This document shows positions 1 through 41,132 of a DNA stretch of 41,132 bases, piece by piece (the first letter of the stretch is position 1; each line of letters starts with the position of its first letter). The notes beneath the pieces were generated by a model that saw nothing but the letters and a program-made list of their open reading frames with translations, searched no databases and was not told the origin of the DNA. Source of the stretch: Pseudomonadota bacterium (GTDB taxonomy: Bacteria > Pseudomonadota > Gammaproteobacteria > Burkholderiales > Chitinibacteraceae). Both the position numbers and the translations under genes were made by a program. The stretch is from assembly GCA_026399755.1 (NCBI GenBank), contig JAPLQI010000099.1, positions 1 to 41,132 of the forward strand, given 5' to 3'.

Positions 1-1596
1 ATCGGCATGGGTAAAGATAAAGCTTATGTCAGCACTTGGAATTTAGAACGGATGGTGATCCGCGCCCAACAAAGCGCGGTGGCCATGGCCGAAGCGGTCG
101 CTATTTCGCCCGATGGTGAAGTCATCGATATGGCCGATGTACTGGAAGGCAGTATGGCCAACAGTAAAAACAAACGCACCGAGTTAATCGTCCGCATGAA
201 GGGCATGGCCGAACGGGCCCAAGAAATAGGCTACCGTGCTTACGCCATCACGCTGACTGCGCCAGGCTGTTACCACCGCTGCACCAGCGTTGGCGAAAAG
301 CCAAATTTAAAGCTGATCCTAAATAAAAAATGGAATGGTTTTAGCCAGCAACAAACCGCCAGCTATTTGACTAAATGCTGGGCGCAATGCCGCACCCAAT
401 TTAGCAAAGCCGAAATTGACTTTATGGGGCTGCGCACTTTAGAGCCGCACAAAGACGGCACCCCGCACTGGCACTTAATCTTTTTTGTGAAGCCGCAAAA
501 CGCCAGCGAAGCCCTTAAGATCATCCGCGATAAATATCTGCAAGCCGAAGCCAACGAAAAAAACGCCCAAAAAGTCCGCGTGAAGATCGACGCAATCAAA
601 CCACGCAAAGGCCAAGATATGGTTTACGCCGCCGTGGCCTATGCCATCGCCTACATCGCTAAAAATATTGACGGCTACAAAGTGGACGGCGATACCGAGG
701 CGGGTATGAGTGCCATCAATGGCGCACAGCGCGCCACGGTCTGGGCGCGTATTTTAGGTCGCCGTCAGTTCCAGATGTTTGGCACTGCGCCGGTCACGCC
801 TTACCGCGAATCCCGCCGCGTGCGCAAAGACGCCGAAACCCTATTGGAAGAACTCATTGCTCAGGATAAAGAGCCAGCCGTTGTCGAAGCCGCTAAGGGA
901 TTAATCGACGGAAATCTACAGCCCTGCATTACCGAAGCCATGAAAGCAATGAGAACAGGTCGCGCCGATGTGCTGGCCCCGCTCACTGCTTTACGCGACT
1001 TACATCTTGATGGCCAGATCGTTTGCCCCACTCGTATTTTGGGCAGCGCGTGGGACGCCGCCGACAAGGGCGACTTTAGAGCCTATATGGTCGCGATGGA
1101 AAACGACCCGCTGGAACTGGTGAAGCGCGAACAAATCAACGGCTATGGCGAAGTGGTCGCCGTTATTTGCGGCGTAAAGAGCCAGCGCGGCCAAGTGCTT
1201 ACCCATAAGGAAGGCTGGAAAGTGCAATGGGGGGCTAAAGGCAAAGCACGGCTAGGCAAAACTTGCCACGCCAAAAACGGCCCATTTAAGGGCGCATCGC
1301 ATATTGAATACAGCCCACACGAAGTCGCAGAAATGAAACGCGCCCAGAAGCAGAAACAAGAAGCCGTGTTTTTAGGTGTGGCTTTTGCCGCTGAAGCGAA
1401 GCGTAAGCGTTGGGAGAGGGCGAAGCCTTCGACCCTAGGTCATGTGGCATTAACTGTTTCCTGCACCTTGGATCAAGCACTTAATGATAAAGGCATAAGA
1501 AGAGAAGAAGCCCCACCGGATTTTAGTGAAAGGGCCAGATTAGTTGCTCAAAAGAACGCTGCAGCCGCTTATCTAGCAGAAAAAAGTAGAAGTTAA
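1..1596 (+). CDS. Phage P2 gpA-type replication endonuclease (HUH family), 5' end outside window
   Basis: Initiator protein for rolling-circle replication: it nicks one strand at an origin and becomes covalently attached through a tyrosine. Counting from the ATG at base 7, the metal-binding HUH motif is PHWHLIFF (H154, H156). The catalytic tyrosine region is AYAIAYIAKN (Y212, Y216, K219), the two-tyrosine pattern of the gpA group. The reading frame is open to base 1 and the family normally has a longer N-terminal part, so the gene is treated as truncated by the window edge rather than starting at base 7. The C-terminal 200 residues are less typical. It is the first visible gene of the element. 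The family assignment is firm; the host element type is not. Confidence 0.85.
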   Translation: MGMGKDKAYVSTWNLERMVIRAQQSAVAMAEAVAISPDGEVIDMADVLEGSMANSKNKRTELIVRMKGMAERAQEIGYRAYAITLTAPGCYHRCTSVGEKPNLKLILNKKWNGFSQQQTASYLTKCWAQCRTQFSKAEIDFMGLRTLEPHKDGTPHWHLIFFVKPQNASEALKIIRDKYLQAEANEKNAQKVRVKIDAIKPRKGQDMVYAAVAYAIAYIAKNIDGYKVDGDTEAGMSAINGAQRATVWARILGRRQFQMFGTAPVTPYRESRRVRKDAETLLEELIAQDKEPAVVEAAKGLIDGNLQPCITEAMKAMRTGRADVLAPLTALRDLHLDGQIVCPTRILGSAWDAADKGDFRAYMVAMENDPLELVKREQINGYGEVVAVICGVKSQRGQVLTHKEGWKVQWGAKGKARLGKTCHAKNGPFKGASHIEYSPHEVAEMKRAQKQKQEAVFLGVAFAAEAKRKRWERAKPSTLGHVALTVSCTLDQALNDKGIRREEAPPDFSERARLVAQKNAAAAYLAEKSRS

Positions 1597-1659
1597 AGCA
1601 CGGCCAAGGCATCGGCTCGCTTGAAAGAAACCATTTTTAAATTAATAGGAAAGCTAACC

Positions 1660-1935
1660 ATGATTCATCAAATTGATTACGACGAAGTCTTTCTCGAAAT
1701 CAGAGAACGCTTTATGGAAGAGAGGACGCCTTCCTCAATAGTAACCATGGCTGAATTCATATGCTCTTGTTACGGGGGAGAAGAGCTTGGCTATCTATTC
1801 GATTTAAAAAAACTTAGCTCTCTTGATTCTAAAAATTTTGAAAACTGCATGCTCATTGCTCAATACCGTAAATCTGCAGAATGGTCTGATACAAAATTCT
1901 ATGCGCTAGCGATGTTTGTAAAAATCTACATTTGA
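1660..1935 (+). CDS. Hypothetical protein, 91 aa
   Basis: I do not recognise this protein. The start at 1660 (MIHQIDYDEV) is chosen because AGGA at 1647-1650 sits at a good ribosome-binding distance; the upstream in-frame TTG at 1621 has no such site. It is predicted to be mainly helical, with no signal peptide and no clear membrane segment. Codon use and base composition are clearly more AT-rich than the replication gene before it, suggesting cargo of different origin. It lies between the replication endonuclease and the recombination genes, a position where phages and satellites often carry small accessory genes. No function is proposed. Confidence 0.6.
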   Translation: MIHQIDYDEVFLEIRERFMEERTPSSIVTMAEFICSCYGGEELGYLFDLKKLSSLDSKNFENCMLIAQYRKSAEWSDTKFYALAMFVKIYI

Positions 1936-2013
1936 ATTGGTTCACTGATTGCCCGCTATGTAATACGCCAATTTAAATAAATATTTTTTAGATTAAAAGA
2001 AAGGAAAACAGTA

Positions 2014-2376
2014 ATGGAAAAGTGCTACAGCATTTCTGGTGAAGATTTCAACTTACTTTCAATGAGCGATGTTATTGACGCGCTTAGCTCTGAAGGAAAT
2101 CTAACAGTCGGAGCGACCTATCATTCAGCTGATGCAGCCACCCCAACAGCTTCAAGCTTCTTCAATATCGAAAATCTCATGAACGACATGACATCTAGCG
2201 CAGAAGAAGAAGTTGGTGAGTGGGCCGACTTCTTTCCTGATGTAAGCGATGAAGAAGTTGCAGAGCTTGAACAAATAATTTCTAAATGGCTTGATGAAAA
2301 AGTGCCGGTTACATTTTTTAAGGCTAGCAACATCAAAACTCACAAAATCAAAATCGCCGACTTGCAACGTGCATAA
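2014..2376 (+). CDS. Hypothetical acidic protein, 120 aa
   Basis: I do not recognise this protein. A good ribosome-binding site (AAAGGAAAA, about 2000-2008) precedes the ATG. The middle of the protein is strongly acidic (EEEVGEWADFF, then DVSDEEVAELEQ) and the C-terminal part is basic, with no signal peptide or membrane segment. Small acidic proteins in mobile elements are sometimes DNA mimics or inhibitors, but nothing here proves that. The 78 bases before it are very AT-rich (TTTAAATAAATATTTTTTAG) and may hold a promoter. Confidence 0.55.
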   Translation: MEKCYSISGEDFNLLSMSDVIDALSSEGNLTVGATYHSADAATPTASSFFNIENLMNDMTSSAEEEVGEWADFFPDVSDEEVAELEQIISKWLDEKVPVTFFKASNIKTHKIKIADLQRA

Positions 2377-2398
2377 AAATAAATAGTGAGTAATAAAC

Positions 2399-2704
2399 AT
2401 GAGCAACAAACAGAAATTTAATCAATGGATGCAGGAGACGTTTAAAGGATACAGAGTAAACCGTGAAGACTTACTCTATATCGCATGGAATTCTCAGCAA
2501 ACCATTATAGATTCCCTGAAAGAGCAGCTTTCAGAGTTTCAACTACAAGAGCCAATTCGATATGAGGTAAAACATAAGGGTGATAGAGACGACTATTGGA
2601 TGACATGCTCAAATAAACATGCGCAATTTATATTAAATGACACGGCTTCTTTAGGTGAATGGCAAATACGTAAGAGTTACACAATTATAAAAGGGGCAAG
2701 CTAA
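2399..2704 (+). CDS. Hypothetical protein, 101 aa
   Basis: I do not recognise this protein. It starts 22 bases after the previous gene, and its stop overlaps the next start by one base (TAATG), so it is probably co-translated with the zinc-finger gene downstream. It is polar and mixed alpha/beta, with the segment RDDYWMTCSNKHAQ near residues 60-75, and has no signal peptide. Base composition is low in GC, like its two upstream neighbours. It is a plausible small phage or plasmid gene of unknown role. Confidence 0.55.
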   Translation: MSNKQKFNQWMQETFKGYRVNREDLLYIAWNSQQTIIDSLKEQLSEFQLQEPIRYEVKHKGDRDDYWMTCSNKHAQFILNDTASLGEWQIRKSYTIIKGAS

Positions 2705-2943
2705 TGAGTAATTTAATCGACCACGCTTGTGACGTATCCGAAATGCTAAGGGTAAGCGCCATAGAGCGGCATTTTGAGGCGGCAAAGCAAAACACCAACC
2801 AAACACCACAGCCCAACGGCGAGTGCCGCTGGTGCGAGGCAATAGCCGTAAACGACGCAGTATTTTGCTGCGAAGAGTGCGCCAAGGACTGGCAAGGGCA
2901 TAACGCTATGAAACAAAAAGCCAAGCTCATCGCAGGCAGATAA
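2704..2943 (+). CDS. Small zinc-finger protein, 79 aa (phage DksA/TraR-like type)
   Basis: Two cysteine pairs, CRWC (about residues 41-44) and CCEEC (about 54-58), followed by an AKDW segment, make a compact treble-clef-like zinc-binding unit. The N-terminus (DHACDVSEMLRVSAIERH) resembles small phage proteins grouped with TraR/DksA regulators, which bind RNA polymerase. The C-terminal layout also resembles a separate group of small phage proteins with paired Cys motifs, so a transcription role is only inferred. It starts on the stop codon of the upstream gene and is 12 bases from the excisionase-like gene. GC content rises again here towards the level of the recombinase gene. Confidence 0.6.
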   Translation: MSNLIDHACDVSEMLRVSAIERHFEAAKQNTNQTPQPNGECRWCEAIAVNDAVFCCEECAKDWQGHNAMKQKAKLIAGR

Positions 2944-2955
2944 AAGGACACTCCT

Positions 2956-3357
2956 ATGCAAATCCTCCCAAGGCTTATTCGTAAAAGCGATGCACCTGCC
3001 TATCTAGGCATGAATAAAAACGAGTTTACAAAGACAGTCGAGCCTAATGTTGTGGCCGTTCCCATCGGCATTCAGGGTGTCGCATTTGACCGGCTCGACT
3101 TAGATGAGTGGGTCACGCATTACAAACAAGACGTTGGTTTTCAGCGTATCAATGGCCGCAGAGTACCAGCCGCCAATATTCCAAAGACTGGCCCCGTAGA
3201 AAGAAAACATAAAGAGATATCAACATGGCAAGAAAGAATATCACCGGTCTTACGCTCAGGTCAGGTGCCTGGCACATCGACAAACAAATTAAGGGGTACG
3301 GACGACTTTGCGAAAGCACTGGCACAGGCGACAGGGAAGAAGCAGAAAGCTACTTAA
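2956..3357 (+). CDS. Excisionase-like helix-turn-helix protein
   Basis: A 133-aa protein of the type found directly upstream of tyrosine recombinases in proteobacterial islands. It has an N-terminal winged-helix-like segment (residues about 5-55, with DAPAYLGMNKNEF as the helix-turn-helix entry and FDRLDLDEWVTHY as its end). A basic tail ends in GTSTNKLRGTDDFAKAL and KKQK. Such proteins usually act as excisionases or control the integrase, binding DNA near att. The last 133 bases are read in a second frame as the start of the integrase. The tail looks like that of related proteins as I remember them, so the overlap appears genuine. The ATG at 2956 follows AAAGGACACTCCT, a good ribosome-binding site. 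Confidence 0.7.
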   Translation: MQILPRLIRKSDAPAYLGMNKNEFTKTVEPNVVAVPIGIQGVAFDRLDLDEWVTHYKQDVGFQRINGRRVPAANIPKTGPVERKHKEISTWQERISPVLRSGQVPGTSTNKLRGTDDFAKALAQATGKKQKAT

Positions 3358-4391
3358 TCCACCGGCTAGAGGCAATACGTAATGCCACGGTTTATGGCAT
3401 TCGGCCAGAGCGGATCTGGCGAGAGGCCGCAACGAAATACTTGCGGGATAATTTAGAGCAGCCTTCTATTAGATTAACGGCCCTCATTTTTTCTCAACTG
3501 GATCCATTTATTGGTAATTGCCCATTAAATAAATTACACGACGGTACATTAGCCGCATTTATTGAAGCCCGTCTATTGCAGGGGGTTAGCCATCGCACCA
3601 TCAATATGGCCCTAGAGAAAGTTATCCGAGTATTAAATCTAGCCTCTCGCAGTTGGCGCGATGAACACGGGATGACGTGGCTTGATTCACCCCCAATGAT
3701 TGCAAAGCTAAACGAAAAAGAAACCGCCCGCGAGCCCTACCCTCTTAATTTTGATGAACAGCGATATTTGATGATTGAGCTGCCAGAGCATTTAAAAAGA
3801 ATGGCATTATTTAAGGTAAATGTTGGGGTACGAGAACAAGAGGTCTGCAAATTGCGCTGGGAATGGGAAGTAAAAATCCCAGAATTAAATACCAGCGTTT
3901 TTGTTGTGCCTTGGAATTTTGGCGGAAGAGATGGCGCACGCGGTGTAAAAAATGGAGATGACCGAGTGATCATTTTAAATGAAATGGCAAAACAGGTTAT
4001 AAGCAATCAGCGCGGAATTGATGAGGAATGGGTATTCCCATATGAAGGCCGGTGCCTAGCAAGAATGAATGATCACGCTTGGCGTAAAGCAAGAAACAGG
4101 GCTGCAGAGCGGATGGCAGAAGAAACTAAGCGGCCTTTCTGTGAAGGACTCGCCAATGTGAGGGTACACGACTTAAAGCACACCTTTGGCAGACGCTTAC
4201 GGGCGGCTGGTGTAAGTCATGAAGACCGGCAGGTGTTGCTAGGTCATACTAATGGCAACGTCACGACACACTACTCCGCCGCTGAACTGAGCCAGTTAAT
4301 AGATGCCGCAAACAAAGTGACAGAAGACCTGTCCCGCAAAACTCCCGCGCTTACCTTAATCAGAAGCACAAAAAGAAAAAAGGCCACTTAA
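3225..4391 (+). CDS. Tyrosine recombinase / site-specific integrase
   Basis: A 388-aa phage integrase that catalyses integration and excision, here probably at tRNA-Pro. Catalytic residues visible are R203 (GVREQEVCKLRW), K242 (GVKNGDD), the box II motif HDLKHTFGRRLR (H315), H341 (LLGH) and the nucleophile Y350 (TTHYS). The second catalytic arginine of the usual H-x-x-R is lysine here (K318), a variant I remember as common in this integrase group. The N-terminal 60 residues form the arm-binding part and overlap the excisionase-like gene in another frame. The start at 3225 gives the expected N-terminus for the group. It ends 28 bases from the tRNA gene. Confidence 0.92.
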   Translation: MARKNITGLTLRSGAWHIDKQIKGYGRLCESTGTGDREEAESYLIHRLEAIRNATVYGIRPERIWREAATKYLRDNLEQPSIRLTALIFSQLDPFIGNCPLNKLHDGTLAAFIEARLLQGVSHRTINMALEKVIRVLNLASRSWRDEHGMTWLDSPPMIAKLNEKETAREPYPLNFDEQRYLMIELPEHLKRMALFKVNVGVREQEVCKLRWEWEVKIPELNTSVFVVPWNFGGRDGARGVKNGDDRVIILNEMAKQVISNQRGIDEEWVFPYEGRCLARMNDHAWRKARNRAAERMAEETKRPFCEGLANVRVHDLKHTFGRRLRAAGVSHEDRQVLLGHTNGNVTTHYSAAELSQLIDAANKVTEDLSRKTPALTLIRSTKRKKAT

Positions 4392-4403
4392 AAAGCGGCC
4401 TTT
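4379..4403 (+). terminator. Possible weak terminator after the integrase
   Basis: AAAGGCC (4379-4385) pairs with GGCCTTT (4397-4403) around an 11-base loop that contains the integrase stop codon. Only a short T run follows, so this is a weak terminator at best. It would separate plus-strand element transcription from the opposing tRNA-Pro. Confidence 0.4.
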
Positions 4404-4419
4404 AATCAAGTACTTAAGC

Positions 4420-4496
4420 TGGTCGGAATGAGAGGATTCGAACCTCCGACCCCTTGCACCCCATGCAAGTGCGCTACCGGGCTGCGCCACATTCCG
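4420..4496 (-). tRNA. tRNA-Pro (anticodon GGG)
   Basis: A 77-nt cloverleaf on the minus strand with encoded CCA (4420-4422). The acceptor stem is CGGAATG, the anticodon stem CTTGC/GCAAG encloses loop ATGGGGT (anticodon GGG), and the T-arm reads GGAGGTTCGAATCC. It is the last gene of the thrS-to-merR block and the likely insertion target of the element on its 3' side. The element has left the whole tRNA intact. Confidence 0.97.
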
Positions 4497-4508
4497 AACT
4501 CAGGGCGC

Positions 4509-4537
4509 ATTATATCTTACGGCCCCTTGCTTGACTA
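4509..4537 (-). promoter_or_regulatory. Promoter of tRNA-Pro
   Basis: Minus strand: -10 TATAAT (4509-4514, perfect match) and -35 TAGTCA (4532-4537, 4 of 6) with a 17-base spacer. A GC-rich discriminator (GCGCCC) follows the -10, as in stringently controlled stable-RNA promoters. The -35 overlaps one arm of a hairpin, CTTGCTTG (4526-4533) with CAAGCAAG (4548-4555). Confidence 0.8.
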
Positions 4538-4568
4538 GTCATCCAACCAAGCAAGTAATGCTTCTAAT

Positions 4569-4874
4569 TCATGACGCAATTCTGTCAGCATCTCCTCGAA
4601 GCGCTGATAGTTGGTTGCGAGCACCGCTGATGGTAAAGCCTTGTTCGTAAAGTAGGGAGCGGATCCGCCGAACTAGCAGCACTTCATGGTGCTGATAGTA
4701 GCGACGATTGCCGCGCCGTTTTACAGGCTTTAATTGCGTGAATTCCTGCTCCCAGTAACGCAGCACATGCGGCTTTACGCCACACAGCTCGCTGACTTCA
4801 CCAATGGTGAAGTAGCGTTTTGCTGGGATAGAGGGTAGATCACTGGTCGGTATGACGAGGCTGATGCTTTGCAT
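4569..4874 (-). CDS. MerR-family transcriptional regulator, C-terminus probably frameshifted
   Basis: The N-terminal MerR winged helix-turn-helix is clear: [22 protein letters not shown], then [14 protein letters not shown] and [20 protein letters not shown] (residues about 20-85). This is the regulator conserved downstream of ihfA in beta- and gammaproteobacteria; its target is not known to me. Its start overlaps ihfA by 35 bases. The frame ends after 101 aa with a non-typical tail ([12 protein letters not shown]). The +1 frame continues from the same place as [21 protein letters not shown], ending at 4535. That is a leucine-rich helix like the dimerisation helix ending other members, so one base has probably been lost or gained near 4590-4610. 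Confidence 0.85.
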
Positions 4875-5187
4875 AGTGACTTTCGACCATTCCCTTCAGC
4901 TTTTGACTGGCGTGGAAAGTAACCACGCGCCGAGCGGAGATTGGGATTTCTTCGCCTGTTTTAGGATTACGCCCAGGACGTTGTGGCTTGTCTCTGAGCT
5001 GAAAATTGCCAAAGCCGGAGAGTTTCACCGAGTCGCCCTCAGAAAGGGACGTGCGGATTTCCTCAAAGAAGGCTTCGACCATGTCTTTGGCTTCACGCTT
5101 ATTTAAACCAACCTTGTCGAATAACATATCGGCCAAGTCAGCTTTAGTAAGCGTCATCATAGTAGTGGGGGTGTACTGCATTAGCAT
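4840..5187 (-). CDS. ihfA: Integration host factor subunit alpha
   Basis: DNA-bending nucleoid protein that pairs with IHF-beta and assists recombination, replication and sigma-54 promoters. The HU/IHF fold is plain: [24 protein letters not shown], then [13 protein letters not shown], and the DNA-intercalating arm [22 protein letters not shown]. The frame opens at 5187, on the pheT stop (TAATG), with GAGAG just upstream. The family's usual start corresponds to ATG at 5157 (MTLTKAD), so the first ten residues may not be real. It is translationally linked to pheT before it and to the MerR gene after it. Confidence 0.95.
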
Positions 5188-7541
5188 TAGACTCTCAACG
5201 TCGCACCGTTTGCTTCGGCGGCACGGATCATGTCCGCGACGACGGCGTCGACTTCCTCATCAGTAAGAGTTTTGTGATTATCTTGCATTAACATCTTGAA
5301 AGCAAGGCTTTTTTTACCTTCTGGAACACCTTTTCCACGGTAGACATCGAACACTTCTGATGCTATGAGGAGCGGGTTTTTCAGCTTGGCGAATGCCGCT
5401 TGTAGTGTTGCCACCGTCAAGCTTTCATCTGCCAGTAAGGCAAGGTCACGACGGACAATTTGTAGCTTGGATACTGGCTTAGCTGTAAGCGCATCTACAC
5501 TTACAAGCGCTTCCACGTCCAATTCAAACAAAACTGGCGCCGTGCCTAAATCGTACGATTGCACCCATTTAGGATGCAGCTCGCCAATCACTCCAACCAC
5601 GATGCCATTAAGTAAAACTTCGGCAGCACGGCCAGGATGCAGGGCTGGATGATCCACACGACGAAAATCTGCTTTGCGCGGAGCAAGCAGAGCTTCAACA
5701 TCGGCTTTTACATCATAAAAATCAACGTGTTGCTTAGCGACACCCCACTGCTCTGCACTGCGATGGCCCCATGCCAAGCCCGCAATTTTCTCAGGCTGAG
5801 CATCGGCTGCTGTGCCATTAAATACGCGAGCTAGCTCAAAGAGGCGCACACGTTCTTGCTTGCGCTTTTGATTACCTTGCAGGGCAGAGATCAGGCCGCC
5901 AAACAAGCTGGAGCGCATCACGCTCATCTGGCTGGCGATAGGGTTAAGCAATTTAACTGGGCTGGTGTTGCCCGCAAAATCAGCTTCCCATTTTTCTTCA
6001 ACAAAGGCGTAGCTAATGGCTTCAAAATAATCGCGGGAAACCATAACTGACTTCAATACAGCCTTTTCACGACGGTCTCCCTGCTGCGGCAGCATCACTA
6101 GACGTGATGCAGACGGTGCAACAGGAATATTGTCGTAGCCAAACAGACGCGCGATTTCTTCGATCAGATCTTCTTCGATTTCGATATCAAATCGGAAAGA
6201 AGGTGGCGTTACGGTAATCACATCACCAGCGAGAGTCGTTGGCAGCGCCAAACGCGCCAGCAAAGCGAGAATTTCATCTGCAGATAGCTTAATGCCCAAT
6301 ACTTTAGCCACGCGTGACACACGCAGCGCTACGGCTGGGCGAGCTGGCAGCTCAGCCTGCGCCTCTGTAACTGGACCTGCTTCACCGCCGCAGATATCCA
6401 GAATCAGCTGTGTGGCACGCTCAAGCGCGTTCACCACATTGGCAAAGTCGATACCGCGCTCGAAGCGATGTGAGCTATCGGAGCTAAAACCAACACGACG
6501 TGAGCGCCCCGCAATAATGCTCGGCGCAAAGAAGGCGGATTCTAAAAAGATATTGCGTGTGCCAGCCACTACAGACGATGCTAGGCCGCCCATAATACCT
6601 GCCAGCGCTAAGGGCTGTGCCGCATCCGCAATCACCAGCATATCGGCTTCAAGCATCAGCTCTTTTTCATTCAGCAGCGTAATTTTTTCGCCCTGCTGAG
6701 CAAAGCGAGCCTGAATGCCGCCTTCCAGCTTATCTGCATCAAAGGCGTGCATAGGCTGACCGAGTTCTAACAAGACATAGTTGGTTACGTCAACAATCGC
6801 CGAGATAGAACGTAAGCCTGAGCGCTCTAAGCGTTGCTTCATCCAATCTGGCGTCACAGCCGCTTGATTTACATTTTTGATTACACGACCCGCATAACGT
6901 GGGCATGCAGCGCCCGCGTTCAGCGCTACGGCAATGACATCATCACACGTCGGTACGACGGCTTTAATTTCAAGCGGCTTAAGCACGGCATCTGTTAAAG
7001 CAGCGACTTCGCGTGCGATGCCTTTGATAGACAAGCAATCAGTACGGTTTGGTGTGAGCTTTAAAGTCAGTAAACGATCATCAAGCTGCAAGTATTCGCG
7101 AATGGGCATACCAATAGGCGCATCGCTTGGCAAAATCATCAGGCCATCTGCATCGCTTGGCATGCCTAATTCGTCACCCGAGCACAGCATCCCAAAGGAT
7201 TCAACCCCACGAACCTTAGCTTTTTTGATATTAAAATCGCCAGGCAAAGCAGCCCCAACGCGGGCACAAGGCACTTTAATGCCGGGGGCTACATTCGGTG
7301 CACCGCACACGATTTGCAACGGCTCAGCCTCGCCCACATTCACGCTGCAAACATTCAGTTTGTCGGCGTTTTCATGCTTGGTAACAGACAACACCTCTGC
7401 CACAAACACTTGAGTAAACTCAGGGGCAGCAGGGTCATTTTCTTCTACTTCTAAACCGGCCATCGTCAATAAATGAGCCAGCTGTTCAGAATTTAGTGCT
7501 GGGTTTACCCAGCTACGCAACCATTGTTCAGAAAATTTCAT
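5187..7541 (-). CDS. pheT: Phenylalanyl-tRNA synthetase beta subunit
   Basis: 784-aa beta chain of the alpha2-beta2 enzyme that charges tRNA-Phe in the cytoplasm; it carries tRNA binding and editing. The start [14 protein letters not shown] at 7541 matches the family and has AGGTG six bases upstream; an in-frame GTG three codons earlier is rejected. Visible parts are the tRNA-binding EMAP-like domain (about residues 40-150, with [10 protein letters not shown]), the B3/B4 editing region (about 210-380), the B5 domain (about 400-475) and the C-terminal anticodon-binding domain (from about 690, [12 protein letters not shown]). Length is normal. It lies downstream of pheS and overlaps the next start by one base. 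Confidence 0.97.
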
Positions 7542-7644
7542 CACTCGCACCTACAGATGCGCGGACGGTACAACATCCGCTGTAGAAAGCCAGCCAAAGC
7601 AGATCTCTTAAAGAGCTGCTTTAGCTGCGCCACTTTTCAATTTA

Positions 7645-8631
7645 TTACTTGAACTGTTCGAGGAAGGAAATATCGTTCTCGAAGAAGAGACGTAAATCAT
7701 TTACGCCGTAATACAGCATCGCGAAACGATCCAGACCAATACCAAAGGCAAAGCCGGTAAATTTTTCGCTATCGATGCCCACATTCTTCAGCACATTGGG
7801 GTGCACCATGCCGCAACCGCCCACTTCCATCCAGCCCTTAGACCACTTTACGTCGATCTCAGCCGAAGGCTCGGTAAAGGGGAAGAAAGAGGGGCGAAAG
7901 CGCACTTCCAGATCATCACGTTCAAAGAACTGACGTAGAAAGCTAACAATCACGCTTTTTAAATCGGCAAAGGAGACATCCTGATCAACCCACAGGCCTT
8001 CCATCTGATGGAACATCGGCGAATGTGTGGCGTCAGAATCAACACGGTAAACACGGCCCGGCGCGATAATTTTAATCGGCGGCTCGTGGCTTTCCATGTA
8101 ACGCGCTTGAATCGGTGAAGTATGCGTGCGCAACACTTCGCCACCTTCTACATAAAAGGTGTCTTGCATGCCGCGAGCAGGATGATCTGGCGGCAGATTC
8201 AAGGCTTCAAAATTGTAAAAATCTGTTTCGATTTCGGGGCCATCGGCCACAGCGAAACCCATTGAGTGAAACAATGCTTCAATGCGCTCACGCACCTTAG
8301 TCACTGGATGCAAACCACCCGCAGCAAGGCCACGGCCCGGCAAGGTGATATCCAGTGCTTCAGCGGCCAGCTGCTTTGCCAGTTTTTCATTGGCAAGCGC
8401 TTCACGACGCGCATTCAGCGAGGCTTCAAAAGCTTGTTTAGCCTGATTAACAACTGCACCAAAAGATTTTTTTTCTTCGGGCGGCAAGGTGGCTAACTGT
8501 TTTAAGAGCGCAGAAATCTCGCCCTGTTTGCCAATAAATTGCGCCTTGGCATTTTCAAGTTCGTTCGGGTCATTGGTTGCATTTAATGCAGCCAGGCCTT
8601 TTTCCAGAATCGCTTGTACGTTATCAACCAT
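7645..8631 (-). CDS. pheS: Phenylalanyl-tRNA synthetase alpha subunit
   Basis: 328-aa catalytic alpha chain that activates Phe and transfers it to tRNA-Phe. An N-terminal coiled-coil arm (about residues 1-90) contacts tRNA. The class II core follows, with motif 2 around [11 protein letters not shown] and motif 3 around [17 protein letters not shown], ending [16 protein letters not shown] as expected. It lies 103 bases before pheT and about 140 bases after rplT, with a terminator in between. It therefore needs either read-through or its own promoter, which I could not identify with confidence. Confidence 0.97.
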
Positions 8632-8726
8632 GATCTTGCGGCAATCTCAGGCAAATTGTTTTGCTTAAGCTGACATTTCAACAAAGAAAATCAGTAAAAG
8701 CATCCCCTTGGATAAACCAAAGGAAT

Positions 8727-8751
8727 AAAAAAGGGAGGCCAGAAGCCTCCC
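8727..8751 (-). terminator. Intrinsic terminator between rplT and pheS
   Basis: Minus strand: GGGAGGC and GCCTCCC form a 7-bp stem around a 5-base loop, followed by TTTTTT (A run at 8727-8732 on the plus strand). It sits 20 bases after the rplT stop and would separate ribosomal-protein transcription from pheST, perhaps partially. Confidence 0.8.
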
Positions 8752-8770
8752 CCTCTTGTCGACCAGCCGA

Positions 8771-9130
8771 TTAGGCGGCTAGTTTCGCCTTAGCGATTTC
8801 AACAAACTGGGCAAAAGCCGGTTTGTCAAAAATAGCCATATCAGCGAGAACCTTACGGTCAACTTCAATACCAGCTTTCTTCAGACCGTTCATGAAACGG
8901 CTGTAGGCCAGACCGCACTCACGGGAAGCTGCGTTAATACGCGCAATCCATAGGCGACGGAACTGACGCTTTTTCTGACGACGGTCACGGTAAGCGTATT
9001 GACCTGCCTTCATGACAGCCTGTTTGGCTACACGATAGACATTTTTACGACGACCACGATAGCCTTTGGCCAGAGCGATGATTTTCTTATGACGGGCACG
9101 AGCTGTAACACCACGTTTAACGCGAGGCAT
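8771..9130 (-). CDS. rplT: 50S ribosomal protein L20
   Basis: 119-aa 23S rRNA-binding assembly protein of the large subunit. The family start [16 protein letters not shown] and the [10 protein letters not shown] segment are present, and length is normal. It follows rpmI by 16 bases in the infC-rpmI-rplT operon. In other bacteria L20 represses its own operon by binding the leader upstream of rpmI; the structured infC-rpmI spacer here would be the place for that. Confidence 0.98.
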
Positions 9131-9146
9131 GAGTCTTTTCCTTTAG

Positions 9147-9344
9147 TTATGCGTAGGGCAACATTGCACGGACAGAAGGCATGTTCGACGGATCGACCAT
9201 GCTTGTACCGCGCAGCTGGCGCTTAGTCTTAGTGGTTTTCTTGGTCAAGATGTGACGCTTGAAAGCGTGACTACGCTTAACGCCACCACCACCGAGAACC
9301 TTGAAGCGCTTTTTAGCGCCGCTCTTGGTCTTCATCTTAGGCAT
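9147..9344 (-). CDS. rpmI: 50S ribosomal protein L35
   Basis: 65-aa very basic large-subunit protein, [15 protein letters not shown] at the start and a histidine/lysine-rich middle ([19 protein letters not shown]). Normal length. A strong ribosome-binding site (AGGAGTTCATC before ATG) explains its start. It is preceded by a 169-base structured spacer after infC and followed closely by rplT. Confidence 0.98.
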
Positions 9345-9513
9345 GATGAACTCCTACTACTGAGTTAGATAGGGCGACAGGCGCCATAGCGGTTGCCCGC
9401 TCTGCACTTAATACCTGCCACCACGCTTTTATTACGGCTGCTAGCTGATTTTAAACAAACAACCAGCCTTACCAGGCGCAGCCGCTAGCCCGGTCGTTTT
9501 TTACAAAGGGAAA
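9345..9513 (-). promoter_or_regulatory. Structured infC-rpmI spacer, candidate L20 autoregulatory leader
   Basis: 169 bases with no gene between two co-transcribed genes that normally sit closer together. Two related blocks (9435-9446 and 9478-9489) each contain GCTAGC. CGGCTGC at 9435-9441 pairs exactly with GCAGCCG at 9478-9484, giving a 7-bp stem around a 36-base loop. Known L20 operators in Escherichia coli and Bacillus lie in this same position. Whether this RNA binds L20 is an inference; I see the stem but have not matched it to a known motif. Confidence 0.45.
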
Positions 9514-10041
9514 TTAAGCGGCTTTCTTTTTAGGAGCCAGCATCATGACCATTTGACGCCCTTCCAGACGTGGATACTGCTCAACCACAACCAAATCGCC
9601 CAGATCAGCTTCAACACGTTTCAGCTGAGCCATACCGATTTCTTGGTGAGCCATTTCACGACCACGGAAGCGCAAAGTAATCTTTGCTTTATCGCCATCG
9701 GCGAGGAAGCGGGTCAAATTACGCAGTTTGATCTGGTAATCGTTCTCGTCCGTACCCGGGCGGAACTTGATTTCCTTGACCTGGACCTGCTTCTGGTTCT
9801 GCTTGGCGGCGTGTTTCTTTTTCGAGTCCTGATACTTAAATTTGCCGTAATCCATAATGCGGCAAACTGGCGGCTGTGCTGTCGGTGCGATTTCCACCAG
9901 ATCAACATTGGCCTCTTCGGCCAGAGCCAAAGCCTCGGAAAGGCTGACGATACCAAGCTGCTCGCCATCCACACCCTGCAAACGTAACTCACGGGCGGTG
10001 ATTTCACCGTTAATCCGTGGTTCTTTATCCTGAGAAGCTAT
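9514..10041 (-). CDS. infC: Translation initiation factor IF-3, probable AUA start
   Basis: 175-aa initiation factor that keeps subunits apart and rejects wrong start codons. The N-domain reads [18 protein letters not shown], the C-domain [18 protein letters not shown] and [12 protein letters not shown], ending LAPKKK. The start chosen is ATA at 10041 because GGAG (10049-10052) lies exactly seven bases before it, and because IF-3 of related bacteria begins close to this residue. The in-frame ATG at 10059 has no ribosome-binding site and would place that GGAG inside the gene. Rare start codons let IF-3 repress its own translation (AUU in E. coli). It follows thrS by about 50 bases. Confidence 0.95.
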
Positions 10042-10089
10042 TGTGATTCTCCAAGTCATTCAAAATCAAAACCGCGCTACCGCCTACGA

Positions 10090-11994
10090 TTAAACCTTTG
10101 GCATTTCTGATTGCAGACGCTCTACAAGCGCCTCAATCGTCAATTGACCTAGGTCTTCACCAGTACGGCTTCGCACGGCCACTAGGCCTGCCTCTTTCTC
10201 CTTATCACCAACAATTAGCTGATAAGGAAGACGTTGCAGGCTATGTTCACGAATTTTATAGGTAATCTTCTCATTTCTCAAGTCTGCTTGAACTCTAAAA
10301 CCAAGAGACTTGAGTTTTTCGCACACTTCTACGGCATATTCACGCTGCGCATCTGAAATATTCAGAACCACAAGCTGAGTTGGCGCAAGCCAAACAGGGA
10401 ATGCACCAGCATGATTTTCAATCAGAATACCAATAAAGCGCTCCATCGATCCCAATACCGCACGATGCAGCATCAAAGGACGATGTTTAGCATTATCAAT
10501 CCCGACATACTCAGCGCCTAAACGCTCTGGTAAATTCGGGTCGATCTGTAAAGTACCACATTGCCACACACGACCCAGACAATCTTTTAAAGAAAATTCA
10601 ATTTTCGGACCATAAAACGCGCCTTCACCTGGCTGATACTCAAAAGCCAAGCCCTTGGAATCCAGTGCAGCGGCCAGCGCAGCCTCGGCATGATCCCAGC
10701 TTTCTTCTGTCCCAACACGTTTTTCCGGACGAGTGGATAGCTTAACCAAAATTTCATTAAAGCCAAAATCTGCATACACTTCTTGCAGCAGATCGATAAA
10801 CGAAGCCGCTTCAGCTTGAACTTGTTCTTCCGTACAGAAGATATGTGCATCATCTTGCACAAAGCCACGTACCCGCATAATGCCGTGCAAAGACCCTGAA
10901 GGCTCGTTGCGGTGACAAGAGCCAAATTCTGAGAAACGTAGTGGCAAATCGCGGTAGGAGCGCAGGCCTTGATTAAAGACTTGAATATGCCCTGGGCAAT
11001 TCATTGGCTTCACGGCGTAATCGCGTTTTTCCGATTCTGTCGTAAACATCGCGTCATGGTAGTTTTCCCAGTGGCCCGATTTCTCCCACAAAGAACGATC
11101 CATCACCATCGGCGTACGAATTTCTTGATAGCCATGCTGATCAAGCTTCTTGCGCATGTATTGCTCAATTGTCTGCCAAAGCGCCCAACCCTTAGGGTGC
11201 CAGAACACCATACCTGGCGCTTCTTCTTGCATATGAAATAAATCAAGCTGCTTACCAATTTTGCGGTGATCGCGCTTTTCTGACTCTTCCAACATATGCA
11301 AGTACTGCTCAAGCTCGTCTTTCTTCGCCCAAGCTGTACCATAAATACGGGTCAGCATTTCATTCTTACTATCGCCGCGCCAGTAAGCACCGGCAACCTT
11401 CATTAGCTTAAATACTTTCAACTTGCCGGTAGATGGCACGTGAGGGCCACGGCAGAGGTCAGTAAAATCACCTTCACGGTACAAACTTAAAACCTGATCG
11501 GCAGGAATCGACTCGATGATCTCGGCCTTATAAGCCTCGCCTATCGATTTAAAATAGGCAACTGCTTCATCACGCGACTGCTCATAACGCTCAACAGGAA
11601 TATCTTTCTTCGCCAACTCGACCATTTTCTTTTCGATGGCCACCAAGTCCTCTGGCGTAAACGGGCGCTTATAAGCGAAATCGTAGTAGAAACCGTTTTC
11701 GATCACAGGACCAATCGTCGCTTGTGCATCAGGAAACAGAGTTTTGACCGCGTAAGCCAGTAAGTGAGCTGCCGAGTGACGGATAATCTCTAAACCATCC
11801 GCATCTTTCTCGGTAATAATCGCCAACTTAATATCGCGATCAATAAGATAACTGGTATCTACCAACTTACCATCAACCTTACCCGCCAAAGCGGCACGAG
11901 CAAGGCCCGCGCCGATACTGGCAGCTACATCGCCCACGGTAAGCGGAGCATCGAATTGTCGTTCAGAGCCGTCTGGCAGGGTCACGATAGGCAT
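10090..11994 (-). CDS. thrS: Threonyl-tRNA synthetase
   Basis: 634-aa cytoplasmic enzyme that charges tRNA-Thr. Domain order is TGS (1-60), editing domain with H73, H77, C181 and H185, class II catalytic core with zinc ligands C333 and H384 (MNCPGHI, DDAHIF), and C-terminal anticodon-binding domain (from about 535). All expected active-site residues are present. AGGA lies about six bases before the ATG. It is the first protein gene of the translation operon and is preceded by a leader-peptide attenuator (12081-12188), so its level probably responds to charged tRNA-Thr. Confidence 0.98.
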
Positions 11995-12080
11995 ATTTTA
12001 TCCTGTGCTGCGCGTTGTAGATAAGATTGAAAAAATTACAAGTCGAAAGCCAACAGTAACAGATGCTGTAAAAAATGAAC

Positions 12081-12112
12081 AAAAAAAAAGTGCGGCTTGC
12101 GCCACACTTTTT
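12081..12112 (-). terminator. Attenuator terminator in the thrS leader
   Basis: Minus strand: AAAAAGTGTGGC (12112-12101) pairs with GCCGCACTTTTT (12096-12085). This gives 12 base pairs, one of them G-U, closed by a GCAA tetraloop (GNRA type), followed by an uninterrupted run of T to 12081. A strong intrinsic terminator lies here, upstream of thrS and 33 bases after a nine-codon leader ORF, so it should act as an attenuator. Confidence 0.85.
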
Positions 12113-12145
12113 ATAAATCAAGCCCCACGCACACATCACCCAGAA

Positions 12146-12175
12146 TTATTCTGTTGCGGTGCTAGTTCGATTCAT
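12146..12175 (-). CDS. Putative thrS leader peptide MNRTSTATE
   Basis: A nine-codon ORF with three threonine codons, all different (ACT, ACC, ACA), spelling MNRTSTATE. GGAG at 12185-12188 precedes the ATG by nine bases. The terminator begins 33 bases after the stop. A threonine-rich leader immediately before a terminator and the threonyl-tRNA synthetase gene is the classic architecture of ribosome-mediated attenuation. The identification rests on sequence layout only. Confidence 0.7.
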   Translation of the reverse strand: MNRTSTATE

Positions 12176-12199
12176 GGGGCTTAACTCCGTTAGATACAA

Positions 12200-12224
12200 G
12201 TATGATTTTATTTTCAAATCATAC
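12200..12224 (-). promoter_or_regulatory. Perfect inverted repeat between tRNA-Val and the thrS leader
   Basis: GTATGATTT (12200-12208 read on either strand) and its exact complement AAATCATAC (12216-12224) flank a 7-base spacer. No T run follows, so it is not a terminator. It may be an RNA hairpin that helps mature the tRNA-Val 3' end, or an operator. TATGAT on the minus strand (12223-12218) resembles a -10 box but lacks a recognisable -35. Confidence 0.4.
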
Positions 12225-12237
12225 CTTATGAATTTTT

Positions 12238-12314
12238 TGGTAGGGTTGGTGAGATTCGAACTCACGACCTCTTGGATGTCGACCAAACGCTCTAACCAAC
12301 TGAGCTACAACCCT
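12238..12314 (-). tRNA. tRNA-Val (anticodon GAC)
   Basis: A 77-nt cloverleaf with encoded CCA (12238-12240). The acceptor stem is AGGGTTG/CAACCCT, the D stem GCTC/GAGC, the anticodon stem TTTGG/CCAAG and the T stem GTGAG/CTCAC with loop TTCGAAT. The anticodon loop reads TCGACAT, giving GAC (Val). Position 33 is therefore C, whereas U is almost universal in elongator tRNAs. It is the first gene of the transcript that continues into the thrS leader. Confidence 0.93.
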
Positions 12315-12358
12315 ATACTTACCATCTAATTCTTCGCTAGGAAGATCAGAGAGACCGC

Positions 12359-12387
12359 ATTCTAAATGACTTTCTTACTCTGCACAA
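12359..12387 (-). promoter_or_regulatory. Promoter of tRNA-Val (probably also of the thrS block)
   Basis: Minus strand: -35 TTGTGC (12382-12387) and -10 TAGAAT (12359-12364, 5 of 6) with a 17-base spacer. The GC-rich sequence GCGGTC right after the -10 is typical of stable-RNA promoters under stringent control. Start of transcription would be near 12352, giving a leader of about 38 bases before the tRNA. Confidence 0.7.
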
Positions 12388-12839
12388 GCGCCCAACAAAA
12401 AAACATTCATCTAGTTTGCCTCTAATACGCACAGAGGAAAAGCCGAAGCTTTTTTATAACAAGTGCTCATTACCGAAGTCTTTCGCTCGTATCTAAATGC
12501 TTTTTCTAGTTGTGTACAACGATCATGCAATAACTTCATTCTAAAGAACTTTTCCTCAATAGATAAAAAGTAACTCCTTACAAACAATCGCAAAAAAATG
12601 GCTTATCTACATTACTGCTACATAACTGATACAAATAAATGATTTATGTCTTTAACATATAGACGGCTTGGCATTTTTTGTTATTATTCACGCGCCTCCT
12701 TAATATTTATGCAAGGTAGGCCGTTTTAAACGTAGCGACTCATAACAATAATCGGGCAAAAACATCTAAGTCAGCTGTTTTATGCCTGAGCCTTGAGCAC
12801 ACCACGTTGTTCACTCAAACCCAAGACACAGGGAGTTAT
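12388..12839. other. 452-base AT-rich spacer between divergent blocks
   Basis: This spacer separates the minus-strand tRNA-Val promoter from the plus-strand PEP-CTERM gene. I see no convincing gene: the only frame of 60 codons (12411-12593, minus) lacks a ribosome-binding site and resembles nothing I know. It holds a short palindrome CGTTTTAAACG (12722-12732) and a longer leader hairpin (12754-12787). Promoters for the plus-strand operon must lie here, but none matches the -35/-10 consensus well. Confidence 0.6.
12754..12787 (+). promoter_or_regulatory. Hairpin in the 5' leader of the PEP-CTERM/protease operon
   Basis: GGGCAAAAACA pairs with TGTTTTATGCCT around an 11-base loop, with one mismatch and one bulge. 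It ends about 45 bases before the ribosome-binding site of the PEP-CTERM gene and has no following T run. It could affect mRNA stability or translation. No match to a known riboswitch was recognised. Confidence 0.35.
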
Positions 12840-13544
12840 ATGAAGCAATCACTCAAGATGGCACTGCTTAGCGCAGCCATTGGCTTAACCTTGCCTGCAG
12901 CACAGGCATCTGTCCTTAACTTTGACGCAATGGCCCACGATATTTATAACGGAGGGGACTTGCTTAAAGATTCATCGTTCGATTTCAACGTAGTGGGCGG
13001 TGGAATGGCAGGCGCTATTACTAACTCAGCATCTTGCGACATTATTGATTGCCCTAAAGGTAATAGTAGCAACTTCTATCTTGCTAGTAATGACTCAGGG
13101 TTTACCATCTCAAACAGCGACAACCTTGGCTTTCTGCTCAGCAGTTTTGAAAGCAGCTTGGTTGCTCCAGTGGCGCAAAATATTCCTTTTTCTGTAGCTA
13201 AATTAATCGTTTCTGGCCGTGATATCAACAATGTGAGCTTTGCTGATTATTTTGATCTGCCTGGTCAAAATGCTGCAGGCAATTGGACCTTCAGCCAATT
13301 CAACTTCACTAACCCTGCTCGTATCTATAAAGAAGTTTCATTTTTCTCTTGCTTGACCACCACAAGCGGTGATTGCGTTGACATTAGCGCCAACCAATCA
13401 CAATTTGCAATTGATAATATTAATGTCACAGCCGTTCCTGAGCCTGCTGAATGGCTATTAATGATGCTGGGTTTAGCCAGTATCACGATGGTGATGCGCC
13501 GTAAAAATAAAGCTCAAAATAATTCAGCAGGGATTGCATCATGA
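12840..13544 (+). CDS. PEP-CTERM sorting domain protein
   Basis: 234-aa exported protein. The start at 12840 is set by AGGGAG four bases upstream. Residues 1-23 form a Sec signal peptide ending PAAQA. The body is a beta-rich, Asn/Ser-rich secreted domain of unknown role with two Cys pairs (CDIIDC, CLTTTSGDC). The C-terminus has the motif VPEPAEW, a hydrophobic helix (LLMMLGLASITMVM) and the basic tail RRKNK: the exosortase recognition signal of Gram-negative bacteria. Such proteins are membrane-held, then cut and released or attached with exopolysaccharide. Its stop codon overlaps the start of the protease gene (ATGA), so the two are translationally coupled. Confidence 0.88.
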   Translation: MKQSLKMALLSAAIGLTLPAAQASVLNFDAMAHDIYNGGDLLKDSSFDFNVVGGGMAGAITNSASCDIIDCPKGNSSNFYLASNDSGFTISNSDNLGFLLSSFESSLVAPVAQNIPFSVAKLIVSGRDINNVSFADYFDLPGQNAAGNWTFSQFNFTNPARIYKEVSFFSCLTTTSGDCVDISANQSQFAIDNINVTAVPEPAEWLLMMLGLASITMVMRRKNKAQNNSAGIAS

Positions 13545-16500
13545 TGAAACGAAGCATTATTAATTTAGCCGTAGCCGCATTGCTGACGACTGGGTTTTCT
13601 AGCGTAGCCAGCGCTGACGAAGTGCGCTTACCCTACATTATTCAACTGGCAGATAAACCTGCAGCGTCTTATACAGGCGAAGTAAACGGGCTTAAAGCGA
13701 CCAAACCCATTACAGGCAAGTTACTAGATGTGGATGCCTATGATGTACAGGCGTATATCAATTATTTAGATAAAAAACAAAGCAATGTAATTGCCAGCAT
13801 TGGCAATGCGCCGATCGTGCATAACTATCAAGTGGTTTTCAATGGCTTCTCGGCGATGTTGACCGATGCAGAAGTGAGAAAGCTCAAAAATAGTGCCGAT
13901 GTGGTCGCTATTACGCTGGATGAGCCACGCACCCTACAAACCAATTACACCCCTAAATTTTTAGGGTTGGATAAAGCAGGCACTGGATTGTGGTCATTAT
14001 TGAATGGCGCAAGCAGTGCCGGTGAAAACGTGGTCATCGGTGTAATTGATTCTGGGGTATGGCCAGAAGATCCTTCTTTTGCCGATCGAGTAAACACCAA
14101 TGGTGAAGCCACGCACGATGCAACAGGCCGCCAAGTTTATGATGCACCGCCTGCATCATGGAAAGGCTCTTGCGAAAATGGCGAAGGCTTCTCTACTGCC
14201 AATTGTAATAACAAGCTGATTGGCGCAAAAAAATTCAGATCACAATACGATTCATTAATTGCCAGTGGTGCAAAAGTAGCGCACTGGAGCGACTATAATT
14301 CTCCACGTGATAACGGGGGCCATGGCTCGCATACCGCATCAACCGCCGGCGGTAATGGCAAAGTTTCAGGCGTCATTGGCGGCGCATCCATTGGATATAT
14401 TTCAGGCATTGCACCGCGGGCCCGCCTTGCTACTTATAAAATTTGCTGGACTTCAAACGACCCTGTCCTCGCTGCTGGTAAAAACAACTGCTATGGCGGC
14501 GATAGCATTAAAGCCATCGAAGCAGCAGTAAGTGATGGTGTAAACGTTATTAACTACTCAATTAGTGGTGGTGAGCAGCTTAACGATCCTGTTGATCTCG
14601 CATTTTTAGCGGCAACCAATGCTGGTGTGTTTGTTGCTGCTTCAGCGGGTAATAGTGGCCCAGCGAATATGGTTGCCCATATTAGCCCTTGGCTAACTAC
14701 AGTTGCGGCATCGACCCACGACCGAGTTCAAGAAAGCACTATCACCATCGGCAGCCGAGTATTAAAAGGCGGCTCGGTAAACCCAGCCCCACTCTCAGCT
14801 AATCTTATTGTGGCTAAGAATGCCGGTATTTCTAACTACGAAAGCCTTTCTGTAGCCAGCAAAGCTGCACTAGATCGTTGCTTTGGCGAAGCTGATAGCG
14901 TGCCAGCAGATGCGAAGCTTGATCCGATTAAAGTTGCGGGAAAAATTGTACTTTGCGATCGTGGTGCGACCAATTTGGTAAATAAAAGTGCGGCAGTGAA
15001 AGATGCAGGTGGCGCAGGCATGCTGCTAACTAACGTAGCTGGCGGTTCGGCAACAATTTCGGCATTTTCACATGTTATTCCAACAGTACACATCAGTGCC
15101 GCTGATGGCGTAACAGCCAAAGCCTATGCAACTACAGCAGGCAGTGCTGCACAAGCCCTGTTTAGCGCATCGGTGACCACCTCAGCGGGTAACGCGCCTG
15201 TCATGGCTGATTTTTCTTCTCGCGGGCCAAACCGTGCAGATGCCAATGTACTGAAGCCTGATCTCACTGCGCCAGGTGTAGATATTCTAGCCGCAACTGT
15301 TCCTACGGCCAGCACAGAGCAGCACGCGCAAGTTGTAGGCGGAACACCGGGTGAAGCGGCATGGGAATCCATGCAAGGCACTTCGATGTCTAGCCCTCAC
15401 GTGGCTGGCCTAGCCGCGCTATTGCATCAGTTGCACCCAAAATGGTCTCCTGCCGCAATTAAATCAGCCTTAATGACCAGCGCCTATTCCACACTCAACG
15501 ATGGTCAGCCGGGTTTACAAAACGGCCTACTCCCTTGGGCGCAAGGTGCGGGACACGTTAATCCTAATGCCGCAGCAGACCCCGGCTTGATCTACGATGT
15601 AACACCGCTGGAATACGACCGCTATCTATGCGGCCAAGGTCAGCTCACTCCAGCCAAGTGCAGTGTAATCGGCAGCATTCAACCTTATAACTTGAATGTT
15701 CCTTCCTTAACCACTGCCAATGTGCTCGGTAAATTCACCTTTAATCGTACCGTGACCAATGTTAGCGATCGCGCAGCCATCTACACCTCACAAGCGGCGA
15801 TTCCCGGCTTTACTGCAGCGGTTTCTCCAACAACGCTGAGCTTAAACCCAGGTGAAAGCAAATCGTTTACCGTGACACTGAGCCGTACTAATGCGCCTAA
15901 AAATGTATATCAATATGGCGCATTAATCTGGTCGGATGGCACACACAGCGTACGCTCACCGATTACGGCAAAAGCGAGCTTACTTGCTGCAGTTGCACAG
16001 CTCAGCAGTGAGGCTAAAACAGGCAGCAAGGTCATCACGATTGCAACAGGCAGCGATGGTGTATTGACGCTAAGTAAAGCTGGCTTGAAAGAAGCCACGC
16101 TGACTAACGCTTCAATTACCACAGATACGGCGGCGAAAGATGGTGTAGCTGAATGCAAGGCAGGGACAAGTACTGCAGGTGTAAAAGTTCATCAATTTAA
16201 TATCCCTGCCAACAATCTGGTGACCCGTTTTGGGCTTTACAATTCAGACACCACTCACGGTGCTGCTGATGACTTAGATTTACTCGTCATGAATGCCGCT
16301 GGTGTGGCAGTTGGAAGTAGCGGTACTGATGGCTCGAACGAAACGGTGCAGTTAACTAACTTAGCTGCTGGCAACTACAAAGCTTGCGTTGTGGGTTACG
16401 CCGTAAAAGGTGGAAATACCAACTACACACTGTCTAGCTGGATTCTCAATGCAGGTGATGTAGGTGGCTCATTTAAAGCCCTTGCCCCAAGCAAAATCTA

Positions 16501-16684
16501 CGTAGGTGGTACAGCTTCTGTCGGCTTTAGCTGGAAAGATCTGCAAGCGGGTAAACGCTACCTCGCTAATGCGACTTACCTTATCGATGGCGCTGCGCAA
16601 AGTAGTACCTCGCTTTTGGTTGAAACCAACGATCCATTGCCGACAGCGACCTCTGTTACACGTGCTGTAAATGCAGGGATTTAA
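13541..16684 (+). CDS. Secreted subtilisin-like (S8) serine protease with PA domain
   Basis: 1047-aa protease. A signal peptide covers residues 1-25 (SVASA cleavage) and an inhibitor-I9-type propeptide about 30-130. The S8 catalytic domain has D170 (GVIDSGVW), H261 (GHGSHTAS), oxyanion N371 (SAGNSGP) and S615 (GTSMSSPHVAG). A PA domain is inserted about 420-550 (AGKIVLCDRG). An Fn3-like domain covers about 735-800, and a C-terminal beta region (about 870-970, DDLDLLVMN, LAAGNYKACVVGY) resembles a pre-peptidase domain. The layout is that of cucumisin-type subtilases. All catalytic residues are intact. It is expressed from the same operon as the PEP-CTERM protein but has no PEP-CTERM tail, so it is probably released. 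Confidence 0.95.
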   Translation: MMKRSIINLAVAALLTTGFSSVASADEVRLPYIIQLADKPAASYTGEVNGLKATKPITGKLLDVDAYDVQAYINYLDKKQSNVIASIGNAPIVHNYQVVFNGFSAMLTDAEVRKLKNSADVVAITLDEPRTLQTNYTPKFLGLDKAGTGLWSLLNGASSAGENVVIGVIDSGVWPEDPSFADRVNTNGEATHDATGRQVYDAPPASWKGSCENGEGFSTANCNNKLIGAKKFRSQYDSLIASGAKVAHWSDYNSPRDNGGHGSHTASTAGGNGKVSGVIGGASIGYISGIAPRARLATYKICWTSNDPVLAAGKNNCYGGDSIKAIEAAVSDGVNVINYSISGGEQLNDPVDLAFLAATNAGVFVAASAGNSGPANMVAHISPWLTTVAASTHDRVQESTITIGSRVLKGGSVNPAPLSANLIVAKNAGISNYESLSVASKAALDRCFGEADSVPADAKLDPIKVAGKIVLCDRGATNLVNKSAAVKDAGGAGMLLTNVAGGSATISAFSHVIPTVHISAADGVTAKAYATTAGSAAQALFSASVTTSAGNAPVMADFSSRGPNRADANVLKPDLTAPGVDILAATVPTASTEQHAQVVGGTPGEAAWESMQGTSMSSPHVAGLAALLHQLHPKWSPAAIKSALMTSAYSTLNDGQPGLQNGLLPWAQGAGHVNPNAAADPGLIYDVTPLEYDRYLCGQGQLTPAKCSVIGSIQPYNLNVPSLTTANVLGKFTFNRTVTNVSDRAAIYTSQAAIPGFTAAVSPTTLSLNPGESKSFTVTLSRTNAPKNVYQYGALIWSDGTHSVRSPITAKASLLAAVAQLSSEAKTGSKVITIATGSDGVLTLSKAGLKEATLTNASITTDTAAKDGVAECKAGTSTAGVKVHQFNIPANNLVTRFGLYNSDTTHGAADDLDLLVMNAAGVAVGSSGTDGSNETVQLTNLAAGNYKACVVGYAVKGGNTNYTLSSWILNAGDVGGSFKALAPSKIYVGGTASVGFSWKDLQAGKRYLANATYLIDGAAQSSTSLLVETNDPLPTATSVTRAVNAGI

Positions 16685-16712
16685 GTCATAGTTTTAAGTT
16701 GTTTTAGTAAAC

Positions 16713-16740
16713 AAAACGGCGAACCAAGGTTCGCCGTTTT
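16713..16740. terminator. Bidirectional terminator between converging genes
   Basis: A perfect 13-bp stem AAAACGGCGAACC/GGTTCGCCGTTTT, flanked by T runs on the plus strand (and A-rich on the other side). It lies 29 bases after the protease stop and 22 bases before the end of the opposing minus-strand gene, so it can stop transcripts from both sides. Confidence 0.93.
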
Positions 16741-16761
16741 TTATGTTTATCAATCAGGCGA

Positions 16762-17115
16762 TTACATCGCCTTATCATCCTTTAGCACACATTGTTTTTG
16801 CTTGCAGACCGAGCCTGGGTCGGCCAAAAATTGGCAGGTAGACAGCTCCCCCGACTGCTTAATCTGCTCGACTCGCGCATCGGTGTATTGCTTGGCCAAC
16901 GCTGCAATTTTGTCCGCCTTGCCCTCGATAAGAGACCAAGGCAGATAAAATTCTGGGCCACCACAAGATTTGGCCCCCACTGCCACCGTGCGACATTGTG
17001 CATCCTGCACACAACTGGCCCCACCAATCTCCGCCCTGAGCCTGAGCAGAGGCCCTCCTCCCGCAAAGGCAGAAGAAGTAATCAGGATTAACAAACTTGC
17101 AGCAAGTATCTTCAT
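16762..17115 (-). CDS. Small secreted Cys-rich hypothetical protein, 117 aa
   Basis: The start at 17115 gives a clean signal peptide (MKILAASLLILITSSAFA) and has AGGGG eight bases upstream. The frame could be extended to 17352, but that would run through the nuo terminator. The mature part has six cysteines and the segment AVGAKSCGGPEFYLPWS, which I have seen in small uncharacterised periplasmic proteins of betaproteobacteria. Three disulfides are likely. No function is proposed. It converges with the protease gene and is separated from DUF2818 by a terminator, so it is a single-gene unit. Confidence 0.7.
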   Translation of the reverse strand: MKILAASLLILITSSAFAGGGPLLRLRAEIGGASCVQDAQCRTVAVGAKSCGGPEFYLPWSLIEGKADKIAALAKQYTDARVEQIKQSGELSTCQFLADPGSVCKQKQCVLKDDKAM

Positions 17116-17178
17116 CAACTCTACCCCTTGTATTTTTAATGGACCGAATATCGTCGCTCTGCAAACCATTAAACACAA

Positions 17179-17204
17179 AAAAGCCCAACAAACGTTGGGC
17201 TTTT
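17179..17204 (-). terminator. Terminator at the end of the nuo operon
   Basis: An 11-bp perfect stem AAAAGCCCAAC/GTTGGGCTTTT around a 4-base loop, three bases after the end of the DUF2818 gene. A T run follows in the minus direction. It ends the long nuo transcript. Confidence 0.9.
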
Positions 17205-17206
17205 CT

Positions 17207-17503
17207 TTAAATACCTGGCTTACGCCAAAAGTAGCGCCAGACAAATCCAGGCCAGGCAAATACGATAAACATCGCAAAAGTGCTAGCAAAGAAAGGCCAG
17301 TTTTGAGCATGAACCGAAGAAAGACGCCCCTCCAGAACTCGCGCAAGTGCACCTAGTGCTAAATACAATAAAACCATTTCCAAGAGCCGCCAGTGAAAAC
17401 CCTTAGCTTTTTTTGCTGGAATGCAAAAAATAATACGCTCAAAGAAAAAGGGCAGATTGGCCGCAATCAGCGCCAAGCCACAGAGCAGGTACACATTATT
17501 CAT
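17207..17503 (-). CDS. DUF2818 family membrane protein
   Basis: 98-aa protein with three hydrophobic segments (about residues 5-20, 40-60 and 70-90), an RIIFCIPAKKAKGFHWRLLE loop and a WPGFVWRYFWR tail. The family is typically encoded directly after nuoN in betaproteobacteria. Its role in complex I is not established. The first base of its start codon region overlaps the nuoN stop, so it is part of the operon. Confidence 0.88.
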   Translation of the reverse strand: MNNVYLLCGLALIAANLPFFFERIIFCIPAKKAKGFHWRLLEMVLLYLALGALARVLEGRLSSVHAQNWPFFASTFAMFIVFAWPGFVWRYFWRKPGI

Positions 17504-18960
17504 TACATGGGCACAGTAAGTGATGAAGTAACGGCTTGCGAGAGCACAGACATCAGGCGATCAGGCATCAAACCCATCACCAACAACAAGATACAGTTAA
17601 CAGATAACACTAACTTGGTATCGAAGCCTGCGGCAATCGGTGCAGTATCTGTGGCTTCATCAAAGTACATAATCTTCACGATACGCAGGTAATAGAACGC
17701 ACCTACCAGCGAGAACATCACCGCAATCACCGCCAACCAAACATAGCCTAAATTCACTACAGCTTGTAATACAGACAATTTAGCAAAGAAGCCAACAAAG
17801 ACCGGAATACCCGCCATAGAGAACATCACAAACATCATCATGCAGGCAAACCATGGGCTGCGTGCTGCTAAGCCTTTGAAGTCATCAATCTTATCGGCTT
17901 CAAAGCCTTCACGGGATAGCAACATCACCATACCGAAACCGGCTGCGGCAGTGAGGACATAAACCATGGCGTAGAAGAACGATGCGGCGTAACCAATCGG
18001 GCTAGCGACCAAGATCCCTAAGAGCAAGAAGCCCATATGCGAGATCGTGGAGTAAGCCATCATGCGTTTCATACTGGTTTGGGCAATCGCTGTCAGATTA
18101 CCAATACCCATAGAGAGTACCGACAATACGATCAACATACCGCGCCAATCAAAGGCGTAGCCTTCCATGCCTTGCGCCAGCAAGCGGATTACAAATACAA
18201 AAGCTGCCAGCTTAGGAGCAGAACCAATCAGCTGAGTAACCGGTGTTGGTGCACCTTCGTAAACATCGGGCACCCACATATGGAACGGTACAGCGCCTAA
18301 CTTAAAGCCAATACCTGTTACCAAGAACACTAAGCCAAAGGCAGCTAACATGCGGTTTGCTTCGCCACTGGCGATTTTTTGTGCTATCACAAAAACATCC
18401 AGCGATGCGGTCGCGCCGTAAATCATCGACATACCGTAAAGCAGCATCCCAGAAGCTAAAGCCCCAAGAATAAAGTACTTCATCGCCGCTTCAGTGGACG
18501 CCACAGAATCGCGCTGTAATGCCACCAAGGCATACAAGGACAAGGACAGCAGCTCTAGACCCATATAAAGCGTTAAGAAATTAACGCTAGAGGCCATGAC
18601 CATCATGCCTGCCAAGGCAAATAAGGTCAGAGTAAAAAGTTCGCCACGGAACAAGCCGCGAACCATGCTGTATTCACGACCATAAATCAGCACCAGCGCC
18701 ACACCCAAGATCATGCCGATCTTAGCGAAATCAGCGATTGGATCGCTAATAAACAGGCCATTAAATGCCAGACGCGGGAAGGGCTCATAGCCATTTACAA
18801 CAAGGAAGGCGGTTATGGCCAACACAATCAGTGTGAGCACATAAGTAATATGGCGCTTGGCGTCTGACACAAACAAATCAAGCAAAAGTACCGCACAGCT
18901 GGCACACAGCAGGAAGATTTCCGGCATTGCCACCCAAGCATTAAGGCTGGTCCAGGTCAT
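17503..18960 (-). CDS. nuoN: NADH-quinone oxidoreductase subunit N
   Basis: 485-aa antiporter-like proton-pumping subunit of complex I, about 14 membrane helices. The conserved glutamate segment LYMGLELLSLSLYAL and the lysine segment FKLGAVPFHMWVPDVYEGAPTP are intact, and length matches the family. It is last of the 14 nuo genes, separated from nuoM by 98 bases that contain a stem-loop. Confidence 0.97.
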   Translation of the reverse strand: MTWTSLNAWVAMPEIFLLCASCAVLLLDLFVSDAKRHITYVLTLIVLAITAFLVVNGYEPFPRLAFNGLFISDPIADFAKIGMILGVALVLIYGREYSMVRGLFRGELFTLTLFALAGMMVMASSVNFLTLYMGLELLSLSLYALVALQRDSVASTEAAMKYFILGALASGMLLYGMSMIYGATASLDVFVIAQKIASGEANRMLAAFGLVFLVTGIGFKLGAVPFHMWVPDVYEGAPTPVTQLIGSAPKLAAFVFVIRLLAQGMEGYAFDWRGMLIVLSVLSMGIGNLTAIAQTSMKRMMAYSTISHMGFLLLGILVASPIGYAASFFYAMVYVLTAAAGFGMVMLLSREGFEADKIDDFKGLAARSPWFACMMMFVMFSMAGIPVFVGFFAKLSVLQAVVNLGYVWLAVIAVMFSLVGAFYYLRIVKIMYFDEATDTAPIAAGFDTKLVLSVNCILLLVMGLMPDRLMSVLSQAVTSSLTVPM

Positions 18961-19022
18961 TATTCAACCCTATCTAATAAATAGTATGGTGGTCCGAAGG
19001 TATGCTCTACCTCTGGATAAAA

Positions 19023-19048
19023 TCGGGGATTGATCGATAAATCCCCGA
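19023..19048 (-). terminator. Stem-loop between nuoM and nuoN
   Basis: A 9-bp perfect stem TCGGGGATT/AATCCCCGA with an 8-base loop, followed on the minus strand by TTTTAT. It looks like a weak intrinsic terminator or an mRNA-processing hairpin inside the operon, and could lower nuoN relative to nuoM. Confidence 0.5.
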
Positions 19049-19058
19049 CTATCTCTAA

Positions 19059-20564
19059 TCAGTGCAATTTGCTTTGAGATACATGCCAGATCAAATCATT
19101 GACCGACACATGCATCACATCCACAAATGGCTTCGGATACAGACCCATGCCAAGCACAGCAACAGCTAGCACAGCAAGGATCAGGAATTCACGCGAGTTA
19201 ACGTCTTTCAGATGTTCAACATGATCATTGGCGACTTCACCGAATAACACCCGTTTGTACATCCACAGGGTGTAGGCGGCACCAAAGATCAAGGTTGTAG
19301 CACCCGCAAAGGCGTACCAGAAGTTCACTTGTACCGCGCCCAGAATCACCATAAATTCACCGGCAAAACCAGAAGTACCAGGTAGACCTGAATTGGCCAT
19401 TGCAAACAACATCATAAAGCTGGCGAAAATTGGCATTTTATTAGCCACACCGCCATAGTCGGCGATCTTGCGGCTATGCACTCGGTCGTACATCACACCG
19501 ATACAGAAGAACATCGCGGCTGAAACAAAGCCGTGCGAGATCATTTGCAATAAAGCGCCTTCAACCGCGTACTGGTTCATTTGTGTGCCACCGGCAAACA
19601 TAAAGAAGCCCAGTGTCACAAAACCCATATGTGATATCGAAGAGTAAGCTACCAGCTTTTTCATATCGGTTTGTACAAGCGCCACTAAACCGATGTAAAT
19701 CACCGCCACCAAGGACAACGCCACAAACACCCATGCGTATTCACGCGAGGCATCAGGGGCAATCGGCAGAGCAAATCGCAAGAAGCCATAAGCACCCAGC
19801 TTCAGGGTAATCGCCGCCAACACCATCGAACCACCGGTAGGCGCTTCAACGTGGGCGTCCGGCAACCATGTGTGAACGGGCCACATTGGCACTTTCACAG
19901 CAAAGGCAAAGAAGAAGGCAATCAGCAGATAGGTTTGTGCTGACATATCAAGCGGCAAACGCTGGAAATCGGCAATTTCAAAACTACCGCCGGTTTTTTG
20001 ATACAGGTAGATAAAGCCAACCAACGTCAACAAAGAACCGAGCAAGGTGTACAAGAAAAACTTGATCGAAGCATAAACACGGCGCGGGCCGCCCCAGATA
20101 CCAATAATCAGGTACATAGGAATCAGCATGGCTTCAAAGAATACGTAGAACAAGATTGCATCCATGGCCGCAAAAGCACCATTAATCAAGCCCGACATAA
20201 TCAGAAAAGCGGCCATATATTGTGCAGTACGCTTTTCAATAACCTGCCAACCCGCAAGGATAACCATCAGGGTGACAAAGCTATTTAAAATCACAAACAG
20301 CATCGAGATGCCATCAACCCCAATATGGTAGTTGATATTAAAAAAAGCGATCCAAGGCGTCATTTCTTCGAACTGCATACCGCCATGCAAAGACTCGAAC
20401 TGCGTAAAGAGCGGTATGGTTACCAAGAAACTTAGCACAGCGCCAATAAGCGCCAACCAGCGCGCCGCCTTAGCGTTTTTGTCCCCGCCTGTCGCGAGTA
20501 CTACAAGGCCCGCCACGATCGGCAGCCAGATCGCGAGGCTTAGAAGATTACCCGTCATAGTCAA
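19059..20564 (-). CDS. nuoM: NADH-quinone oxidoreductase subunit M
   Basis: 501-aa antiporter-like proton-pumping subunit. The key glutamate E144 (FFEAMLIPMYLIIG) and lysine K224 (FAVKVPMWPVHTWLPDAHVEAPT) are in the expected places. About 14 membrane helices. Between nuoL and nuoM lie 85 bases with a small hairpin (CCGGCTATAAGCCGG near 20625). Confidence 0.98.
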   Translation of the reverse strand: MTMTGNLLSLAIWLPIVAGLVVLATGGDKNAKAARWLALIGAVLSFLVTIPLFTQFESLHGGMQFEEMTPWIAFFNINYHIGVDGISMLFVILNSFVTLMVILAGWQVIEKRTAQYMAAFLIMSGLINGAFAAMDAILFYVFFEAMLIPMYLIIGIWGGPRRVYASIKFFLYTLLGSLLTLVGFIYLYQKTGGSFEIADFQRLPLDMSAQTYLLIAFFFAFAVKVPMWPVHTWLPDAHVEAPTGGSMVLAAITLKLGAYGFLRFALPIAPDASREYAWVFVALSLVAVIYIGLVALVQTDMKKLVAYSSISHMGFVTLGFFMFAGGTQMNQYAVEGALLQMISHGFVSAAMFFCIGVMYDRVHSRKIADYGGVANKMPIFASFMMLFAMANSGLPGTSGFAGEFMVILGAVQVNFWYAFAGATTLIFGAAYTLWMYKRVLFGEVANDHVEHLKDVNSREFLILAVLAVAVLGMGLYPKPFVDVMHVSVNDLIWHVSQSKLH

Positions 20565-20649
20565 CCTACTTGTTAATTTAATTCGTAAGGGGGATTCGAT
20601 CTATTCAAGACCTTCCCCCCCGATCCCCGGCTATAAGCCGGCCATCTAA

Positions 20650-22698
20650 TTAGGCCAGCAGGCCAGCAATCCACCATGTCATCAGGCCAATTGCACCGAT
20701 AATCATGGCAAAAGCGTAGTGGTAGATATAACCCGTTTGCAGCTTACGTGCCGCTGCTGAAAACAAGCCCACCAACTTGGCCGTGCCATTGACAAGCAAG
20801 CCATCAATGATAAAGGTATCGCCTACTTTCCAGAACAAAGTACCCAGCACGCGGCCACCTGCGGCAAAACCATTGATATACAGGTGATCCATGTAGTACT
20901 TCTCATCCAGCAATTTCTTGATGCCGATCGAGGTAAAGAAGCGATCGAGTGCAGCAGGAATGCTTGGCTTCACTAAATAGAAGTACCAGGACACCACCAC
21001 ACCCGCCAAGGCTAACCAGAATGGCAGGGTAGTCAGTGAATGAATACCCATTGCAACCGCACCATGGAACTCTTCTTTCATGACTTCCATTGCTGGATGC
21101 GCTTCATGATTTACAAAAATCACACCCTTGAAGAAGTCACCGTAAAGCATAGGATCGATCGCGAAGTAACCAATCACCAAGGATGGAATAGCCAGCATCA
21201 CCAGCGGCAAGGTCACAACCCAAGGTGTTTCATGCGGTTTTTGCCCTGGAGCCAAACCATGATGATGCTCATCTGCGGCGTGATCATCGTCATGTGCATG
21301 CGCAGCATCGTGGCCGTGATCATGCGCTTTACCGAAACGCTCTTCTCCGTGGAACACAAGGAAGTACATACGGAAAGAGTAGAAAGCCGTTACAAACACC
21401 CCTGCCACAACCGCGAAGTAAGCAAAACCAGCGCCTGGCAAGTTAGAAGCGTGCACCGCTTCAATAATCGAATCTTTAGAGTAGAAGCCTGACAAGAACG
21501 GCGTACCGATCAAGGCCAAGGAACCAATCAAAGAGGTAATCCAAGTAATCGGCATGTATTTACGCAAGCCACCCATCTTTCGGATGTCTTGATCGTGATG
21601 CATACCAATAATCACCGAGCCTGCAGCAAGGAATAACAGTGCTTTAAAGAATGCGTGCGTCATTAGGTGGAATACTGCTACCGAGTAAGCCGATGCACCT
21701 AAGGCAACCGTCATATAACCTAGCTGCGATAGTGTTGAATACGCTACAACGCGCTTGATATCGTTTTGGATAATCCCAAGGAAGCCCATAAACAGCGCCG
21801 TGATCGAGCCAATCACCATCACAAAATTCAGCGCCGTATCTGATAACTCAAACAATGGCGACATACGGGCCACCATAAAGATACCAGCCGTCACCATGGT
21901 TGCCGCGTGAATCAGCGCGGAAATCGGTGTTGGGCCTTCCATCGAATCTGGCAACCAAACATGCAGCGGGAACTGAGCCGATTTACCCATCGCGCCGATA
22001 AACAGCAAGATGCAAGTCACCGACATCAAGGACCAAGTCACATTTGGGAACAAGCTGATGGTGGCGTCTTTTAGCTCAGGCGCTTTAGCAAAGACATCCA
22101 CGTAATCGAGCGAGCCAAAGTAAGCCAGTACCAGACCAATCCCCAGTAGGAAACCAAAGTCCCCCACACGGTTGATCAAGAAAGCCTTCATATTGGCGAA
22201 AGTTGCCGTTGGCTTTTTGAACCAGAAACCGATCAAGAGGTAAGAAACTAAACCCACAGCTTCCCAACCGAAGAAGAGCTGAACGAAGTTATTCGCCATC
22301 ACCAGCATCAACATCGAGAAGGTAAACAGCGAGATATAACTAAAGAAACGCTGATAGCCTGGGTCTTCAGACATATAACCGATGGTATAGATATGCACCA
22401 TCAAGGATACAAAGGTCACCACACACATCATCATTGCGGTGAGCTTATCAACTAAAAAACCTACGTTGAAATCGACGCCATTAACAGTCAGCCAAGTGTA
22501 AACCGTACCGTTAAAGTTATCGCCACCTGAAACCAAGTGGTTAAGCGTATAGGCTGACAACAAGAAGGAAACCGCTACACCACCAATCGTCACAACGTGC
22601 GATGCACGACGCCCAATCGCCCAGCCAAACAGCCCTGCAACTAGCGCGCCAAATAGCGGCGCCAGCGGGATTAAGAGATAAATCGTTTTCATATCCAT
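20650..22698 (-). CDS. nuoL: NADH-quinone oxidoreductase subunit L
   Basis: 682-aa distal proton-pumping subunit with the long lateral helix at its C-terminus. E146 (FFGWEAVGLVSYLLIG), K239 and the HVWLPDSMEGPTP segment, and K408 (GFYSKDSI) are present. A histidine/aspartate-rich loop of about 22 residues (459-480) contains 10 or more histidines, probably a metal-binding or merely flexible loop. Length is normal for betaproteobacteria. It follows nuoK by 16 bases. Confidence 0.98.
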   Translation of the reverse strand: MDMKTIYLLIPLAPLFGALVAGLFGWAIGRRASHVVTIGGVAVSFLLSAYTLNHLVSGGDNFNGTVYTWLTVNGVDFNVGFLVDKLTAMMMCVVTFVSLMVHIYTIGYMSEDPGYQRFFSYISLFTFSMLMLVMANNFVQLFFGWEAVGLVSYLLIGFWFKKPTATFANMKAFLINRVGDFGFLLGIGLVLAYFGSLDYVDVFAKAPELKDATISLFPNVTWSLMSVTCILLFIGAMGKSAQFPLHVWLPDSMEGPTPISALIHAATMVTAGIFMVARMSPLFELSDTALNFVMVIGSITALFMGFLGIIQNDIKRVVAYSTLSQLGYMTVALGASAYSVAVFHLMTHAFFKALLFLAAGSVIIGMHHDQDIRKMGGLRKYMPITWITSLIGSLALIGTPFLSGFYSKDSIIEAVHASNLPGAGFAYFAVVAGVFVTAFYSFRMYFLVFHGEERFGKAHDHGHDAAHAHDDDHAADEHHHGLAPGQKPHETPWVVTLPLVMLAIPSLVIGYFAIDPMLYGDFFKGVIFVNHEAHPAMEVMKEEFHGAVAMGIHSLTTLPFWLALAGVVVSWYFYLVKPSIPAALDRFFTSIGIKKLLDEKYYMDHLYINGFAAGGRVLGTLFWKVGDTFIIDGLLVNGTAKLVGLFSAAARKLQTGYIYHYAFAMIIGAIGLMTWWIAGLLA

Positions 22699-22714
22699 TT
22701 GTAATCTAGTCCCC

Positions 22715-23020
22715 TTAACCCTTCAGGCTGTCGAGATCTTCGACGTTGATCGAGCGCAGATTTCGGAATAACACAATCAAAATCGCGAGCCCAATGGCCG
22801 CTTCTGCCGCAGCTACCGTCAAGATAAAGAACACGAAAATCTGCCCTGCTGAATCGCCGAGGAACTGCGAGAAAGCAATGAAATTCATATTCACCGCAAG
22901 CAACATCAACTCAATCGCCATTAACAACACGATGAGGTTTTTGCGGTTCATAAAGATACCGAAAATACTGATGGCAAATAAACAAGCCGCCAGCACAAGA
23001 TAATGCGTTAACTCAAGCAT
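22715..23020 (-). CDS. nuoK: NADH-quinone oxidoreductase subunit K
   Basis: 101-aa three-helix membrane subunit that forms part of the proton path. The two conserved membrane glutamates are in [14 protein letters not shown] and [11 protein letters not shown]. Normal length. It sits between nuoJ and nuoL with short spacers of about 15 bases. Confidence 0.98.
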
Positions 23021-23034
23021 GAAATATCTTCCCC

Positions 23035-23670
23035 TTAGGCTGCTGGTTTATCGTCACTAGCAGGAACTTCTGCCAGCTCTTTCACTGTTGTGGCCATCTT
23101 TACGATGCGCAAACGATCACTGGCTTTCACACGAACCTGATCACCCGGATTAATATATTTGCTGCTCTTACGCTTACGCAGCGTCAGGGCAATGGCGGCA
23201 ATCATACCTACCAACAAAATCACCGAAGCAAGCTGGAACGGTAAGAAGTACTGGGTGTAAATCAAACGGCCTAACTCATGCACATTGCTGTAACCCGCTG
23301 GGCGATCAACCAAGCCAGCGCTATCAATCTGACTTGCACCGTGCGTAATAACCAAGACCATTTCCACCAGCATCGTGCCTGCAACCACACCCGCAACAGG
23401 AGCGAATTTCCAGAAGCCTTTACGCAGCTCCTCAAAATTAATGTCGAGCATCATCACCACAAACAGGAACAGCACCATGACTGCTCCCACATAAATCAGC
23501 ACAAGGGAAACAGCCAAGAATTCGGCCTTCATCAACATCCACAGCATGGCTGCGGTGAAGAAAGACAAAATCAGCAGCAAAGCGGCTTGTACCGGATTTT
23601 TGGTACTCACAACGCCTAGTGCAGAAGCCAGCAGCACAAAGGCGAAGAAACTAAATAGTGCGATTGTCAT
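23035..23670 (-). CDS. nuoJ: NADH-quinone oxidoreductase subunit J
   Basis: 211-aa five-helix membrane subunit. The helix with the conserved pi-bulge region is present ([20 protein letters not shown]). The hydrophilic C-terminal extension of about 40 residues is somewhat longer than in E. coli, as is usual in betaproteobacteria. It follows nuoI after a 108-base spacer, the longest gap in the first half of the operon. Confidence 0.97.
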
Positions 23671-23778
23671 TGGACACCTATCAATATTTGACCTTTAACA
23701 GTCGATAAAAAACGTTGCGAACAATCCAAGGGCAAGCCAAGCAGCCCTCGGAGTTCGCAGTAGTTTGGTATCGAGCTG

Positions 23779-24267
23779 TTAGCGGTATTTGGCATCTTGC
23801 GCTTTGCGTTCTGCAATTTCGCTCTCGTACTTATCACCAACTGCCAGCAACATCGGCTTGGTGTAGTAGAGATCGCCCCGTTTTTCGCCGTGATATTCAA
23901 GAATATGCGTTTCCACGATGGCATCCACCGGGCACGCTTCTTCACAAAAACCACAGAAAATACATTTGGTCAGATCGATATCGTAGCGCGTGGTGCGGCG
24001 TGTGCCGTCCTCGCGCTTATCTGACTCAATCACAATCGCTTGAGCTGGGCACACTGCTTCGCAAAGCTTACAGGCGATACAACGCTCCTCACCATTGGCG
24101 TAGCGACGTTGTGCGTGCAGGCCGCGAAAACGCGGGCTGTACGGTGTTTTTTCTTCCGGGAACTGCACTGTGATCTTGGTCTGGAACATATGGCGGCCGG
24201 TAAGCATCAAGCCTTTTACCAGTTCCACGAGCAAGAACGTTTTAAAGAAATAAGCAATCTTTTCCAT
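23779..24267 (-). CDS. nuoI: NADH-quinone oxidoreductase subunit I
   Basis: 162-aa peripheral-arm subunit holding two [4Fe-4S] clusters (N6a, N6b), visible as [12 protein letters not shown] and [12 protein letters not shown]. The N-terminal amphipathic part anchors it to the membrane arm. Length and order (after nuoH by 12 bases) are normal. Confidence 0.98.
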
Positions 24268-24279
24268 AATGGTTCCTGT

Positions 24280-25306
24280 TTATTTCCCTAGCGGCCAGAT
24301 TGAGAACGGCGTTTGCATCCAAGCGCCCACGACCACAATCCAAATCAAGGTGACCGGGATGAAAATCTTCCAACCCAAGCGCATAAGCTGATCGTAACGA
24401 TAGCGAGGGAAAGTAGCGCGGAACCACAAGAAGCAGAACAGCATAAAGGCTACTTTTAATACCCACCACAGCACCGATGGCGCGCCCAAAATACCCCAGC
24501 TTGCTGGGAACGGGCTTAACCAACCGCCAAGGAACATGATCGACGTCATTGCTGAAATCAAAATCATATTGGCGTATTCAGCCAAGAAGAACAGCGCAAA
24601 GCTCATGCCCGAGTATTCGACCATGTGACCCGCAACAATTTCTGATTCGCCTTCGGTTACATCAAACGGTGCACGGTTGGTTTCAGCCACACCAGAAATA
24701 AAGTACACAACGAACAAAGGCATCAAGGGGATCAGATTCCACGAAAGAATCGAGCCACCCGCCATACCTTGGCCTTGCTGATTGACGATTTCGGTCATAT
24801 TTAAGCTGCCCGAAACCATCATCACGCCGACCAAGGCAAAGCCCATTGCCAACTCATAAGAAATCACCTGAGCCGCAGCGCGCATTGCACCAAGGAAGGC
24901 ATATTTAGAGTTAGATGCCCAGCCCGCCAAAATTACGCCGTAAACGCCCATCGAAGTAATGGCCATCACGTAAAGCAAGCCAACATTCACATCGGATAAA
25001 ACGTAGCCTGGATAAAACGGCACCACGGCCCAAGCCGCCAGTGCCGGTACCAGAACCATAATCGGCGCTAAAAAAAACAGACCGGTGCTGGCAGCAGATG
25101 GAGAAATAATTTCTTTCAGCAGCAGCTTTACACCGTCGGCAATCGGTTGCAGCAAACCAAACGGACCAACCCGATTCGGGCCGATACGAATCTGCATATA
25201 ACCGATGACTTTCGCCCATCAAAGGCGCAACGATGCAAACAATCTTGATGAGGGTCCAGAGGACAAACGCAATCTCTGCGCCAAACCACCCTTGTAACAT
25301 TTCCAT
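24280..25306 (-). pseudogene. nuoH: NADH-quinone oxidoreductase subunit H, disrupted by an internal deletion/frameshift
   Basis: NuoH forms the quinone-chamber end of the membrane arm. The N-terminal piece (ATG at 25306, MEMLQGWFGAEIAFVLWTLIKI..IVAPLM) and the rest ([19 protein letters not shown] to the end at 24280) are both typical but lie in different frames. At the junction (25213-25216) only four bases separate the ATG of PLM from the AAA of KVIGYM. Relatives have about eleven residues there, resembling LAVAYLTYAER, so roughly 29 bases are missing. The second piece could be translated alone from ATG at 25197 (305 aa), but it would lack the first membrane helix. The rest of the nuo operon is intact. 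An assembly error is possible. Confidence 0.8.
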
Positions 25307-25318
25307 ATTGGGCGCCCT

Positions 25319-27616
25319 TTAAGCTTTAGAAACCGAGAGACTATCGAACATGCCAGCGAGCTGACGCGTCGCAGCATGGGCAGTAGCCACACGAATCACG
25401 TTATCAGCAAGGCCTGCGTCCAGCTCAACAAAGAGCGATGCGGATTGACCGCCCTGCTCTACTCGCGCCAGATCATTCACTGCCAAACCAAGCGCCGCCA
25501 GTGTTACAGCATTCGCTTTCAGCGCCGGAGCAGCTTGAGTCGCTTGCAAGCTTGGCGCACGACGCACCAAGGCATCCGCCTGATACATCGCCACTTCGCC
25601 CAAGCGAACCAAACCGTCCGCAGCCTGAGCTTTAACTGCCACAGCAGCCACAGCCGAGTTATTGAGGCGGGCAGCGGTGTCACCTGGCAAGGCTTCATCA
25701 CGAATTTGTTCGGACGATTCGTAATCAAAGCCATTAAAGCCAAGCACATTGCCTAAGACGCGGAATACTTTCCAAGCTGGGCGAGTTTCACCAAGAGGAC
25801 GAACCACACCGTTAAAGCTTTGTGGCTTGCCTTCCATATTGACGAAGGTGCCAGATGTTTCTGAGAACGGTGAAATCGGCAAGATCACATCGGCAAAATC
25901 CAGCGCGCAGCTAGAGAAGGCCGACATTACCACTACCATTTCAGCCGCTTTTACTGCCGCCAAAGCTTGTGCGCCGTTATGCGTATCAAACTCGGTTTCA
26001 GCATTTAAAAGAACATAGGCTTTTTTCGGAGTAGCAAAGACATTGCCGCCAATCGTTGCACCGATTAGTTGAGCTCCCACGGTATTAGCCGCTTCGCTCA
26101 TCACACCCAGTGTTGCGCCAGTTAGCTCAGCCAATGCAGCAGCCACAGCGTGTAACTCAGCAGCACGTGGATTGTGCGTTGCGATATTGCCCAGCAATAC
26201 GGCTGATTTACCGGTCAGGGTTGCAGCAATCCTTCGAGCTGCATCAGTGACTTCAACGCCAGCTAAATCGATGTTCGCAGGAGCGGCCTTGCTTGAGTCA
26301 GCCTCAACAACAGCCTTCATCACAGCCAACACGCCTTCCACCAGTTGATCTGGGCGAACGACAGATTGCGCAGCTACTTTAGTCAGCAAATCATCGCTAT
26401 GCACATTCACTAAGGAAAGCTTCAAGCCTTTCTTAACCGATTGACGTAGGCGCTGTGCAAGCAAAGGCTGCTCTTGGCGTAATGATGAACCAATAACCAA
26501 CACGGCTTCAGATGCAGCCAGATCAGCAATCGATTGGCCCAAATAAGTAGCGCCCACAGTATTCAGGCTGAAGTCTGCATTGCGTAAGCGCGTCTCGACG
26601 TTTTCTACGCCTAGGCCTGCCATTAATTTACGCAGCATAAACAATTCTTCAACCGTGCTGTTTGCTGTTGCCACCGCAGCAACAGATGCAGCACCGTGAT
26701 CACTCACGACTTGTTTCAAGCCATTTGCTACATATTCAAGCGCTGTTTGCCAATCAGTAACTTGCCAAACGCCGCCTTGCTTAATCATTGGCTTTTGCAA
26801 ACGATCCGCACCGTTTAAGGCTTCGTAAGAGAAGCGATCACGATCCGCCAGCCAGCATTCATTAATGGCTTCGTTTTCCAGCGGCAATACACGCATCACC
26901 TTGTTGTTTTTCACTTGCACAACAAGGTTGGAACCCAAGCCATCATGCGGGCTAACAGACTTACGACGGGATAACTCCCATGTACGTGCTGAGTAGCGGA
27001 ACGGCTTGCTGGTCAGCGCGCCAACTGGGCAAAGATCGATCACATTGCCAGAAATTTCCGATTTAACCGCCTTGCCTACAAAGGACATGACTTCGGTAAA
27101 TTCGCCGCGACCTGCCATACCCAACTCTTGGAAACCAGCGATCTCTTCGGTGAAGCGAACGCAGCGGCTGCAATGGATACAACGCGTCATATCAGTAGAA
27201 ATCAGCGGGCCAAGATCTTTATTGGCAACAACGCGTTTTTCTTCTGTATAGCGAGAGCCAGATTGGCCGTAGCCTACCGCCAGATCCTGCAGCTGACATT
27301 CGCCACCTTGATCGCAAATCGGGCAATCAAGTGGGTGATTAATCAGTAAGAATTCCATCACCCCCTGCTGCGCCTTCACAGCTTGATCAGAGTGGGTCCA
27401 TACTTTCATCCCGTCCGTGACGGGGGTTGCACAGGCAGGTAAAGGCTTAGGCGCTTTCTCAACCTGAACAAGGCACATACGGCAGTTTGCGGCTATAGAC
27501 AGCTTTTTGTGATAGCAGAAATGCGGGATATGCACGCCAACCGAATTGGCTGCGTCCATTACCGTGCTACCACCAGGCACTGTCAGTTTCTTACCGTCGA
27601 TTTCAATTTCCAGCAT
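25319..27616 (-). CDS. nuoG: NADH-quinone oxidoreductase subunit G
   Basis: 765-aa iron-sulfur subunit of the electron-input arm. The N-terminal [2Fe-2S] ligands are CYHKKLSIAANCRMC and C62 (PACATP), the histidine-ligated [4Fe-4S] site is HPLDCPICDQGGECQ, and the next [4Fe-4S] site is CIHCSRCVRF plus LCPVGAL. The C-terminal molybdopterin-like domain lacks a cofactor role, as usual. It starts 22 bases after nuoF and ends 13 bases before the start of nuoH. Confidence 0.98.
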   Translation of the reverse strand: MLEIEIDGKKLTVPGGSTVMDAANSVGVHIPHFCYHKKLSIAANCRMCLVQVEKAPKPLPACATPVTDGMKVWTHSDQAVKAQQGVMEFLLINHPLDCPICDQGGECQLQDLAVGYGQSGSRYTEEKRVVANKDLGPLISTDMTRCIHCSRCVRFTEEIAGFQELGMAGRGEFTEVMSFVGKAVKSEISGNVIDLCPVGALTSKPFRYSARTWELSRRKSVSPHDGLGSNLVVQVKNNKVMRVLPLENEAINECWLADRDRFSYEALNGADRLQKPMIKQGGVWQVTDWQTALEYVANGLKQVVSDHGAASVAAVATANSTVEELFMLRKLMAGLGVENVETRLRNADFSLNTVGATYLGQSIADLAASEAVLVIGSSLRQEQPLLAQRLRQSVKKGLKLSLVNVHSDDLLTKVAAQSVVRPDQLVEGVLAVMKAVVEADSSKAAPANIDLAGVEVTDAARRIAATLTGKSAVLLGNIATHNPRAAELHAVAAALAELTGATLGVMSEAANTVGAQLIGATIGGNVFATPKKAYVLLNAETEFDTHNGAQALAAVKAAEMVVVMSAFSSCALDFADVILPISPFSETSGTFVNMEGKPQSFNGVVRPLGETRPAWKVFRVLGNVLGFNGFDYESSEQIRDEALPGDTAARLNNSAVAAVAVKAQAADGLVRLGEVAMYQADALVRRAPSLQATQAAPALKANAVTLAALGLAVNDLARVEQGGQSASLFVELDAGLADNVIRVATAHAATRQLAGMFDSLSVSKA

Positions 27617-27638
27617 GCTCTACTCAATGGCTATTGAA

Positions 27639-28928
27639 TCAAACCCAAGCCTGCAACGCAGTCTTGTGTTCGATAAGGTATTCGAATTCGCTACGGAAGT
27701 GTTTTAGCATTCCGCGCACCGGGAAAACAGCTGCGTCGCCGAGGGCACAAATAGTTCGCCCTGCGATGTTATTACCGACACTGTCTAAGAGCTCCAAGTC
27801 TTCTGGAACGCCATGACCCTGTGCGATACGATGAACAATGCGATACAGCCAGCCGGTGCCTTCACGACACGGCGTACATTGGCCACACGATTCTTCGAAG
27901 TAGAAGTAAGACAAACGCTCTAGCGCCTGCACCATATTGACCGTTTCATCCATCACGATCACCGCACCAGACCCCAACATCGAACCCGCTTTAGCGATCG
28001 AATCGTAGTCCATCGTGCATTGCATCATGATGTCAGCAGGCAAGACCGGCGAGGATGATCCACCCGGAATCACCGCTTTGAGTTTTTTGCCATCACGCAT
28101 GCCGCCGCATAACTCCAGCAGCTCTGAAAACGGCATGCCCAACGGCACTTCGTAATTTCCAGGGCGATTAACATGGCCAGAAACCGAAAATAACTTGGTG
28201 CCACCGTTATTAGGTTTACCTAGCTCAAGGAATTTCTGCCCGCCTTCGCGGATAATGTAAGGTACGGAGGCAAACGTCTCCGTATTATTAATAGTCGTTG
28301 GCTTGCCGTAGAGGCCATAGCTCGCTGGGAAAGGTGGCTTAAAGCGAGGTTGGCCTTTTTTGCCTTCCAAGGATTCAAGCAGCGCCGTTTCTTCACCGCA
28401 AATATAAGCGCCGTAGCCGTGATGCGCATGCAGCTCGAAGCTAAATTCTGAACCCAGAATTTTATCGCCTAAATAGCCTGCCTTGCGTGCTTCTTCGAGT
28501 GCTTCTTCGAAACGCTCGTAAGCTTCAAACACTTCACCATGGATATAGTTGTAGCCCACGGTAATGCCCATCGCGTAAGCACCAATAATCATGCCTTCGA
28601 TCAGCGCATGTGGATTAGACACAATAATGTCTAAATCTTTAAAGGTGCCCGGCTCGCCTTCATCGGTATTACAAACCAAGTATTTTTGCCCTGGAAAGCT
28701 ACGTGGCATAAATGACCACTTCAAGCCGGTAGGGAAACCCGCACCGCCACGGCCACGCAGGCCGGAAGTTTTCATTTGTGCAATGATTTCATCCTGAGTG
28801 ATATTTTCACTCAGGATTTTTTTGAGCGCATCATAGCCACCACGCTTAACGTATTCGTTAATGCGCCAGCAGTTAGGATCTTCAAAATTGACGTCATCAA
28901 AGATAACGCCGGTTGTGTAGACGGTCAT
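27639..28928 (-). CDS. nuoF: NADH-quinone oxidoreductase subunit F
   Basis: 429-aa NADH- and FMN-binding subunit. The glycine-rich NADH/FMN site is [13 protein letters not shown] and [12 protein letters not shown], and the [4Fe-4S] N3 ligands are in [15 protein letters not shown] plus a later Cys (TICALGD). Its ATG overlaps the nuoE stop by one base, indicating coupled translation. Confidence 0.98.
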
Positions 28929-29401
28929 TATTCGAGCTCCGCCAGTTTCTTATCGATCGCCTCAGGCGTCATATGACTACACATGGCGTGGTTATTCACC
29001 AGCATCACCGGTGCGTAACCACAGGCTCCCATGCACTCCCCTTCCTTCAGCGTAAACTTACCATCGGCTGTGGTTTCATTAAAACCGATGCCCAGCTTTT
29101 GCTTAATGTAATGCGCTGCAGTATAGCCGCCCGAAAGTGCACAGGGCAGATTGGTACACACGGTGATTTTGTGCTTACCGACTGGCTTTAAATCGTACAT
29201 ATTGTAGAAAGTAGCCACTTCCAGCGCCATCATTGGCGCAATGCCAAGATAGTTAGCTACAAATTCGATCATGTCATTACTGAGGTAGCGATGTTCGGTC
29301 TGCGCAATACGCAGTGCCCCCATCACGGCAGAGCGCTTGTGCTCTGCTGGGTATTTCGCTACTTCACGATCAATCAATGCTAGGGATTGAGTAGTTAACA
29401 T
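28928..29401 (-). CDS. nuoE: NADH-quinone oxidoreductase subunit E
   Basis: 157-aa subunit with the thioredoxin-like [2Fe-2S] cluster N1a. Cluster ligands lie in CTNLPC and CMGAC. An N-terminal helical part contacts NuoF and NuoG. Start and stop overlap its neighbours by one base each (TGATG, TAATG), so nuoD-E-F are translationally linked. Confidence 0.98.
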
Positions 29402-30657
29402 CAGCGATCAATCTCCCCGAATACAACGTCTTGAGTACCGATAATGGCCACCACATCGGACAACATATGGCCACGCGCCATTTCATCTAAGGACGCTAAA
29501 TGGGCAAAACCCGGTGCGCGAATTTTCATTCGGTACGGTTTATTTGCACCATCGGACACCATATAGATACCAAACTCACCCTTAGGATGCTCAATAGCGG
29601 CGTAAGCTTCGCCCTCTGGAACGTGCATCCCTTCGGTAAACAGCTTGAAGTGGTGAATCAGCTCTTCCATGTTGGCTTTCATACCGCCACGTGAAGGCGA
29701 TGCCACTTTATGGTTTTCTACAATCACAGGGCCAGGGTTGGCTTTCAGCCATGCCACGCACTGCTTGATAATGCGGTTGGACTGACGCATTTCTTCAACA
29801 CGAACCAGATAACGGTCATAGCAGTCGCCATTTTTACCGACAGGAATATCAAAGTCCATCGCACCGTAAACTTCATACGGCTGTTTCTTACGCAGATCCC
29901 ACTCTACACCCGAGCCACGCAACATAGGGCCAGTCAGCCCCAGTGCTAGAGCGCGTTCAGGTGTGATAATACCAATACCCACGGTACGCTGTTTCCAGAT
30001 GCGGTTATCTGTCAGCAGCGTTTCGTATTCATCCACATACGTCGGGAAGCGATTGGTGAAGTCTTCGATAAAATCGAGTAAAGAGCCTTCACGGTTGCCA
30101 TTTAATTTTTTAATCGCAGCTGCGTTACGTACCTTAGAAGCCTGGTACTGCGGCATTTGATCCGGCAGATCACGGTAGACACCACCTGGGCGATAATAGG
30201 CCGCATGCATACGCGCACCTGACACTGCTTCGTAGCAGTCCATCAGGTCTTCACGCTCACGGAAGGCGTACAAGAAGATGGTCATCGCGCCGCAGTCAAT
30301 GCCGTGCGCACCAATCCACATCAGGTGATTCAAAATACGCGTGATTTCATCAAACATCACACGGATATACTGGGCACGAAGCGGCACTTCAATGCCGGTC
30401 ATTTTTTCAATCGCCATACAGTAGGCGTGCTCATTACACATCATCGACACGTAATCGAGCCTATCCATATAAGGCAGAGATTGAATATAGGTTTTTGATT
30501 CAGCTAATTTTTCAGTGCCGCGATGCAGCAGGCCGATGTGCGGGTCAGCACGCTCGACTACTTCACCGTCTAACTCAAGCACCAAGCGCAAAACACCGTG
30601 CGCGGCAGGGTGTTGCGGTCCAAAATTTAGCGTGTAGTTACGGATTTCAGCAGCCAC
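29401..30657 (-). CDS. nuoD: NADH-quinone oxidoreductase subunit D
   Basis: 418-aa quinone-site subunit related to [NiFe] hydrogenase large subunits. The N-terminus [19 protein letters not shown] and the RTGEK-type HRGTEKL segment are present. The start is taken at GTG 30657 because GAGGAG lies seven bases upstream; the longer frame up to 30729 is mostly nuoC in another frame. It overlaps the nuoC end by 11 bases. Confidence 0.96.
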
Positions 30658-31255
30658 CGTAGTTCTCCTCGCGGATGATACGCGGCGTAGTTTCTCGCGG
30701 ATCGATAGTGACAGGCTGGTAGATAACACGGCCCTGCTCTGGGTCGTAACGCATTTCTACATAGCCAGAAAGCGGAAAATCCTTGCGGAAAGGATGACCA
30801 ACAAAACCGTAATCGGTCAGGATGCGGCGTAAATCAGGGTGACCCTGGAACATAATCCCAAACAAGTCGAACGCTTCACGCTCAAACCAGTTAAGACCAG
30901 GCCAAACGGATACAACCGACGGCACGACAGGGAAATCATCATCTGTACAGAACACGCGTACACGTAGGCGCACATTATGCTTGTAAGATAAGAAGTGATA
31001 TACCGCTGCAAAGCGGTGGCCTTCCCATACTGCGTCTTTGTAAGTGCTGTAATCCACACCACAGACATCCAGACAGGATTCAAAGTGCAATGCGGCATCA
31101 TCACGCAAAGCTAAAGCCACTTCGGACCAGACCGCTGCTGGTACTTCGATAGTGACTTCATCCAGAGCACAGACCAGTTTGGCAATATTTGCGCCACCTG
31201 TCTCACCCAGAACGGCCTTCAGGCTGTCCATCAGGACGCTAAGTTTACGATCCAC
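30647..31255 (-). CDS. nuoC: NADH-quinone oxidoreductase subunit C
   Basis: 202-aa peripheral-arm subunit. The family signature is visible as [24 protein letters not shown], followed by [13 protein letters not shown]. The start is GTG at 31255 with GAGG seven bases upstream; it overlaps nuoB by 11 bases. C and D are separate genes, as in betaproteobacteria and unlike the fused E. coli protein. Confidence 0.96.
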
Positions 31256-31775
31256 TGTTTACCCTCACACTCGCCAAAACACCTGAACGCGCAATCGTGT
31301 TAGTACGCTTAATCTTATTCTGCAGCTGAATAATGCCGTAAAGCAAAGCTTCAGCAGTCGGCGGACAGCCCGGTACATAGATATCAACCGGCACAATCCG
31401 ATCGCAACCACGAACCACAGAGTAAGAGTAATGGTAGTAACCACCACCATTAGCACAGGAACCCATCGAGATCACCCATCGAGGCTCTGGCATCTGGTCA
31501 TAGACCTTACGCAGCGCTGGCGCCATCTTATTGCAGAGCGTCCCCGCAACAATCATCAAATCTGATTGCCGTGGGCTTGGGCGAAACACGATACCGAAAC
31601 GATCCAAGTCATAGCGCGCAGCGCCTGCATGCATCATTTCAACCGCACAACAGGCCAGACCAAACGTCATCGGCCACAAAGAGCCTGTGCGCGTCCAGTT
31701 GATCACGGTATCAAGTGAGGTAGTAACAAAGCCCTTGTCTGCGGACTGAATACTTGCTAAGGATTGAGCATCCAT
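31245..31775 (-). CDS. nuoB: NADH-quinone oxidoreductase subunit B
   Basis: 176-aa subunit with the terminal [4Fe-4S] cluster N2 that reduces quinone. Ligands are the twin Cys of [12 protein letters not shown], then MGSCANGG and [11 protein letters not shown]. The start at 31775 is chosen because GGGAG, inside the end of nuoA, is eight bases upstream. The frame is open to 31811, but that would add an unusual N-terminus overlapping nuoA. Confidence 0.96.
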
Positions 31776-31780
31776 ATTTA

Positions 31781-32149
31781 TTACTCCCATTCCAATGCGC
31801 CCTTCTTCCATTCAAAGATGAAGCCCACGACCAGTACGGCCAGGAAAATCATCATTGCAAGGAAGCCGAACATGCCGAGCTCTTTGAGCACAACAGCCCA
31901 TGGCACAAGGAAGGCCACTTCGAGATCAAATAAGATAAACAGGATAGCAACGAGGTAGTAGCGAACATCAAACTGCATGCGCGCATCTTCGAAAGCTTCG
32001 AAGCCACACTCGTAAGGTGAGCGTTTTTCAGGATCAGGTCGATTGGTTCCGAGAATCTTGCCCACCCCCCAGCCAAGAACCAGTGGGGCAACGCCCACCA
32101 AGAGTCCTACAGCCAGAAACATCAGGATGGGGAAATAGTTAGCGAGCAT
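31781..32149 (-). CDS. nuoA: NADH-quinone oxidoreductase subunit A
   Basis: 122-aa three-helix membrane subunit, first gene of nuo. The conserved loop [20 protein letters not shown], with its Cys, lies between helices 1 and 2, and FDLEVAFL(V)PWA follows. GGGGAG is four bases before the ATG. It is about 75 bases downstream of tRNA-Leu with no terminator between, so it is probably co-transcribed with tpiA-secG-tRNA-Leu. Confidence 0.98.
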
Positions 32150-32224
32150 GGCACTCCCCAGATTTGAAGGTTAAGGATATTTTTATATGTTGTATTCGCC
32201 CACATTGCGCGGGCGTTTTGTATC

Positions 32225-32309
32225 TGGTGCCGACAGAGAGACTCGAACTCTCACAACCGAAGTCACTACCCCCTCAAGATAGCGTGTCTACCAATTTCAC
32301 CATGTCGGC
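32225..32309 (-). tRNA. tRNA-Leu (anticodon GAG)
   Basis: An 85-nt tRNA with long variable arm and encoded CCA (32225-32227). The acceptor stem is GCCGACA/TGTCGGC, and the anticodon stem CTATC/GGTAG encloses TTGAGGG (GAG). It sits between secG and nuoA on the same strand, so it is likely cut out of a longer mRNA. Confidence 0.97.
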
Positions 32310-32345
32310 ATTAAAAACAGATGATACATTCCAAAATATTAAAAC

Positions 32346-32666
32346 TTACTCAGGAATTTTACTTGGCTGAGCAGGCTGCTGAACCACAGGTTTTTGTGTG
32401 CCCATTACGCCCAAATCAGATTTTTTAGCAGGGCTTGTTAGCAATACCAGAGCAAGGCAACTTGCAAAAAATATAGTCGCTGTTACCGCTGTAGTTCGGC
32501 TTAAAAAATTAGCCGCACCTGATGAGCCAAACAAACTACCTGCTGAGCCACTACCAAAAGCAGCGCCCATATCTGCGCCCTTACCGTGCTGCATGAGCAC
32601 CAAAACGATGGTTGCAATTGCAGAAATCACGTTCAAAATAAGCACGAGTGATTGAATATGTTCCAT
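32346..32666 (-). CDS. secG: Protein-export membrane protein SecG
   Basis: 106-aa SecYEG channel subunit with two membrane helices (about residues 3-22 and 55-75). The glycine-rich cytoplasmic loop between them has the signature LMQHGKGADMGAAFGSG. The Pro/Gln-rich tail is normal. The order tpiA, secG, tRNA-Leu, nuoA is typical of betaproteobacteria. Confidence 0.97.
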   Translation of the reverse strand: MEHIQSLVLILNVISAIATIVLVLMQHGKGADMGAAFGSGSAGSLFGSSGAANFLSRTTAVTATIFFASCLALVLLTSPAKKSDLGVMGTQKPVVQQPAQPSKIPE

Positions 32667-32718
32667 TTATTTCTCATTTCAATGCGGCGCGCATTCTAGC
32701 TGGTTTTAATTACCTTGA

Positions 32719-33429
32719 CTAGCGCGCAGCCATACAGATTTCTAAAAACTCGGACGCCGAAAGGGCTGCTCCGCCAACAAGTACACCATCCACCCCTTCA
32801 ACCGCCAATACCTCTTCAGCATTGCTGCCTTTTACACTACCGCCATATAGCACACGGGTGCGAGGCTCTAGGGTCTCTTTGATAAATGCATGCATTTCAG
32901 CAATTTGCTCTGATGTAGCAATGACTCCAGTGCCTACCGCCCATGACGGCTCGTAAGCAACGGCATAAAGCCCAATTGGCAAACCACGCAAAACGGCTAA
33001 TTCTGCAGCAATAATTTCTTTAGCCCTGCCACTTGCTCGCTCATCAGCGTCTTCTCCAACACAATAGACCGGAAAAAGACCTGCGTCTAAACAAGCCCTC
33101 AGTTTACAAGCAGCATTTTCACTACTTTCGCCAAAATAACGACGACGCTCAGAGTGCCCAACAATAACCAACTCGCAACCAATGTCAGCCAACATTGAAG
33201 CAGATACTGCTCCTGTGTAAGCCCCAACATGATACTCGCTGACGTCCTGAGCACCAACCTGAACCTGACTATCTTTCAGTAAACTTTTGGCAAGCATGAC
33301 ATAGGGATAAGGAATACATACCGCTACGTTCGAGCCCAGCTTGGCACGAGCCAGCTCAGGCAATACCGAGCGAACCTTACCGATGCTGCCATGCATCTTC
33401 CAATTACCAATCACAAGCTGTCTTGTCAT
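32719..33429 (-). CDS. tpiA: Triosephosphate isomerase
   Basis: 236-aa TIM-barrel enzyme interconverting dihydroxyacetone phosphate and glyceraldehyde 3-phosphate. Catalytic residues are seen in GNWKMHG (N9, K11), VGHSERR (His) and YEPSWAVGTG (Glu); the phosphate loop LYGGSVKG is near the end. The start at 33429 (MTRQLVIGNW) follows the family, although no good ribosome-binding site precedes it. The frame is open to GTG 33474, whose N-terminus looks unlike the family. Confidence 0.97.
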   Translation of the reverse strand: MTRQLVIGNWKMHGSIGKVRSVLPELARAKLGSNVAVCIPYPYVMLAKSLLKDSQVQVGAQDVSEYHVGAYTGAVSASMLADIGCELVIVGHSERRRYFGESSENAACKLRACLDAGLFPVYCVGEDADERASGRAKEIIAAELAVLRGLPIGLYAVAYEPSWAVGTGVIATSEQIAEMHAFIKETLEPRTRVLYGGSVKGSNAEEVLAVEGVDGVLVGGAALSASEFLEICMAAR

Positions 33430-33656
33430 ACGACGTGAAGCACCCACTTCAAAAGTCCGAGATTGTATTCCCACCCCTACCCCCAGTCAAACCAAGGCAC
33501 AGTTAAATTAATAAGTGGCCTTGCTTAGTTTATTGATTTTCAAGAGAAGCCCACCCAAACTGAGTGACTTGTAATATTTCAGCAACAATCAACGGATAGC
33601 ATAGCGAGATAATTCTTTCACCCAAAAACAAGTTCTAGCCCTTGGAGTTTCAAGTA

Positions 33657-34697
33657 ATGTCATTTGCACGCAAACTGATTGTTACCATCGGCCTTACAGC
33701 CGGCCTGTTCACACATGCTATCGCGGCTGACATTACAGGCGCAGGTGCGACCTTCCCGTATCCGCTCTACGCCAAGTGGGCTGAAATGTACAAAGCGAAG
33801 ACGAGCACAGGGCTGAACTATCAGTCCATCGGCTCAGGTGGTGGGATTAAGCAAATTCAAGCCAAGACAGTAGATTTTGGCGCTTCCGATATGCCATTGA
33901 AGCCAGAAGAACTTAACAAACAAGGCCTGATGCAATTCCCTACCGTAATCGGTGGCGTTGTCCCTGTTGTGAATCTGGTTGGCGTAAAACCTGGTCAGTT
34001 AAAACTGAACCCACAAGTTTTAGCCGATATTTTCTTGGGTAAAATCAAGAAGTGGAATGACCCTGCGCTTGTTGCTCTGAATGCTGGCGTAGCTTTGCCA
34101 GATCAAAACATCACCGTTGTTCGTCGCTCTGACGGCTCAGGCACTACCTTTGTATTTGCCGATTACTTGTCAAAAGTATCTGCGGAATGGAAAGAAAAAG
34201 TAGGTGCAAATACATCTTTGCAATGGCCAGTCGGTGTAGGCGGCAAGGGTAACGAAGGTGTTTCCAACTACGTTCAGCGCATTAAGGGTGCGATTGGTTA
34301 TGTTGAATTTGCTTACGCTAAGCAAAATAAACTATCACATACCCAATTACAAAACCGTGATGGCGCTTTTGTAGAGCCTTCCGAAGAAGCTTTTGTGGCA
34401 GCGGCAGCAGGCGCAGACTGGAAAAACGCACCTGGCATGTACTTGCTAACCACGAATTCAGGTGGCAAAACATCATGGCCTATCGCCAACCCAACCTTTA
34501 TCTTGATGCACAAGAAGCAAGATAAGCCAGCTCAAGCACTCGAAGTGCTGAAATTCTTTGAGTGGGCTTACGGCAATGATGCAGACAAAGTAGCACTTGA
34601 TTTAGATTACATCCCAATGCCAGACAGCGTTGTGAATATGATCAAAGCAAATTGGAAAGCACAAATAACGGATGGCACAAATCCAGTTTGGAAATAA
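33657..34697 (+). CDS. pstS: Phosphate ABC transporter, phosphate-binding protein
   Basis: 346-aa periplasmic phosphate receptor. A signal peptide covers residues 1-24 (THAIAA cleavage). The phosphate-binding motifs GAGATFPYPLYAKW, SIGSGGGIKQI, FGASDMP and RRSDGSGTTF are intact. The ATG at 33657 has GGAG nine bases upstream; an in-frame TTG at 33642 is rejected. I saw no convincing Pho box in the 200 bases upstream, although such control would be expected. Confidence 0.97.
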   Translation: MSFARKLIVTIGLTAGLFTHAIAADITGAGATFPYPLYAKWAEMYKAKTSTGLNYQSIGSGGGIKQIQAKTVDFGASDMPLKPEELNKQGLMQFPTVIGGVVPVVNLVGVKPGQLKLNPQVLADIFLGKIKKWNDPALVALNAGVALPDQNITVVRRSDGSGTTFVFADYLSKVSAEWKEKVGANTSLQWPVGVGGKGNEGVSNYVQRIKGAIGYVEFAYAKQNKLSHTQLQNRDGAFVEPSEEAFVAAAAGADWKNAPGMYLLTTNSGGKTSWPIANPTFILMHKKQDKPAQALEVLKFFEWAYGNDADKVALDLDYIPMPDSVVNMIKANWKAQITDGTNPVWK

Positions 34698-34736
34698 GCC
34701 AGCCATTACTGTGACAACAGTGTTGTTACACGCCTA

Positions 34737-34770
34737 AACACAACAGGAGCCATGATGCTCCTGTTGTGTT
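34737..34770 (+). promoter_or_regulatory. Strong hairpin between pstS and pstC
   Basis: A perfect 14-bp stem AACACAACAGGAGC/GCTCCTGTTGTGTT with a 6-base loop, 40 bases after pstS and 32 before pstC, with no T run. Such hairpins after the binding-protein gene of an ABC operon usually protect the upstream mRNA so that PstS is made in excess. Confidence 0.75.
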
Positions 34771-34801
34771 GTTGTGAAGCCTCGGTGGAATGGAGATTTT
34801 A

Positions 34802-35758
34802 ATGCCGAATCAAAATCAACGAATGAAACAGCAGCGCTTGCAAGATGCTCTGTTCGTCGGTAGCACACGTTTCTTTGCTTTTTTTGTACTTGCTTTATTA
34901 AGCGGTATTATTCTTTCATTGCTATATGGTGCAATGCCCAGCATTAAACACTTTGGCTTAAGCTTTCTTACTTCTGAAAGCTGGAATCCAGTGACAGAAG
35001 AATTCGGTGCATGGCCTTCTATTCGCGGTACTTTAATTTCCTCATTTATTGCCCTAATTATTGCTGTTCCAGTTAGCTTCGGTATTGCTATTTTCCTGAC
35101 TGAATTGTCTCCAACTTGGCTACGCCGCCCTCTAGGTATTGCCATTGAATTGCTTGCCGGTGTCCCCTCCATTATTTATGGCATGTGGGGCTTATTTGTT
35201 TTTGCCCCGCTATTTGCAGATCACGTACAACCTTGGCTTAGTGAAGTCACAGCAGGCTGGCCAATTATTGGCAATCTATTTGTGGGTGCCCCCATGGGTA
35301 TCGGCATGTTTACTGCCAGTTTAATTCTCTCGATTATGGTCATCCCCTATATCACTTCAGTGATGCGTGATGTATTTGAAGTTGTACCTCCCATGCTCAA
35401 AGAGTCTGCCTATGGCCTAGGAGCAACAACTTGGGAAGTCGTTTGGAATGTCGTTGTGCCCTACACTAAAAATGGGATTATCGGCGGGGTCATGCTGGGT
35501 TTAGGTCGTGCACTCGGTGAAACAATGGCCATTACTTTTGTGATTGGTAATTCACAAGCAAAAATGAGTTCGCTATTTGATCCAGCCACAACCATTTCAG
35601 CCACACTGGCCAATGAATTTACCGAAGCCAATGGCGAGCTCTATATTGCATCGCTGATTGAATTAGGTTTACTGCTGTTCTTTATTACCTTTATTGTCTT
35701 AGTACTTTCCAAATTACTATTACTGCGTTTACAGCGCAATGAGGGTGCACACTCATGA
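34802..35758 (+). CDS. pstC: Phosphate ABC transporter permease PstC
   Basis: 318-aa inner-membrane permease with six core helices. The ATP-coupling EAA-like loop is visible ([32 protein letters not shown]). GGAG lies six bases before ATG 34802. Its stop overlaps pstA by four bases (ATGA). Confidence 0.96.
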
Positions 35759-36603
35759 GTCATGGCATGAATATTTACAATCGCCGTCGCGCAATCAATT
35801 ACTTAAGCTTAACCCTTTCCATTCTTGCCATGGCTTTTGGTTTATTTTGGTTATTTTGGATTATGTTTACTCTCTTTAAAAATGGCTTGCCTGGCTTGAC
35901 TTTAGCTACATTCACCCAAACGACTCCGGCTCCTGGTAGTGCAGGTGGATTATCTAATGCTATTTTGGGCAGTTTGCAAATGTCCATGGTTGGCGTCATC
36001 ATCGGCACACCTATTGGCATTTTAGCGGGTACTTATTTGGCTGAATTTGGCAATAAAGGCTGGTTAGCACCAACCACGCGCTTTATTAATGATATTTTAC
36101 TTTCTGCGCCTTCGATTGTAATTGGTCTATTTATCTTTGAAATGTATGTTGCACGCGTACAGCATTTCTCTGGCTGGGCGGGCTCATTTGCCTTAGCCAT
36201 TTTAGTGATTCCAGTGGTACTTAGAACCACAGAAAATATGCTGCGTCTTGTGCCAACAGCCATGCGTGAAGCGGCGTATGCGCTAGGTGCTCCACAATGG
36301 AAAATGGTGTTATTAGTGACATTACGGGCGGCCAAAGCGGGTGTTGCAACCGGTATTCTGCTCGCGATTGCACGTATTTTAGGTGAAACGGCACCGCTAC
36401 TCTTTACTGCACTCAATAACCAGTTCTACTCCAATATGAACCAACCGATGTCTAACTTACCGGTGGTTATCTTCCAATTTGCGATGAGCCCATATGAAGA
36501 ATGGCATCAATTAGCTTGGACGGGTGCTTTATTAATCGGCCTATTTGTACTCGGTTTAAATATTATTGCGCGCGTCATGCTGCGTGAACCGAAACAAAAC
36601 TAA
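35755..36603 (+). CDS. pstA: Phosphate ABC transporter permease PstA
   Basis: 282-aa permease partner of PstC. The EAA-like loop is [15 protein letters not shown], followed by [20 protein letters not shown], as in the family. Six membrane helices are expected. Translationally coupled to pstC and 25 bases before pstB. Confidence 0.97.
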
Positions 36604-36628
36604 TAAATCAATACGGAATAGCTTAATC

Positions 36629-37396
36629 ATGATTACTAAAAACCCAGCAAAACTTGCCATTAAAAACCTTAATTTTTATTACGGCAATTTCCACGCTCTC
36701 AAAAATGTCAACTTAGATATTCAAGAAGGCAAAGTAACCGCGTTTATTGGGCCTTCGGGCTGCGGTAAGTCAACGCTGCTGCGCACATTTAACCGTATGT
36801 ACGATCTTTACCCAAAGCTACGTGCCGAAGGTGAAATCATTCTGAATGGCAAGAATGTTTTAGATAGTGATGTCGATTTAAATATGCTACGTGCCAAGGT
36901 TGGCATGGTATTTCAAAAGCCAACACCATTTCCTATGTCGATTTATGACAATATTGCTTTTGGTGTAAAACTTTACGAAAATCTATCTAAATCAGAAATG
37001 GATGATCGCGTTGAATGGGCTTTGCAAAAAGCAGCCCTATGGAATGAAGCCAAAGATAAACTCAAGCAATCGGGTTTAAGCCTTTCTGGTGGTCAACAGC
37101 AGCGCCTCTGTATTGCCCGCGCTATTGCAGTTAAGCCTGAAATTTTATTACTGGATGAGCCAACATCTGCGCTCGATCCTATTTCTACAGCGCACGTTGA
37201 AGAGTTAGTTCATGAATTAAAACAGGACTACACTATTGCGATGGTAACGCATAATATGCAGCAAGCCGCTCGTGTTTCAGACATCACCGCTTATATGTAT
37301 TTAGGCGAGCTGATTGAAGTGGGCGAAACAGATAGCATTTTTACTACTCCAAAAGTAAAAGCCACTGAAGATTATATTACGGGTAAATTTGGTTAA
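36629..37396 (+). CDS. pstB: Phosphate ABC transporter ATP-binding protein
   Basis: 255-aa ATPase driving phosphate import. Walker A is GPSGCGKST (41-49), the Q-loop [13 protein letters not shown], the signature LSGGQQQRL (152-160) and Walker [14 protein letters not shown] (172-184). The start at 36629 (MITKNPAK) follows the family; the ribosome-binding site is weak (CGGA, 11 bases away). No phoU follows, and the operon ends with a terminator. Confidence 0.97.
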
Positions 37397-37412
37397 TTAA
37401 TTAGGCCCATAC

Positions 37413-37441
37413 AAAGGCAAGCCTTGTGCTTGCCTTTTTTT
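37413..37441 (+). terminator. Terminator after pstB
   Basis: A 10-bp stem AAAGGCAAGC/GCTTGCCTTT with a 5-base loop and a run of T to 37441, beginning 17 bases after the pstB stop. Confidence 0.92.
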
Positions 37442-37525
37442 ATGCCTGCAAAGTATTTTCGTATGCATTATCTGGCATTTCAAAATAATTGAATTTTCTT
37501 AGGCCGATAAATGACGAAGTCGTTA

Positions 37526-37545
37526 CGCACCAAGTTGCCGGTGCG
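37526..37545. other. Hairpin in the pstB-BON spacer
   Basis: CGCACC/GGTGCG, a 6-bp stem with an 8-base loop, without a T run, in a 200-base region between two terminators that has no gene. It could be part of an unseen small RNA or simply chance. Confidence 0.25.
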
Positions 37546-37641
37546 CAAGAAAATCGCTAGCACAGCCTACAAAAATCACATACATTTACATTTTAGAATT
37601 CGTGATAACTTATGCCTAATTACGTAATCTATCAATAATGC

Positions 37642-37668
37642 AAAAAGGCAGCCTAAGCTGCCTTTTTT
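37642..37668. terminator. Terminator of the BON-domain gene (bidirectional)
   Basis: An 11-bp stem AAAAAGGCAGC/GCTGCCTTTTT with a 4-base loop and T runs on both strands. It ends the minus-strand BON gene and can also back up the pst terminator. Confidence 0.9.
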
Positions 37669-37681
37669 AAACACTCGTGAA

Positions 37682-37984
37682 TTAGTTCTTTGGAATGATG
37701 TTATTAATTACGTAGCGAACACCTTTAACCTTCTCTGCTACATTACCCGCCTGTGCCATTTGCTCACCTTCATCAACACTGCCTTCAATGGTCACATCAG
37801 CGTCTTTGCCTTTCACTTTCAAATTAAATTTTTGCAGCACTAGATCATTATCTAAAGTGCCTTTGACGGCTGCCGCTAATGCATCACCAGTCAATGGGGC
37901 AATAGCAGGTGCATCTGCAGCACTCACGGTGCCCATAGCAAATACAAAAGCACTGGATACCAAAATCAGGCGGGCTAATTTCAT
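37682..37984 (-). CDS. Periplasmic BON-domain protein, 100 aa
   Basis: A signal peptide covers residues 1-22 (GTVSA cleavage), followed by one BON domain (about 35-98). It has the usual layout LAAAVKGTLDNDLVL, then VKGKDADVTIEGSV and the end VKGVRYVINNI. BON proteins bind membranes or other envelope components and are often stress-induced. It is a single-gene unit with its own terminator, placed between pst and glmM. A near-perfect palindrome lies just upstream. Confidence 0.85.
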   Translation of the reverse strand: MKLARLILVSSAFVFAMGTVSAADAPAIAPLTGDALAAAVKGTLDNDLVLQKFNLKVKGKDADVTIEGSVDEGEQMAQAGNVAEKVKGVRYVINNIIPKN

Positions 37985-38002
37985 AAGATCATTCTCTCAG
38001 AT

Positions 38003-38015
38003 TGTTGTGACAACA
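38003..38015 (-). promoter_or_regulatory. Palindrome upstream of the BON gene, possible operator
   Basis: TGTTGTGACAACA has perfect 6-base arms and one central base. It ends 18 bases before the BON start codon. Its position fits an operator or the base of an mRNA leader hairpin. No regulator can be named. Confidence 0.35.
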
Positions 38016-38176
38016 GATTACCCTGTTGCTGGGCATTAACTAATGCCATTCTAAAAGGATTAAGTTACAGAATTGTTTAATTTGCATGACAAATCACTAA
38101 AAGAATTCACTTATATTTCAATAGACTATAAATCATTGCATGCAGGGCGAATCGATTGATCCGCCCCACTCTTTAA

Positions 38177-39538
38177 TTACTCGGCATTAGCCTCGTCACT
38201 CACTACCTTCGCAATACGCTCTGCCCAATCGCGGGCAATTACAGCATCAATATGCTCAACCATCACACGAACGACCGGCTCGGTGCCTGAAGGGCGTAAT
38301 AAAACACGCCCATCTTCACCCATCGCCGATTCTGCCTTAGTCACTTCTGCCTTAATAAGATCAGAAGCGTGGCAATCAAAGCCTTTAGCGATACGCACGT
38401 TTTTAAGTACTTGCGTCGATAAAACTAAATCATGGCAATACTGAGCCAATGTCTTGCCGCTTTCTTTTAAAGCTTGCAACACTTGCAAAGCAGAAACAAT
38501 GCCGTCCCCAGTAGAGTGCTTATCCAGACAAAGTAAATGCCCCGAGCCTTCTCCACCCACTAGCCAATTATTAGCCAGCAGTTTTTCTAGCACATAGCGA
38601 TCGCCCACCTTCGCTCGCTCAAAACCAATGCCACGTGCTTTTAAGCCATTTTCAACGCCTAAATTGGTCATTAAAGTACCCACCACACCGGCCCCCAAAG
38701 TACCTTTATCTTGGCGATAACAAGCCAAGGCATAGAGCAATTGATCACCATCGACAATCGTACCATCTCGATCAATCATGATCAGGCGGTCGCCATCACC
38801 ATCTAGAGAAATACCAAAGTCTGCGCCTTCGGATAGCACGGCTTTACGCGCTGTTTCTGGGTGAGTAGCCCCTACTTCTTCATTAATATTGTAGCCATTG
38901 GGTGTCACGCCAATCTTAATGACTTCAGCACCCAGCTCATGAAATACATGGGGGGCAATATCGTAAGTTGCACCATGGGCGCAATCGACCACTAGCTTTA
39001 AACCACGCAGATCCAGCTCATTCGGGAAAGTCGATTTGCAAAACTCGATATAACGGCCCGCGGCATCGTCAACGCGCCAAGATTTACCAATTTTTTTGGG
39101 TGAAACACAAGGTTGCTTCTCATCAATGGCTGCTTCAATCGCCAACTCAACGTCATCAGCGAGCTTTTTACCGCCAGCACCAAAAAACTTAATTCCATTA
39201 TCGTGATAAGGATTGTGCGATGCAGAAATCACGACGCCAGCAGATAAACGTAGCGCACGGGTCAAATATGCAATACCTGGAGTAGGTAGTGGGCCTGTGA
39301 GATAAACATCCACGCCAGCGGCGTTTAAACCCGCTTGTAGCGCAGCTTCCAGCATATAACCAGACACACGGGTATCTTTACCAATCAGTACAGCAGCATG
39401 ATCGCCATTGCCACGCTTACTTTCAGCAGCCAGAACTTTCCCTGCGGCATAGCCCAGCTTCATCGCAAACTCGGGGGTAATTGGGTACTCACCCACTAAA
39501 CCGCGCACACCATCCGTTCCAAAATACTTGCGACCCAT
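38177..39538 (-). CDS. glmM: Phosphoglucosamine mutase
   Basis: 453-aa enzyme converting glucosamine 6-phosphate to glucosamine 1-phosphate for peptidoglycan and lipid A. The phosphoserine S107 is in ISASHNPY, the metal loop DGDGDR at 246-251, and the phosphate-binding end [12 protein letters not shown] is present. The N-terminus [12 protein letters not shown] is as expected and length is normal. It follows folP, the order seen in many proteobacteria. Confidence 0.98.
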
Positions 39539-39619
39539 TTTTCACCCCAATAATTGATATGTATTTTGACTCACCTTTAGCAGGAGAGTATTGCGTAACA
39601 ACAAATTACTAACTGGCAA

Positions 39620-40444
39620 TCATTGTAAGGCATGCCAAATTTTTAAAGCATCCACTGTTTCCCGCACATCATGCACACGAATCACTGCTGAGCCTGCCTG
39701 TGCGGCCATCAACGCCGCAGCGATGCTGGCGGGCATCCTATCCCCTACCCCCCGACCTGTAATCTGCCCCAGCATACTCTTTCGAGATACGCCAATAAGC
39801 AAAGGTGTTGCTAGCTGCTCTTGCATGTCTGGCAAGGCTTTAAACAAGGCGACATTGTGCTCTAGCGTTTTACCAAAACCAAAACCCGGATCGAGTAATA
39901 ATCGATGATGTGAGATTCCCACAGCCAACGCCGCATCGCGTCGTGCCGCCAAATAAGCAGATACCTCCGCCACCACATCCAAGTAAGCAGGCGTGGCTTG
40001 CATATTATGCGGGTCTCCTTGCATATGCATCAGGCAAATTGCCGCGTGACTTTTGGCAACAAGCGCCAAAGCACCTTCATCTTCCAATGCTGAAATATCA
40101 TTCACCAGATCGACCCCCACATCTAAAGCGGCACGCATCACTGTAGATTTACGCGTATCAATAGATAAAGGCACATTGAGGCTTTGCAAGGCTTTAATCA
40201 CAGGGATCACACGGCTGATTTCTTCTTCTGCAGGAACAAAAGCCGCACCTGGCCGAGTAGATTCGCCGCCAATATCTATGATATCCGCACCATCAGCCAG
40301 TAATTTTTCAGCATGAGCGAGCGCAGCATCAATGTGGTGGTAATGCCCGCCATCCGAAAACGAATCAGGGGTGACATTTAAGATTCCCATCACTAATGGG
40401 CGATTTAAATCCAATTTAAAGCGTCCACATTGCAATTCTTTCAT
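39620..40444 (-). CDS. folP: Dihydropteroate synthase
   Basis: 274-aa TIM-barrel enzyme that joins p-aminobenzoate to the pterin in folate synthesis; it is the sulfonamide target. Motifs: MGILNVTPDSFSDGG, DIGGESTRPGA, PLSIDTRKS, DPGFGFGKTLEHN and GVSRKSML. The start at 40444 has GAGGA five to six bases upstream; the frame is open to 40465. It lies between ftsH and glmM. Confidence 0.97.
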   Translation of the reverse strand: MKELQCGRFKLDLNRPLVMGILNVTPDSFSDGGHYHHIDAALAHAEKLLADGADIIDIGGESTRPGAAFVPAEEEISRVIPVIKALQSLNVPLSIDTRKSTVMRAALDVGVDLVNDISALEDEGALALVAKSHAAICLMHMQGDPHNMQATPAYLDVVAEVSAYLAARRDAALAVGISHHRLLLDPGFGFGKTLEHNVALFKALPDMQEQLATPLLIGVSRKSMLGQITGRGVGDRMPASIAAALMAAQAGSAVIRVHDVRETVDALKIWHALQ

Positions 40445-40496
40445 CTTCGTCCTCGATTTATCCATTTTTAAGACTATTTACCAATTAGTACGGGGT

Positions 40497-40616
40497 CAGT
40501 GTTACCTTCCCGCTGCCGGAACGCCGTCATTCTCGCGTGCCTTTGACGGGAACCCAGCAACGCGACTGGATCCCCGATAAAAATACACAAGGATGAAGGT
40601 TTGTCATCTCGGGGCG
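40497..40616. repeat. Degenerate dispersed intergenic repeat
   Basis: The segment contains GTCATTCTCGCGTG, then ACGGGAACCCAG, GACTGGATCCCCG and TGTCATCTCGGGGC. These are degenerate copies of the inverted GTCATTCCCG / CGGGAATGAC units that occur as dispersed palindromic repeats in many proteobacteria, including the Neisseriales. No second copy is seen in this window, so repeat status is inferred from the pattern. Confidence 0.5.
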
Positions 40617-40640
40617 TTATTTAGAGCCTAATCCTTAATG

Positions 40641-40667
40641 CAAAAAAGGCGGCCCATCAGGCCGCCT
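40641..40667 (-). terminator. Terminator of ftsH
   Basis: AGGCGGCC/GGCCGCCT, an 8-bp stem with a 5-base loop, followed on the minus strand by TTTTTT. It begins about 20 bases after the ftsH stop. Confidence 0.93.
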
Positions 40668-40688
40668 ATTTTATTTAAAACACTACAG

Positions 40689-41132
40689 TTATGCTTCTGT
40701 TGCAGGTGTAGTAATTACGGGTGTTGCAGGTGCTTCACCACTTGGGCGATCGCCACCATTCGGCGCATTAGGCTTCACAGGCAAAGCCTTTGGTGGCTTA
40801 GGTGTGCGGCCTTGCATGATGTCTTCGATTTGCTCTGCATCAATGGTTTCCCATTCCAGCAAGGCAGCAGTCATGGCTTCAACCTTATCGCGGTTATCTT
40901 CAAGCAAGCGACGGGCTAAGCCGTATTGCTCGTCAATAATGCGACGAATTTCAGCGTCTACCTGCATCATGGTCGCTTCAGACATATTCTTATGCGTCGT
41001 TACCGAGCGGCCTAAGAATACTTCGCCTTCGTTTTCGCCATACACCATCGGGCCTAAGGCATCGGTCATGCCGTAACGAGTCACCATGTCGCGCGCTAAG
41101 GAAGTAGCACGCTCAAAGTCATTCGATGCACC
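40689..41132 (-). CDS. ftsH: ATP-dependent zinc metalloprotease FtsH, C-terminal part
   Basis: 147 codons of the C-terminal end, open to the window edge. The segment ARDMVTRYGMTDALGPM, then FLGRSVTTHKNMSEAT and EIRRIIDEQYGLARRLL, is the helical peptidase tail of FtsH. A proline-rich tail ends it, as in betaproteobacteria. The AAA and HExxH parts lie outside the window. FtsH is the membrane protease for damaged membrane proteins, LpxC and others. Confidence 0.96.
   Translation of the reverse strand, partial: GASNDFERATSLARDMVTRYGMTDALGPMVYGENEGEVFLGRSVTTHKNMSEATMMQVDAEIRRIIDEQYGLARRLLEDNRDKVEAMTAALLEWETIDAEQIEDIMQGRTPKPPKALPVKPNAPNGGDRPSGEAPATPVITTPATEA

Follow-up and report, generated by a model that had tools for sequence, protein, structure and literature searches.

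Genes and Features of the thrS Locus

The window, i.e., the whole 41,132-nt stretch of DNA analyzed here, carries on its minus strand a cluster in which tRNA-Val(GAC) is followed by a short Thr-rich leader ORF, an intrinsic terminator, and thrS, which encodes threonine--tRNA ligase (Table 1). Every element listed in the earlier note, namely the leader ORF with three Thr codons, its ribosome-binding site, the GNRA-closed terminator, and thrS, lies on that strand exactly where it had been placed. Among named thrS genes, that of Vogesella alkaliphila ranked best against the window's (77%). The leader ORF reads ATG AAT CGA ACT AGC ACC GCA ACA GAA TAA, with three Thr among its nine codons, each a different codon. 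The terminator hairpin has the form AAAAAGTGTGGC-GCAA-GCCGCACTTTTT (12112-12085), with a loop of the GNRA type, and the T run that follows extends to 12081. On the minus strand, the end of the tRNA and the end of the leader ORF are 92 nt apart, and the terminator and thrS 86 nt. The predicted fold of the 168 nt at 12237-12070 has an energy of −58.8 kcal/mol; dinucleotide shuffles of it average −34.05 ± 3.91 (z −6.33; 0/200 as low).

Table 1. Features of the thrS locus in the window, in the order of the minus strand.
Feature	Position	Strand	Basis or remark
Candidate promoter: −35 TTGTGC (12387-12382), 17 nt, −10 TAGAAT (12364-12359)	12359..12387	−	5' of tRNA-Val; by eye
tRNA-Val(GAC)	12314-12238	−	ARAGORN and Rfam; would be transcribed first in the unit
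Spacer hairpin (tRNA-Val to leader) in genomes of the window's genus	12226-12198	−	Folds
Shine-Dalgarno (SD)-like GGAG of the leader	12188-12185	−	Nine bases before ATG
Helix P1, 5' strand (SD spacer and start codon)	12173..12187	−	Folds, covariation
Leader ORF MNRTSTATE and stop	12175-12146	−	Thr-rich leader in 37/37 family genomes
Region 2, common to P1 and the predicted antiterminator	12120..12131	−	Folding model
Helix P1, 3' strand (includes TGGGGCTT)	12115..12129	−	Folds
Intrinsic terminator with T run	12112-12081	−	Sequence and fold
Region 3, terminator 5' arm and loop; partner of region 2 when stalling is modelled	12098..12109	−	
thrS, threonine--tRNA ligase	11994-10090	−	TIGR00418, 735.6 bits
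infC	9514..10059	−	TIGR00168; downstream in the inferred operon
rpmI (L35), 65 codons	9147..9344	−	Named from position and sequence by eye
rplT (L20)	8771..9130	−	TIGR01032
Terminator-like hairpin 3' of rplT, before pheS (ends approximate)	8755-8727	−	By eye

Downstream of thrS, infC, rpmI, and rplT are followed by a terminator-like hairpin before pheS, which is probably the end of the transcription unit; the likely unit is therefore tRNA-Val-leader-thrS-infC-rpmI-rplT. From the gene order and this hairpin, it is plausible that the expression of infC, rpmI, and rplT would depend on the leader. No Phe-rich leader was seen by eye before pheS. At the other end of the unit, the TTGTG and TAGAAT of the candidate promoter before tRNA-Val are kept in all nine genomes of the window's genus (by eye), and the TTGTGC-17-TAGAAT arrangement is absent from the output of the consensus promoter scan. 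A promoter within the spacer between the tRNA and the leader (12232-12205) was considered and rejected, as shuffles of this region average 2.1 such sites and the region itself has 3. The spacer also contains a hairpin in which 4 of 10 pairs have both bases substituted in one or more of the nine genus genomes, and which may be a processing signal. Farther upstream, on the plus strand, 12807-13544 encodes a PEP-CTERM protein (NF038120) and adjoins a large ORF (13541-16684) for which a weak match to a serine protease was obtained.

Conservation of the Leader Within and Beyond the Family

Taken alone, the leader ORF is unremarkable, because 6 of the 36 terminator-like sites on both strands of the window, the thrS leader site counted, have, in the 200 nt before them, a comparable short ORF (at least three Thr in seven codons); it is conservation that makes it remarkable. 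Relatives were searched in 61 genomes, 37 of the window's family and nine of its genus. In all 37 family genomes, an ATG-initiated leader of 9-13 codons with 3-6 Thr lies directly before a strong GTGYGGC-type terminator upstream of thrS, and tRNA-Val(GAC) is likewise found upstream of thrS in all 37. The peptides in the nine genus genomes are MNRTSTATE, MDRTSTTAE, MNRTSTTTE, MSRTSTTAE, MNQTSTTTE, MNQVSTTTE, and MNRTSTTAE, with at least three Thr in each leader, though codons and positions vary. The earlier note had proposed a comparison of relatives as a check, and the outcome speaks for its reading: the Thr-rich leader is kept throughout genus (9/9) and family (37/37), and the stem it had named covaries between genera. 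The leaders of G017 and G026 are identical, so the family alignment has 36 rows. Three relatives (G011, G021, and G022) have a second thrS above the family cut-off (L146, L147, and L141), before which the scan shows no Thr leader; these second copies were excluded from the counts.

A strict test required a start codon and an SD-like site, excluded frames within tRNA-Val, and defined a cluster as at least three of the same residue in seven codons. Thr clusters were found in 37/37 family genomes, and clusters of each of 13 other amino acids in 0/37. Looser scans also showed an enrichment of Val, which we attribute to frames that run through the tRNA-Val gene, MVGVVGSS being an example; once these frames are excluded, Val clusters occur in 0/37 family genomes, 1/93 genomes of the order, and 0/80 named loci. 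Shuffled family sequences pass the loose Thr criterion in 38/185 cases and the Arg-Thr criterion in 125/740. Given these high chance rates, the conclusion rests on the strict test and on covariation.

Beyond the family, the order sample comprised 93 genomes from 50 families (100, less four of the window's family, two without a thrS match, and one with its upstream region lost at a contig end), and the sample from other orders of the class comprised 63 (75, less one of the window's own, six without a match, four not retrieved, and one with an unclear frame). The merged criterion, with a pass rate of 66/905 for shuffles drawn from all sets, detects a leader in 21 of the 93 genomes from other families of the order (14 families), leaving 72 without one; by the Arg-Thr criterion, a leader is present in 20/93 (13 of 50 families; shuffled, 81/1300). 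Among 80 named loci, 30 pass the merged criterion and 32 the Arg-Thr criterion (shuffled, 96/1160 for the latter), including Vogesella, Massilia, Janthinobacterium, Cupriavidus, Ralstonia, Acidovorax, Roseateles, Rhodoferax, and Thauera under Arg-Thr. Some taxa occur in both the genome set and the named set (the peptides of G062 and L001 are the same), so these counts are not independent. The loose criterion is unselective outside the family (Thr 23, Arg 19, and Val 16 of 93 order genomes; shuffled, Thr 24/325), and the strict test gives Thr in 13/93 order genomes vs. at most 4 (Arg) for any other amino acid tested, and in 24/80 named loci vs. at most 3. Fourteen of the 52 leaders outside the family have no more than two Thr. 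In other orders of the class, a leader was detected in 0/63 genomes by the merged and 0/63 by the Arg-Thr criterion. The linkage of tRNA-Val(GAC) to thrS (65/93 order and 36/63 class genomes) reaches orders without a detected leader. In the genomes sampled, the thrS Thr leader is widespread but patchy among betaproteobacteria.

With a looser criterion, one match was obtained in other orders (G144, locus L273; MSTTTAQR), and a named Lysobacterales MAG (L062) has MSTTSSQR; these two peptides, with a short hairpin before thrS, are possibly a separate Thr leader.

Helix P1, Folding Models, and the Proposed Switch

Helix P1 joins the strand running from the SD-like site through the ATG with the strand just 5' of the terminator. 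Part of it had been recognized in the earlier note, and AAGCCCCA (12182-12175) is indeed complementary to TGGGGCTT (12127-12120) without mismatch. Across the family, the helix comprises 8-15 pairs per genome with varying letters, and each of positions −9 to −2 before the ATG shows 3-6 pair types. P1 is almost invariant within the genus, and its covariation support therefore comes from other genera. The P1 register was fitted, so the permutation control matters: pairing of P1 strands with their own partners averages −14.8 kcal/mol, vs. −9.3 kcal/mol with partners of other genera, and none of 2000 genus permutations reaches the observed value. The same holds when the Thr-codon strand is paired with the strand that follows the ORF (0/2000). 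Region 2 and region 3 pair only weakly better within than between genera (79/2000), so the predicted antiterminator shows no strong covariation of its own; region 3 hardly varies. In letter shuffles (100 per genome), all shuffles are beaten in 14/37 genomes for P1, 4/37 for the Thr strand, and 5/37 for region 2:3; the corresponding z values of the window are −3.5, −0.5, and −2.7.

The folding models treat a kinetic process at equilibrium and assume that the ribosome covers positions −14 to +15 relative to the first base in the P site. In the absence of a ribosome, the window leader folds as P1 plus the terminator. In the predicted antiterminator, 12131-12127 (UGCGU) and 12123-12120 (GCUU) pair with GCGCA (12102-12098) and AAGU (12109-12106). 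With a ribosome on Thr6 or Thr8, this helix amounts to −12.0 kcal/mol before the 3' arm of the terminator is made, and the same helix is obtained on Thr4. The modelled advantage of the window terminator over non-terminator ensembles is 13.0 kcal/mol without a ribosome and 0.5 kcal/mol with one stalled at Thr4. Once the ribosome is placed at the stop codon, the terminator leads by only 1.3 kcal/mol, and shut-off therefore needs ribosome release.

The models behave similarly across the family, where the terminator advantage falls on stalling in 37/37 leaders (means 12.8 free, 4.4 stalled, and 7.8 at the stop codon) and the Thr-stalled value is below the stop value in 30/37 and not below it in 7/37. 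The switch amplitude exceeds that obtained with a shuffled region 2 in 9/9 genus leaders (9.9 vs. 2.1), 28/28 leaders of other family genera (8.1 vs. 0.5), and 45/52 leaders outside the family (4.0 vs. −0.8). A region-3 pairing measure is equal in the stalled and stop states within the genus (0.71 each), and is higher stalled than free in 4/9 genus leaders and 41/52 outside the family. In other genera, the likely equivalent of the antiterminator is GCCGUGC with GUGCGGC, a pairing drawn in detail for G012; GCCGTGC occurs in 18/27 aligned leaders outside the genus (counted by eye). In these models the helices are mutually exclusive, and a stalled ribosome is predicted to favor antitermination.

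The antiterminator differs from the one first suggested. The GGCTTG part of the P1 3' strand is complementary to CAAGCC in the terminator, as the earlier note had observed, but this is not the best predicted antiterminator; we rejected it as the sole switch, since it uses the 3' arm of the terminator and folding favors the 5' arm and loop. The pairing would have to outcompete a hairpin with a four-base loop, and CAAGCC is found in just 3 of the 36 aligned family leaders (G000, G002, and G016). It may be a helper in the switch.

By all sequence tests run, the conserved leader appears to be a real Thr leader-peptide attenuator of thrS; that reading of the thrS spacer, already put forward in the earlier note, is borne out by conservation, P1 covariation, and the folding models. 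We infer that the leader is very probably a ribosome-mediated transcription attenuator that senses tRNA-Thr charging. Transcription would start before tRNA-Val and run into the leader, and a ribosome would start on MNRTSTATE. When Thr-tRNA is plentiful, the ribosome would finish and leave, the P1 strands would pair, the terminator would form, and the transcript would consist of just tRNA-Val and the leader. With Thr-tRNA in short supply, the ribosome would stall at ACU, ACC, or ACA, at the first of which the P1 5' strand would be covered, and the freed region 2 could pair with the terminator 5' arm and loop, so that polymerase would read through into thrS-infC-rpmI-rplT.

Known Systems and Alternative Explanations

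Leader-peptide attenuators control the thr, his, leu, trp, and phe operons and E. coli pheST, a synthetase operon. Like these, the thrS leader has a short ORF with many codons for the regulated amino acid, helices predicted to be alternatives, and a terminator before the gene. Unlike them, it has thrS as its target, it lies between tRNA-Val and thrS, and its P1 starts at the leader's own ribosome-binding site. thrS is a textbook case of synthetase self-control, by protein-operator binding in E. coli and by the T-box in Firmicutes. In E. coli, ThrRS itself acts on an operator in its own mRNA, whereas here translation of a leader, together with a terminator, would control the same gene. A T-box senses uncharged tRNA through RNA base pairing and involves no translation; the Bacillus thrS T-box has a leader terminator before thrS, as does the present locus, but no T-box match is found here. 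Similarly, Rfam Thr_leader is a Thr-rich leader with a terminator, yet its covariance model does not match here. Neither the T-box model (RF00230) nor Thr_leader (RF00506, thrABC) gave a match at E up to 10 in 11980-12240, nor at the gathering score in the window or 17 relatives. Other Rfam matches were weak (cyano_het_sRNA, E 0.018; L20_leader, E 1.4; and six others) and, being below gathering scores, were treated as chance. If the attenuator reading is true, betaproteobacteria would have a third way of controlling thrS, a leader-peptide attenuator; the production of IF3, L35, and L20 would be tied to Thr-tRNA charging, and many betaproteobacterial genera would carry a small regulatory ORF for which no Rfam match was obtained here.

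What we propose is a known mechanism, ribosome-mediated attenuation, on a gene not found so described in the literature searched. Among the matches listed, no title or abstract beginning indicates a paper on a thrS leader peptide, and none is described in the available portions of PMC2965389, PMC4833913, PMC1183508, PMC7509114, PMC3997798, and PMC4176332. These portions mention the self-regulation of E. coli ThrRS (PMC2965389), a terminator in the B. subtilis thrS leader (PMC3997798), and, through the title of a cited work, the induction of Bacillus thrS by Thr starvation (PMC7509114; PMC3997798). The thr leader of E. coli uses ACC eight times according to an excerpt of PMC1183508, whereas Thr codons in the thrS leader are mixed. 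An earlier prediction at thrS may be contained in Lopatovskaya, Seliverstov and Lyubetsky (2010; PMID 20198868), which PMC4833913 cites and which, to judge by its title, deals with attenuation in amino-acid and aminoacyl-tRNA operons.

Could ThrRS protein or uncharged tRNA-Thr instead bind the leader RNA directly, as an E. coli-like operator or a T-box would have it? Such control has precedents at thrS in the excerpts on E. coli (PMC2965389) and B. subtilis (PMC3997798), but we consider it extremely unlikely here, because neither arrangement predicts a Thr-codon ORF, the T-box model is without a match in 11980-12240, the window, or the 17 relatives, and the spacer between terminator and thrS folds weakly (−9.4 kcal/mol, a value without a shuffle control). 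A simpler arrangement, in which the hairpin terminates the tRNA-Val gene, thrS has its own promoter downstream, and the short ORF is incidental, would fit the position of tRNA-Val before the terminator throughout the family (37/37) as well as the frequency of Thr-rich short ORFs at terminator-like sites in the window (6/36, again counting the thrS site). It does not account for an ORF that is conserved and specific for Thr, nor for covariation in a helix around the start codon of the leader, and for 25 of the 52 leaders outside the family no tRNA was found in the upstream stretch, some of these stretches being short; we regard it as very improbable.

The remaining alternatives concern the Arg codon that directly precedes the first Thr of the cluster, a codon that is CGA in 80 of 83 CGN-ACN leaders (at 12169-12164, minus strand, for the window dicodon), yet CGA is rare among Arg codons in thrS of 32 named leader-bearing loci (57/1311) and in 13 window genes (21/353). 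This bias, together with the 14 of 52 leaders outside the family that keep CGA-ACN with two Thr or fewer, would be expected if the leader acted mainly via a slow CGA-ACU codon pair or the general translation rate rather than via Thr-tRNA as such. Such action is nevertheless quite unlikely, since family leaders have clusters of Thr and of none of 13 other amino acids, CAA replaces CGA in three of the nine genus members, and in some Burkholderiales CGAAC falls, by eye, in a strand complementary to region 2. An attenuator that reads the conserved CGA-ACU (Arg-Thr) pair as its pause site, rather than the number of Thr codons, and is tuned by Thr charging, also seems doubtful to us; there, a rare-codon pause would set the position of the ribosome, and the dicodon would be retained in numerous families of betaproteobacteria as other parts of the leader, its helices, and even its Thr count drifted. 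CGAAC is unpaired in both family folds examined base by base (G000 and G012). The choice of Thr codons is odd as well: 68 of 118 are ACT or ACA in the leaders of the 32 named loci, vs. 77 of 829 in their thrS genes.
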